From Mycoplasmataceae bacterium (lineage in GTDB: Bacteria > Bacillota_I > Bacilli_A > Mycoplasmatales > Mycoplasmoidaceae), in assembly GCA_031265955.1 (NCBI GenBank), contig JAISBY010000010.1, forward strand, positions 310,001 through 374,000: a stretch of 64,000 nucleotides of DNA, read 5' to 3'. This document shows positions 1 through 64,000 of this stretch, piece by piece. A model generated the notes under the pieces. It had not been told where the DNA came from. It worked only from the letters and a program-made list of their open reading frames with translations, and ran no database searches. How positions within the stretch are numbered: the first letter of the stretch is position 1; the number at the start of each line of letters is the position of its first letter. Position numbers and translations under genes: made by a program.

Positions 1-459
1 GCCATTGAGAACCGTGTTTCGTTCAGAAATGCACAAAAAATGGGCATTAAAAAAGTGATGGGCGCACATGTCATCGGTGTAAAGACTAGAGTGTCAGGAC
101 GACTGGGTGGTGCGGAAATGGCGCGCGAAGAAGGTTATAGTGAAGGTATTATTCCGCTAACTACTTTACGTGCTGACTTAGATTACGCGCTAGAAGAAGC
201 TCATACTACCTATGGTAAAATCGGTGTAAAAGTTTGAATCAACCGTGGTGAAATTTTTGGTAAGGGCTTAAACAACCAAGTAAAACCACAAAAACCAGAA
301 TTCAAACCAAGAGGTGACCGAGGACCAAGACGACCACGAACATTGATTCCAGGAGCAACTACTAATGTGGAACACTTTAATATTGCTAAACCAGTTTCTA
401 GCGCAACTAAAGTAGAAGCTGCTAAAAAGCCGGAAGTTTCTAAAAAGGATGGTGAATAA
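1..459 (+). CDS. rpsC: 30S ribosomal protein S3 (C-terminal part)
   Basis: The reading frame is open from the first base and ends at TAA 457-459, so the N-terminal part lies outside the window. The visible part carries the conserved C-terminal S3 domain, with [10 protein letters not shown], the segment rich in aromatic and acidic residues after it, and KIGVKVWINRGE, where UGA at 235-237 encodes Trp. About 50 residues after the core form a Lys/Pro/Arg-rich tail. S3 binds the head of the 30S subunit near the mRNA entry channel. The gene is followed after 2 nt by rplP, the order of the S10 operon. Confidence 0.97.
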
Positions 460-461
460 TT

Positions 462-992
462 ATGATGCAGCCAAAACGAACAAAGTATCGCAAACCACAC
501 CGTACCCGTTACGAAGGGAAAGCCAAAGGTAATAAATTTGTCGCTTTCGGAGAATACGGTTTATTAGTAATGTCTGGCAAAGGACGTAATTGTAACGGTC
601 GTCAAAAAACCGGTAATTGAATTACGGATAAACAATTAGAAGCGGCTCGTGTGGTGCTAGCTAAAACCCAAACGAAGTATTTGAAACAAGGCGCGAAATT
701 ATGAATTCGGGTATTCCCACAATTATCACGTACTAAAAAACCATTAGAAGTACGTATGGGTAGTGGTAAGGGTAATCCCGAAATTCAATGTGCGGTTGTT
801 AAAGCTGGTACAGTTATTTTTGAATTAGCCAATATTCCAGCTGATGAAGCGAAAGACACTTTAAGAAAAGCTGGTAATAAATTAAATGTGGTTTGCCGTG
901 TGGTTTCCAAAGCTGATTTGCCGAATGAAACGGTAGCAGAGCAATTGTTAAAGCAAACATTTCGTAAGCCGAATGTGATTGAGAGGAGATAA
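462..992 (+). CDS. rplP: 50S ribosomal protein L16
   Basis: Translates to 176 residues starting MMQPKRTKYRKPHRTRY, the classic L16 N-terminus; two ATGs stand in tandem at 462 and 465 and either may be used. UGA Trp codons occur at 'TGNWIT' and 'KLWIRVFP'. The L16 core (GRNCNGRQKTG, RMGSGKG) is complete. The family is usually about 137-145 residues, so this copy has a C-terminal extension of roughly 30 residues ending KPNVIERR. L16 sits beside the A-site tRNA on the 50S subunit. An AGAGGAG motif at its 3' end serves the next gene, rpmC. Confidence 0.97.
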
Positions 993-995
993 ATT

Positions 996-1490
996 ATGAA
1001 TAAAGAATTAAGAGCGAAAACTAACGAAGAACTTTGTTCACTGATCATGCGACTCAAATTACAATTATTGGAATCTCGTTTCCGTATGGCTAGTGGTGAA
1101 TTAGAAAAAACGAATACACTACCAGAAATTCGTAAAACGATTGCCAGAGCATTAACCATTTTAAATGAACGTCACATTAAATTATCGATTGGGACTCACG
1201 GTATTACGATGCGTAATTTAAAAACTAATGAAATTAAATCCATTACTAACGTTGTTCAAGACGCTTTAAAAGCAGTGGCACCAAAAGAAAGCAAGAAGAG
1301 TACTTTGACACAAGGCGAAACTGTGAAGCAGGCTATCAATGATGCAACCACATCTACCAAGATGAAAAAAGAAGATGTTGATAAACCAGCAGCACCAACT
1401 CCAATTGTGGTGAAGAAAGAATTAAAGTCACATATGGATAAGAAAGTAGAAAAACAAATTATTCGTAAAACTGTAGGAGGCGGATCTTAA
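996..1490 (+). CDS. rpmC: 50S ribosomal protein L29 with long C-terminal extension
   Basis: Residues 1-65 match L29: [13 protein letters not shown], then [17 protein letters not shown], and [15 protein letters not shown]. Ordinary L29 stops near residue 65-70, but this protein has 164 residues. The extra 100 begin with a segment that could fold ([20 protein letters not shown]) and continue as a Lys/Thr/Ala-rich, probably disordered tail. L29 lies at the polypeptide exit tunnel. It is preceded by an AGAGGAG ribosome binding site and followed after 1 nt by rpsQ. Extensions on L29 are known in some mycoplasmas; the role of this one cannot be read from sequence. Confidence 0.93.
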
Positions 1491-1491
1491 T

Positions 1492-1749
1492 ATGGAAAAG
1501 CGCAATGCAAAAAAAGTTTTTACTGGAATTGTCGTTTCAGTTAAAATGGCAAAAACAGTAACAGTGGAAGTGGAACGGAAGAACTTACACCCACGTTATA
1601 AAAAATTAGTTATTACACACAAAAAATATCATGCACATGATGAAACAGGGATTGCTAAATTAGGTGACAAAGTACGAATTGTGGAAACGCGTCCGATTAG
1701 CAAAACAAAGTTTTATCGTGTCCAAAGTGTATTGGTAAAGGCGAAATAG
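1492..1749 (+). CDS. rpsQ: 30S ribosomal protein S17
   Basis: An 85-residue protein of the normal S17 length. It contains the OB-fold strands typical of the family: [20 protein letters not shown], then a His-rich turn ([10 protein letters not shown]), and [20 protein letters not shown]. The ATG at 1492 follows the rpmC stop by one base, and GGAGGCGG in the rpmC end provides its ribosome binding site. S17 is a primary 16S rRNA-binding protein of the 30S body. No unusual features were seen. Confidence 0.97.
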
Positions 1750-1758
1750 GAGACTGCT

Positions 1759-2127
1759 ATGATTCAATTTATGACAAGATTAAATGTCGCTGATAATTCC
1801 GGAGCTCGTCGGGTTGGCGTGATTAAAGTTTTAGGCAACACGCGTCAACGTTACGCAACCGTTGGTGATGTCGTGAAAGTTTCTGTAAAAGATTGTTTGC
1901 CAGAAGGTGGTGTTAAAAAAGGTCAAATGTTTTTGGCAGTTATCGTTCGTACTCGTAAAGGAATTAAACGTGCTAATGGTAACAAAGTCGTCTTTGATGA
2001 TAACGCTTGCGTATTAATCAAAGAAGACAACACGCCACGTGGGACGCGTATCTTTGGGCCAGTAGCGCGTGAATTAAGAGATAAAGGTTTTATGAAAATC
2101 GTTTCTTTGGCACCAGAGGTTTTGTAG
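1759..2127 (+). CDS. rplN: 50S ribosomal protein L14
   Basis: 122 residues, the standard length. [19 protein letters not shown] is the diagnostic N-terminus; [21 protein letters not shown] and the final [25 protein letters not shown] are also typical. L14 contributes to the subunit interface (bridge B8) and to docking of the silencing factor RsfS. A TAGGAGACTGCTATG arrangement gives a clear ribosome binding site overlapping the rpsQ stop. Confidence 0.98.
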
Positions 2128-2136
2128 GAGACACAT

Positions 2137-2463
2137 ATGAAAAGAATTAAAAAAGGTGATAAAGTACGAGTGATTTCTGGCAAACACGTAACCAAAGAGG
2201 GAACGGTGTTAGTAGTTAATAACAAAAAAGGTGTTGCTATTATTGAAGGATTAAACAAAGTTAAGTTACATCGTAAACCAAATGCCAAACAAGAAAAAGG
2301 TGGCATTCAAGAAAAAGAAGCTGGCATTCCTTTGTGTAAGTTAGCTTTGTTGGCGCCAAAATCACCACAAGGTATTTCCAAAATTAAATACACTATTGAT
2401 AAAGAAGGCAAGAAAATTCGGGTTGCTAAAAAAACTAACAATCCGATTGCATCAAAGAAGTAG
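2137..2463 (+). CDS. rplX: 50S ribosomal protein L24
   Basis: 108 residues with the KOW motif at the start (KKGDKVRVISGKHVTKEGTV) followed by GLNKVKLHRKPN and EAGIPLCKLALLAPKS. L24 starts 50S assembly by binding the 5' part of 23S rRNA. A TAGGAGACACATATG junction with rplN shows translational coupling. Length and residues agree with the family. Confidence 0.97.
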   Translation: MKRIKKGDKVRVISGKHVTKEGTVLVVNNKKGVAIIEGLNKVKLHRKPNAKQEKGGIQEKEAGIPLCKLALLAPKSPQGISKIKYTIDKEGKKIRVAKKTNNPIASKK

Positions 2464-2472
2464 GAGGGCATT

Positions 2473-3021
2473 ATGAGTTTAAATTTAAAAGCAAAATATG
2501 GAAAATTAATTAAAGACGCATTGATGTCTGAATACAAATACAAATCAGTGATGCAAGTGCCTAAACTAGAAAAGATTGTGATTAACGCGGGTGTTGGCGA
2601 TGCGGCAAGCGATGCCAAGTTTATTGAAGCGATGACTAATGAAATCTTAGTGATTACCGGACAAAAACCCGTGCTCACTAAATCCAAAAAAGCCATTGCC
2701 ACTTTCAAACTGCGTGAAAATCAAGCGATTGGCGTCAAGGTAACCCTAAGAGGTGAACGTATGTGAAATTTCGTTGAGAACCTCATTAACGTCGCTCTAC
2801 CACGGGTTCGTGACTTCAAGGGTTTGAGCAATAACTCGTTTGATGGTCGTGGCAATTACACCATCGGTATTAAAGAACAAATTATTTTTACCGAAGTTAA
2901 TTACGACGATATTAAAAAGGTGCGTGGGTTCGACGTAACCTTCGTGACTTCTACCAAAAAAAATGAAGTAGCTAAAGCAATGTTAAAAGCAATTGGCTTA
3001 CCATTTGCAAAACAAAGATAA
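2473..3021 (+). CDS. rplE: 50S ribosomal protein L5
   Basis: 182 residues when UGA at 2764 is read as Trp ([19 protein letters not shown]). With the standard code the gene would break in two, so it is one of the clear proofs of code 4 here. Family landmarks are [35 protein letters not shown] and the [13 protein letters not shown] segment. L5 binds 5S rRNA in the central protuberance. A TAGGAGGGC site precedes the ATG. Confidence 0.98.
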
Positions 3022-3029
3022 AGGAAAAT

Positions 3030-3215
3030 ATGGCAAAGAAATCATTAATCGCAAAACAAAAAAAACATAAAAAATACAAAGTACGTGAGTACCACCGTTG
3101 TGTACGTTGTGGTCGTCCACACGCTGTCATCGGCAAGTTTGGTTTATGTCGTATTTGCTTGCGCGAGTTAGCGTATAAGGGTGCGATTCCCGGTTTAAAG
3201 AAAGCATCTTGATAG
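3030..3215 (+). CDS. rpsN: 30S ribosomal protein S14 type Z
   Basis: 61 residues ending in Trp (UGA at 3210-3212) before TAG. It is the short zinc-binding form: the cysteine pairs CVRC and CRIC make the four-Cys site, within the usual [20 protein letters not shown] segment. S14 is among the last proteins to join the 30S head. A weak AAGGAAA site precedes the ATG. Confidence 0.97.
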
Positions 3216-3224
3216 GAGTAAATT

Positions 3225-3623
3225 ATGTTCATTGATCCAATTGCTGATCTTATTATTCGTATTAAGAATGCGACGAAAGCACGCCACCCAAGTTGTGCGG
3301 TTTATACCACTAACATTACTTCTGCTATTTTAGGCGTATTAAAAGAAGAAGGCTATATTACCAATTTCGAAACAAAAAAACACAACAAATCTAGTATTAG
3401 TAAAACGGTTATTACTTTAAAATATAAAGATCAAACCCCAGCTATTTTAGGAATTAAGCAAATTTCCAAACCTGGCTTACGTGTTTACCAAGAATCAAGT
3501 AAATTACCGCGTGTGTTAAGCGGGTTAGGCGTAGCGATTATTTCAACAAGTCAAGGCGTAGTTACTGATAAGTTTGCACGTACTAACAATCTTGGTGGCG
3601 AAGTAATCGCTTATGTGTGATAG
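3225..3623 (+). CDS. rpsH: 30S ribosomal protein S8
   Basis: 132 residues; the final codon before TAG is UGA, giving the family's normal ending GGEVIAYVW. The N-terminus DPIADLIIRIKNATKA and the core SKPGLRVY and LSGLGVAIISTSQGVVTDK are typical. S8 is a primary 16S rRNA binder and, in other bacteria, the translational repressor of this operon. The TAGGAG before the ATG overlaps the rpsN stop. Confidence 0.98.
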
Positions 3624-3631
3624 GAGGATAT

Positions 3632-4207
3632 ATGTCAAGAAAAGGTAATAAATTATTAACTATTCCACAAGGTGTTACTGTCACTATTAACTCTAGTGAT
3701 GTACTTGTAAAAAGTGCGCAAGGAACGCTAAAGGTGGCTTATCCGACTAGTATGATTAAAGTAGAAAACGTGGATAATAAAATAAAAATTTCACGTTTGA
3801 ATGACGAAAAACAAGCGCGTATGTTTCACGGTACGATTAACTCTAATATTAATAATGCACTCATCGGTCTAAGCAAAGGTTATGTTAAAAAATTAAAAAT
3901 TGTGGGTGTTGGTTTTAAAGCAAATGTGAGTGGTGCAAAATTAAATTTAGCCATCGGTTTTAGTCACCCAGTCGTATTTGATATCCCACAGGGTTTAAAA
4001 GTAATATGTCCAACCCCAACTGAAATTGTCATTGAAGGTTATGACAAAATTATCGTTGGTGAATTCGCTGCTAATGTTCGTGCGGTGCGCAAACCCGAGC
4101 CATACAATGGTAAAGGTATTATGTATAGTGATGAAATCATTGTTCGTAAAGTTGGTAAGACTGCTGAAGGCGCTGGCACAACAGCTGGTGGAGCTGCCAA
4201 GAAATAG
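3632..4207 (+). CDS. rplF: 50S ribosomal protein L6
   Basis: 191 residues from ATG 3632, chosen because MSRKGNKLLTIPQGVTV aligns with the family and GGAGG stands 5-9 nt upstream; the in-frame start at 3617 would overlap rpsH and lacks such support. The two repeated L6 domains are visible, with VGVGFKANVSGAKLNLAIGF and the closing RKPEPYNGKGIMYSDE. L6 lies near the sarcin-ricin loop and the factor-binding site. The last residues are Gly/Ala-rich. Confidence 0.97.
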   Translation: MSRKGNKLLTIPQGVTVTINSSDVLVKSAQGTLKVAYPTSMIKVENVDNKIKISRLNDEKQARMFHGTINSNINNALIGLSKGYVKKLKIVGVGFKANVSGAKLNLAIGFSHPVVFDIPQGLKVICPTPTEIVIEGYDKIIVGEFAANVRAVRKPEPYNGKGIMYSDEIIVRKVGKTAEGAGTTAGGAAKK

Positions 4208-4216
4208 GAGATCATT

Positions 4217-4573
4217 ATGAAACAATTAAATGTCAATCGCAAAGCAAGACGATCGTTACGTCATAAACGACTTACCAATCGTTTGAAACGTGAAGATAAT
4301 CAAAAACCAAGATTGGTAGTTTCCAAGAGTAATAATCACCTGATTGCCCAAATCGTTGATGATACTGTTGGTAAAACGCTTGTATGTAGTTCTACCAAAC
4401 AATTAAAAAAAACCGCGACAGTGGCTACTGCAACTTTAGTTGGTGAAGACCTTGCTAAAAAAGCAATTGCTAAAAATATTAAAGAAGTCGTTTTTGATCG
4501 AGGTGGTAGCCCATATCACGGTCAAATTAAGGCTTTGGCAACTGCAGCTCGTAGTGGCGGATTAAAATTTTAG
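4217..4573 (+). CDS. rplR: 50S ribosomal protein L18
   Basis: 118 residues. The basic N-terminus (RRSLRHKRLTNRLK), RLVVSKSNNHLIAQIVDD, and the ending FDRGGSPYHGQIKALATAARSGGLKF identify L18. It binds 5S rRNA together with L5. A TAGGAGATC site overlaps the rplF stop. Confidence 0.97.
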   Translation: MKQLNVNRKARRSLRHKRLTNRLKREDNQKPRLVVSKSNNHLIAQIVDDTVGKTLVCSSTKQLKKTATVATATLVGEDLAKKAIAKNIKEVVFDRGGSPYHGQIKALATAARSGGLKF

Positions 4574-4593
4574 AAAGTTAAGAAGGAAATAAA

Positions 4594-5247
4594 ATGTTAG
4601 ATAACGAAAAGAAAGTAGAAACCAATACACCGACAACAACTGTAGTTGAGACTACTGCTACGTCTACTAAACCAGTTGTTGAGAAAGAGGCATCACACCG
4701 CAAACCAGCTTTTGGTGATAAAAAAACTGGCGCACCAGTTTTTAAACGCCAAACCAGAAGTCGTGTCAACCAAATGGGTTTTGAAGAAAAAGTAGTTGGT
4801 ATTAAACGAATTTCAAAAACGACTAAGGGTGGACGTCACATGCGTTTTAGTGCTTTAGTTGTCATTGGTGATAAAAACGGTAAAGTTGGTTATGGGGTTG
4901 GAAAATCAACCGAAGTTCCAAATGCCATTAAAAAAGCTATTAAAAATTCTCGTAAAAATATTGTCGATGTTATTTTTAATAAACGCGGTACTTTATATCA
5001 CGAAATTATTGGACGCCATGGCGCTTCTAAAGTTTTGTTAAAACCAGCCCCAGAAGGTACAGGTATTATTGCCGGTGGTGCCATTCGTGCCGTGATTGAG
5101 CTCGTTGGTTTTAAAGACATTTATACCAAAAACAAAGGTAGTAACACTGCGCTTAATATGGTACAAGCTACCATTAATGGTTTAGTCAACCAGCGTCATC
5201 CATCATTAATTGCAAAATTACGTGATAAGGATATCAAGGCTTTATAG
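4594..5247 (+). CDS. rpsE: 30S ribosomal protein S5 with N-terminal extension
   Basis: 217 residues against about 165 in most bacteria. Residues 1-60 are a Thr/Lys-rich, low-complexity extension (many Thr, Val and Lys). The core then follows: [40 protein letters not shown], and the ending region with [11 protein letters not shown]5 works in decoding accuracy and mRNA unwinding at the entry tunnel. The GAAGGAAAT motif precedes ATG 4594. Confidence 0.96.
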
Positions 5248-5265
5248 TTTTGTAGGAGATAATGT

Positions 5266-5712
5266 ATGGAGTTAAATAGTTTAAAATATACCAAAGGATC
5301 TCGTGGACATAAGCGTAAAACTTATGGTCGAGGTTTTGGTAGCGGTATTGGTAAAACTGGTGGTAAAGGAACCAAAGGACAAAAACAACGTAAATCAGGA
5401 CACGTTCGTTTAGGTTTTGAAGGTGGCCAAACACCAATTTATCGTAAGGTACCAAAGGTAGGGTTCAATAATTACAATTTTGCCACCAAATATAATGTAG
5501 TGACAATTAAACAATTAATTCAATTAAAAGTTGATAAAATTGATACTAAAGTGTTGCAAGATAAAAAAATTATTAACGTTAATAAATTACCAATCAAAAT
5601 TATTGGTAATGATAAACTAACGAAAGCAATTGAAGTTAGCGCTCATGTTTTTACTGACGGTGCTAAAAAAACAATTGAGGCCGCAAAGGGTAAAGTAAAC
5701 ATTATTAAATAA
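5266..5712 (+). CDS. rplO: 50S ribosomal protein L15
   Basis: 148 residues. The glycine-rich N-terminus (GSRGHKRKTYGRGFGSGIGKTGGKGTKGQ without the standard code problem) and FEGGQTPIYRKVPKVGF are diagnostic. L15 is a late 50S assembly protein. A TAGGAGATA site precedes ATG 5266. The stop is only 2 nt before secY, as in other bacteria. Confidence 0.97.
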   Translation: MELNSLKYTKGSRGHKRKTYGRGFGSGIGKTGGKGTKGQKQRKSGHVRLGFEGGQTPIYRKVPKVGFNNYNFATKYNVVTIKQLIQLKVDKIDTKVLQDKKIINVNKLPIKIIGNDKLTKAIEVSAHVFTDGAKKTIEAAKGKVNIIK

Positions 5713-5714
5713 AC

Positions 5715-7154
5715 ATGTCTACCAATACGAAAAAAACTTACAAATCAGCACGGACACTTGTTAAAGAAATTTTTACTAATAAAACGGTAATTAGTGCTTT
5801 AGCAATTACTCTGTTTCTAGTAGTTGCTTTTCGTATTGGCAGTACTTTGACAATCCCCGGGATAAAATTACCAGCTAACGCTTTTAATACTAACGATTCA
5901 TTTGCTGGCATGTTAGATTTATTAGCTGGTGGTGGTTTAAGCCGTATGTCCATATTCGCTGTCGGTGTTGGTCCTTATATTACCGCACAAATTATTGTGC
6001 AGTTATTGTCTAGTGATTTAATTCCACCAATGTCCAAGATGGCAAAAGGTGGCGAACGGGGACGAAGAAAGTTAGAAATCATCACTCGTATTCTTACTTT
6101 ACCGTTTTGTATTGCTCAAGGTTATGCCGTGATTGCTTTATTACTAAATAACCAGCAAGGTAGTGGTATTACCATTTTCGGTTTCCAATCTATTAACGAA
6201 ATCCCTGCTAAAGAAATGTTGACGCTATTAATGATTATGGTTGCTGGGACTTATATTTCCATTTTCATTGGTGATATTATTACCAAACGAGGTGTGGGTA
6301 ATGGAATTACACTTTTAATTTTAGCTGGTATTGTGTCTTCGATCATTCCTAATTTCCGTGAAGCATTCCGTACCATCTCTGGCAAAATGGATTCTCAAAA
6401 TGCTAACTATTTAATTAATTTAATTCTTGCCACTGCTTTGTATGTATTATTTTTTGTAGCGATTTTAATTGTGACTATTTTTATTAATGGTTCAACAAGA
6501 AAGATTCCCATCCAGCAAACTGGTCAGGGATTGACCACTAATATTAATAACTTACCATTTTTACCAATTAAATTAAATGCAGCTGGAGTTATTCCGGTTA
6601 TTTTCGCTTCCTCCGTTTTAACAATTCCTGGAACTATCGCCCAATTTTTATCGCAAGGTGAAGCAAAGTGATTCATTGCTGGTGATGGGTCAGGGACTAG
6701 TGGATACTTAACACTTAATACACCGAGTGGGTTAGTCATCTACTTTGTTTTAATTGTGCTTTTCTCATTCTTTTATTCGTATATTCAAATTAATCCCCAA
6801 CAGTTGTCGGAAAATTTTGAAAAGAGCGGTAAATTTATTCCGGGAATAAAAACTGGCGAAAACACTGAACGACACATTGCCAAAGTGTTAAGTCGTGTGA
6901 ATTGAATTGGTGGGCCGTTCTTAGGTTTGATCGCCATCTTGCCATATATCGTCGCCGAAATCACGAGCATTCCAAGTGGTTTAGCCTTGGGTGGGACAGG
7001 TTTAATCATTATTGTGACGGCAACCATGGAATTATGAAATTCTATTAAGAGTGCCGCTACCACTAGTGGTTATAACGTGACCCGTAATAAAATTGAATCT
7101 AAACACATTAGCGAAACATCACATTTAGAAGCTGAAGTTGAACAATTATGGTAA
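5715..7154 (+). CDS. secY: Protein translocase subunit SecY
   Basis: 479 residues when internal UGA codons (6669, 6903, 7035) are read as Trp. It forms the membrane channel of the Sec translocon together with SecE. Ten hydrophobic segments can be followed, including the plug region after the first ([12 protein letters not shown]), the conserved [25 protein letters not shown], and IPIQQTGQG in a cytoplasmic loop. The C-terminus overlaps adk by 7 nt (TAA 7152-7154; adk ATG 7148), which indicates coupled translation. Confidence 0.97.
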
Positions 7155-7801
7155 AAATAAAACAAAAGCACATCGTTTTACTTGGCGCACCAGGTAGTGG
7201 CAAAGGAACGTTGGCAAGGAAATTAGTCAACCGTTATGGTTTAAAACATTTATCAACTGGTGATATGTTTCGCAAAGTGATTGCTGAAAATTCACCGTTG
7301 GGTCAAGAACTAAAAGCAATTGTCGCTACGGGATCGTTAGTGAGTGACGACATCACTAATGCGGTAGTGAAAACGGAATTATTACAATTGATTAGTAACC
7401 ACGAAGGTTTTATTTTGGATGGTTATCCTAGAACAGTTGCCCAAGCAAATTTTTTAGCGAGCATTGTGCAACCAGATTTAGTTTTTTTAATTGATGTGGA
7501 AAAAGAATTGGCAATCAAACGGATTGTCGGTCGTAGAGTTTGTTCAAAATGTGGAGCTACTTATAACATCTATTTTAAAAAACCGAAAATTGATAATGTT
7601 TGTGATTGCGATGGTGAATTTTTAATTCAACGTAAAGATGACGATCGTACAACCATTAGCAAACGTTTTGATTTGTACCAACAGGTTACTAGTAAATTAA
7701 TAACTTATTATCACGGTACTAATAAGCTATACCGAATTGATGCTAATAATGGCATTGAAGCGATTTTAGATACCGTAATCAAAATTATTGAGCAAAACTA
7801 A
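7148..7801 (+). CDS. adk: Adenylate kinase
   Basis: 217 residues, a long-form enzyme that interconverts ATP + AMP and 2 ADP. The P-loop GAPGSGKGT is at residues 13-21, the AMP-binding motif DGYPRT at 91-96, and DDRTTISKRF in the C-terminal part. The LID has the metal-binding pattern Cys132-x2-Cys135 and a distal CDCD cluster near 152-155, so it probably holds zinc. The start overlaps the end of secY, and map follows directly. Confidence 0.97.
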   Translation: MVKIKQKHIVLLGAPGSGKGTLARKLVNRYGLKHLSTGDMFRKVIAENSPLGQELKAIVATGSLVSDDITNAVVKTELLQLISNHEGFILDGYPRTVAQANFLASIVQPDLVFLIDVEKELAIKRIVGRRVCSKCGATYNIYFKKPKIDNVCDCDGEFLIQRKDDDRTTISKRFDLYQQVTSKLITYYHGTNKLYRIDANNGIEAILDTVIKIIEQN

Positions 7802-8554
7802 ATGATTTATTTAAAATCGACACACGATATTGCATTAATAAAAACAGCTGCTGACATTTGAAAAAAAGTACGTAGAATGTTAATTGCCAGTACTAAACCT
7901 GGAGTTAATTTATTAACATTAGACGAGCAAACAGCAAAGTTAGTTAGCGAATTAAATGCGACTTGTAGTTTTTATCAATACAATCATTTCCCTAAGCATC
8001 TTTGTATCAGTGTGAATGATGAACTAATTCACGGCATTCCTAGAAACTACGTCATTAAAGCAAACGATTTAATCACTTTTGATTTAGGAATCACTTATCA
8101 AAATCATGTTTGTGATGCCGCTTTTACCATTCATGTCGCTCCAACGACTGACGAACCAAGTCGTATTAGTAGCACTACAAAACTGGCTCTAATGGAGGCG
8201 ATTAAAGTTATTAAACCAGGCAATTACATTGGTGATATTAGTTTTGCCATTGAAAGTGTTGCGGGAAAAAATGGTTATGAAGTAATTAAAGATTTTGGTG
8301 GTCACGGGTGTGGTAATCATCTGCACGAAGATCCGATGATTTTAAATTATGGTAAGCCACACACTGGTGTCAAAATAATCAAGGGAATGACATTGTGCAT
8401 TGAACCAATGCTTTTAACTGGTAGCGACAAATACTATATTGATCCTATTGACAAGTGAACGGTACGAAGTCAAAATCATCAGTTGACTTGTCAGTGGGAA
8501 CACATGATATTAGTAACTGAGGAAGGTTGTGAAATTTTAACAGGGGATACTTAA
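7802..8554 (+). CDS. map: Methionine aminopeptidase, type I
   Basis: 250 residues from ATG 7802, directly after the adk stop; UGA codes for Trp near residue 20 (ADIWKKVR) and after 8456. It removes the initiator Met from new proteins. The metal ligands are visible: Asp in TFDLGITY, Asp in HVCDAAF, His in FGGHGCG, Glu in CIEPMLL, and Glu in VTEEGCEIL near the C-terminus. The substrate-contact motif NHFPKHLCISVNDELIHGIP is also present. The context secY-adk-map-infA is conserved in Gram-positive bacteria. Confidence 0.96.
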
Positions 8555-8555
8555 G

Positions 8556-8603
8556 ATGAAAAGTGCTAAAAACAAAATAAAGAATATTAAAATAAAGGAA
8601 TAG
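8556..8603 (+). other. 15-codon ORF between map and infA
   Basis: ATG 8556 to TAG 8601-8603 encodes a very basic peptide ([15 protein letters not shown]). It is read between map and infA and its final codons contain the AAGGAAT ribosome binding site of infA. It may only be chance in AT-rich DNA or a coupling ORF that carries ribosomes from map to infA. No homologue is claimed. Confidence 0.2.
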
Positions 8604-8604
8604 T

Positions 8605-8817
8605 ATGGCAAACGATACAATAAAAATGACAGGATTAGTAAAGGAAGTATTTCCTAACAGCACTTACAAAGTAGAGTTAGAAAATAAAATTGTTATTAAT
8701 GCTGTTTTAAGTGGCAAAATGCGACAACATCACATTCAAATTTTAAGAGGCGATACAGTTACAATTGAACTAAGCCCTTACGATTTGACTAAAGGTCGCA
8801 TTACTTATAGAAATTAG
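8605..8817 (+). CDS. infA: Translation initiation factor IF-1
   Basis: 70 residues of a single S1-like OB fold: [36 protein letters not shown], and [20 protein letters not shown]-1 occupies the A site during initiation. AAGGAAT lies 5 nt upstream of the ATG. In most Gram-positive genomes rpmJ follows at once; here nearly 2.9 kb of opposite-strand genes come between. Confidence 0.97.
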
Positions 8818-8847
8818 TGTTTATCACTTTTTAAAAAATAAAATTGT

Positions 8848-8877
8848 ACAATTGCGAATTGTTATTGCATTTTTTTA
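8848..8877 (+). terminator. Possible terminator after infA
   Basis: ACAATT-GCG-AATTGT can pair, and an alternative stem joins TGCGAAT with ATTGCA directly before seven Ts (8870-8876). Either would be a weak intrinsic terminator for the secY-infA transcript, consistent with the new promoter found before rpmJ. The rest of 8878-9026 shows only AT-rich spacer. Confidence 0.4.
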
Positions 8878-9026
8878 AAGAAGCACATATAAAAGCATGT
8901 TATTATGACTAAATATTTTTCCCTAATAATTCTTTTACAGTACTACACAACATTAAACTTTTGCAAGTTTTAAATCAAGATTTTTATAAGTATTACAAAG
9001 TACTTAGTTAAATTTTAATATTAACC

Positions 9027-10592
9027 TTATGATTCAACTGCGTATTTTCAGTCAGAGAGATTACCTCAATCGGTTACAGGCTGACCAGTTTCAACAGCAC
9101 TACCTGCACTGTTTCTATAGCTAGTCGACACATGAAGTATTCCATTTTTCTTGACATTATCAAAAGCATTACTTTTAACTTCAGGGCAAACATCATGATT
9201 TCAATATATGTGTTCTAAACCAGTACAATTTTTAAAAGCTCCTTCATCAATAAGATCAATTTCAGTGTTTGGAAAACGAATTTCTTTTAAATTCGCACAG
9301 TTTTCAAATGCTTCAGTACCGATGTGGCCTCATCCCGTAGCCTGAGATAAATCAATTTCTTGTAAAGCGGGATTACTTGCAAATAATCTATCGTATATGA
9401 AATAGCTTCAGTATTCTTCTTCAAAATAACTATTGACTGCATTACCAAGGTTACCAGCCGATCCTATGACACAAGTGATAAATCCAGCGCTAGAACGAAT
9501 AATAGCAGCTCCATAGTTTCCATTAGAAACTATAGACAATTTGCTATCTTCAGTAAATTTATCTGTTAAAGCAATAATTTTGTCAACTTCTAAGTTAGGA
9601 CAGCCATCAAAACTAAATGGTTCAATCCTTGCAATTTTGGTATCCTCTGAAGGAATGAATCCTTCAAAGTCGTGGCATATACCAAAAGCATCAAAATCAA
9701 TTGTTACATAACAATTAGGTAAGGAAAAAGTTTTAAGTTTGGAACATTGGAAAAATGCTTGATCACCAATTGATAAACTGCTATTTGTTTCAGTAATGTT
9801 TTTTATTCTATTTGTTGGTGAATCAGCACTGGGTAATGAGACATTTTCTAAGTGATCACAAAGTGAAAAAGCGTTCTCTCCAATGGAAATCTGCTCAAAA
9901 TTAGTCGGTAAAACAATGTTTTTAATACCTCCACAAGATCAGAAAGCATAAGCACCAATGGATAAAGTAGAATTAATATTTTCAAAACTAATTGTAAGTT
10001 TTTCCTGTATGTCTTTTAAAAGTGTGGAATTGGCAAAAGCATCATCAGCAATGATATCAAAACATGATAAATCAATTGTTGTATATGTATGTTCTTGTGC
10101 TTGTTGGGTTCAATCAGGGTTCTTAATATCATCAGAAGTTAATGTGCCTGTTGATTTATTAAATATATTTTTCCATTCTGGATCTTCCGGGCTAAGAACA
10201 CTTGTTTGTTGATATTTTCATAATTCAATTTCAGTAGAAGCTGCGTTGTTATTGTATGTACCAGTAACTGTAACCTTTAGTTTCTCATTATCTATTACTT
10301 TGTCGTAGGTAAGTTTATTACCAGCAATGGTTACATTTGTACTTCCAGCTCTAAAAGTAACATCTTTTGAAATATCTTTATCATCTTCCCACATTTTAAG
10401 TGTTACAAAAGTAAATTTATCAGGATTTCAATCCAATTCTGTAATATCACCTGTTGTTAGTTTATATGTGTGTGGTATAGGATCTGGTTTGGAACATTGT
10501 GTTAAAATAATTCCTGATGATGAAACACCAACCAATCCAAATGTACCTAAGACACTACTATTTATTATTTTTTTAATTCTTCTTTTTTGCAT
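9027..10592 (-). CDS. BspA-like leucine-rich-repeat surface lipoprotein
   Basis: 521 residues from ATG at 10592 (AGGGGAAT site upstream) to TAA 9027. A basic start and hydrophobic stretch end in ILTQC near residue 33, a mycoplasma lipobox. The body carries repeated LRR_5/BspA-type units with the cores IGDQAFFQCSKLKTFSLP, IGTEAFENCANLKEIRFP and GAFKNCTGLEHIYW, each placing A/F-x-x-C-x-x-L at regular spacing. About ten UGA Trp codons are used. Such lipoproteins are exposed on the membrane and often bind host ligands; the ligand here is unknown. The gene opposes the ribosomal operon it splits and is preceded by the repeat-flanked promoter at 10716-10872. Confidence 0.88.
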
Positions 10593-10689
10593 GTTATTCC
10601 CCTTTTACAAAATGTTTTGTTAATCAAAGAATAAAAAATACAGTCATCGTGTGTGATGCTTGTATTAGTACTAGTTTTAGTATGTATAA

Positions 10690-10770
10690 CTAAGTCAATT
10701 TTGCGCGCACGTGCGGTGTGTGTGTGTGTGTGTGTGTGAGTGTGTGTGTGAACGCTATCATATCTCTCAT
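10690..10770 (-). other. Leader ORF containing the CA repeat
   Basis: From ATG 10770, 11 nt after a TATAAT box, a 26-codon frame runs through the dinucleotide tract as alternating Thr-His codons and stops at TAG 10690-10692. If one CA unit were lost, the frame would pass the start of the lipoprotein gene and stop at a TAA about 26 nt inside it; if one unit were gained, it would end earlier at another TAA. It may be a regulatory leader peptide, or chance. Confidence 0.35.
10716..10750. repeat. (GT)n dinucleotide tract
   Basis: About 11 GT units, an AG interruption, then five TG units. On the minus strand this is a (CA)n run in the 5' leader of the lipoprotein gene at 9027-10592. It is the inverted partner of the (CA)15 run at 10843-10872. 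Such tracts change length by slippage during replication. Confidence 0.95.
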
Positions 10771-10781
10771 TACCAAAATTA

Positions 10782-10787
10782 ATTATA
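10782..10787 (-). promoter_or_regulatory. -10 box of the BspA-like lipoprotein gene
   Basis: A perfect TATAAT on the minus strand, lying between the two inverted dinucleotide tracts; no convincing -35 box was seen at 16-18 nt. The predicted transcript would start near 10775, contain the CA repeat and reach the lipoprotein ATG about 185 nt later. Confidence 0.55.
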
Positions 10788-10841
10788 GAGAGTTTTCTAA
10801 CAAAATCATAGATTTGTGGTAGCTATTCACCGAGAAAGTTT

Positions 10842-10874
<33 letters not shown>

Positions 10875-11041
10875 CGATAAAGACAGAAAAATCAATGGTT
10901 TTTTATTTATTTTTGAACTTACAAATTGGTTAAAAATACAATCAAAATATTTCTAATTTTTTAGTAGATAGTTACATTTTTTGCAATTTAATGAGAAAAT
11001 TCCCATACCGTTCTAATGGGCACACCTTAACTAATAACGGA

Positions 11042-11506
11042 TTATTCTTTTAAGTTGTTAAGTCTGACAATATTGTCCAAACGTCTATCTAGCTTGTCAA
11101 ATCTTGAGATAACATAATTATTAAACTCATTCTGCTTTTTATTAAATTCATCTTGTTTATCAAAACGAGCATCAATTTGTTCAAATTTATTTACTATTCA
11201 TTTCTGAAATTCTAAAAATCAAGCTGGTGGTTGTGACGGATCAACAATTATGTCTTTCATTTCTTCAATTATAATAACACGTTTAGATGACAACTTGAAA
11301 TTTATCCGTTCAACTACTAGTTGCATTTCTTGTTTTGCTTTCACTCACGATTCGTTATCGTAAAAATAAAACAGAATAGTGTTGGTAACATCGTCTAAAA
11401 TTTCTTTCGCTTTGTACTTCTTGCAAATATTTCTAACAGCTTCAAACTTGTCTACAAATACATTTGTAGACATCATAACAACGGTCGGTATCTTGTTATT
11501 TTTCAT
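11042..11506 (-). CDS. Small coiled-coil protein, DUF16-like in layout
   Basis: 154 residues from ATG 11506 with an AAGGAG site. The first 85 residues are a mixed alpha/beta-looking segment (IPTVVMMSTNVFVDKFEAV). Residues 100-154 form a charged heptad coiled coil: QKWIVNKFEQIDARFDKQDE and then FNNYVISRFDKLDRRLDNI. The layout, a short N-terminal part plus a C-terminal coil with repeated D-x-R-x-D, recalls the DUF16 proteins of M. pneumoniae, but homology could not be tested. No signal peptide or membrane segment, so cytoplasmic. It faces away from rpmJ inside the split ribosomal operon. Confidence 0.7.
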
Positions 11507-11664
11507 TTAGTCTCCTTACCATAGTAATACAAGCGAAATAAAAAATTTGTTAGATTATTTTGAAAATGTTATCTGAAAACACAGGGTTTTTTACAATACC
11601 GTCATACAATAATTTTCTTTCGATATTTTTTATGTCTTTTATCAAAAAAATAATGGTTTTGGTA

Positions 11665-11670
11665 TATAAT
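11665..11670 (+). promoter_or_regulatory. -10 box restarting the alpha operon
   Basis: TATAAT 23 nt before the rpmJ ATG, with no recognisable -35 hexamer. It would restart transcription of rpmJ-rpsM-rpsK-rpoA-rplQ after the inserted minus-strand genes. Confidence 0.65.
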
Positions 11671-11692
11671 TACGCCCCATTTGGAAAAAACA

Positions 11693-11806
11693 ATGAAAGT
11701 TAGAGCGTCAGTAAAACCAATTTGCAAAGATTGTAAAGTTATTAAGAGACATGGTCGTGTGATGGTTATTTGTAAGAATCCAAAGCATAAACAAAGACAA
11801 GGTTAA
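11693..11806 (+). CDS. rpmJ: 50S ribosomal protein L36
   Basis: 37 residues: [20 protein letters not shown], then [17 protein letters not shown]. The zinc site C-x2-C ... C ... H is complete, so this is the zinc-binding form. It is too short for many gene finders. It opens the second half of the split operon, directly after the promoter at 11665. Confidence 0.96.
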
Positions 11807-11832
11807 TCTTTAAGGAGCATAGAAATTAAATA

Positions 11833-12210
11833 ATGGCACGTTTATTAGGCGTAGATATTCCCAACAATAAAAAGGTTCCTTTTGCATTAACAGCGATTTA
11901 TGGCATTGGTATTTCTACTGGCAGAAAAATTGTTAAAACTGCTAAAGTAGATCCTGAAAAACGTATTAGTGAATTAACTGAACAAGAACTAGCAGCTATT
12001 CGTGAAGTTGCCATTAAATTAACCACCGAAGGTGATTTACGTCGTGAAATTGCCATGAATATTAAACGCTTAATTGAAATCGGTAGTTATCGTGGCCTTC
12101 GCCATCGTCGTGGTTTGCCAGTAAGAGGTCAGCGCACTAAAACTAATGGTCGTACTCGTAAGGGTCCTCGTAAAACAGTTGCAAACAAGAAGGTAGAGAC
12201 TAAGAATTAG
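11833..12210 (+). CDS. rpsM: 30S ribosomal protein S13
   Basis: 125 residues, the usual size. [31 protein letters not shown] and the tail [20 protein letters not shown] are diagnostic. S13 contacts tRNA in the P site and forms bridges to the 50S subunit. AAGGAGCAT lies upstream. The next gene, rpsK, follows after 8 nt. Confidence 0.98.
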
Positions 12211-12218
12211 GAGATAAC

Positions 12219-12641
12219 ATGGCTGAGACTAAGAAACAAGAAAAAGCAACTACTGCTGCTCCTAAAAAAGCGAAACCAAAGAAAAAAAGAAAACTAGCGG
12301 ATGTTCATGGCGTTGCTCATATCCACGCATCAGTTAATAATACGATTGTAACAATTACCGACGTTAAAGGTAATGCTATCGCTTGGAGTTCGTCTGGGGC
12401 TATCGGTTACAAAGGTAGTAAAAAATCTACGCCTTATGCTGCGGGATTAGCGGCGGCAGCTGTCGCTAAGAATGCGATGGCTTTAGGACTAAAAAGTGTA
12501 GTTGTTAATGTGAATGGGACTGGTCAGGGTAAAGATACTGCAATTCGTTCGTTGGCGGCTGCAGGATTACAAATTACCGAAATGAATGATGTCACTGCCA
12601 TTCCGCACAATGGTTGTCGGCCACCGAAAAAACCACGTTAA
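12219..12641 (+). CDS. rpsK: 30S ribosomal protein S11
   Basis: 140 residues; the first 30 are a Lys/Ala/Pro-rich extension and the core starts at [40 protein letters not shown]-like residues (here [10 protein letters not shown]) and the ending [12 protein letters not shown] (here [13 protein letters not shown]) agree with the family. S11 forms part of the 30S platform at the E site. TAGGAGATA precedes the ATG. Confidence 0.97.
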
Positions 12642-12667
12642 GGGCACAAACAACGAAGGAGATCAAA

Positions 12668-13651
12668 ATGGAAAAATTCTTAAAATATACAATTAAACCG
12701 GAAATCGAAGCAAGTAACGAGCAACAAGCAAAGTTTACAATTAGTCCTCTTGAAAAAGGATTTGGCGTAACCTTAGGTAATGCTTTACGCCGTACGATGT
12801 TATCTAATATTCCAGGAGCAAGTATTTTTGCAATTAAAATTCCTGGTGTTAACCATGAATTCCAAGCTATTAACGGTGTCAAAGAAGACGTGACACAAAT
12901 TATCCTTAACCTTAAAAATTTAGTAATTATGATTGACGAAAATGTTATTAGTGATGATGAACTTGCTTCTACCAAAATTGAACAATGGCCAACAATGAAA
13001 ATTTCTAAAAAAGGAAATGGCGAAATCTATGCAAGTGATATTGAATTACCAAGTGGTTTCGATATCTTCAATAAGGATTTGTACATCGCTACCATCACTA
13101 ACGCGAGTACTAAGTTAGATTTAGAAATTTACGCGATTCGTGGCCGTGGTTTTAAAACATTCGCCCAAAACCGTGAAATGGTTAACTCATTAAATGTAAT
13201 TGCAACTGACTCTAATTTTAGCCCAATTGTTCGTGTTGGTTATGCCGTAGAAGAACAAAAAATATCTAAAACCATCACTGGTGATATTTTAACGCTTGAT
13301 GTAGCGACTAACGGTTCAATTTCACCGCAAGATTCTGTGGCGATGGCTGCTAAAATTTTAAGCGAGCACTTAAAACCATTAATTGATATTAGTGCGGCAA
13401 TTGAAACAATGCAAATTATTAAAGAACACGAAGAGGAAAAGAAACAAGAAGGTTTATCTATTCCGATTGAAGAACTTACCTTATCAGTACGTTCATACAA
13501 CTGTTTAAAACGTCGTGGTATTCAAACTATTAATGAATTAACGGCGATGACTAAAACCGAAGTAGAAAAAATTAAGAACCTTGGTAAGAAATCTTTACGT
13601 GAGATTCAAAAACAATTAGTCGAATACGGTTTAACTTTTAAAGAGGAATAA
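12668..13651 (+). CDS. rpoA: RNA polymerase alpha subunit
   Basis: 327 residues from ATG 12668, chosen because GAAGGAGAT stands just upstream and MEKFLKYTIKPEIE suits the family; the earlier in-frame ATG at 12614 lies inside rpsK. The N-terminal dimerisation domain has GFGVTLGNALRRTMLSNIPG. The C-terminal domain (about 265-327) holds the helix-hairpin-helix region LKRRGIQTINELTAMT and NLGKKSLREIQKQL. Alpha assembles RNA polymerase and, through the CTD, contacts UP elements and activators. Confidence 0.97.
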   Translation: MEKFLKYTIKPEIEASNEQQAKFTISPLEKGFGVTLGNALRRTMLSNIPGASIFAIKIPGVNHEFQAINGVKEDVTQIILNLKNLVIMIDENVISDDELASTKIEQWPTMKISKKGNGEIYASDIELPSGFDIFNKDLYIATITNASTKLDLEIYAIRGRGFKTFAQNREMVNSLNVIATDSNFSPIVRVGYAVEEQKISKTITGDILTLDVATNGSISPQDSVAMAAKILSEHLKPLIDISAAIETMQIIKEHEEEKKQEGLSIPIEELTLSVRSYNCLKRRGIQTINELTAMTKTEVEKIKNLGKKSLREIQKQLVEYGLTFKEE

Positions 13652-13654
13652 ACA

Positions 13655-14011
13655 ATGTCTTATGTTAATAAACCTGGAAAAACATCCAGTTGAAGACAAA
13701 TGGTTATTCGTCAACAAGTTAGTGATGTAATCGCTTACGGTAAAATTCGTACGACTTTTACCAAAGCAAAAGAAACACAAAAGCATGTTGACCGTATTAT
13801 TACAACCGCTAAAAAAGATACACTTGATGCTAAACGTCGTATTTTGTCGATTGTAAAGCCAACTAAAAAATTAGATCGAAATGCTTTAGTAAAAAAATTG
13901 AGTGAAATCGCTAAAAAATATAGCCAACGTAAAGGCGGTTACACCCGCGTGCTCCGCCTTGGCAAAAGACCAGGCGATCGAACCGAAGTTGCGATTCTGG
14001 AATTAGTTTAA
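13655..14011 (+). CDS. rplQ: 50S ribosomal protein L17
   Basis: 118 residues from ATG 13655, 3 nt after rpoA; UGA at 13691 encodes Trp in the family motif KTSSWRQMVIRQQ. IRTTFTKAKETQKHVDRIIT and GGYTRVLRLGKRPGDRTEVAILELV close the match. L17 sits near the exit tunnel. It is the last gene of the operon and a strong terminator begins at its stop codon. Confidence 0.97.
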
Positions 14012-14042
14012 AAAATAGCGAAGTTTGATTCGCTATTTTTTC
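14011..14042 (+). terminator. Bidirectional terminator after rplQ
   Basis: AAAAATAGCGAA (14011-14022) pairs perfectly with TTCGCTATTTTT (14029-14040) around GTTTGA. The A-run before and T-run after the GC core let it work in both directions. The aquaporin stop codon (14033-14035, minus strand) lies inside the right arm, so two convergent genes share it. Confidence 0.92.
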
Positions 14043-14908
14043 TTTAATGTTTTGTTAAAAATAAACGCTGCAATTTGTGCTCCGGTAATTGTACTTAATA
14101 AGTAGAATGGAAATTGAATTCATCCTGCTGTTGCATTTTGACCTCAAGATTGAAAAATTAATGGCGCCAGTGAACGAAACGGATTGCAAGAAGCACCGGT
14201 TAACGGAATCTGCGCCCCAACAATAATGAATAATCCAAAACTGAGAATGATTGATGAAAGTCAACGATTACGTATTTCAATTCGAATATTATTACTTTTT
14301 TTAAAGATAACACTCATTGATAAAATTAAGAAAGTAAATAAACCAAAGAAGATTAATTCACTTAAAAATCCCAAAAATAACGAACCAACGCCTGCTCATT
14401 GTGTTCCATTGATAGTCATTTGATCTACCCAAATATTTTGGTTAACCGTTGTTATACCTAATAATGTCGGGTTGGTTCATTGATTACCAAAACTACTTGG
14501 TGAGCATGTTGCCGCAATGATATAGGTTGTCAATCCAGCGAGTATCGTACCAACTAGTTCTGCCGTAATGTATGTAATTGTTTCTTTATTATTAATATTT
14601 TTATTGGTGCGAGACATTAAAACTAAGGCTGGATTAAATAAAGCTCCAGCATGACCAAAAAAGAAAATTAGTACAAATAAAAATAAGTAGGTTGAAGTAA
14701 ATGTCAGACTAAACATTAATCAATTAATTGATCCATTTTCTTCAACGAACAAGCCTCTCGAGATATATATTCAACATAGTATTAAGGTAACAAATATAAG
14801 AATATATGTACCAATTGCTTCATCAACAAAGCGATGGTTTAGAGATCTTTGTAAGAAAAATTTTCTAGCAACGAAACCATTAATAGTATTCTTTTTTATG
14901 TTGCTCAT
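14033..14908 (-). CDS. MIP family channel (aquaporin / glycerol facilitator)
   Basis: 291 residues with six hydrophobic segments. The first half-helix motif is GHAGALFNPAL (NPA at 92-94). The second is TGASCNPFRSLAP (NPF at 242-244), in which Ala of NPA is replaced by Phe, while the following Arg of the selectivity filter is kept. The protein should pass water or small neutral solutes such as glycerol; GlpF activity feeds glycolysis in mycoplasmas, but the substrate cannot be assigned. TATAAT (14917-14922, minus strand) lies 8 nt before the ATG, so the mRNA is probably leaderless. It follows a PAP2 gene and a small membrane protein on the same strand. Confidence 0.88.
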
Positions 14909-14940
14909 GTTTTTTCATTATATATACTTGGTATTTAAAT

Positions 14941-15153
14941 TTACTTAGTTTTACGTTTAACTTTTTTGTAGGAATTTTTAATTTTTTTATTGTTAGGTTG
15001 TTTGTATTTAGTTTTGCGTTTGTGAATGGCTAACAAAATAGGAATGATGATGCTAGAAGAAATGAATGGTAAAGCAATTAAAATACTTAGTCCAATGATT
15101 AAAGCATAATTGACAGATTGTGAAGTACTTGCAGCTAAAACAGTATGTAACAT
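14941..15153 (-). CDS. Small single-pass membrane protein
   Basis: 70 residues from ATG 15153 with an AGGAGAAA site. One long hydrophobic helix (ALIIGLSILIALPFISSSII, continuing to about residue 42) is followed by a strongly basic tail of about 25 residues (KRKTKYKQPNNKKIKNSYKK). Not recognised. It begins 9 nt after the PAP2 stop, so it is probably co-transcribed with it, and the basic tail should face the cytoplasm. Confidence 0.6.
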   Translation of the reverse strand: MLHTVLAASTSQSVNYALIIGLSILIALPFISSSIIIPILLAIHKRKTKYKQPNNKKIKNSYKKVKRKTK

Positions 15154-15162
15154 ATTTTTCTC

Positions 15163-16410
15163 CTAACGATGATTGGGGTTAATTTTCAAACCAGTTCAAG
15201 CATCTAAGTGTTTTGAACCATAACAATATTGACAGTGGAATATTGATAATAATCCAATCGCAATTAAACTACCGATAGTAACATCGCTCAAATAATGTGC
15301 TCCAGCTAACAATCGTCCAAACGCCACTAATCCCGCCCCACAAACAGCTACAATAAATAAAGTGCGACGAATTTTTTTGGTATTTAAGCGAGTGACAGTA
15401 AACGGTAAAGAAACTAGTGAATAAAATCCAACTGCCGCCATTGTTTCGTGACCGCTTGGAAAGGATTTAGAAGCATCTTCACTAATGAAAGGTAAATTCC
15501 CGGTGGTGCCATAACCGTATGGAGTGTATGGTAAGGCATATCAAGGGTGAAAACCGCCATTAGGATCGTTTGCACCAATACCGATGATATTGCCAGCTTC
15601 ATCATATTGTAATGGTTGGAAGTACATTGATGATTCCACTGGGATTCATTTAATTGAACCATCTAATAAAATGACTTTGTATGATGTTCATGTTGGAACC
15701 ATCCATCTATCAGTTAAATTAACCACCCCATTTGACATTAAGAAACGAAAACGTTCTCTTTGCAAAGTTGGTTTGATGGCAATTTCAACCAATAGAATCG
15801 CAATGACACTAGCAGATGTTAATATAAAAGCATACCTTAATAACTCTGACATTGTTTTTGGGCTGATACGTCGTAAAATCAATCATGTTGGGAGAATGAA
15901 CAAAACGCTAAATAATAAACCAAGTACAATAAATGTTCAGAAAGTTAGCGCATCTTTTATATGCCCATAACTATCTAACGGGCTAATTTGTCCGTAACGA
16001 GCAACGCCTTCAAAAGAGACTAACATTAGAGGAAAAAATTGAAAGAAGCATGAATACACTACTCATCCAACCGCCACAATAATTGTGCCATAGCGTACAA
16101 TTTGTCTTCACGAATTTGATTTAATCTTGTAAGCGTTTTGGTTAAAAATGACTAGGGCTACAATCGTAGCTAAAATACAAGGACCAGTGCCGACAATTTC
16201 CATTACTCTAGCAAAAATATCTTTTGTATAGACAAACCCGCTAGACGGATCGGGTAATTCTGGTTTAGCTAAGATTCAATCAATTTGATAATCATAGAAA
16301 GCAGCGATAGTCATTAAAAGCACCGATAAACCTAAAATAGTGCCACAAATAATTCAAATCGCTTTTTTACTCAATTTGTAAACATTGTGATTGGTTTTAC
16401 TGATAAACAT
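15163..16410 (-). CDS. PAP2 superfamily membrane phosphatase
   Basis: 415 residues with about six membrane segments. The three phosphatase motifs are in order: a K-x6-R type motif (KPTLQRERFRF), PSGH in SFPSGHETMA, and the R-x5-H-x3-D motif GRLLAGAHYLSDVTIG. Such enzymes release phosphate from lipid phosphates (phosphatidate, undecaprenyl diphosphate or PGP-like substrates) at the outer face of the membrane. A long loop of about 90 residues separates motif 1 from PSGH. UGA Trp codons occur throughout. A TAAAAT-like box is 6 nt before the ATG. The exact lipid substrate is unknown. Confidence 0.87.
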
Positions 16411-16523
16411 GGAAATATTTTACTACTTTAAGTGTGGTGTTAGAATAAATATTTCTTTTTGATTACGCGACTTAAAGACTTTGAGAATTCTTAACAATGT
16501 GGTAAATGTATCGTATTTTATGC

Positions 16524-16529
16524 GATAAT
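16524..16529 (+). promoter_or_regulatory. Extended -10 box of the DJ-1-like gene
   Basis: TGCGATAAT is an extended -10 element with one mismatch, 30 nt before the ATG at 16560. A GAGAGG ribosome binding site lies at about 16545-16550. Confidence 0.5.
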
Positions 16530-16559
16530 GTGAGCTAATTAATAGAGAGGATTGCCTAT

Positions 16560-17114
16560 ATGTTAAAAATTGCCATAATGGTAGCTAACCAAACCGAGGA
16601 TATTGAACTTGTTGTCCCAGTAGACATTTGAAGACGAGCTGGATTAATTGTAAAATTGATTTCCATTGAAAAAAAGAAAAATGTTATTTTAGCCCACGGA
16701 ACTAAAGTATCTTGTGATGAAATTTTAGCTAAAGAAAACTTAAGTAAATATAATGCTGTTTTTCTACCAGGTGGGCCTGGTTATGTGAGATTTAATAAAG
16801 AATTTGCGCCTAAATTAGTTGCTTTTGCTCAAAAAGAACATAAGAATCCGAAAATTAATTTCTTAGCAATTTGTGCAGCCCCTTTATGCTTTGCAGATTG
16901 GGATGTTTTAGATGCAGGTGTAAAAGTCACTTGTTATCCCAGTTTAGTAAACGCCAAAATTGAAGATAATTATGTCAAACAAGATTTAGTTGTTTCTAAA
17001 AATTTTATTACAGCAGCTGGTCCTGGCATTGCAAGTGACTTCGCTTTTAAAGTTGTTGAGGAATTTATTGATGCTGCCAAAGTTAAAGACTTACAAAAAG
17101 AAATGTTATTTTAA
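16560..17114 (+). CDS. DJ-1/PfpI family protein (YajL-like)
   Basis: 184 residues. The family start (VANQTEDIELVVPVDIWRRAG), the nucleophile elbow FLAICAAP with Cys105, and the C-terminal AAGPGIASDFAFKVVEEF are present; the acidic residue that tunes the Cys lies in TEDIE. Members act as protein or methylglyoxal-damage repair enzymes or redox chaperones; which one applies is not resolved here. It has its own promoter and probably leads a two-gene unit with hpf, which starts 17 nt later. Confidence 0.88.
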
Positions 17115-17131
17115 GATAAGGAATTAATTAT

Positions 17132-17425
17132 ATGACATACACCATTCGTTGAAAAGACTGTCAAAAATCTAATGCGGTTGCTTCTCATTTTGAAAGTAAG
17201 ATTGCTCGCTTTGAAGACTTTCGCTTTATTATCCCTGAAGTAAAAGCAGAAATTGTTTACTATCCTAAAAACCAATCATTTACTACTAGAATTAATTTAC
17301 AAGTTATTAAAAAAGGTATGCTTCGTGCTGAAGCCAATGCTCATGATGTGTTAACTTCAATTAACGAAGCGGTGGATCGGATTATCGATCAATTACGTCG
17401 TGTCAAAACAAAGTACGAAAAGTAA
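17132..17425 (+). CDS. hpf: Ribosome hibernation-promoting factor, short form
   Basis: 97 residues of the HPF/YfiA (RaiA) fold, with the final helix ANAHDVLTSINEAVDRIIDQL and KTKYEK. It lacks the C-terminal dimerisation domain of long HPF, so it would inactivate 70S ribosomes without making 100S dimers unaided. AAGGAATT lies upstream. The last two codons (AAG TAA) belong to a 29-bp direct repeat that recurs at 18443, after the Fic gene. Confidence 0.88.
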
Positions 17426-17446
17426 ATAATTACATTATTTATAAAA
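17418..17446. repeat. 29-bp direct repeat, copy 1
   Basis: Perfect 29-bp match to 18443-18471, starting in the hpf end and running into the spacer (AAAAGTAAATAATTACATTA and 9 more bases). With one inserted A the similarity goes on through TTAAT. The two copies lie 1025 bp apart and bracket the Fic-HTH gene. Confidence 0.95.
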
Positions 17447-17483
17447 TTAATCCGGAACTTGATAATATAGATTTTAACTAAAT

Positions 17484-17530
17484 AGTTAACTGTTAGTAAA
17501 CTTTTTATATTTTTAACAAAAGTTAACTGT
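17484..17530. promoter_or_regulatory. Two AGTTAACTGT boxes before the Fic-HTH gene
   Basis: AGTTAACTGT occurs at 17484-17493 and again at 17521-17530; each contains the 8-bp palindrome AGTTAACT. A TATATT box (17506-17511) lies between them and the second copy touches the start codon at 17532. They could be operators for the HTH domain encoded by the gene. This is an inference from position and symmetry. Confidence 0.4.
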
Positions 17531-17531
17531 A

Positions 17532-18407
17532 ATGATTCGTATCATGTCTCTTAAAAATATTCAATTAAAAGAATTTAGAAAATATTTTGTTGAATTGATT
17601 CAACAAGCTAGCAATCTTGAGGGCTTGGCTTTAACGTATGGACAAACTAAGGAAATTGTTGAATCATTGGAAAAATCAAAACAAAATTATTCGTGAGAAA
17701 CAATTGAAGTTGTTAGAGGTATACAAAAAGCATATAACTATGTTAATGACATTATAAATTCTTCTCAACAAATTACATATCGCGACGCAATTAACATTAA
17801 CAAGTTAATAGATACCTACGAATCCAAAACTAAAGCTGGGCAATGACGAAATGAATTTGTCAAAATCGGTGGTTCGTCATATGCTCCAGCTTTATATACT
17901 AGTGCAGACTATATTAATCGCATCAATCATTTGTTGGACAACCGAATTACCTTTGATAAAGTTGTCAAACTATACGCAGATATGTCTAAAATGCAATTTT
18001 TTATCAATGGTAATAAACGCACATCATTATGTTTTTGTAATGCTATTTTAATTGCTAATGATTTGGATTTTATTAAAATTGATAGCACTAACAAATTTAC
18101 TGATGCGCTAGTCAAATATTATGAAAACGATAAAAACTTTGATAGATTTTTAACATTAGTGCAACGTTCTTCTTTAATAAGATTGAATGACATTCTTGAA
18201 ATTAATGATAAGAAAACTAAAATCATTTCGCTACTGAATAGTAAGTTACTATTAAATAATATAACGCAATCGGAACTTGCCAACCAAGTCGGAATAACCA
18301 AAAGTTTTGTCAATCAGATTATCAGTGGTAAAAAAATACCTGGCATTGAAATAGCTAAGAAGATAGCTAAATTTTTAGAGTTTGACTGAAAACTTTTTTA
18401 CGATTAA
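17532..18407 (+). CDS. Fic domain protein fused to a C-terminal HTH
   Basis: 291 residues. The N-terminus has ASNLEG at 26-31, similar to the inhibitory-helix motif of class II Fic proteins; KAGQWRNEFVKIGG follows, and the Fic loop QFFINGNKR is at 155-163. The canonical loop is HPFxxGN(G/K)R, so the catalytic His is Gln and Pro is Phe here. Residues about 228-280 form an XRE-type HTH (ITQSELANQVGITKSFVNQI). The normal enzyme transfers AMP to a Ser/Thr/Tyr hydroxyl; this one may be inactive, altered in chemistry, or a regulator. Three UGA Trp codons show adaptation to this host. Direct repeats flank it. A MSLKN start at 17544 is also possible. Confidence 0.8.
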
Positions 18408-18442
18408 TTGAATGGTTGATTAGATTCAATTCTTGCCTTACA

Positions 18443-18471
18443 AAAAGTAAATAATTACATTATTTATAAAA
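18443..18471. repeat. 29-bp direct repeat, copy 2
   Basis: Second copy of the repeat at 17418-17446. It lies 35 nt after the Fic-HTH stop. The first copy is the real 3' end of hpf, so this copy looks like a duplicated hpf end left by insertion or recombination. Confidence 0.95.
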
Positions 18472-18510
18472 ATTAATTTGCTTTTCTTTTTATTTTATGT
18501 TACATTAGTT

Positions 18511-18818
18511 AATAGCAGGTTGCATAGAAGTGGCTTGTAGTCCTAACGGTATGAGTAGTACGAAGTTAGTGGCCTAAAATTATGGAGTTTATTACAGGTT
18601 GTAAGAAACGAAGTAAACAATAATTCACTAATTCTGACCGAAAGCGACTCTTATAAATGAGCTACTCTTCTTAACACTCAAAAACGGATGTTAAGTTGAC
18701 CAAAAGCATTTATATAAAGTTCTTTCTTTACAAAAATATGGTGATGATTATGAAAAATAGATAGGTAGCATTGCTAATCATGGAACAAGAAACGTCGGAG
18801 TAATTACCGACGTTTTTT
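18511..18818 (+). ncRNA. Candidate structured RNA of about 300 nt, family unknown
   Basis: No ORF of useful length spans this stretch. A TTGCTT-17-TACATT element (about 18479-18507, with TG before the -10) precedes it and an intrinsic terminator ends it at 18791-18818. Inside are a perfect hairpin CTTAACA/TGTTAAG (18670-18676 with 18689-18695), a CCTAAC/GTTAGTGG stem near 18540-18570, and a possible long-range GAGTAG/CTACTC pairing. The base composition is richer in GC than the spacers around it. The signature sequences of RNase P RNA, tmRNA and SRP RNA were looked for and not found. Confidence 0.38.
18791..18818 (+). terminator. Terminator of the candidate RNA and end of lon
   Basis: AACGTCGG (18791-18798) pairs with CCGACGTT (18807-18814) around AGTAATTA, followed by a T-run to 18818. 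It suits plus-strand transcription. It lies just beyond the lon stop (18821) on the other strand and may also end lon, with a weaker T-run. Confidence 0.85.
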
Positions 18819-18820
18819 GT

Positions 18821-21115
18821 TTAGTTGCCAAAGATAGATTGATAAATTTCGTGATAATGCTCCACAAAGTGAAATTTAATTTTATCAGCTACTTCCTTCG
18901 GAACGTCTTCTAAGTATCGTTCATCTTTTAAAGGCATGAAGATTTCGTTGATGCCACCACGGAAGGCAGAAATAACTTTTTCTTTCACGCCCCCAATGAT
19001 ACCGACGCGTCCTCTTAAAGTAATTTCACCAGTCATCGCAATCGTGTTAGGAACAGAACGGTTGCTTAAAGCAGAGATAATGGCGGTAGTTAAAGTAACG
19101 CCAGCACTAGGACCGTCTTTAGGAATGCCGCCACTGGGAACGTGAATGTGAATATCAGTTTTATTAAAATCAATGTTCTTCACACCAAACTTATCCGAGT
19201 TAGCTTTTACATAACCTAAGGCAACTTGCGCCGATTCTTTCATTGTTTCTTTTAAGTTGCCAGTAATACTAATGATGCCCTTACCTTTGAAGTATGTTAC
19301 TTCAATTGGTAATAAATCACCACCGGCTGAAGTGTATGCCATACCGTTTACTACACCTGGAATTGGGGATGGTTCACGAACATTGTATTCATAGATTTCT
19401 TTCTTTAGATAATCAAGAACTGCTTTCTCGTCAATTTTTTGGGTTTTAAGAACCTTATGTTGTTGACGTACGATAAATTTTCTTGTAATCTTTTGTAGTA
19501 ATCGTTCAACTTGTCGCACTCCTGCTTCTTGGGTGTAACGACGAATGATAAAAAGTAAAGCGTCGTCATCAAAAGTTAATTCTTTATCACTTAAAGCAGC
19601 TTCTTGACGAATCTTAGGAATTAAATATTTCTTTGCAATTTCTAATTTTTCACGTTCAGTGTAAGAAGTTAATTCAATAATTTCTAAGCGATCATACAAT
19701 GGTGCAGGAATTTGCTCGGCGTAATTAGCTGTAGCAACAAACATGACTTTTGATAAGTCATAATCTTCTTCAATATAATTGTCACTGAATTTATTATTTT
19801 GTTCTGGATCTAGAACCTCTAACATCGCACTGGCAGGATCGCCACGCATGTCGCTAGTCATTTTATCTAACTCATCTAGTAAGAATAAGGGATTGATAAC
19901 TCCAGCTTGTTTCATGGCTTTGATGATACGACCAGGCATAGAGCCTACATAAGTTTTACGATGCCCTCTAATTTCAGCTTCATCGCGCACTCCACCTAAG
20001 GACATTTTGACAAACTTCTTGTCAAGTGCTTCAGCAATACTACGAGCTAGTGTGGATTTACCAACTCCAGGCGGACCAACTAAACAAATGATTGGGGCCT
20101 TGGATTCCGGGCTCCTAGCACGAACGGCTAGATATTCAATAATACGTTCCTTTACCTTTTCTAAACCATAATGGGATTTATTAAGAACTTCTTCAACGTG
20201 AGTAATATCGTTATTATCAGTAGTTCTTTGCCATCAAGGTAAGTCTAATAATCATTCAATGTAAGTACGAGTAACAGAATTTTCTTGGGGATTAGATGAT
20301 TCCATGCGATTAAGTTCAGTAATTACCCGTTTCTTAATGTGCTCTGGATATGGATTTTCTTCAACTCGCTTCTTAAATGAATTGGCATCATTCTCTCGGG
20401 AGTTAATTTCGCCAAGTTCTTCTTTAACTACTCGCATTTTTTCACGTAAGTAGAATTCTTTTTGTTGTTTACTTAGAGTAGCATTAACCTTCTTTTGAAT
20501 TTCATTATCAATTGTTTTGGCATCATCTTCTTTAGCAGTTAAACGAATGATGGCATCAATTCGTTTCACAACGTCTAATTCTGCTAAGAGATTTTGCTTG
20601 GCATTTTGATCTACTGGTAAAGATGAAGCAACTTGGTCAGCAACTTTATTAGCAGAAGGAGCCCCTAAAAATAATGATTTTAATTGTTTAGCTTCTTTAG
20701 TCGGCAAAGTATTGATGGTCTTTTCAAGCATTTCATAAAGCAAGCGAACTTTTTCACCAATTTCTTTTGAAGTAGTGTTAGTTTCTTTTAGTAAATCATA
20801 ATCAGCAGTAATGATATTATTTTCGTCGTGCACGCTATTGATCTTGACACGTTTGGTTCCTTTTACAACAACTTTATAAGAATCATCAGAGTTTTTTTCC
20901 ATGAATGTTACATCGCATAGAGTTCCGATAGGATAAATATCGTCAAATCTAGGCTCTTCAATTTGCGGATCTTTTTGGCACGCAATAACGAGCTTTTGAT
21001 CGCTTTTTGTTGCTAATTTAATAGAATTAATTGATTTAATACGACCAATTTCAATGTCGACACTTGTTCCTGGGAATACAATGATTCCGCGAGTTAATAA
21101 TATTGGCTTATTCAT
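18821..21115 (-). CDS. lon: ATP-dependent protease Lon
   Basis: 764 residues when UGA is read as Trp (IEWLLDLPWWQR). Domain order: N-terminal substrate-binding domain (1-190), a coiled-coil stretch (200-270), an AAA+ module with P-loop GPPGVGKST at 347-355 and Walker B LFLLDELDK, then the Ser-Lys protease domain with Ser670 in PKDGPSAG and Lys713 in GGVKEKVISAF. The Ser-Lys distance of 43 equals that of E. coli Lon. It degrades misfolded and regulatory proteins in the cytoplasm. TATAAT and a CIRCE operator precede it, so HrcA heat-shock control is expected. Confidence 0.97.
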
Positions 21116-21150
21116 AGGTTTATTTTAACACCTTTCTAATAGATGAGCAC

Positions 21151-21156
21151 ATTATA
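21151..21156 (-). promoter_or_regulatory. Extended -10 box of lon
   Basis: TGTTATAAT on the minus strand is a perfect extended -10 (TGnTATAAT). It lies between the lon start (21115) and the CIRCE operator, giving a leader of roughly 28 nt with a GAAAGGTG ribosome binding site. Confidence 0.8.
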
Positions 21157-21164
21157 ACACATAA

Positions 21165-21191
21165 TTAGCACTTATTGAGAAAGAGTGCTAA
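21165..21191. promoter_or_regulatory. CIRCE operator (HrcA site) upstream of lon
   Basis: TTAGCACTT-N9-GAGTGCTAA. The consensus is TTAGCACTC-N9-GAGTGCTAA, so only one base differs. The element lies just upstream of the lon -10 box, where HrcA binding would block RNA polymerase. CIRCE before lon is known from other mycoplasmas. The ABC transporter stop codon at 21201 is 10 nt away and ends a unit transcribed toward it. Confidence 0.95.
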
Positions 21192-21200
21192 ATATAATGG

Positions 21201-21857
21201 TTAATTTCTTATCGTTCTTGGTATTTGTTTTTTTAAAATTAAGGTGTTTTCTTCTAATGCGTAAAATTTATGACACAACATTTTAATTTCATTCAAATCA
21301 TGTGAAATCAAAACTATTGTTATCATATTCTTTTGACAATATTTTTTTATAAACGCTATATATAAAGCTTTTTTATTTAAGTCTAATTCATTGGAAAGCT
21401 CATCTAAGAAGATAATTTTGGGTTTGTGAAATAATGCAAGATAAATATTTAATCTTTTATTTTCACCGCCCGATAAATATTTAATTTCAGAGTTTCACAG
21501 TTTATCAATTTCAAAAAGAAAGAATAATTCATCGCTATTATGGTTAACACAATATATTTTTCTGAAAAAAGTAACAATATCTTTGACTTTGAAACCGATT
21601 GGAAAATTTGCTGTTTGAAACTGAACACCGATTTTTTGATTTGTATTAACTTCAAGATCATTCATTCAAGTTATTGAGCCAGAACTAGGTTTTAACAATT
21701 TTAAAATGATATATAACAATGTGGTTTTTCCCGAACCATTCGCGCCCGATATAGCTATGTTTTGATTTTGAAAAATATTTAGGTTGACGTTTTTTAAAAT
21801 TTTCTTATTGCCTATTTTCATATTGATGTTTGATATTTTTAATAAACATTTTGTCAT
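21201..21857 (-). CDS. ABC transporter ATP-binding protein
   Basis: 218 residues. Walker A is SGANGSGKTT near residue 39, the Q-loop region is GVQFQTANF, the signature is YLSGGENKRL, and Walker B is IIFLDELSNELD, where the usual DEP has become DEL; ISHDLNEI supplies the switch His. The start overlaps the permease stop (TAA then ATG), so the two are one unit. Together they form an ABC-2 type exporter, of the kind used for drugs, peptides or lipids; the substrate is unknown. Confidence 0.88.
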
Positions 21858-22760
21858 TTAAATCCTCCATTTAAAACATTTTGAAGTCAACCCTATAAAC
21901 CCAATCATAAAAAACGGTGGCATAAATCAGCATAGTCAAATATCATAAGTATGCAAAGAAACAATCGATGTTTTGTTATTAATTGATATTCAATAATCGT
22001 GAAACGGATTGAATAAACCACCATTTACTACGCCGTTAATATCATGATAATTATTTCAAGACATTTGTAGCAACCCAGTTACATACCTAAATGGTGAAAT
22101 ATAGGAAACAATTTTTAAAGCCCTTTGCGAATCTAAGATAAAAAACGGAATTATTTGCCCTGAGAAAATAAGGCTTAAAATGTAAAATAAAGATCCAACT
22201 ATTTGGGTGGTAACATTAGTTTTGAAAATTAATGCAATTGAAATTCCAATAATTAAATATGTTAGATAGGAAATTACTAGCGCCAACAAGAACCCCCCCC
22301 AATTGACAGAAGTCTCCTGATAACTGCCGAATACAATTGTAAGATGGTTAGAATTAAAAATAATGACTCAAATAAAATCTCAAGTTGATGTCAAAAACAA
22401 TATCATAAAATAAAAAATAATATTAGTAAGTATGTAGTTATATTTGCTGATTGTAGATATTCCAATTTTTTCAGATAATGTTGAATTACGAAAGCTTACG
22501 ATTGTGGCAGGCATAATATTAATGGCGATTGGAAGCGAAGCAATTAAAATACCGCTCATAAAATTGTTTCGTACAAGAATGGTCGAGTCATTACCCATAA
22601 AATTGTTTACTGATACACTAATTAGCATAAAAAAATAAATGAAAATGGGAGTGAACACAACCGTATATAGCGGTGGAAATTTTAAACGTATTCAATTTTT
22701 GAAAATAAGCTTAAATAATTCGTTTATATGTTTTGTTTTTTTGCAATTGGTGATTCGCAT
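21858..22760 (-). CDS. ABC-2 type permease with a G8 tract
   Basis: 300 residues with six hydrophobic segments, among them FMLISVSVNNFMG, LALVISYLTYLIIGISIALI and IVGSLFYILSLIFSGQIIPF, followed by SYISPFRYVTGLLQMS, a typical ABC-2 ending region. The coding strand has eight Gs at 22300-22293 (VNWGGFLLA), so loss or gain of one G would truncate the protein before its last membrane segments. It starts 14 nt after the alaS stop on the same strand and leads into its ATPase gene. No Shine-Dalgarno sequence was seen. Confidence 0.8.
22293..22300. repeat. C8 tract inside the ABC permease
   Basis: Eight Cs on the plus strand (G8 in the coding direction). Homopolymeric G/C runs of this length are rare in such AT-rich DNA and slip readily. 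The frame is ON here. Confidence 0.9.
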
Positions 22761-22773
22761 AAAGATATTTTCA

Positions 22774-25485
22774 CTATAAAGATTTTATATGTTGAATAAG
22801 ATCATCAAGTTTGCTTGTGTTTGTTGTACCACCTTGGGCAAATTCTTTTCGTCCACCACCAGCGCCTGATGATAATTGATTTAAAGATTTTACAACACCA
22901 TTTGCATCAAAATGGTGTTGTTCAACATAATTTTTGTTTGCAATAACGATATATTGCATTTTTGTTTGCTCTTCGTTTAAATTAAACATAACATAGGCAT
23001 GTTCAGAGTCTTCATTTATTAATTCGGTTAAAGCCTGATTAATAGTTTTGATATTTTTTCCTTGGTAAACAAAATGAAATACTTTTTTAGAATTACTAAC
23101 TTCTTTTTTGAAATTTTTAATTGTTTTGATTTCATTACTCGAAGAATCTTTGTGTGCTTTTAACATTAAAGCATGGTAGAGCGTTTGAATTCTATTCAAA
23201 TGTTCTCGTAATTTAATTAAATTATTTGGTGCTACATCATAATCTGTTTCTTTTACAAGCGCAATGAATTCATTTGTTAAAACATTAGCTTTATTGACAT
23301 CATCATTCATCTTGTTAATATCATTTTGAATGATAGCAACTTGATTAGAAAGGTAATTATCTACCGTGTCTTTAGAAGTTAGACCTTCAATTCTTCATGC
23401 GCCGCCACCTTTATTTTCAAGACTGACAATAAAGAACTGTTCAATATCTTTGGTGTTAGCTACATGAGTACCGCCACATATTTCTTTAGAGACATCTCCC
23501 ATAAAGACAACTCGAAGCTTACCTTTAATTTTTCGATAGACATCATCAAATCAAGCAATAGCTCCGTTTTGTTTAGCTTCTTCTAAATCCATCATACAAG
23601 TCTTAACTGGGTGTGCCTGTGCAATATATTTATTTACTTCATTTTGCACTTTGATGATTTGTTCGTTAGTTAATTTGTTGTGATATTGAAAATCAAAAGT
23701 AACTTTCTCCGCCGATTTAAAGGCACCTTCTTGGCGAATTGATTTGTCAATCACAGTTTGTAGGGCTTGTTGGATCAAATGTTCGACAGAATGGTTTCTT
23801 GATGTTTTCAACCGTACATCAGAGTCTATACATAACTCATATTCATCACCAACCGATAATGTTCTAGTAGGTTTGATTTTATGAAAGTGTTGTCCGTTCG
23901 GCCCTTTAATAACATCAATAATGTCTAATTTGATGTTGCCACTCTTAATATAGCCACTATCATGCTGCTGTCCACCACTAGTAGCATAGAACACAGTATT
24001 ATCAAAAACAATTCATCCTAGTTCATCGAGAGTTTTGACATTTTTAAAATCATTATTAAATAATCCGATGATTTTAGATTTCGTTGTTAATTTGGAATAA
24101 TCAAAAGTTGATGGTGTTGTGAAATTTATTAGCCCTTCTTTTTGCGAAACCATTCCTTTAACATCTAAGTTAGCACGCGAGACTTCTCTATGAGTTTGTA
24201 ATTTCTTTTCATAAGTCGCTTCATCAATTACAACACCACGTTCTTTCGCTAGTTCAGCGATGATTTCAAATGGGAACCCGTAAGTATCTACGAGCTTAAA
24301 CACATTATCAATATGTAAATCATTTTTAGAAATAATTTCATCAAATAGCTTAAAACCATTTTCCAACGTTAATTTGAAAAGTTCCTCTTCTTTAGTTAGA
24401 ACATCAACGATTCGCTCTTGGCTTTGTTTTAAGTAAGGGTAATATTCATCCGTGGCAGTAATTACGCCTATGCATACTGGACTAATAAAACTTTTCTTTA
24501 TTTGAAGACGGCGAGCACTAATCATTGCCCGACGTATCAAACGACGCAAAACTGAGCCGCGTTCTTTATTGCTAGGAACAGCACCATCGGCAATGGCGAA
24601 TACACAAGCTTTGATATGATCGGCAATAATTTTGTAATCACGGTTAATGATTAACTGTTCAACATCTTTACTAAAATAACTGTTCATGTCATATCGTTTA
24701 GTAGTTAAAGAACTAATGGCATCAATAATTGGTTTGAAAGCATCGGTATCAAAATCAGTTGGGACTTGTTGACTGATGCTAGCAATTCGTTCTAATCCAG
24801 CGCCGGTATCAATGTTTTTTCTAGACAACTCAGTGTAGTTACCTTTACCGTCATTATTAAATTGACTAAATACAATGTTTCAGATTTCAACATAACGATC
24901 ATTTTCTATATCTTTTAAAAATAATTCAGTGCCAATATTTGTGGGATCATATTGACTACCGCGATCGTAAAAGATTTCGGTGCAGGGACCACATGGTCCC
25001 TGACCAACGTCTCAAAAGTTGCGTTCTTTGTTTCCTCTAACAATATGAGATTTATTAATTCCTAATTTTATTCAAGCATTATATGTATCGTCATCATCTT
25101 GGTATACAGTAATGTAAATTAAATTAAGGTTTACTAAGAAGTGTTTCGTCAATAATTCATGAGCTAATTTTATAGCTTCTTCTTTAAAGTAATCACCAAT
25201 TGCAAAATTACCTAGCATTTCAAAGAAAGTGTGATGACGAGCAGTAATACCAACATTCATAATGTCATTAGTTCTAATTGCTCGTTGACTATTTACTAAT
25301 CTTGGGCTTGGTGGGTTTTCAATACCTGAAAAATAACGTTTTAAAGTAGCGATACCGGAATTAACTCATAATAGTGAAGGATCATTAACTGGAATTAAGG
25401 ATTTAGATGGTAACTCTAAATGGTTATGACTTTTAAAAAAATCTAATCAAGTTTTGCGAATCTCGTTAGTCGTCATTTTTTTCAT
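22774..25485 (-). CDS. alaS: Alanyl-tRNA synthetase
   Basis: 903 residues with several UGA Trp codons. The class II catalytic domain starts [20 protein letters not shown] and holds [20 protein letters not shown] and TGAGLERIA. The editing domain has [15 protein letters not shown] and, after it, ICGGTHV, the zinc-binding site; the C-Ala domain ends with the glycine-rich [14 protein letters not shown]. The enzyme charges tRNA-Ala and edits Ser/Gly mischarging. TATAAT (25492-25497, minus strand) lies 6 nt before the ATG, so the mRNA is probably leaderless. MTTNE (start 25476) is an alternative start. Confidence 0.96.
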
Positions 25486-25539
25486 AGTTCAATTATATAA
25501 ACTAAAGAAGCATTCTCTAGAAAACGGAATATTTATTAA

Positions 25540-26271
25540 TTATTTTGTTTCGGGTGCAGTTGGTCAATTTTCTCAATTGGGATAAACATTTTTTAATGTA
25601 TTCCCTTCATCACCGCCCACAGTTCCGGTGACATCAAGACATGGAAACGGACTCTCGTCTATAGGACGAGAATCTACAATGACATTAAGATTTTTTGCAG
25701 AGCTATCAGCTGTTCCAATTTGAAAACCAGGAGAACCAGTCTTTGCGTAATCCCCCCCCAATTCAAAAGGTGTATCAATTAGCGCGTTACCAGCGGCGCA
25801 AACGGAAAAATAGTTGTCGAATCAAGCTTTATATTGATGGTTAACTTTTTCGTTATCGGTAATAGTAGCAGAAGCATCAAATTTAATTTTGTGGCTTTGA
25901 ACTTCAGTGTGTATTTTAATTTGGCTAAAGGTTCATTGTTCTGCTACAGTCAGTAATCCCATAACGAGAACTTGTGACAAACACACCAAATAAGACGCTC
26001 GATCAATATTCATGCCATCATTAATTACTTTCAACATTTTTGAATTCGTTACATCGGTAGATTCTTCCAAACCTAAATCTCTTGAGGATGTATCTTTAGC
26101 GTTATTTGCGATATCGCCACCTTCAGCTAAGACTGCTTTGAGAAAACCTAAGTCTTGAACTTCTACAGTATGACCTTCTACGGAACATGAAGTGATTGAA
26201 ATTGCACTAGCGACACCGACGGCAGATAGACTAACAATCGGTAAAACCATTTTTAATAACATTTTTTTCAT
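25540..26271 (-). CDS. Lipoprotein with G8 tract
   Basis: 243 residues from ATG 26271 behind an AAGGAGAGG site. The signal peptide (MKKMLLKMVLPIVSLSAVGV and on) ends in SITSC at about residue 29, a lipobox. The mature part is acidic, without repeats, and not recognised. Eight Gs on the coding strand (25759-25752) encode ELGGDY near residue 171; a slip would cut off the last 70 residues. UGA Trp codons occur at several points. Promoter: TTGTCA-16-TATAAT (26306-26333, minus strand). Confidence 0.82.
25752..25759. repeat. C8 tract inside a lipoprotein gene
   Basis: Eight Cs on the plus strand, G8 in the coding sense, in the lipoprotein gene 25540-26271. The present length keeps the frame open to the natural stop. 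Confidence 0.9.
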
Positions 26272-26305
26272 TTCTAATTCCCTCTCCTTGAATAATATGT
26301 TCGTG

Positions 26306-26333
26306 ATTATATTAACATTAATGTATTTGACAA
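26306..26333 (-). promoter_or_regulatory. Promoter of the lipoprotein gene at 25540-26271
   Basis: On the minus strand TTGTCA (26328-26333) and TATAAT (26306-26311) are 16 nt apart. The leader would be close to 28 nt and contains the AAGGAGAGG ribosome binding site. Confidence 0.75.
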
Positions 26334-26457
26334 AAATTAAAGCGTATGAGATGAGCGAGAACAACAAATATGTTCTAACAAGCAATCTTACGAAACCTAT
26401 ATATTTAGAATTGATTGGTTGAATCAAAATGGTCAAATACATTTCAAAGAATTGTCA

Positions 26458-26482
26458 GTGACGTCACACCGAACATCGTGAC
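26458..26482. promoter_or_regulatory. GTGAC/GTCAC operator-like cluster
   Basis: The perfect 10-bp palindrome GTGACGTCAC (26458-26467) is followed by ACCGAACATC and another GTGAC (26478-26482), so two overlapping inverted repeats share the central GTCAC. It lies in the divergent region between the lipoprotein gene and degV, about 45 nt upstream of the degV -10 box. It is much richer in GC than its surroundings. The cognate regulator is unknown. Confidence 0.4.
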
Positions 26483-26525
26483 GGTTAACTATTATTATTT
26501 TAATACTTAACTCTTAAACGTTTTA

Positions 26526-26531
26526 TATAAT
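26526..26531 (+). promoter_or_regulatory. -10 box of the DegV gene
   Basis: TATAAT ending 9 nt before ATG 26541. A transcript starting 6-7 nt downstream would begin at about 26538, after the alternative ATG at 26535; this decides the start at 26541 and implies a nearly leaderless mRNA. Confidence 0.65.
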
Positions 26532-26540
26532 TTCATGGTT

Positions 26541-27401
26541 ATGAAAAAATTAGCTCTTTTATTAGATTCGTCTTTTGGAATTAAAGAAAATCAATATCCT
26601 GATGTATATATCGTTCCGATGGAAATAATCGAAACAGATAATGGTAAAGTGACTTCCTATTTAGATCAAGTTGATATTTTTAATGAACAAATATGTGAAA
26701 AAATATCGAAAGGTTGTGACATTAAAACATCACAGCCTATCTTAGGCAATGTTATTAAAACATTAGATAAACTAACAAAAGAATATGAAAACGTATACGC
26801 CTTAACCATCCCAAGCACCATTTCCGGAACATTTCAAAATTGGAAAGTGTTGGAGAATGATTATAAAAATCTAAAAGTTTATGATCAAACCATGGTTGGC
26901 TGTTTATCCGAATGAACTATTATTGATTTTTTAAATGCTAGTAAAGAAAACAAACTAGATGATGCTTTTATTAAAAATTATTTAAAGCAACTTGAAGATA
27001 AAAGAGCTGGGTTACTAATTGTTCCAGATGTTTCCCAATTAAAAAAAGGTGGACGTGTTAGTAATTTCAAATCTTTACTAATTAAATTGCTAGGGTTAAA
27101 ACTAATTATTTCTTTGTCAAAAGAAGGTTTAATTTTTAGAGACAAGGCGAAAGATCCACAAGAAGCAATTAATCGTGGCAACAAAGCTCTAAATAAATTA
27201 ATTCCGCTAGAACAATCAAAAATTAGACGTTTTGTCGTCTTTACCAATAGTAAAGCTGACAGGAAATTTGACATTACTCAATACATTAAAATTATTGAAA
27301 CCATGTATCCCAAAGTAAAAATAGAGCATACTGAATTGCCTTCGGTTATTACAGCACATGTCGGTCCGAACTATTTCGTCTTTGGCATGGATTTAGAATA
27401 A
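26541..27401 (+). CDS. DegV family fatty-acid-binding protein
   Basis: 286 residues from ATG 26541 (ATG 26535 would add two). DegV landmarks are LLLDSSFGI at the start, IKTSQPILGNV, LTIPSTISGTFQNW with the family TxSSxxSGT-like motif, and the ending VITAHVGPNYFVFGM. These proteins bind a fatty acid and, in other bacteria, serve as FakB, the acyl carrier for the kinase FakA that makes acyl phosphate for phospholipid synthesis. No fakA is in this window. UGA Trp occurs at 26912. Confidence 0.9.
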
Positions 27402-27467
27402 TCTAGAATGTCTTTGTGGTTTAACGGCATAGCGAAGAATCCCCCCCCATGGCGCCAATTAAAATTA

Positions 27468-27473
27468 TATAAT
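27468..27473 (+). promoter_or_regulatory. -10 box of the leader ORF
   Basis: TATAAT with exactly 7 nt to the ATG at 27481, so a transcript would start at or next to this ATG. It lies within the C8/G9 inverted repeat. Confidence 0.65.
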
Positions 27474-27492
27474 CTAGTCTATGCAATCAAAT

Positions 27493-27501
27493 GGGGGGGG
27501 G
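27493..27501. repeat. G9 tract in the leader ORF
   Basis: Nine Gs forming codons 5-7 of the leader ORF. It is the longest G run on the plus strand of the window and the candidate slip site of the switch. Confidence 0.92.
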
Positions 27502-27546
27502 ATTAGGTGTTATAGTGCTAACGGCACTAATTTAATCTTCTTTACC

Positions 27547-27586
27547 AAAAACAATATGTCTACCGTTGTAGACATATTGTTTTTTT
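27547..27586 (+). terminator. Perfect 17-bp terminator hairpin before a lipoprotein gene
   Basis: A5-CAATATGTCTAC (27547-27563) pairs without mismatch with GTAGACATATTG-T5 (27568-27584) around the loop CGTT, and the T-run extends to 27586. It is the strongest terminator in the window. It lies between the leader promoter and the lipoprotein start at 27618, not after a long gene, which fits an attenuator. It could also end read-through from degV. Confidence 0.92.
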
Positions 27587-27617
27587 GCTATTTACATTAA
27601 TTCAAAGGGTAATAGAG

Positions 27618-28088
27618 ATGAAAAGATTAAATTTAATTAAAACAATTGGCGTTGTTGGTACGCTGGGAGTATCTAGTGCGGCACTTGGTATTGGCTTAAC
27701 AAGTTGTAGTATAAAAACAATATCATATGATTTTGGCACGCTTCACCATGATGAAACAATGGATGTTATTATTTCGGGTGATGAATTAACTTACAATGGC
27801 GAATATACAACAATTCTGACGACAAAAGATGGCAAAACACCTGCAGGACTACCGGACGGCGTTGACTATTATTATGATGTCTCACAGAAAGTTGGTATCT
27901 ATTCACAAGATACGGGTAAGAGAACGATTATTGGAATAATTTTTAAATCTTTGCCTCCAACAAGCAATAAACAGACAGTTACAGCGTGAGCCACAAAAGA
28001 CTTTTCTCCCATGATGTCAAACTACTCCCAATATAGCTGAACCAAAATTAAGATTAAAGCAACTTGAAATTGAACTCAACCGGAATAA
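27618..28088 (+). CDS. Small lipoprotein downstream of the attenuator-like leader
   Basis: 156 residues from ATG 27618 (AAAGGG about 10 nt upstream; the in-frame start at 27585 lies within the terminator and is rejected). Signal peptide MKRLNLIKTIGVVGTLGVSS continues to GLTSC with Cys near 31, a lipobox. The mature domain of 125 residues is mostly beta-like and not recognised. A weak own promoter is possible: TAGACA (27569-27574), 18 nt, TACATT (27593-27598). A second surface protein starts 2 nt after the stop. Confidence 0.8.
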
Positions 28089-28090
28089 CT

Positions 28091-28897
28091 ATGTCAGCTA
28101 ATATAAATAATAAATTTCCTGCCGCTACTAAAATTGCAAAAAAACACCGTCGAAATATTTCACTGTTATTTGGTTCGGGAGTACTTGCCGCGGGAGGAGT
28201 TGGTGTTGGAATAACTTATGCTGTGATGAATAAAAAACCAGCAGATGAAATAATAGATCAACAATTCTCGTTAAGCGATCTTAAAAATTGAAATTATGGT
28301 AAATATACAACGAAACATAAAGCAAAAGATTTTTCTAACAAATCATCAGATGATCAAGAAATAATCAAATATTTTCATAAGTATTATCATTCAAAAGATT
28401 TGTTAAATACCATAGTAAGCTATTTTAATTATTTTACGGAATACACCAACGTTACTGTTGATGGCGAATCCGTACCATTAATGTCAACTTTAACTAATAA
28501 CACTCATATGCACGTTTTGTACATTCGTGAAAGTAGCGATGATGGCTTCCATTTGTTTCTGGTCTATAACTTTAGATTTAATAAATCATTTGTTTTTGAT
28601 GAAATCCCCATTGACACCCATACCGTAGTAGAACTTACCATTCATAATAATAGTAAATTTGATGCGATTATCAATAAAGCTTATTACATCCCAAACTCTG
28701 ATTTTGATATGCAGCAATACCAAGGTAATAATCTCCAACTTACTATAAGTCCAAAGCCTAATGACGGATTTATGATTGAAACGGTAATCGGTGAAACTAC
28801 TAGTGATATTGTTTTATACGACGAAGTAACTAAGACGAATTGGTCAGCGCTTCCAATCGTTGGGTTTGATGATGTCAAATTGCCCACTGAAAATTAG
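28091..28897 (+). CDS. Membrane-anchored surface protein, unknown
   Basis: 268 residues starting 2 nt after the lipoprotein stop, so translationally coupled. A basic N-terminus of about 25 residues leads to one membrane helix (SLLFGSGVLAAGGVGVGITY); no Cys follows, so it is an anchored protein and not a lipoprotein. The rest, about 215 residues, is hydrophilic and beta-rich, with UGA Trp at 28289 and 28823 region. Not recognised. It would share the switch proposed for the lipoprotein. Confidence 0.72.
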
Positions 28898-28912
28898 ATA
28901 CGTCTAGAACGA

Positions 28913-30481
28913 TTATTTATTTTTAAATTTATTTGAAAAATGTTTATTGTGACTGTGGTGGGAAGATTTGTGTTGAAAACGGTCATGCTTTTGGTTTTTA
29001 TGAGTGAAACCTTGTTGCTTTTTTCTTGGGGTAGCGATTTGGATTCTCACACTAGTGCCGTTTATTTCTTTTAATCCTTGGAAGCGTTCTGCTAAATGAT
29101 TCTTAAGTTCGACAAAACTATAAGTATCTTTAACTCAAACGTCAGTGATATCGGTTGGAGAAACATCCAATGTTTTAATTACAGCTTGTGTTAAAGAACG
29201 ATTATCAACTTTATCTTTACTACCAATGTTAACGAAGAAGCGAGTCGTTGGACCAGATGGTTTGAACGATTCGCGACGAGAAAATTTTTGCGGATGATTA
29301 GATCTACGCTCATTATGTCGGTTATATTGAAAATTATTTTCTCTAGCTGGTGGCGGAGTATTAAAATCAATACCTTCCATTTTGTGTTCATTAAGTTTTT
29401 CTTTCGTTTCTCGTTCAATTGTTCTTAAATTACCGTGCAAGTCGTTGCTAATTAATGTATATGCACTACCAGTCATTTGTGCTCGAGCAGTTCGACCGAT
29501 ACGGTGGATGTAATATTTCATATCTTTTGGAACATCATAATTAATTACCGCATCTACTCCTTTGACATCAATACCACGAGCAGCGATATCGGTTGCGACT
29601 AAAATTTGTAATTTACCTTCACGAAACAATCGCATAACTCGTTCTCTTGCAGATTGTTTTAAATCACTATGCAAAGCATCAACCGTAAATTTATGATCAC
29701 GCAATTGTTTTACCAACCATTTAGCTTTGCGACGAGTGTTGGTAAAAATTAATAATAAGAAAAAACCCTTATCCTTAATTAGTTTAGTAATTACTTCGAT
29801 TTTTTTAAATTCGGGAGTTTGAATGTAATGTTGCTCAATGTTAGGAATATCTTTTTCAGCAATAGACGCTTTAAAAAATTTAGGATCCTTTTGATATTTC
29901 TTAGAAATCTCTAAAATATTTTTATCCATGGTGGCAGACAATAAAATGGTTTGGTGTTGACTGTTTGTTTTGTGCAATATTTTGTCAATGTCACGAATAA
30001 AACCCATGTCCAGCATTTCATCAGCTTCATCCAATACAACTGTTTTTATGTTGGTAAGATTAATAGTTTTACGTTGTAAATGATCTAGCACTCTACCTGG
30101 GGTTCCGATAATAATTTGTGGCTGTTCTTTTAATAATTGAATTTGACGATTTATTTTTTGTCCACCATAAATAGATAATATTTTAAGATTATGAAGACTT
30201 TCTCCAATTTTTTTGTATTCAGAAGTTATTTGCAAGGCTAGTTCTCTAGTTGGACATAAAACTAATGTTTGAATGAAACGATCGTTGGAATTAAATAGTT
30301 CTAATGTTGGCACTACAAACGCACAAGTTTTGCCGGTTCCTGTTGGCGCTTGCCCGATGACATCTAATTTTTGCAAAGCAAATGGAATGATTTGTTTCTG
30401 GATGTCAGTCATTTCATTGTAATTGGCTTTCTTAATGCCATCCAAAATACTGGATTTAATTTTTAATTCGTTGAAATTCAT
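28913..30481 (-). CDS. DEAD-box ATP-dependent RNA helicase
   Basis: 522 residues. Motifs in order: APTGTGKT (45-52), PTREL (78-82), TPGR (127-130), DEAD (151-154), SAT, and HRIGRTARA. The C-terminal part (about 420-495) resembles the DbpA/CsdA RNA-binding domain (RFFVNIGSKDKVDNRSLTQA), and the tail is rich in His, Lys and Gln. Such helicases remodel rRNA during ribosome assembly and act in mRNA turnover. UGA Trp at 29135 joins the two halves. No other gene separates it from truA except 60 nt of spacer. Confidence 0.93.
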
Positions 30482-30541
30482 AAAATTGTTTTTTCATAAG
30501 TAATACTCATACTAATACTATCGTGTTTATATGAAATTAAA

Positions 30542-31267
30542 TTAATAATTCACTTTCAGTAAGTAAAGACCACACGCTCTCGCTTTGGTGATGGCGTTGC
30601 CTTTGGCAGGCTCTTTTAATAATTTTTTAAGATCATTTAATGTTTTTTTATTTTCGTTTAAATCTAATAAACTGCCGACAATCATTCGCACCATATTTCG
30701 TAAAAAACCATTGCCATTAACAATGATGAAAAGTTTGCTTTGATTTTTTTTGAAATGAATGTAGTTAATTTTACGGACCGTATTTTCAAATACTGAAGTG
30801 GTAAATGATTTAAAATCATGTTCACCAACAAATAGTTTTGCACCTTTTTTTAATAATGGTAAATTAATTTTAGTTGGGTAAAACAATTCGTAGTTTGCTT
30901 TAAAGACATCGTACTTGTCAAAATTAACAACATATTGGTATGTTTTATTTTTGGTGTTGAAACGGGCATGGAACATCGCATCATTTTCTTTTACTTTGAC
31001 AAAGTAAATATCGCTCGGGCTTAATTTACGTAAGGCCAATAGTAGCACTTGGGGTTTAATTTTTATTTTTTTTACATTAAATGAAAATGTTTGTGCGATA
31101 GCATGAACATGAGCGTCGGTTCTGCCAGAAACATAAACGCTAATAGAACGGTTAAAAATTTTTTGTAACATTTTTTCAACTTCTTCTTGGACGGTGCGAA
31201 CGTTTAATTGCTTTGCTCAACCGTGAAAGTTACTCCCATCATAACTCAAAGTTACCAAGTAGTTCAT
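30542..31267 (-). CDS. truA: tRNA pseudouridine synthase A
   Basis: 241 residues from ATG 31267. Catalytic Asp lies in SGRTDAHVHA near residue 55; YDGSNFHGWAKQ (UGA Trp) is the family N-terminus, and FLRNMVRMIVGSLLDL lies in the C-terminal half. It makes pseudouridine at positions 38-40 of tRNA anticodon arms. The start is 2 nt after the ecfT stop, the same arrangement as in other mycoplasmas. Confidence 0.95.
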
Positions 31268-31269
31268 AA

Positions 31270-32325
31270 TTAACGACTACCGTACATTAAAACTGCTTCG
31301 GTTCATCCGAATGGGGCAAACAACATACGTTTAATAGAGAAGACGATAAAGAAGCCTAGCAAAATTGTTAGAAGACCAGCAATTAACCAATGCTGCCATT
31401 GGATGGAATAATTACGGTAGCGAGTACGGGCATACCGTGGATTGTAAGCCCGTGCTTCCATTGCATCAGCCAAACCGTCGGCTTTATGAAAGGCAATTGA
31501 AAACATTGGTACCACTAAAGAAACTAGTGATTTTATTTTGTCGCGAAAATTACCGTTGCGAAAGTCTACCCCTCGAGAAGCTTGTGCTCGCATAATCTTT
31601 TGCGACTCTTCTAATAAAGAAGGAACGAATCTTAAAGCGATAGAAATAGTCATCGCTCATTCGTTTACTGGTATTTTAAATATTCTTAAAGGATTTAAAA
31701 TATCTTCAATCGCAAAAGAAAGCTGCACAGAATTAGTGGTAGAGATCGTTAATGTTACAATAACAATCATCAGATAAATTTTGCAAGTTACATAAGCAGC
31801 ATAAACTATTGTTTCGGAAGAAAGACTATATCAAGTGGTGTTATAAGACATATAGGCGGTTCAGTCTTTATCAATTACATAAGACAAGTAATTACCGCTA
31901 GCTGGCTTGTCGTATTGAATGTGGTAATGGTTATCAGCACCTCATATGAAACCGTGAGCTCATTTATAGGTAATACCAGTTGCATCGTTTGTGCTTGTTG
32001 ATCAAAAATTAATATTAAATAGTGGTTGTGTATTATGATTAATGTCAAAAACCATGCCCGGGGCCTTAAATGCCATTCAATTAATTAAAAATAAAATGAA
32101 GAACATTACCAAACATGACTTGATGATGGTTCACATTGTCTTTGCTGGTAATTTGGCAACCAGCCAACCGGTAATAAGAATTATTAAAAGAATTGATTGG
32201 CCAAAGAAACCGAGTGGTAAAAAAATCATAACAATAAAAACCACTGCAATAATCAATTTTAAAGAAGGATTAAATTTATGAACAAAAGATTCTCTAGCAA
32301 TATAAGTACTAAAACTATTATTCAT
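31270..32325 (-). CDS. ecfT: ECF transporter transmembrane protein EcfT
   Basis: 351 residues from ATG 32325 with an AAGGAGG site. N-terminal FVHKFNPSLKLIIAVVFIVM is the family start. The two coupling motifs with Ala-Arg-Gly/Ala are in ASRGVDFR and EARAYNPR. Between membrane segments 3 and 4 lies an unusually long hydrophilic stretch of about 80 residues, which makes the protein longer than the common 260-270. EcfT couples the two ATPases to exchangeable vitamin-binding S components; no S component is in this window. It overlaps ecfA2 by 8 nt. Confidence 0.92.
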
Positions 32326-33229
32326 GAGCAACCTCCTTCTTTAATTCTTTAATGCCTTCAGCTAATTCATCGATATTACGTGGCTTAAGTTCATAGAGCT
32401 TTTCAAATTTAGGTTCTAATTTTACAAGACTGTCAATGGTACGAATGACTTTAGGTAAATCTAAACTAGTAGTTTCCATCAATGTTTTATTAGTGAATAT
32501 TTCATACGGGGAACCATTAGCGATTAATTTTTTGTCATGTAAAACTAAAACTTCATTAGCCAACGCCAACACTTGATCCATAACGTGTGTAATTACAATT
32601 ATGGTCTTACCTTGCTGATGGTAGTTTTTAATAATTTCTAACATTTCTTTTTCACCGGCTGGGTCTAAACCAGCAGTTGGTTCATCAAAAACCAAAATTT
32701 CTGGTTCAATTGCTAAAATGCCAGCGATAGCCACACGTCGTTTTTGTCCACCTGATAAATCAAACGGAGATCTATTTAAAAAAGAATCATCTAATCCAAG
32801 CATATTTAAATATTTTTTAGCTTTAAGTTTTGCTTCTTCTTTTTTTTCGCCTAAATTAACAGGCCCAAAAATAATGTCTTTTTCAATGGTGTCTTTAAAA
32901 AGCTGGTATTCTGGAAATTGGAAAACCATTCCACAAATTTTTCGTAATGTTTTGAAATGTCTAATCTTTCGATCTTTGCCTAAAATAGTTTGATTACCGA
33001 TTGTTAAATCACCATACGATGATTTTAATAAACCATTAAAATGACTAATTAAGGTGGTTTTACCACTTCCGGAATTACCAATGATAAAATAAATTTGATT
33101 TCTTTTAAATTTATAGGAAAAATTTTCTAGAACAGTTAATTCGCTTTCAGTAAATTCATCAAAAACTATTTTAAGATTAGTAGCGGTAATGGCGTATGGA
33201 GAATTAAAGTTCGCTATTTGAGTTTTCAT
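32318..33229 (-). CDS. ecfA2: ECF transporter ATPase EcfA2
   Basis: 303 residues. Walker A GNSGSGKTT (51-59), Q-loop MVFQFPEYQLF, signature LSGGQKRRVAIAG, Walker B ILVFDEPTAGLDP, and the switch His in VITHVMDQV. The Q-helix after the Q-loop is typical for ECF ATPases. A C-terminal stretch of about 50 charged residues follows. Overlaps ecfA1 by 4 nt at its start and ecfT by 8 nt at its end. Confidence 0.93.
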   Translation of the reverse strand: MKTQIANFNSPYAITATNLKIVFDEFTESELTVLENFSYKFKRNQIYFIIGNSGSGKTTLISHFNGLLKSSYGDLTIGNQTILGKDRKIRHFKTLRKICGMVFQFPEYQLFKDTIEKDIIFGPVNLGEKKEEAKLKAKKYLNMLGLDDSFLNRSPFDLSGGQKRRVAIAGILAIEPEILVFDEPTAGLDPAGEKEMLEIIKNYHQQGKTIIVITHVMDQVLALANEVLVLHDKKLIANGSPYEIFTNKTLMETTSLDLPKVIRTIDSLVKLEPKFEKLYELKPRNIDELAEGIKELKKEVAHE

Positions 33230-34047
33230 ATTTGCTCCACTAGGTCATTAATTTGTAAATTAGGCTGAATATTAACACCTAAATCCAATAATGATTTAGA
33301 TAATTGCAAAGAAAACGGTACATCCAAAGCAACGTTTTGCAAAAAACTACGATCTTCAAAAATTTCTTTGGGGTTGCCAATTTTTAAAAGTTTACCTTGG
33401 TTCATAATGATAACACGATCAGCGTTAGTGACCTCTTCCATATCATGAGTGATAGAAACGACTGTCTTATTAAATTTATTTTTTAAAACGAGCATTAAAT
33501 TTTTCAATTCACGTTTTGCTTTCGGATCTAACATTGATGTTGATTCATCAAAGATGATGACTTTAGGATTGATTGCTAAAACGCTGGCAATTGCTACTCT
33601 TTGTTTTTGTCCACCCGATAAACTTGTTGCTTCTTTTTGTAACAAATCTTCAATGTTTACCATTTTTGCAGTAGCGTGAATGATGTCGCTCATACGATTA
33701 GGATCAACTTTACGATTTTCTAATCCAAAAGCAATGTCATCTTCCGCTGTCAAACCAATGAATTGGTTATCAGGGTTTTGAAAAACAATGCCAATATTGT
33801 CTCGCAAATGTTTAATGTTCATCTTATTTACAATTTGACCAAATAAACGGATTGTGCCACTACGAGGTTGCAATAAACCAGTAAGAATTTTAGACAAGGT
33901 AGATTTGCCGCTACCGTTTTGTCCAATGATGCAAATGTACTCGTTTTCATATATTTCAAAACTAACCTTATCTAGGTTGGTTACTTTATTAGTGTATCCA
34001 AAAGTAATGTTATCAAATTCAACTGCTTTAATTTTTCTATCAGACAT
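33226..34047 (-). CDS. ecfA1: ECF transporter ATPase EcfA1
   Basis: 273 residues. Walker A GQNGSGKST (42-50), signature LSGGQ (143-147) and Walker B IIFDESTSMLDP near 164-175; the usual DEPT is DEST here. It forms the heterodimeric motor with EcfA2 for uptake of vitamins or metal-related cofactors. TATAAT (34056-34061, minus strand) ends 8 nt before the ATG, which suggests a leaderless mRNA for ecfA1-ecfA2-ecfT-truA. Confidence 0.93.
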   Translation of the reverse strand: MSDRKIKAVEFDNITFGYTNKVTNLDKVSFEIYENEYICIIGQNGSGKSTLSKILTGLLQPRSGTIRLFGQIVNKMNIKHLRDNIGIVFQNPDNQFIGLTAEDDIAFGLENRKVDPNRMSDIIHATAKMVNIEDLLQKEATSLSGGQKQRVAIASVLAINPKVIIFDESTSMLDPKAKRELKNLMLVLKNKFNKTVVSITHDMEEVTNADRVIIMNQGKLLKIGNPKEIFEDRSFLQNVALDVPFSLQLSKSLLDLGVNIQPNLQINDLVEQI

Positions 34048-34212
34048 GTTTTCTAATTATATTAATTAGTGGGCGAACAAAATATTTATTGTTAATCATT
34101 ATCTCAAATTTCTTAAATTACGGACGCCTTTATTGATAATTAGTTTGATTAAAACACATTTTTTATATATCATTGTATATACATTAATTATAAAAGGTGA
34201 TCTACAAGTTCT

Positions 34213-36015
34213 ATGACTAAAGAGCAAGAAAAATTTACTAAACAAGAAGATAAAAAAGCGAAAATAGCTCAAAAACAAAAAAATAAAGAGTTAAGAATTG
34301 CACAAGTAAAGCATGCGGAACAAACTCGCAAGTTATTAAAAGAAAAGAAACGATTTCAAAAAGAACAACACCGTGAAGCAAAACGAAAATTAAAAGAAGC
34401 TAAGCGAGCTAAAAAAATACAACACAAACAATTGAAAGTTGCTAAAGTTAAACACGACAAACAAGCTAATATGTTAGAGACGAACAAAAAGCGTTTTCAA
34501 CGTGAGCAACAAAAAGATAATCAGCAAAGACAAAAAGATCAAAAGGCAATTACTAAAGCACGTAAATTAGAACACAAAAAAGCAACTGAATTAAGAAAAC
34601 AAAAGGCAAAAGAGGCTAAGAAACTTGCTAAACAAAAATTAATTGCAGAACAAAAAGCTAAAATTGAAAAAAAGCGTATTGCTAAGCAAGAAGCACGCAA
34701 TCAAAAAGCGAAGAAAGCAGAGTTAGCTTGAAAACAAGAAGTTATTTTCCGTACTCAGGAAGCTGAAAAAGCGCAAGCTGCAAAGTTGGTTAAGCAAAAA
34801 CTGATTGCTGATGCTAGAGCTAAAAAGTTAACTCAAAAGAAATTACTTGCTGAAAAAAGAGCGGCAAAGCGCAAAGCAAAACGTGATTTTGAAGGCTATA
34901 TCAATTTACCACCATGAGTTAATGCCTTTATAAGAGTAGCCTTAATCATTACCTGCTTATTCATATTTGAATTGATCGTGATATTCATTTCTTATGTTGC
35001 TAGTAACGAAGATTTATTCAAAATAATTACCGCCGAAGGAAACCTCACCGCATTTGGAAGTGCCTTAATCGCTCAATTTGTGGTTTTCGCCATCATGGAC
35101 GCTATCGCCATCACTCTTCACGTTCTTGATTACAAATCTCGCGAATCAATTCAAGCACGAAAAAGAATGATTACAACCCGCCAAGCTGTTGCGGCTTACA
35201 AAAAAATGAAAGCTGAAAACAACCGTAATTTAAAAATGTTATTTGAATTTGAAGAAATTATTGAAAAACAACAAAAGAAATTAAAACACTTAAGAGCATC
35301 TCTATATGAATCACATCTCATCGCTAAAGAAGCGGTTAAATTGGAAGACCAAGTACAATTCCTATCCAAAAAAATTAAAACAGCACAATCACGCGTTAAT
35401 GATTTACGTAAGAAACTTGTTTTTGAAAAAATGTCATTCGAACAAAAGATTATTTTTGTTAAAAAAGTTTTACAAGCACAATATTCAACTAAATCAACTA
35501 AACATTTAACTGCTGATCAATTGAAAGAACATAGAGTTACTGAAGCTAAGCAAGATGCTAAGATTAAAGAAGTATTAGCAAAACGTTGTACCGCTGAACA
35601 ACGCGATGCTACGCATGAGTTAGTGAGCGTTAAGAAACTACAAGAACGTTATGCTAAAGAATATGATCGTGCTAAAAAATACGTTGATGATTTAATTAAG
35701 AATCACAGCGAGCAGGCGCATAAGACTGTAATCAAACAACAAAAGAGAATTGCAAAACGAAAAGGTCGAGAAGCAGCTCATGCTAAAAGAGAACACGCTA
35801 GAAAAGAAAGACGATTAAAGAAGGAACAACGTAGAAAAGCTAAATTAGAGAAAAGACACAGTTCCGTGACTCGTCAAAAAAAGCATAGTTCTAAACTAGC
35901 AAAACAGCACGCTAAGGAAGTAAAAAAAGCTCAAAAGCAACACATTAAAGCTCAAAAACTAGCTAAAAAACAAAGAGAGCGTGTACAAAAGGAAGAGCAG
36001 CGCAAGAAAACCTAA
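34213..36015 (+). CDS. Large Lys-rich coiled-coil membrane protein
   Basis: 600 residues with UGA Trp at 34729 and 34915. Residues 1-230 are an almost unbroken charged helix rich in Lys, Gln, Ala and Glu, with recurring AKKLAKQKL-like units. Two hydrophobic helices follow at about 240-265 (VALIITCLFIFELIVIFISY) and 280-300 (LIAQFVVFAIMDAIAITL). Residues 310-600 again form a long coiled coil ending in a Lys/Arg/His-rich tail. Two long cytoplasmic coils hinged on a membrane hairpin recall mycoplasma cytoskeletal or attachment-organelle proteins, but no family was recognised. A TATAAA-like box is about 20 nt upstream. Base use is strongly A-rich. Confidence 0.75.
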
Positions 36016-36030
36016 GTACTTTTACACAGT

Positions 36031-36384
36031 ATGGTGGAAGATTCAAATTTTGAATTTAAGAAAGACGATTGATTTATACTTCCAACTATTTCAGTTTCAG
36101 GAGAAAATTCCGATACTTTGCTAAATGGTTATGTTGGATATACTCAAATTCAACAAATCTTTCAAACAATCACTCAGGTTCATTTTTGGATTTACGATCA
36201 GCAATACCTTGAACCATCCCAAACATATCGGAATTTAGAGCTTGATGTATCCTTTTTGTGTGTGGAAGTTCTTAAAGATTGCTGGAGACTGAATAGTTTT
36301 ATATTCTATGACAATATCTCAACTTTTCAAACTCTTCCAATAAGCAAAGGTAATGACTATTCTTATACAACCGCTTCATCTTAA
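36031..36384 (+). CDS. Orphan ORF, possible remnant
   Basis: 117 residues with one UGA Trp near residue 14 and two UGG Trp. No signal peptide, membrane segment or recognised motif; no ribosome binding site precedes ATG 36031, 15 nt after the coiled-coil gene. The sequence looks like the C-terminal part of a larger soluble or surface protein. It could be a decayed fragment or a real gene coupled to the upstream one. Confidence 0.4.
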
Positions 36385-36475
36385 AAATGTAACAAAGATA
36401 TTTTGATTAATTTTTTATATGTATAAACTTTAACGTATATTTTCCCTGTGCAGACACAAAACTAATTTTAAAAGT

Positions 36476-36504
36476 TTGACATTTTAGCCTGTCTTCAGTA
36501 TAAT
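36476..36504 (+). promoter_or_regulatory. Consensus promoter of rpoBC
   Basis: TTGACA (36476-36481), a 17-nt spacer and TATAAT (36499-36504), identical to the sigma-70 consensus. Transcription from about 36511 gives a leader of about 74 nt with an AAAGAGG ribosome binding site. It is the only perfect -35/-10 pair noticed in the window. The rest of 36385-36475 is plain spacer. Confidence 0.93.
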
Positions 36505-36584
36505 TGCAAGACTTATTGTCTTATTAATATATTAAGTGATATTAATAGTTAAGTTTATTATCCACCGCAAAGAGGCTCAACCAC

Positions 36585-39500
36585 ATGTCAAATAACAACC
36601 AAAGTTTTCACGAAACTAAGTATTCTAATCTTACTGTCAGAAGAGATTACTCCAAAATTGAAACTAACTTTGATGAACCCGATCTTTTAGAAGTTCAAAA
36701 GAATAGTTACAACCAATTTGTCGAAAACGAAATCCGTTCCCTAGTGGAAATGTATTTTCCGGTTCGTCATCCCAAGAGTAAATACGAAGTTAAATACAAC
36801 GGGATTAAATTTCTAGAGGCAAATGATGAAGAAAAAGCTCGTCGTGAAGGTAAAACCTACGAACGAGCTTTATACGTTGATTTATCTTTAATCAATAATG
36901 AAACTGGTGAAATCCGTCGTGCTAAAAAAACCAAAACTGGTGTCGCTGACGGAATCTTTTTTGCCAATATTCCAGTAATGACTAAAAAAGGCACTTTCAT
37001 TGTTAACGGAATTGAAAAATTTGTTATTAGTCAAATCGTGCGTTCTCCTGGAGCTTACGCTTTAACTAAAAGTCAAATTAAATTAAACTCCAAGAAAAAA
37101 ATTAACTACGGTTACATCTGTGAAATTCTACCATCTCGCGGTACTCAAATGCATTTTATCATCGATGAAAAATTAAATATGATAAAGGTTATGATGCGAA
37201 ATGCATTAGGGGATGCCGCTCCAAGTTTTCCTGCGACACAAATACTAAAAGCATTTGGTATGACTCAAGATGAAATTTTGGAAATGTTTAACCACGACGA
37301 CTATATTGTTAATACCCTTTATGCTGAAAAGATTTACAATCACCAAAATATTTTAGACGACGAATATATTATGGCAATTCGTAAAACCGCAGACGATGTT
37401 GCCAAAGGCAAAACCGCTGATCGTGGTTCACCAATCGATACAAAACTAAAACGTATTGTTTTTGATTATGTGGAAGAAAAGAAAAAAGCTGATGCATTAC
37501 GAACTGATTATGATGTTCTCTTTAATGAAATTGCGACAGAACACGAACAATTAGTCAACGAACTTAACCAAGCAACTGGTAAAAAGAAAGAAGAATTAAC
37601 TGAAAAAATTCAAAAACTTGCCGCTCCTGTTGAAAGAGTTTTAGATAAGTTAACAAAACAAGAAGCAAAATTACGTTTATTAGTAGATGCTATCATTACT
37701 GAAAAGGCCGCTAAGGATTTAATTTCGGATTTAAATATCTCCACTAAAATCGCTGAAGCTAATAGTACTTCTCGTAACCAAATTAGTTACCAAGATGTGC
37801 TAACACGTCACTTTATGGACAACCGCCAATATGATTTAACTGCCGCTGGTCGATACAAAATGCAACGTAAGTTACGTATTTCAGAACGACTATACCAACG
37901 TGTGTTTGCTGAAGACATTATTACTCCGGATGGGAAAGTATTATTTAAAAAAGGTACTTTGATTTTAAAAGAAGAGTTGGATAAAATCAAACAAGCATTA
38001 GCTCAAAACGAAATTAAGTTACATACTATTGATTTGAAAAACACTACTGAAATCCTTAAGAATCAAACAAACAAGTTAGAAGCTGTTTTGGTTTATACCG
38101 ATAATGAAACATTGCAATTTCCAACCCCAATCGTGGGGATGCACGGTGATATTACTACTAACGCCTTAACTGTGGCTGATTTTATTTCGGTAATTTCATA
38201 CACTATTAATTTAGTTCATGGCATTGGTCAATACGACGACATTGATCATTTAGGTAACAAACGTCTGCGTTTAATTCATGAACAATTAAAAACGAAATTA
38301 CAAGCTGGTATGGCTCGCGTGGAGAAACACATTAAAGAAAAGTTAGCTTCGATTTCTATTCCAACCGCTAACGAAGAACAACAAGCTAAAATTGCGTTAA
38401 AAACTACGATTAAATCTGTGGTTAACACTAAAGCTTTTCAACTAGTGGTTAAAAATTTCTTTAATTCTTACCAATTAACTCAATTTATTGATCAACAAAA
38501 TCCTTTGAGCGAGTTAACGAATAAGCGTCGTATTTCTGCGATGGGTGATGGTGGTATTTCACGAGAAGATCCAAACTTGGATATTCGTGATGTTCATTAT
38601 TCGCACTATGGTCGTATTTGCCCAATTGAAACTCCAGAAGGTATGAACATTGGTTTAATTATGTCTTTGGCTTCATTTACTAAAGTAGATTTAAAAACGG
38701 GATTCTTACTTACGCCATACAAACGGGTTATTAAAGGTGTGATTCAAGATAAGGTTGAATGAATGACATCATTGCGTGAAGATGAATACATCATTTGTGA
38801 ATCAACCTCCAAACGTGATGACAAAAATCCTAACAAAATTGTGGGCACTAATGGCAAAGTGGTGGGACGATATCGTTCCATTCAAGAAATGTTCCCAGTT
38901 GACAAAGTTGATTACATTGAAATTTCACCACGTCAAGTGGTGTCTGTAGCTGCGAGTGCGATTCCCTTTTTAGAAAATGATGATACGACTCGTGCTTTGA
39001 TGGGCGCTAACATGCAACGTCAAGCTGTACCTTTATTAGCGCCATACGCCCCAATTGTTGGTACTGGTAATGAATATAAAATCTCCCATGACTCTGGCAT
39101 GACTTTAATTAGTGATGAGGCCGGTGAAATAAGTTACGTTGATGGCAATAAAATTGTGTTAGTTGATAAAAACGATAAAAAGCACACTCACAACTTAATT
39201 AAATTCCGTAAGTCAAACCAAGGTACATGTATTAATCAAACCCCAATTGTGGAAGTTGGTCAACATGTTAAAGTTGGCGAAACTTTGACAGATGGTCCTG
39301 CCATGCAAAACGGTGAATTAGCTTTAGGACGTAATCCGTTAGTAGCATTCACCACATGAAATGGTTACAACTTTGAAGATGCGATTGTGGTTTCAGAACG
39401 TTTATTCCAAAATGATGTCTATACCTCAATTAGTATTGAGGAACACACTTTGGAATGTTTACGTATTGATAAAGTGGGTGACGAAGAAATTACTCGTGAT

Positions 39501-40877
39501 TTACCAAATGTATCTGAAGAATCAAAACGTTTCTTAGATGAAGATGGTGTCATCATGGTTGGCGCGGAAGTTCATGAAGGCGATATTCTTGTTGGTAAAG
39601 TAACACCAAAAGGGCAAAACGACGCTACAAGTGTTGAAAAATTATTGCAGGCGATGAGTGGCGGTAAAATCAAAAACATTCGTGATGCTTCTATGAAAGT
39701 ACCACATGGCGGTGAAGGTATTGTTGCCAAAGTAGAACGTTTTCATTCTCGTGATGGTTTTGAATTAGACGACGATGTTATTGAATTGATTAAAGTTTAT
39801 ATTGTACAAAAACGTAAAATTCAAATCGGTGATAAAATGGCTGGACGTCATGGAAATAAGGGAATTGTTTCTGTCGTGGTGCCGGTAGCTGATATGCCAC
39901 ATTTAGAGGATGGTACACCAATTGACATTTGTTTAAACCCATTAGGCGTGCCTAGTCGTATGAACTTAGGTCAAATTATGGAAATCCACTTAGGATTGGC
40001 ATTAAGAGAAATTGCGAAAAAGAAGTTAATTGACTTTGCAATTGAAAAAACACCAATCAATGAAATTATTTCGCAATTTGGTTTAATTAAATCCAAAGCC
40101 CAAGTTTTACTAAAAAATACACGCAAGTATTTTAAAGATTTAGGCATCGAAACAATTGAAGCTGCCAAAAAGAAAATTCGTGATGTTGATTTACAAGTCA
40201 TCTTAACTAATTCTGGATTAACATTAGAAGATTTATCGATTAAAGCAGCTACTCCAGTATTTATGGGAGCAGACTTAGATGATATTACTAGTGCCTTGAA
40301 TGAAGCAGGCATTAACCCAATTAAAACGCACGGTAAATATAAATTAATTGATGGCCGTAGTGGTGATTACTTTGACGGGGAGATCACTGTGGGTGTCATG
40401 TATATGATGAAACTTGATCACATGGTTGATGATAAGATTCATGCTCGTAGTGTGGGACCATATTCGAAGATTACGCAGCAACCATTAGGCGGTAAGAGTC
40501 AAAATGGTGGTCAGCGTTTTGGTGAAATGGAAGTTTGAGCACTTGAAGCTTATGGTGCGGCTTACAATTTACGTGAATTACTAACCATTAAATCTGACGA
40601 TGTTAAGGGAAGAAACTTAACTTATTCAGCTATCGTTAAAGGTAAACCGTTCCCAACCCCATCCATTCCTGAATCTTTCAAATTATTAACAAAACAATTA
40701 CAAGGTTTAGGGCTCGGTGTTAATGTTAAGAAAGAAGACGGCACGGAAGAAGACATGAACAATTACACTTCAGTTATTTCAGATGAAGAAATGAAAGAGA
40801 CTGGTATGGAAAGCGACGAAACCGTAACTGTTACCACTGAAGAAAATAGCTCATACGAAGAGGAAGAACAATTCTAG
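36585..40877 (+). CDS. rpoB: RNA polymerase beta subunit
   Basis: 1430 residues, longer than the usual 1180-1250 of Gram-positive bacteria, with UGA Trp at 38760, 39357 and 40536. Landmarks include [19 protein letters not shown] at the start, [20 protein letters not shown] and [15 protein letters not shown] of the rifampicin/fork region, [13 protein letters not shown], and [20 protein letters not shown] near the end. A Lys/Glu-rich coiled-coil insertion lies at about 300-385. The rifampicin pocket has Asn in the position usually held by His or Ser in sensitive bacteria ([11 protein letters not shown] region), which should be checked. The C-terminal 45 residues are acidic. Confidence 0.96.
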
Positions 40878-40888
40878 GAAATAAGACA

Positions 40889-44713
<3,825 letters not shown>

Positions 44714-44718
44714 GACTA

Positions 44719-44724
44719 TATAAT
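44719..44724 (+). promoter_or_regulatory. -10 box of rplM-rpsI
   Basis: TATAAT only a few bases after the rpoC stop, 16 nt before the ATG at 44741, leaving a leader of roughly 10 nt without a Shine-Dalgarno motif. Confidence 0.6.
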
Positions 44725-44740
44725 TACCAAACTTTTTATT

Positions 44741-45187
44741 ATGCAGAAATCAACTATGACTAAAACAGAAGCAGCAGCGGCTAATCGTCGTTGATTTGAC
44801 GTTGATGCTACTAATGTTGTTTTAGGACAATTAGCTGTGCAAGTGAGTAATTTATTACGTGGTAAAAATAAACCCACTTTCACACCCAATGTGGATTGTG
44901 GCGATTACGTTATTGTGCGTAATGCTAATAAAGTGGTGTTAACCAAAAATAAAGCGGAAAATGAATTCTGATACAACCATTCTGGTTATATCGGTGGTTT
45001 AAGAAAACGCAGCGGTAAAGAAATGCTTGAAAAATATGCCGACGAATTAATTTATCAATCTGTTAAAGGAATGTTACCAAAAAACCGATTGGCTCGTCGG
45101 ATTATTACGAAGTTGCATGTTTATAAAGATGCGGGTGCTGACCACACTGCACAAAAGCCAATCGTGTATAAGGTAAGAAATAAATAA
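44741..45187 (+). CDS. rplM: 50S ribosomal protein L13
   Basis: 148 residues from ATG 44741 (ATG 44756 is the alternative and gives 143). UGA Trp occurs in NRRWFDVDA and [41 protein letters not shown] and [11 protein letters not shown] are diagnostic. L13 starts 50S assembly. It is followed by rpsI after 2 nt, the usual pair. Confidence 0.96.
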
Positions 45188-45189
45188 TT

Positions 45190-45582
45190 ATGGAAAAAGT
45201 TGAATATAAAGCACTCGGACGTCGTAAATCTTCCATTGCCAAAGTGTTGTTAGTACCAGGCACTGGTAAGATTACGATTAACGAACGCACCCCAAAAGAA
45301 TATTTTCCTAATGCCCTAATTATTCAAGACATGCAACAACCTTTAGCATTAACAGATACTTTAAAGTCTTTTGATGTTAAAGTGAAAGTATCCGGCGGTG
45401 GTTTCCGTGGTCAAGCGGGAGCGATTCGTTTAGGCATTGCACGTGCTCTAGTTGTCGCTAACGCTGATCATAAAACCACTTTGAAGAAAAAGAAAATGAT
45501 GACTCGTGATTCTCGTATTAAAGAACGTAAAAAATATGGTAAATACGGGGCGCGTCGTAGTCCGCAATTTACGAAACGTTAA
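45190..45582 (+). CDS. rpsI: 30S ribosomal protein S9
   Basis: 130 residues. [41 protein letters not shown] and the C-terminal RRSPQFTKR, which touches P-site tRNA, identify S9. ATG 45190 follows rplM closely. No separate ribosome binding site, so it depends on coupling. Confidence 0.97.
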
Positions 45583-45592
45583 AACTTACGTA

Positions 45593-45598
45593 TATAAT
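45593..45598 (+). promoter_or_regulatory. -10 box of the tRNA pair
   Basis: TATAAT 30 nt upstream of tRNA-Ile, directly after the rpsI stop. A transcript would start near 45605 and need 5' processing by RNase P. Confidence 0.65.
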
Positions 45599-45627
45599 TA
45601 CTGCACCTGCAAAGGTATAGTTGCCTT

Positions 45628-45704
45628 GGAAGTATAGCTCAGCTGGTTAGAGCACGCCCCTGATAAGGGCGAGGTCGATGGTTCGAATCCATTTGCTTCC
45701 ACCA
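45628..45704 (+). tRNA. tRNA-Ile (anticodon GAU)
   Basis: 77 nt with CCA encoded. Acceptor GGAAGTA pairs with TGCTTCC (one G-T), the D arm is GCTCAGCTGGTTAGAGC, the anticodon stem-loop is CGCCCCTGATAAGGGCG with GAT, and the T arm has GGTTCGAATCC. It decodes AUU/AUC. Confidence 0.96.
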
Positions 45705-45706
45705 AC

Positions 45707-45781
45707 GGGGGATTAGCGCAATGATAGAGCATCTGATTTGCATTCAGAAGGTTGAGAGTTTGAGTCTCTTATCCTCCACCA
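45707..45781 (+). tRNA. tRNA-Ala (anticodon UGC)
   Basis: 75 nt with CCA encoded. Acceptor GGGGGAT pairs with ATCCTCC (one G-T); the anticodon loop TTTGCAT holds TGC between TCTGA and TCAGA. The T loop reads TTTGAGT rather than TTCGAAT, an unusual variant. Ile-GAU followed by Ala-UGC is the order of rRNA spacer tRNAs, but no rRNA gene is near. Confidence 0.94.
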
Positions 45782-45784
45782 AAT

Positions 45785-45813
45785 AAAAAACACAACAGCC
45801 GGTTGTGTTTTTT
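45785..45813 (+). terminator. Terminator after the tRNA pair
   Basis: AAAAAACACAAC pairs with GTTGTGTTTTTT around AGCCG, four bases after the tRNA-Ala end. The A-run allows action in both directions. The spacer to the next gene (45814-45908) shows nothing else. Confidence 0.93.
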
Positions 45814-45920
45814 AATTATGTTTTTATTCATTATTAATATTCAAAATTAAAATAATCTTCTTTCATAGATATTTGATAGAAAGTTAATAATTGATTTAAT
45901 CACTTTTATACAATTAGTAT

Positions 45921-46514
45921 ATGTTGAAGTTATATTTAGCAAAAATTAATCAAGATCTTTGTAAACACAAAATATCTCTTGCTTTAAAAAAAGAAATCAA
46001 GCAATATCAAAATAAGAATGCACAACTGCAGAAAATTGCATCTTATCTTTTATTAAATCGTGTGCTTGAGTTGAATAATATCAAGTCCGTACGTATAAAA
46101 ACGAACAAGTATGGCAAGCCTTATGTATTAGGGAATCCAATTTATTTCAATATCTCACATAACCAAAAAAATGTGATCTGTGGCATATCTGATAAACCAA
46201 TTGGAGTTGATATTGAAACTATTAATCCCCGAATTAAAACTATTTCTAAGGTCTTGCTTTCACCAAATGAGCAAAAAACATACATTCGTGCATCAAACAC
46301 CAAATTAACGCAAATATGAACCTTAAAAGAAGCGACAGCGAAATTATTGGGGACAGGATTAACCAAAAGATTAAATAGTCTTGAGCTAGATAATTTAGTA
46401 ATTGATAATAAAAAAATATTTACGAATTCATATCTGCATGCAGGTGCTTATATCGCCATTGCCAGTTATGCCACTATTAAGAAGTTTCCAAAAATAGTCA
46501 ATATTAAACTTTAG
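45921..46514 (+). CDS. 4'-phosphopantetheinyl transferase (Sfp-like fold)
   Basis: 197 residues. The family pattern is present: a central YFNISHNQKNVICGIS with GVDIETINPR (Mg-binding Asp and Glu), and WTLKEATAKLLGTGL with the W-x-x-KEA motif (UGA Trp at 46318). The enzyme moves phosphopantetheine from CoA to a carrier protein such as ACP. The two-half layout and length fit the Sfp/HetI type and not the short AcpS type. TACAAT lies 6 nt before the ATG, so the mRNA is probably leaderless. Its end overlaps mtnN by 11 nt (convergent). Confidence 0.82.
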
Positions 46515-47223
46515 GTGTTTGCGGATGCTTGTGATAAATTAGACAATAAGCTAAATCACAAATAATTTTGGTTACTAAATCTCCCACAAGTTTAATATTA
46601 TTTTTCCAACTAATAGCGTTTTCTTCGTCTTTATAAATAGAATCACTAACGATTTTGATGATGACATACTTTACTCTATTATGTTCACATGTTTGTGCGA
46701 TAGCACCACTTTCCATATCAACAGCTATAGCCTTCTCATCAATATGATATTTACTAATATTTTCTTTAGTAACAAATGTTTCACCACTAACTAGTTTTCC
46801 AAAAGTTAAATGATTTGGATAAAGTTTTAAGATGTTAACAACTTGTTCGTGGAAACCTTTGTTAATTAAATAATCATCAGTTCCATGTGGAATCTGATTT
46901 AACTTATAACCAAAGGCAGTTAAATCTACATCATAGTATCCGACTAAATTGGGTACAACGATGTCGTATAGTTCAACATTACTAGCGATGGCTCCACACG
47001 AACCAATGTTGATGACGGTATCAACTTTAAAGTGATCAATTAATGTTTGGGTAGCCATCGTGGCATTAACTTTACCAACGCCGCTATATATTAAACACAC
47101 GTAATCATTAAGAAATTTAAGCACATGCACATCGTGGCCATTAATAATACTTGTGTGCACATCTTTTATTTGGGTTAATAAATTTGGCGCTTCATCTGGT
47201 AGCGCAACAACAAAACCAATCAT
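46504..47223 (-). CDS. mtnN: 5'-methylthioadenosine/S-adenosylhomocysteine nucleosidase
   Basis: 239 residues. MIGFVVALPDEAPNLL starts with the family's general acid/base region, GVGKVNATMATQTLIDHF follows, VINIGSCGAI binds ribose, and MESGAIAQTCEHN contains the Met-Glu pair that contacts the substrate; the catalytic Asp is in IVSDSIYKDEE (Asp of SDS). It cleaves adenine from MTA and SAH, by-products of SAM use. TATAAT (47232-47237, minus strand) is formed by the last codons of the upstream nadD-yqeK gene, 8 nt before the ATG. Confidence 0.94.
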   Translation of the reverse strand: MIGFVVALPDEAPNLLTQIKDVHTSIINGHDVHVLKFLNDYVCLIYSGVGKVNATMATQTLIDHFKVDTVINIGSCGAIASNVELYDIVVPNLVGYYDVDLTAFGYKLNQIPHGTDDYLINKGFHEQVVNILKLYPNHLTFGKLVSGETFVTKENISKYHIDEKAIAVDMESGAIAQTCEHNRVKYVIIKIVSDSIYKDEENAISWKNNIKLVGDLVTKIICDLAYCLIYHKHPQTPKV

Positions 47224-47228
47224 ATAAA

Positions 47229-48281
47229 CTAATTATAATGAGCGCAAGTCTCGTTGTACACCTTAGTAAACGCAACTTTAAGGTTCTTTTTTGCCAAAGC
47301 AATACAACCAAGACGATCTTTAATGTCGTCTTTCGTACGATTAGGTTCTAATTTATCGGCGCAATAAATAATCATATCTAACTCACTAGGGTTTTTTGGA
47401 GGGATAACGTGATTGGCAATTGCGTTTAATACTTCTCTATCCTTGATATTTAAAAATTTTCGGGCGTATTCAGCACTAGCAATACCATGCATGGTGTGGA
47501 TGGTTGGATAACATTTCGAATGAAAATTGCCAACTAACTTTTTAATCTGCTGATCACTAAATTCTTTGGCGATGTCATGATACATAGCAGCAAGGAATGC
47601 CTTTTTAAATAATTTGATATTGGTACACTCACAGATGTCTAATGCCAAGTTAGTGACTCTAAGTGTGTGTTCTAGCCTTTTTTTAGACATAAGGTTAGCG
47701 GTGGCAAGATAAATAATTTGACTAGTGGCGTAGAAACCGTGCTCAGCAATATAGTTAGCTACGGGTTCGGTTAAATATTTAACAAAAGGTACAGCGCGTA
47801 ATTGAGTGCTAGAAATCGGAACTGGTTTGATATCAATAAAAGTAGCGGGTATTACTTTTTTAATTTTTTCATCGCTTCGTTTGATTACGATTAATTTAGT
47901 TAATTCAAGTATTTGTTTTCAATCTTTTCATTTTTTAAAATCCAAATATCGATCAGTGCCAATGACAAAATATAATTGATCGTGTGGGAACATTTCTTTC
48001 ACATGTTTTAGTGTTTTAATCGTGTAAGAGACTTCGTTATGCTTTTGCAACGCTTCATAAAGGGAAATCTTAACATCTTTATATTGGTTGAACATTAAAG
48101 TCAACATAGCAACGCGATCTTTAGCTTTCGCTTTTGGAGCGTGTTTTTTTAATGGTGGGTTTTTGCTAGGAATAACAATGAACTTGTCAAACTTTATATG
48201 TTTTTTAATTGTTTTATAAACAGCTAGATGCCCAATGTGAACTGGATCAAACACGCCACCAAATAGTACAATGTTTTTCAT
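47229..48281 (-). CDS. nadD: Nicotinate-nucleotide adenylyltransferase fused to YqeK-type HD hydrolase
   Basis: 350 residues in one frame with UGA Trp codons in KKWKDWKQ. Residues 1-190 are NadD: GGVFDPVHIGH (8-18) with the HxGH nucleotide motif, then ISSTQLR, the ISSTxxR motif. From about residue 198 follows YqeK, an HD-domain hydrolase: RLEHTLRVTNLAL and YHDIAKE, with later ANHV and YCADKLEPNR. NadD makes NaAD for NAD synthesis; YqeK homologues cleave Ap4A symmetrically. TATAAT (48290-48295) is 8 nt before the ATG, hence a leaderless mRNA. Similar fusions are known in mycoplasmas. Confidence 0.94.
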
Positions 48282-48348
48282 GGATAGTGATTATATGATA
48301 TTATGAATCAGTATTTTGGTTGTTAAATACTACGCATTAACCTATTAA

Positions 48349-50300
<1,952 letters not shown>

Positions 50301-50301
<1 letters not shown>

Positions 50302-52757
50302 TGACTAAAAAAGAAAATTCATTAATTCATCTCAAGCCAATTGAAGAAATCATGTCTGAAAGTTTCGGACGTTATGCTAAATACATTATTCAAGACCGAG
50401 CACTTCCTGATATCCGCGATGGTTTAAAACCAGTACAACGTCGTATTATTTATGCCATGAATGATTTACAATTATTTTTTGATAAGCCGCATAAAAAATC
50501 AGCTCGTACTGTTGGTGAAGTAATTGGTAAATATCATCCGCACGGCGACACTTCCATCTATGATGCCATGGTTCGTATGTCGCAAGACTGAAAAAATAAT
50601 ATTCCTTTATTAGACATGCACGGTAATAATGGTTCCATTGATGGCGATGGCGCTGCTGCTATGCGTTATACAGAATGCCGTTTATCGCAATTTGGTCAAT
50701 TATTGGTAGAGAACATTAGAAAAGATACCGTACCATTTATTAATAATTTTGATGATAGTGAAAAGGAACCAACAGTTTTACCAACTTTTTTACCTAATTT
50801 ATTGATAAATGGATCTAGCGGAATTGCCGCAGGTTATGCAACGAATATTCCGCCGTTCAACCCCAACGAAGTAATTGATGCTGTAATTGCCAGAATCGAT
50901 TCGCCAACTGGATACTTGTCTACCGTTCTAAAGATCATGCCCGGACCCGACTTTCCTACCGGTGGTTTAATCCTTAATCCCGAAGGAGTTAGAGATGCTT
51001 ATGAAAAAGGCAAGGGTAAAATTACCATTCGTGCCAAAATAGTTCAAAAAAGCGCTAAGCAAGTTTATATTACTGAAATCCCATATGAAACTAATAAATC
51101 CACCATCATTCGCGATATTCAAGAACTAGCCCTAAAACACGATGTGCTTAATATTGATGAAGTTCGTGATGAATCAGATGATAAAGGCGTATCAATTGCC
51201 TTGGACATGAAGAATGGTAAGAATTTTGAATTCGTGAAAAATTTCTTATTTAAAAATACCCAACTACAGATTTCTTACAACATTAATATGGTAGCAATCA
51301 AAGAACGCAAACCATACTGTTTACCCATCTTACAAATCTTAGATGCTTTTATCGTCCATATTGAACATGTTACTATTGCAGCAAGCCAACATGATTTAAC
51401 TAAAGCTAAAACGCGTCGCGAAATCATTCTCGGCTTAATTAAAGCGATTAAGATGTTAGATGATGTGGTAGATCTAATTCGCAAATCAAATGACAAGGCA
51501 TCCGCTAAAAACGCTTTAATACTCAAATTAACATTTAGCGAAGCCCAAGCCGAGGCAATTGTTAATTTACGCCTCTACCGTTTGTCTAGCACCGATGTAA
51601 CTAATCTAAACAAAGAATTATTGGAACTTGAAGAAATTATTAGTGAGTTAGAACTATTAATTAAAAACAAGGAATATCGTAATAACTATTTAAAGAATCG
51701 ATTACGTGGTTATAAGAAAATTTTTGGTTATGCTCGTAAAACACAAATTTCTCAAGAGGAAGCTAAAATTGAAATTGATCAAACCGATATTATTGAAGAC
51801 CGCGAGAATATCTTAGTAGTCACACGTGATGGTTATTTAAAAAACATTTCCAAACGAAGTTATTCTAATTCGGAATATGATCGTTTGAAATTAAAAGACG
51901 GCGACATTCCGATCGCCCAATTTATATCTAATCAAAGAGATAAAGTAATATTGATTACATCCAAAGGTAATTATGTAAGTATCCCTACCTTTCGAATTGA
52001 AGAATCAAAATGGAGTGATATGGGGATTCATTTAAACAATATCATTGTTAATGATCCTGATGATAAGATTATTCAAGCCTTTAATTTTGCTAATAATTTA
52101 GAAGATAACCGTTGTTTGGTTATTGCCTCACGTAAAGGGATGATTAAGCGAACCTTAATTAAAGATTTAGGTATTTCCAAATTGACAAAAATTTCAACAG
52201 TTATGAATTTAGATGAGGGTGATTTGGTTTCTTCTTGTGTTATTAGCAATACAATAGAAGATCCAAATCAAATGCTTGGTGTTATCACCAAATATGGAAT
52301 GGGTTTATTTTATCCTACCAACCAAATTAGTATCGTTTCAAAGAACGCGGCTGGCGTTAAAAATGTTTCGTTGCGAGACGATGACGAAGTCAGTGCCATC
52401 TTCATCGAAGATAGCAAAAAAGAATTCGTTCTGATTGCTTGCATCCAGGGAATGAAACGTATTCGTCGTGAAATGATATCCATTGGTAACCGAACCAATG
52501 TCGGCAAATCATTGATTAGTCAAATTAAATCTCACCCCATCGAAGTGTTAAATGCTTTTCAAGTTAACATGAACGAACTAATTAACAACGTTAGTCATGA
52601 TGGTGTTTGAGCACTAATTAAGTCTAGCGAAATTGTCATAGGTGATAGCGAAACTAGAGTAAGCCCTGTAAAAGGAAAACATTCATCATTTGTCACAAAG
52701 ATTGATTGAATGAATAACCAGACCGAAAACAGCGAAAGTACCTTATTTGACAAATAA
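50301..52757 (+). CDS. parC: DNA topoisomerase IV subunit A
   Basis: 818 residues. The winged-helix core has [20 protein letters not shown] and [10 protein letters not shown]; the active Tyr is 123 in [11 protein letters not shown]. The quinolone region reads [13 protein letters not shown], with Thr at the usual Ser80 position. From about 500 the C-terminal beta-pinwheel domain follows. The family feature that separates ParC from GyrA, absence of the QRRGGKG-type GyrA box, could not be fully checked, but none was noticed. Overlaps parE by 1 nt. Confidence 0.92.
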
Positions 52758-52758
52758 C

Positions 52759-53349
52759 ATGAAAAGATATCGTGCCAAATCAAATTGATTAAATTATTTC
52801 AGACCAACTATTTTTATAAAGTCATTTTCTGATGTTAATGTTTTTTTGTTAAAAAAAATAGGAATCAAACTTTTAGTTTGTGATTTGGACAATACTTTAT
52901 CACCGCATTTTACAAGGTGGCCTAACAAAAAGGTAATTGATTTTTGCAAGCAGGTACAAGATAGTGGGATAAAACTAGCTATTGTGTCGAACAATAGCAA
53001 GCGAAGAGTTTTAACCTATACTAGTCGTTTAAATTCAGATATCGTTGTGTATAACGCCAAAAAACCACTAAAACGAAAAATTGTTAAAGCATTAATGCGT
53101 TTTGATTATCAACCAAATGAAATGATTTTTTTAGGCGATCAATTCATTACTGACATTTGGTTAGCAAATCGTATCGGTTGTAAAAGCATATTGGTATTGC
53201 CTGTTACCGATCAATCTAATAATGATTCATCTTCAAAATTAATTAAATTTTTAGATAAGTACATTTATAAAAAATTAGAATATGGTAATTATTTAAAATT
53301 AGATTACTCGAGAGAAAAAGGCTTAGGCGATGAGCACCAATTTATCTAA
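52759..53349 (+). CDS. yqeG: YqeG-type HAD phosphatase
   Basis: 196 residues starting 1 nt after parC. HAD motif I is VCDLDNTLSPH with the nucleophilic Asp; motif II AIVSNNS; motif IV MIFLGDQFITDI. This subfamily (IIIA) sits next to the GTPase gene yqeH in Firmicutes and Mollicutes, as it does here with a 20-nt overlap. Its substrate is not well defined; phosphatidylglycerophosphate phosphatase activity has been described for relatives. Confidence 0.88.
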
Positions 53350-54398
53350 ACATAAAAAATGCAAAGGTTGTGGTATGTACCTTTCTAGTAATCCAAACGA
53401 TCTCGCTTACACTCCAGACTTAAAGTTACCATATTGTCAACGTTGCTTTCGGTTGAAACACTATGGAATTAATTCCAAAACAGAAATGGCAGAGTTTACA
53501 TCCGATAAAGTTTTAAAAGAACTAAAAATTAATAACCGCGATTGAATTATTTTAATTAACGATATTTTGAATATCGATTTTGAAATAATTGATCAATATA
53601 AAAAGCATCCGAACCTGATATTTGTTTTTAACAAAGTTGATTTATTTCTAAGTGATTTTAATTACAGTAAAATTAATGCACGAGTTACTAATCTATTGCA
53701 AACATATGGTATTAACAAACCAAATATCATCATTACCTCCACACGTAATAACTATGGGATTCGTAAATTATTTGAGTTCATTGATAAGATAGATTGAAAT
53801 GAAAAAACATACTTTATCGGTAAAACTAACTCTGGTAAGTCTTCTATTATTAACGCTTTAATAAAATATTCCGGAAGCGTAATCACCCCATTGACTATCA
53901 GCAATTATTTAAATACAACGATTGATGTGAAACAAATTAAACTAAGAAAGCATTGCATCATAGATACACCTGGTTACAATAGCAAGCATAGTATTTTAAG
54001 CAATTTAATAGAACTAACAGATGTCGGTTCTATTACTAATAAGCAGAAAATCAAGGCACTTACATTCCAAATTAAAGAACCACAAGCTTTTATTGGGGAT
54101 AGTTTATTTTGGATTAAAGCTGAATGTGTTCAAAATGGTTTGTTGATTTTTTATATGCCTAATAAATTAAAAATTCAAAGAACCAAAATAATAAATTTAG
54201 AACGTAATTTAAAAAATCCTTTAAATAATCACTATAAGACCAAAAATAACGAACGTAAAGAACATACGTTTGATTTAATTCCTCAATCCAAATACAACTT
54301 AATCGTAGAAGGATTGGGAATGGTTGTAGTTAAAGGTATTAAAAAGATTCAAATCAATAGTTTTGCTAATGTCAAAATTAGTTTATTGAGCGATTGAA

Positions 54399-54406
<8 letters not shown>
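53330..54406 (+). CDS. yqeH: Ribosome biogenesis GTPase YqeH
   Basis: 358 residues. A zinc finger (CKGCGMYL ... YCQRCFRL) opens the protein. The GTPase motifs are circularly permuted: NKVD (G4) comes first near residue 104, then SARN-like TSTRNN, then the P-loop GKTNSGKSS (G1) near 165, and DTPG (G3) near 210. YqeH acts in assembly of the small ribosomal subunit. UGA Trp joins three segments. Its end overlaps mnmA (opposite strand) by 8 nt. Confidence 0.93.
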
Positions 54407-55523
<1,117 letters not shown>

Positions 55524-55556
55524 TTATAGTGGTTATTAATTTAATATAATTCCCGC

Positions 55557-56918
55557 GTGAAAAATAAAAAGACGAAAAAAAGTACCAAAAAAAAGTTTTT
55601 TTTTAGAACTCTTAACCCAGTTTTTACAGAAGCGGATTTATTAAAATTTACTAACCGGGGTTTCTCGGAAAAAAAGTTCAACTCTGGAATTGTTAAATTT
55701 TCTCGTTTATATGCTTTGAATAAAACTTGAGTCAAGTACATGATAGCTATCGCTTTAGGGCTGCTAATGTCAGTCTCTACAGTTATATTGGTTGAATCTA
55801 CTGGTTTATATACTGGCGGGTTTGCCGCATGTTTTCAAGGCATCGCTCGTGTTGTTTATGTTGCTTTAAGCTTAAAGGGAATGGATCATAATTTGGCTAA
55901 TGTCATTTTTAACGCATTATTCTGAGGCTTATATGTTTTATTAAATATTCCACTTACCATTTTTGCTTATTTTAAAATCAATAAACAATTCGCCAAATTA
56001 TCTATTGTATATTTACTTACACTACAAGGATTAGGATTTGTATGAGGCATCGTACCGGGAATGAGCGATATTCAAGTGTTTGGCGACACTTCAACTGTTA
56101 ATGGAGTTTTAAATCAATATCATGTTCAGGCAATTATCTTCTCCCCAAATTATTTTGGAAGTTGAACCGGATCAAGTTTTGATTGAAATCAGGTTTTTAC
56201 TAAAGGTCAATTAGTTGGGACTCCAGAGCAATGGGTAGTTGGTAATGTTGTGGACGAAAACATTACAAAAGCTATGCTACTTTTAGTTTATTCGGTTATT
56301 TTTGCTTTGATTTCATCGGCTTGTTATGCTCTGATGTTTATTATTGGTGCTTCAACGGCTGGTAGTGATTATTTAACCATCTATTGATCGCAAGAGAAAA
56401 ATAAAAATGTTGGCACTATTTTCATCATCATTACAAGCATTAGTATGATCATTGGTATTTTCTTAGGCAGTTATGTTTCTGGTGGATTAGTAAGCAACCA
56501 AGCACATTTATATAATGCTTCTACTCAGTCTTTTACTGACCCCGTTAGTTTTTGAACTTGACAATATATATTTAGTGCTAATTTATTTACATCATTAGTG
56601 TGAGTTGTTTTAAATGGAGTTTTAATTGATCATTTATTTCCTTGGCATAAATTAGTGCGTGTGGAAGTTTACTCTAACCAAACTGGTAAAATTAATGAAC
56701 ATCTCAAGAAAATTAAATACACCCATCCCGCTACTTTACTAGACGCTACTGGTGGTTATTCTGGAGCCTCTACCAAAGTATTCTTAACTATTTGCATGGT
56801 TGCCGAATTACCAAAGCTAATTAGTGAAATTCGCCAAATTGATCAAAATTGTTTAGTTTCATCAAGCTATATCGCTGATATTGATGGGCGCATGACAATG
56901 CAACGTCAAACTTATTAA
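55557..56918 (+). CDS. YitT family membrane protein (DUF161/DUF2179)
   Basis: 453 residues from GTG 55557, 6 nt after TATAAT (55545-55550), so again leaderless. The N-terminal 60 residues are basic and contain A8 (55587-55594) and T9 (55596-55604) runs encoding KKKFFFR. Then come about six membrane segments, the first MIAIALGLLMSVSTVILVES, with extracellular stretches longer than in typical YitT proteins (about 280 residues). The C-terminal soluble domain holds HPATLLDATGGYSGASTKVF and ISEIRQIDQNCLVSSS, the DUF2179 features. Function unknown in the family. It overlaps the next gene by 1 nt. Confidence 0.85.
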
Positions 56919-57724
56919 TGAATAATCGTTCCAAAGCTATTAATCTGTTTATTAATAAAACTAAATACAATAGGAGCGATCTTTTATCATGTGTTGCTAT
57001 TCATAAAGGTTTTACTAATGTTTCCTATAAAGTGCAAACGAATGATATGTGTTTTTACCAAATAAGATTAGGGAACGACAAAGGCAAGGTTAATCGGCAA
57101 AACGAATTAAAATTGCATCAATTACTCAAATTAACAGATTTCATTTATTACGATGTCAGTAACGGGAATGCCGTTAAAAAATGAATTTCAGGAGTTAACC
57201 CTACTAAGAGACAAATTAGTTCAAACAGTTTCTTAAAAGCCTTTGCTGAGTCTTTAATGTGGTTACACCGTGTTAAAGCAAGCAATATTGTCAAACACAA
57301 TTATTGAGATTGTATTGAAAAAGCGAAACTTCCACTAGAACATAAAGCAGCCTACATTAGTTTAATTAAAGATTACGAAAGGATGCCACTAGTTCTGTCT
57401 CACAACGATTTATCTGCAGATAATTTAATATATACACCAAGCAAAAAGGTTGTTTTTATTGATTATGAATGAGCAAGAATGAATAATAAATATTGAGATG
57501 TAGCCAATTTTATTAGAGAAGTTAATTTACCGCTTCGTGAAATTAAAATACTTTGTAAGTTACTTAAATTTAATAATTTGCACCAATTACTAACCTTTGT
57601 TTATTTAACTACCAATTATGCTTATCAATGAACGTTTAATATGCCCTTTACACCAATCATGAAAAGATATCGTCAGTTAACTTTTAAAAAGCTAAAACGC
57701 TACTATCAGTTCGTTAGTAACTAA
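56918..57724 (+). CDS. Choline/ethanolamine kinase-like protein (LicA type)
   Basis: 268 residues. The aminoglycoside-phosphotransferase/choline kinase fold is shown by SHNDLSADNLIY (Brenner motif, catalytic Asp164) and FIDYEWARMNN (Mg-binding Asp182). It probably phosphorylates choline, or ethanolamine, for lipid or glycolipid head groups; other small substrates cannot be excluded. Start and YitT stop overlap in TAATG. UGA Trp codons are frequent. The stop overlaps the acetyltransferase gene on the other strand by 4 nt. Confidence 0.8.
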
Positions 57725-58011
57725 AGGTTTGGCAAATAAATATCCTTGACTGTTTTATCTAAATCAGCCTGTTTCATAATAAAAGAACAAGCCGCATTAA
57801 ATTTTGCTTTTTGTTTTCTTATATAGTCAATCATCGCTTGGTAAAGTAATTTACCAATTCCATGACCTCTATCGTCAAAGAAGACATGAGTGCTAACAGC
57901 ACAGTAGACACTGTTCTTTAAAAGTTTCATAGTTAAGCAAGAATCAGGATGTTTAACTAATCTTAATTCATAAATATTATTTTTTTGCTTTTTAATTAGG
58001 TATTCATTCAT
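57721..58011 (-). CDS. Small GNAT-like N-acetyltransferase
   Basis: 96 residues, similar to the short YjdJ/COG2388 type. THVFFDDRGHGIGKLLYQAM contains the acetyl-CoA binding pattern (R-G-x-G-I-G-K-x-L) and AACSFIMKQ is the usual AxCxF strand. TATAAT (58018-58023) ends 6 nt before the ATG, so probably leaderless. Substrate unknown. Confidence 0.8.
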   Translation of the reverse strand: MNEYLIKKQKNNIYELRLVKHPDSCLTMKLLKNSVYCAVSTHVFFDDRGHGIGKLLYQAMIDYIRKQKAKFNAACSFIMKQADLDKTVKDIYLPNL

Positions 58012-58080
58012 AAAAATATTATATTTAAGGAAAGTGATGATTGTCTTTCCTTTTTCTTTTAATTAGTTTATTTTGAAATA

Positions 58081-58118
58081 AAAACCAGACTTTTACAAAA
58101 TGTGAAGTCTGGTTTTTT
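58081..58118 (-). terminator. Terminator of rplJ-rplL
   Basis: AAAACCAGACTT (58081-58092) pairs with AAGTCTGGTTTT (58105-58116) around TTACAAAATGTG, with Ts on both sides. It lies about 40 nt after the rplL stop (58159) and can serve either strand. Confidence 0.9.
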
Positions 58119-58158
58119 AGAGAATAAATTAAATTAATATCAACTAGTTATTAATGTA

Positions 58159-58530
58159 CTATGCCTCAATTTTAACTTTAGCACCTGCAGCTTCGAATTT
58201 CTTTTTAATTTCTTCCGCTTCTTCCGGTTTAATGTTTTCTTTAATAACAGCTGGAGTTTTTTCCACAGCTGCTTTAGCTTCCATTAAGCCTAAGCCTGTC
58301 GCTTCACGATAAGTTTTAATAACTGCTACTTTTTGTACACCAGCCTCTATTAAAGAGATAGTAACTGATGTTGGAGCTTCTGCTGGGCCAGTAGCTGCAG
58401 CGACTGCGGCTACTGGAGCAGCAGCAGTTACGCCAAACGCAGTTTCAATTGCTTTAACTAGATCGTTGACCTCTAGTAGCGTCATTTCCTTTAATGATTC
58501 GATAATTTGTTCTTTTGTTAATTTTGCCAT
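58159..58530 (-). CDS. rplL: 50S ribosomal protein L7/L12
   Basis: 123 residues. N-terminal helix region ([20 protein letters not shown]) dimerises and binds L10; an Ala/Pro hinge follows; the C-terminal domain has [20 protein letters not shown] and [14 protein letters not shown]. It recruits translation GTPases to the stalk. AAGGCAAATT is a weak upstream site. Confidence 0.97.
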
Positions 58531-58549
58531 AATTTGCCTTTCTTTTTAT

Positions 58550-59038
58550 TTATTGTGTTTTAGTTTCGCCTACGGCTTTAATGCCGTATGCTAGATTGCG
58601 AATGGATGCTTGTAAGCAAGATAGTAACATGGATAATAATCCGTCACGACCTGGGATGCTGGCAATCTTATCTAGTTCACTTGCTGGAACTAAATTAGAT
58701 TCTAATACCCCGTTTTTGTATTTGACGAATTTATGAGTCTTCATAATTTCGTGTAATTCTTTAAACGGAGCAATTTCATCGCCGTTTGCTATTAAGATGG
58801 CATTCGGACCTTGTAATTGAGAAAACCCTTCCAATTTAGCTAATGTAAAAGCACGAGTATAAATATTGTTTTTGGAAACATACATTTTTGCATTGGCAGC
58901 GTGTAATTTCTTACGGAATGTTGTCAATTCTTTGGCGGTTAAACCAAGGTATTCAAAGACAATGATTGATTTTCCTCCGCTTATTTGTTCAGCTAGTATT
59001 TTGGATTCGTTTTCCTTCTGTTGAATAATTGTTTTCAC
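58550..59038 (-). CDS. rplJ: 50S ribosomal protein L10
   Basis: 162 residues. AEQISGGKSIIVFEYLGLTA and LTTFRKKLHAANAKMYVSKN are typical of the N-terminal rRNA-binding domain, and IPGRDGLLSMLLSCLQASI leads to the L12-binding helix. GGAGG stands 8 nt before the ATG. It is preceded by an L10 leader, so autoregulation is expected. Confidence 0.96.
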   Translation of the reverse strand: MKTIIQQKENESKILAEQISGGKSIIVFEYLGLTAKELTTFRKKLHAANAKMYVSKNNIYTRAFTLAKLEGFSQLQGPNAILIANGDEIAPFKELHEIMKTHKFVKYKNGVLESNLVPASELDKIASIPGRDGLLSMLLSCLQASIRNLAYGIKAVGETKTQ

Positions 59039-59124
59039 AATTCAAACCTCCAAATATATGCATTAACAATTAAAATATTTTTAACGATTAACGCTAAAGA
59101 TATTTGAAATGTACAAAACTTTTG

Positions 59125-59185
59125 TATCACCTCGGTAACATAATTAAGGTTTTTGCCAGTTACTGTCTTTGGTTAATGCCTAGTA
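59125..59185 (-). promoter_or_regulatory. Ribosomal protein L10 leader
   Basis: Read on the minus strand: AACCAAAGACAGTAACTGG, then an AT-rich loop, then GTTACCGAGGT. GTAAC pairs with GTTAC, and the flanking AAGACAG and CCGAGG match the L10 leader of Firmicutes, where L10 or its L12 complex binds to repress rplJL. It lies about 90-145 nt upstream of the rplJ start. The identification rests on recall of the consensus. Confidence 0.75.
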
Positions 59186-59213
59186 AGTATATAAGAAAAG
59201 ATACACATCACAA
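59186..59213 (-). promoter_or_regulatory. Promoter of rplJ-rplL
   Basis: On the minus strand TTGTGA (59208-59213), a 16-nt spacer and TATACT (59186-59191), directly upstream of the L10 leader. The stretch 59214-59345 beyond it holds no gene. Confidence 0.65.
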
Positions 59214-59345
59214 CTTTTTATGTCGAGAACATAGACATCACGCAAAAGTCTTCAACGCGCAGAGTTAGTTGTAATATTCTTGCATGGTATTGGTTTAAAA
59301 TCATTTTACCAACTAGAGAATATCCAACCATTAGATGGTGTGGTT

Positions 59346-60176
59346 TTATTGTCCCATTGACCACTCCAATCCTGCATGGGTTAAAAAACCTGCTAATGTC
59401 AAAACCATTAACAAAGTCACTATCAACAAAGAAAATTTAGAAACCAATATTTTTTTACGAATCTGTTTAAAAGCGTCTGCTCACATAAATTGGCATTTTA
59501 TAAAACAAAAACAAACTATCATACACATCCCCAAGCTCACAAATCCATCGATGAAATAATGAACTTTTGAAACAATACGGCCAATAAAAGTGCTAATACC
59601 TAAGAAGCAAAGGATTATTAAAGCCATATAGATCAGAATATTAATTTGTCTTTCATATTTTTCTTTTTTTATCTTAGCTAAGACAATTATGACAATAAAA
59701 ATTTGAATATTTAGGTTATGAAAAGAAGGGAGCTCTCCGAAATTACTAAAATAATAAGTTTTGTTTATAAAAATATTCATATTATCTGGTGGAGTGTAAT
59801 AAACTGGGAATAAAAGAAAAATTACAAAACTAATCATGTGCATTAGAATAAAAGTTTTGGCCCAATAAGTAAAATACTTTCGCCCCAATAATACATAAAT
59901 TAATACTGAAAAAATAATCATAATCAAATCATACAATGAGGCCACATAATTAAAGAAGCCTAACGCTGGTGTGCCCCATTTAATAATGGCTTGATCAATC
60001 GGAAGATTAAGATTATCAAAAACTCATCAACCATGATTTACTAAAATAGTTTGAAGGGCGCACCCCCCCCCGTAGAAAATAAGGTGAGCAAGAAGCACTA
60101 AAAAAAGTCAAATGAGAATATAAAGCAAGTGGTTAAGAAAACGGTAATTCTTTTTGACAAAAGATTCTTGATTCAT
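59346..60176 (-). CDS. PAP2-like membrane phosphatase with G9 tract
   Basis: 276 residues, about six membrane segments. Two motifs of the PAP2 superfamily are visible: PSFH in GELPSFHNLN and R-x5-H-x3-D in GRIVSKVHYFID, close to the PAP2_3 (inositol-phosphotransferase-like) branch; the first motif was not located. Nine Gs of the coding strand (60071-60063) encode FYGGGCALQ near residue 36, in frame here; one slip would cut the protein to a short peptide. TATAAA is 6 nt before the ATG. It may dephosphorylate a lipid or transfer a head group. Confidence 0.78.
60063..60071. repeat. C9 tract inside the PAP2-like gene
   Basis: Nine Cs on the plus strand, G9 in the coding sense, near codon 36. Present length keeps the reading frame open. 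Confidence 0.92.
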
Positions 60177-60259
60177 ACGGAATTTATATCATGATTAATG
60201 GAAAATTACAAGATGTCTATTTAATCAACACTAAATTATTAATTAGGAACACTACTCTC

Positions 60260-61699
60260 TTATTGTGCAGGGAACATTAGATAGGAATCAGCAAGAATCT
60301 TATAAACAAAATCCACGGATGAGATAGATAAAGTTTCTTGAATGCTGTGAGGCGAAGTAATGTTAACACCGTAACTTATCCCGCTTTTAAAATTAAATTT
60401 CCCACTTAGTAGATCTTTAGTCTCTAAACCAGCAAGGACATATGTTAATTTTAAGTTTTTCTTGAAATGTCTTTTCACATAATCTTTAAATTTAATGGTG
60501 AAATTAGAAACTTCTATGTCGGGATTCCACCCCTGACCAATACGGAATGTATATTCTGCCCTTATTTGCTTTAGTCTCTTACAAATGAGATCTTTAATTT
60601 GCTCGTTGTCTTTTATATTTAAGGCTCTTGCATTAAAACTGATGTATAACCGTTTGTTTTTAATAAATGCCTTGCCAAGATTGCTCGCAGCCTGTGCTAG
60701 TTGATATTTTTGATTGTAAATTTTTACTCCGTTGAATACATCATTAAGAAAATTAATAATTTGATTTGATTGTTTTTTATCAACCGCATATGTTGGTTTC
60801 TTAATTGGAGTTAGCGATAACCTAAAATGTTTTTCATTAGGATTAAGTTTTTTTAGTTGCTTATAACATTTGTTGATGATTGGTTTTATATTATGCATTC
60901 TATCGTTAGTTGAAAATTTGACTGTAGCAAAACTGGGGATTGCGTTTAAAACCGTTCCACCAGAAATATCGTTTATTACTAATGTAATTGTTTGGGACAT
61001 TTCTTTCATTACAAAGAATATGCCTTTAAGAGCATTCAATCTTTTTTTGGCAATGTCCATGCCAGAATGTCCGCCTAGCAAATCTTTGATTGACAAACAA
61101 AAATGATTATCATAATGGTTTCTAATTAATTGTAACTTTGTATAGCTGTCAATGGTTAAACTACCAGAACAAGCGATTACAATCTCGTCATCAAGTTCGC
61201 TATCTAAGTTAATTAGATATTCTCCTTTAATTAATTTAGGGTTTAGCTCTTTGGCTCCTAATAATCCGATTTCTTCTTTAGAGGTAATAATTGCTTCTAA
61301 CGGCCCGTGTGTTGTAGATTTATCAGTAAACATCGCTAAAATCAAAGCTATCCCTATCCCATTGTCAGCGCCTAAAGTGGTATCGACTGCAGTAACGATA
61401 TTCTTTTTAAAGACGAGTCTAATTGGATCTTTAGCGAAATTATGATGAGATCCGTCTTTTTTAATGGTAACCATGTCGCTGTGAGCTTGCAGTGAAAGCA
61501 ACGGTAATTTTTCAAATCCTTTTGTTGCAGGAATTCTTGCCACAACATTGTTGGATTTATCTTTAATTACCTCAGCGCCAATCTTTTTAAACGTTTTTAC
61601 TAAAAAATTAGCAATTTTAGTTTCATGACGAGACGCCCTTGGAATTAATGAAATTTTTTTAAAATAGTCTCAAACTAATTTACTTGATTGGTTTTTCAT
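60260..61699 (-). CDS. pepD: Xaa-His dipeptidase (peptidase M20, PepD type)
   Basis: 479 residues from ATG 61699, set by the alignment SKLVWDYFKKISLIPRASRHE with the family start (UGA Trp). Metal-site motifs: LQAHSDMV, GADNGIG and TSKEEIGLLGA, with the catalytic Glu pair; a lid domain lies between about 180 and 380 (GGHSGMDI). It hydrolyses dipeptides in the cytoplasm, supplying amino acids to a host-dependent cell. Its first 20 nt overlap the PTS gene end in another frame. Confidence 0.9.
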
Positions 61700-63551
61700 T
61701 TTCTTTACTTATTAAGTCTTTCATCATGTTTTTTAACACATCAGCTTCGGTACCAAAAACAGCGTACACTGCTTTAGGACTTGGTTGAATTACGCCATGC
61801 GCGCCTAAGTCTTTTAATTTTTGCTTATCCACTTTATTAACATCAATTACCGTTACTCTTAATTTAGTAAAACAAGCACCAACATCTACAATATTATCTT
61901 TACCACCGTATGCTTTAATTACAGCATTAGCTTTTTCTGAATTCATATTGTGTTTAGATTCTTTGCTTTTTTTAAAGTCTGCCTTAGTGAATAATTTGGT
62001 ATTGCCACCACGACCGGGAGTAGCTAAATCAAACTTAAGTATGGCTCATCTAAAGAAAAAGAAATAAATGGGGGATAGCGCAATTCCAACAAGTAATGGA
62101 ACTCATAAATTAATGCCCCCACCCTTAATTTCTGGAACCAAAGAATAAAATACATCATCCAAAAAGCAAGCTCCAACAACATGCGGACCATACGGTGTAT
62201 AAAGAATAAAAATGGTATTAATCATTGCCGCAACACCATACATAATGGCATGAAAACCTCAATACAATCATGGTGCAATAAATAAAAAAGTAAATTCAAG
62301 TGGTTCGGTAATACCAGTAAAAAACGAAACAAAAGCTGAAGACAGTAAAATTGAGCTAGCTAATTTACGATTATCACCTTTAGGAGCACAAGTAAGCATT
62401 GCAAAAGCGGTGGCGGGTAAACAGAACATCATCACCGAACTTGCTCCAGCAGTGTATTGACCTGGAATAAATGTAAAACTATTATTTGCCGTAGGGATAT
62501 CTTTTACACCTTTGTAAATCATATCAACGGTAAGTTTCACATTAGAATGAATTAAATCTCCGTTTTGATACAGATCGACTGGCACGCCAACTTTGCTAAT
62601 CAAGTATCATTGGATTAAATTTTCGCCATTAATTTGATTTTGACTTGTCTCGCCTCAATAAGTTGCTCATGTTTCATAACTAGATGAAAGTTGGAAATAT
62701 TCTCCGTGATATAGAACGGTATTTTGTCAATCCAAATGAAAAACACCGCCAACAACAGTGTAGTTCACCAAAGTAGTCACAATGAAGTGCAATCCAAAAG
62801 GAAGCAGAGCTCGATTCATGAAGGCAATCCCGAATGAATTTAATCCACCTGGAGCTTTAGCCATGTAAATACCCAAGTTGTAAAGACCAATGCCGATAAT
62901 TGGCCATCCAATAGCAAACAAGATTGAAACGATTGCTAGGAAACCAAATAAAACTATTGGTACAAAGCGAATTCCTGAGAAAAATCCAATGGCATTAGGC
63001 AATTGGATATTTTTAAATTTATTAAATGCAAAAGCCGTTATCGTTCCAATAATAATTCCGCCAAATACTGATGTTGATAACGATGGGATACCAATATTAG
63101 TTGTAAAAATAGCGCTGTATTCATCTGCGTTAAGATGATAGAACAGAAAATTACATCCTGTAACTACATCGCCGTCTTTGGTAACTGAAATCAAAGCAGA
63201 CTGAAAAGCATTAAATATTAATCAACCTAAGAAGGCACAAACTCCAGCCGGTCCCGAATCTTTAGTAAATTTAACGGCAATGGAAATGGCAAATAATCCT
63301 GGCAATGCTGAAAAAACTATTTTTCCGGGTGCCTCTAAATATTTGCCAAAAATATTAACACCAGTATTATGAATGATGGAATTATCAGAAAAGATGGAAC
63401 CAAGCCCAATCATAATGCCAGCAATTGGTAACATGGAAATGGGCAACATCAGTCCCTGTGATAATTTGCCGAAAAATTCCTTAACATTCCCTTTGGCTTT
63501 ATTAACAGATGTAGGAACTTCGCCAAAGTGAGTTTGTTTAGAAACTATCAT
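61680..63551 (-). CDS. PTS EIICB sugar permease, glucose/GlcNAc family
   Basis: 623 residues in one frame with many UGA Trp codons. The EIIC domain (about 25-500) has MLPIAGIMIGLGSIF, FFSGIRFVPI and GITEPLEFTFLF. The EIIB domain (536-623) carries the phosphorylated Cys560 in DVGACFTKLRV. No EIIA is attached. It imports and phosphorylates a hexose using PEP; by domain order and motifs it is of the ptsG/nagE family, glucose being the likely sugar. A hydrophilic insertion of about 90 residues (around 285-370) is longer than usual. The -10 TATAAT (63563-63568) lies 11 nt upstream. Confidence 0.9.
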
Positions 63552-63562
63552 AATTGTTGATT

Positions 63563-63572
63563 ATTATATAAT
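63563..63572. promoter_or_regulatory. Palindromic -10 element shared by two divergent genes
   Basis: ATTATATAAT reads TATAAT on both strands: minus strand 63568-63563 for the PTS gene (ATG 63551) and plus strand 63567-63572 for the peptidase (ATG 63580, 7 nt away). The two -10 boxes overlap by two bases, so polymerase can use only one at a time. Confidence 0.7.
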
Positions 63573-63579
63573 CACAAAT

Positions 63580-64000
63580 ATGAAATATTGTTTTATCGGA
63601 ACATGAAGAATGCCATACGAATCTATTGTTAAAAATGTTTCGTTATTAAAGACTGGCGACCCAAAAGGTAATGCTATTGTAAACGTCATTAGTGATGTTG
63701 AAAACTATCCTTACTATAAGTCAGTAGGATATGGTGGCTTGCCTAATAGTGAAGGCATAGTAGAATTGGATGCAGGTTTTATGAATGGCCAGACACTTGC
63801 AGTCGGAGCGGTTGCAGGAGTTAATAGAATTAAAAACCCAATTCAAGTTGCTAGAAAACTAAGCTTAGATAAATTTAATAATTTTTTAGTCGCAACTGGC
63901 GCGGAAAAATATGCCATTCTTAACAAATTCAAAATGCAAAACATGTTAAGTGATCGTGCTAAGAAGATTTATCAAAACAAAAGGAAACTTTTACTTAAAA
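63580..64000 (+). CDS. Isoaspartyl peptidase/asparaginase family protein (N-terminal part)
   Basis: The frame runs to the window edge, so at least 140 residues are visible. It matches the Ntn-hydrolase asparaginase-2 family: an early NVSLLKTGDPKGNAI, SVGYGGLPNSEGIVELDAGF and AVAGVNRIKNPIQVARKL. The catalytic Thr lies beyond the window. Such enzymes release aspartate from isoaspartyl dipeptides, or GlcNAc-Asn linkages in the glycosylasparaginase branch. UGA Trp occurs in GTWRMPY. The start is supported by TATAAT 7 nt upstream (leaderless). Confidence 0.85.

Follow-up and report, generated by a model that had tools for sequence, protein, structure and literature searches.

How can a homopolymeric tract that lies in neither the promoter spacer nor the coding sequence of a lipoprotein gene control the expression of that gene? 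This question is raised by a locus in the window, the stretch of 64,000 nucleotides analysed here, where a 39-codon leader ORF carrying nine consecutive G residues runs through an intrinsic terminator just before a lipoprotein gene. The earlier note on this locus had proposed that tract length sets lipoprotein expression through translation-coupled antitermination. The pattern of reading frames across a family of related leaders supports this proposal, in the absence of expression data.

Anatomy of the leader

The features of the locus are as follows:

27441..27448, strand not given: C8 tract, 5' of the −10 box and over the −35 position (from the sequence)
27468..27473, plus strand: −10 box TATAAT of the leader promoter
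27481..27600, plus strand: leader ORF of 39 codons, ATG at 27481, TAA at 27598-27600
27493..27501, plus strand: G9 slippage tract, codons 5-7 of the leader ORF (from the sequence)
27493..27546, plus strand: hairpin 1, in which the G tract and ATTA pair with TAATCTTCTTT; apical stem-loop at 27513-27529
27504..27506, plus strand: off-frame TAG met with G10 (sequence and frame analysis)
27533..27535, plus strand: off-frame TAA met with G8, ending 11 nt 5' of the terminator stem
27536..27543, plus strand: pyrimidine tract TCTTCTTT, pairing partner of the G tract
27547..27586, plus strand: intrinsic terminator, a 17-bp stem with a 4-nt loop (27547-27584) and a T-run to 27586
27604..27609, plus strand: AAAGGG ribosome-binding site of the lipoprotein gene (from the sequence)
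27618..28088, plus strand: lipoprotein of 156 aa with lipobox LTSCS, TGA read as Trp (from the translation)
28091..28897, plus strand: next gene, a protein with a single membrane anchor, 2 nt after the lipoprotein gene

The positions that the earlier note had assigned to TATAAT, the leader ATG, the G9 at codons 5-7, the end of the ORF and the lipoprotein ATG at 27618 all held, as did the 17-bp terminator and the stops met with eight and ten Gs. It had missed that the G tract forms the 5' side of a second hairpin, that the leader belongs to a multicopy family and that an experimental precedent exists.

The G tract starts 19 nt past the −10 box. It does not lie between the −35 and −10 elements and therefore does not qualify as a promoter-spacer homopolymer; it is also outside the regulated coding sequence, as the leader ends at 27600 and the lipoprotein begins at 27618, and so does not qualify as a coding-frameshift switch. 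The first stops after the tract fall at +96, +31 and +2 in the three frames. RNA folding gives hairpin 1 an apical stem of AGTGC/GCACT and a folding energy of −19.1 kcal/mol (z −3.7); for the entire leader the value is −41.9 kcal/mol, compared with −19.8 for shuffled sequences (z = −7.8). The terminator was identified by sequence and structure, termination itself being inferred. From the spacing to the −10 box, the leader ORF is probably leaderless, with its ATG at or adjoining the expected transcription start.

C8-C11 tracts close 5' of the −10 box were observed in the window (27441-27448), at L003 and at the G037 loci L176, L177, L183, L185, L186, L188, L191 and L193; L003 and about half of the G037 leaders have a C tract near the 5' side of TATAAT, and in some G037 copies it sits between a TTGACT/TTGTCA-like hexamer and TATAAT. 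The function of the window C8 tract can only be inferred; it might be a second slippage site tuning promoter strength, and it is conceivable that the C8-C11 tracts in general add slippage control at the promoter spacer to the switch in the leader, the two acting in series.

The table-11 ORF at 27585-27989 is truncated at a TGA, and the full lipoprotein requires TGA to encode Trp; the open frame of the leader itself is free of TGA. The 2-nt gap suggests that the next gene is likely co-transcribed with it. Searches of Pfam gave no match for either protein.

The leader family and its distribution

A search of its own genome with 263 bp of window DNA returned about 10 relatives, eight of which align across the entire leader. 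RNAalifold on the eight copies predicted two hairpins with compensatory changes in both, affecting the apical stem of hairpin 1 and the pairs of the terminator stem, and this was confirmed with 37 copies. Two covariance models were built, R1 from the leaders with G tracts (G-type) and R2 from a subtype with (GA)n repeats (GA-type) that had appeared among the R1 hits. The earlier note had suggested looking for the same layout in related genomes; the models found it at more than 100 sites in 7 of the 36 genomes of the window's genus (its own and six others), with 4 to 40 analysed copies per genome. The further copies given by R2 all fell in the same 7 genomes as R1, and neither model found the family in any of 59 genomes from other genera of the taxonomic family. 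The window's genome carries both subtypes, the GA-type copies being L142 and L284-L287. Against Rfam 15 there was no match at the gathering score, the sole hit being a below-threshold microRNA on the terminator.

The copies have a layout in common: a −10 box, a start codon positioned where transcription is expected to begin, a purine repeat, a hairpin, a terminator and then a gene. This anatomy and its conservation are shown. The repeat is G7-11 in the G-type paralogues, and GA-type copies carry (GA)n tracts 8-42 nt long, so that the repeat unit has changed from G to GA with the layout unchanged. In 53 of the 55 G-type copies an ATG lies 5-7 nt past the −10 match, which is TATAAT in nearly all of them; GA-type promoters are less uniform. 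Because the start codon is only 5-7 nt past the −10 box, the ORF probably begins at or beside the transcription start, which remains an inference. The repeat lies within the leader ORF: nearly all copies have a start codon 5' of it whose frame leads into the tract, even where the codons separating the two differ, as in ATGCAATCA, ATGATCAAC, ATGAACACC, ATGAAAATT and ATGGAAAAC, and likewise in the varied start regions ATGCAATCAAATAG, ATGCAACTTAGTAG, ATGCAATTTCATAG, ATGATCAACACAAGAG, ATGAACACCCACAAGAG, ATGAAAATTATCGTGAGAG and ATGGAAAACTTCAGAG.

Some 20-60 nt past the terminator, usually after an AAGGA-like site (such a motif is found 5' of nearly all controlled genes), comes the gene. The products of nearly all controlled genes are lipoproteins or carry a single N-terminal membrane anchor, and many leaders adjoin paralogous lipoprotein genes with similar 5' ends. 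One GA-type leader in the window's genome (L287, C11:7720) lies 5' of a zinc-dependent alcohol dehydrogenase-like gene, which does not encode a surface protein. In G037, G038 and G044 many leader copies are no more than a few hundred bases from the end of a contig; the leader repeat family may therefore itself break assemblies.

Reading frames after the tract

According to the earlier note, its proposal would be refuted if relatives did not conserve the ORF frame across the hairpin. The frames were examined in the 104 copies with a clear tract by locating the first TAA or TAG in each of the three post-tract frames; a copy was scored as fitting when exactly one frame reached the end of the 5' arm of the terminator and the other two stopped before the hairpin. 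The one-open, two-closed pattern, which like the start codon is conserved across 7 genomes, is shown in 95 of the 104 copies, compared to 44.7 expected from dinucleotide shuffles and 28.4 from structure-preserving shuffles, which retain the pairing of both stems and of the tract with its partners. The proposal passed this test. Both subtypes fit: 51 of 55 G-type copies (21.5 expected from dinucleotide and 19.1 from structure-preserving shuffles) and 44 of 49 GA-type copies (22.7 and 8.8, respectively). Among copies less than 70% identical, 19 of 21 fit against 9.1 and 5.9 expected (binomial P ~1e-5 relative to the dinucleotide rate); below 60% identity, 5 of 6 fit with 2.6 expected, too few copies for significance. 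Because the copies are related, they amount to far fewer than 104 independent cases.

The exceptions comprise seven copies with two open frames and two with none. A copy without a start codon, L224 (ACG), likewise lacks an open frame. The long frame often stops in the terminator loop or runs beyond it. The early stops vary with subfamily: G000 and G037 have TTAA/TTAG directly past the tract, G044 has a CTAG farther downstream, and many GA types have TAA/TAG bordering the tract. The pattern therefore does not reflect a single inherited stop. Post-tract indels are mostly not multiples of three, which indicates that the openness of the frame is kept rather than the peptide. As a coding test, a preference for indels in multiples of three was uninformative, since phase is set by the tract in any case, and no such bias appeared in the counts.

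Tract length and current phase

Tracts remain long and nearly pure across the family, and their diversity in length is shown: length differs in 50 of 55 pairs that are at least 90% identical outside the tract, the pairs being paralogues and not one locus across cells. Judged by assembled tract lengths, 26 copies are currently open and 76 closed, so that about a quarter are open, near the one in three expected from random phase. In the window's genome the open copies are the window copy (G9), L003 (G8) and L007 (G9), with 12 closed. Individual phases are uncertain because MAG-grade assemblies may contain errors in G tracts; the post-tract frame pattern is independent of assembled tract lengths.

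Poly-G is strikingly common in this genome, with 104 overlapping G8 matches in 980,658 bases. At L011 (C2:78235) and L010 (C2:63608), G8-G9 lies between a TTGAC-type −35 hexamer and the TATAAT of other genes, an arrangement that, as inferred from sequence, could represent classical promoter-spacer slippage switches. At L009, L015, L023, L044, L245 and L252, G8-G10 lies within the signal-peptide codons of lipoprotein genes, and these loci may by the same kind of inference be classical coding-frame switches. The (GA)n leader at C5:17105 (L286) and the signal-peptide-region G9 at C5:17790 (L245) are about 700 bp apart on the same strand. G8 also occurs in housekeeping-looking coding sequence, namely the alanyl-tRNA synthetase region of the window (25752-25759, minus strand), and within an AAA protease-like gene on C9 (L017); two further minus-strand G runs in the window, C9 at 60063-60071 and C8 at 22293-22300, are in long open frames outside the leader family.

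Proposed mechanism

The 95 of 104 frame pattern and the 50 of 55 tract differences support a switch based on translation-coupled antitermination. We propose that the leader is a phase-variable transcription attenuator in which the frame of the leader tract sets readthrough of the terminator. We consider this reading likely (probability about 0.82); promoter, transcription start and leaderless initiation are inferred, and there are no transcript, ribosome or expression data.

In this model RNA polymerase would start at or beside the leader ATG, as inferred from the −10 spacing, and a ribosome would initiate on the apparently leaderless ORF and cross the G9 or (GA)n tract. Slipped-strand mispairing during replication would alter tract length and hence frame, an inference in keeping with the variation among near-identical copies. 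With the frame open (G9 in the window), the ribosome would have entered or passed the terminator by the time the polymerase reaches the T-run; the 5' arm would be unable to pair and transcription would continue, after which the lipoprotein would be translated from its own ribosome-binding site. With the frame closed (G8 or G10), the ribosome would come off before the terminator, the hairpin would form and transcription would end. Copies would switch independently, so that a population may hold many combinations of surface proteins. That an open-frame ribosome keeps the terminator from forming is inferred and rests on data from Streptococcus gallolyticus pil1 and E. coli. Frame control alone leaves the need for hairpin 1 unexplained, though its structure is conserved; speculatively, and as a guess from the trp and pyrBI leaders, it may be a pause hairpin by which ribosome and polymerase stay synchronized.

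The model depends on coupling, and uncoupled transcription of the Bacillus kind would weaken it. Coupled ribosome-polymerase expressomes are known in Mycoplasma pneumoniae (review PMC7858274), and a NusG homologue is present in the window's genome. No Rho RNA-binding domain was found in this 89%-complete genome, and Rho-dependent polarity was rejected on that ground.

One of two corrections to the earlier note is that the switch may be graded and not binary. This is plausible because the distance from an early stop to the terminator is only 0-10 nt for some off frames, among them one off frame in many GA-type copies. An E. coli terminator was almost fully repressed a few nt past a stop codon and fully active beyond ~30 nt (PMC4824070). 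By analogy with pil1 and E. coli, frames ending 0-10 nt before the hairpin would be expected to allow partial or full readthrough. The same distances would place many G-type closed frames in the off state and the window G8 frame (11 nt) in an intermediate one, and the GA-type frame abutting the terminator could be partly on in many copies.

A bolder reading would see the leader as a genus-specific cassette of promoter, apparently leaderless ORF, hairpin-forming tract and terminator whose spread has placed it before tens of surface genes in each genome. Such a cassette would have three levels, namely full readthrough, an intermediate level with a stop just before the terminator, and off with a stop far upstream; tract length would in addition tune the pause hairpin, and poly-C promoter-spacer or signal-peptide tracts would add serial switches. 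Taken with all its parts, this reading is in our judgement possible but less likely than not.

Alternative explanations

The main rival in the earlier note was that a promoter past the hairpin (TAGACA-18-TACATT) drives the lipoprotein gene, in which case the leader terminator would merely end an upstream transcript and tract length would be irrelevant. In its favor, 27569-27598 matches the promoter consensus at 9 of 12 positions, and ACATTA recurs past the terminator in 4 of 9 other G-type copies of the same genome. Against it, the region contains two promoter-like sites compared to 1.5 in shuffled sequences; the −35 hexamer lies within the 3' arm of the terminator and is unique to the window copy; and the element is not conserved among the G-type copies of the genome, TACATT being absent from half of them (L003, L005, L008, L135 and L137). 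Nor does it explain the conserved start codon and the one-open-frame pattern. Furthermore, L004, L005, L006 and L007 have no upstream transcript in need of the leader terminator. At L004 and L006 the leader is 3' of a tRNA gene with its own terminator, and at L005 and L007 the upstream gene is divergent; the terminator therefore belongs to the leader, and its assignment to the end of an upstream gene is excluded at these four loci. We regard the own-promoter explanation as unlikely.

An RNA-structure switch without translation, in which tract length would alter the stability or register of hairpin 1 and thereby affect pausing or the adjacent terminator, is also improbable. Two observations favor it: in nearly all copies the tract supplies the 5' side of hairpin 1, and compensatory changes occur in the apical stem. 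However, hairpin 1 and the terminator abut, share no bases and offer no mutually exclusive antiterminator, a start codon in frame into the tract is not predicted, and the one-open, two-closed pattern exceeds structure-preserving randomization (95 versus 28.4). A trp-style antiterminator was rejected as well, since none appears in the consensus folds of 8 and 37 copies, which contain two abutting, non-competing hairpins.

That the leaders are duplication leftovers, copied along with lipoprotein genes and with frame and tract now irrelevant, is very unlikely: many copies do lie beside paralogous lipoprotein genes with similar 5' ends, but the layout outlasts the sequence (G versus GA, start regions, stop codons, unrelated downstream proteins), stem pairs covary, tracts are long and nearly pure, and the decayed copy L224 lost start and frame together.

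Comparison with known systems

The earlier note had known of no case joining slippage to leader attenuation; in this second point it needs correction, as the pil1 and pil3 loci of S. gallolyticus show phase-variable attenuation through GCAGA repeats (Danne et al. 2014, PMC3894217). At pil1, transcription goes up when the leader is translated as far as a stop inside the terminator or 4 bp short of it, but not when the stop lies 28 nt or more upstream, and mutations of the leader ATG and the terminator behave as predicted (PMC3894217). The window family resembles these loci in having a slippage-prone repeat in a leader ORF 5' of an intrinsic terminator, in that frame determines ribosome arrival at the terminator, in the off stop lying well upstream and in the control of a surface structure. 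It differs in the repeat (G7-11 or (GA)n instead of GCAGA pentamers), which is part of a covarying hairpin; in the start codon at the inferred transcription start where the pil leaders have a ribosome-binding site; and in number, with 4 to 40 analysed copies per genome compared to two loci in S. gallolyticus. At pil1, moreover, two of the three frames are on. No sequence relation between the two has been shown, and they are probably convergent.

In E. coli pyrBI the leader ORF also overlaps the terminator and a closely coupled ribosome blocks the hairpin; pyrBI, however, responds to UTP via polymerase pausing rather than to tract length and has no slippage repeat. The trp and his attenuators likewise combine a leader ORF with a terminator, and hairpin 1 may resemble their pause hairpin, whereas neither a mutually exclusive antiterminator nor a regulatory run of codons was seen in the leader family. 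Mycoplasma homopolymers in promoter spacers or coding sequences, such as those of vlp, switch surface lipoproteins by slippage, and both classical forms seem to be present in the window's genome too. The window tract, in contrast, is 3' of the −10 box, outside the lipoprotein coding sequence and in a separate leader ORF. In Neisseria, slippage in the siaD poly-C tract causes a frameshift that leads to transcription termination; that termination is Rho-dependent and within the structural gene, unlike the intrinsic terminator and dedicated leader found here.

Implications

Mechanisms of this kind have been on record since 2014, from two pilus loci in a single species. New here are the mono- and dinucleotide tracts, the apparently leaderless ORF, the covarying hairpin that contains the tract and the many copies per genome; a search of the open literature, subscription journals excluded, found no report of slippage-switched leader attenuation in mollicutes or with mono- or dinucleotide tracts. 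If the proposed mechanism is correct, slippage-controlled attenuation would be more than an oddity of a single species, S. gallolyticus. The on or off state would be readable from tract length modulo 3 in any metagenome, and surface variation in uncultured bacteria could therefore be tracked by sequence alone. With tens of loci per genome, these leaders would also provide a natural assay by which ribosome-polymerase coupling in mollicutes can be tested. For the organisms themselves, the leader family would be a main switch for large repertoires of surface proteins in a group of wall-less bacteria that apparently lack Rho.
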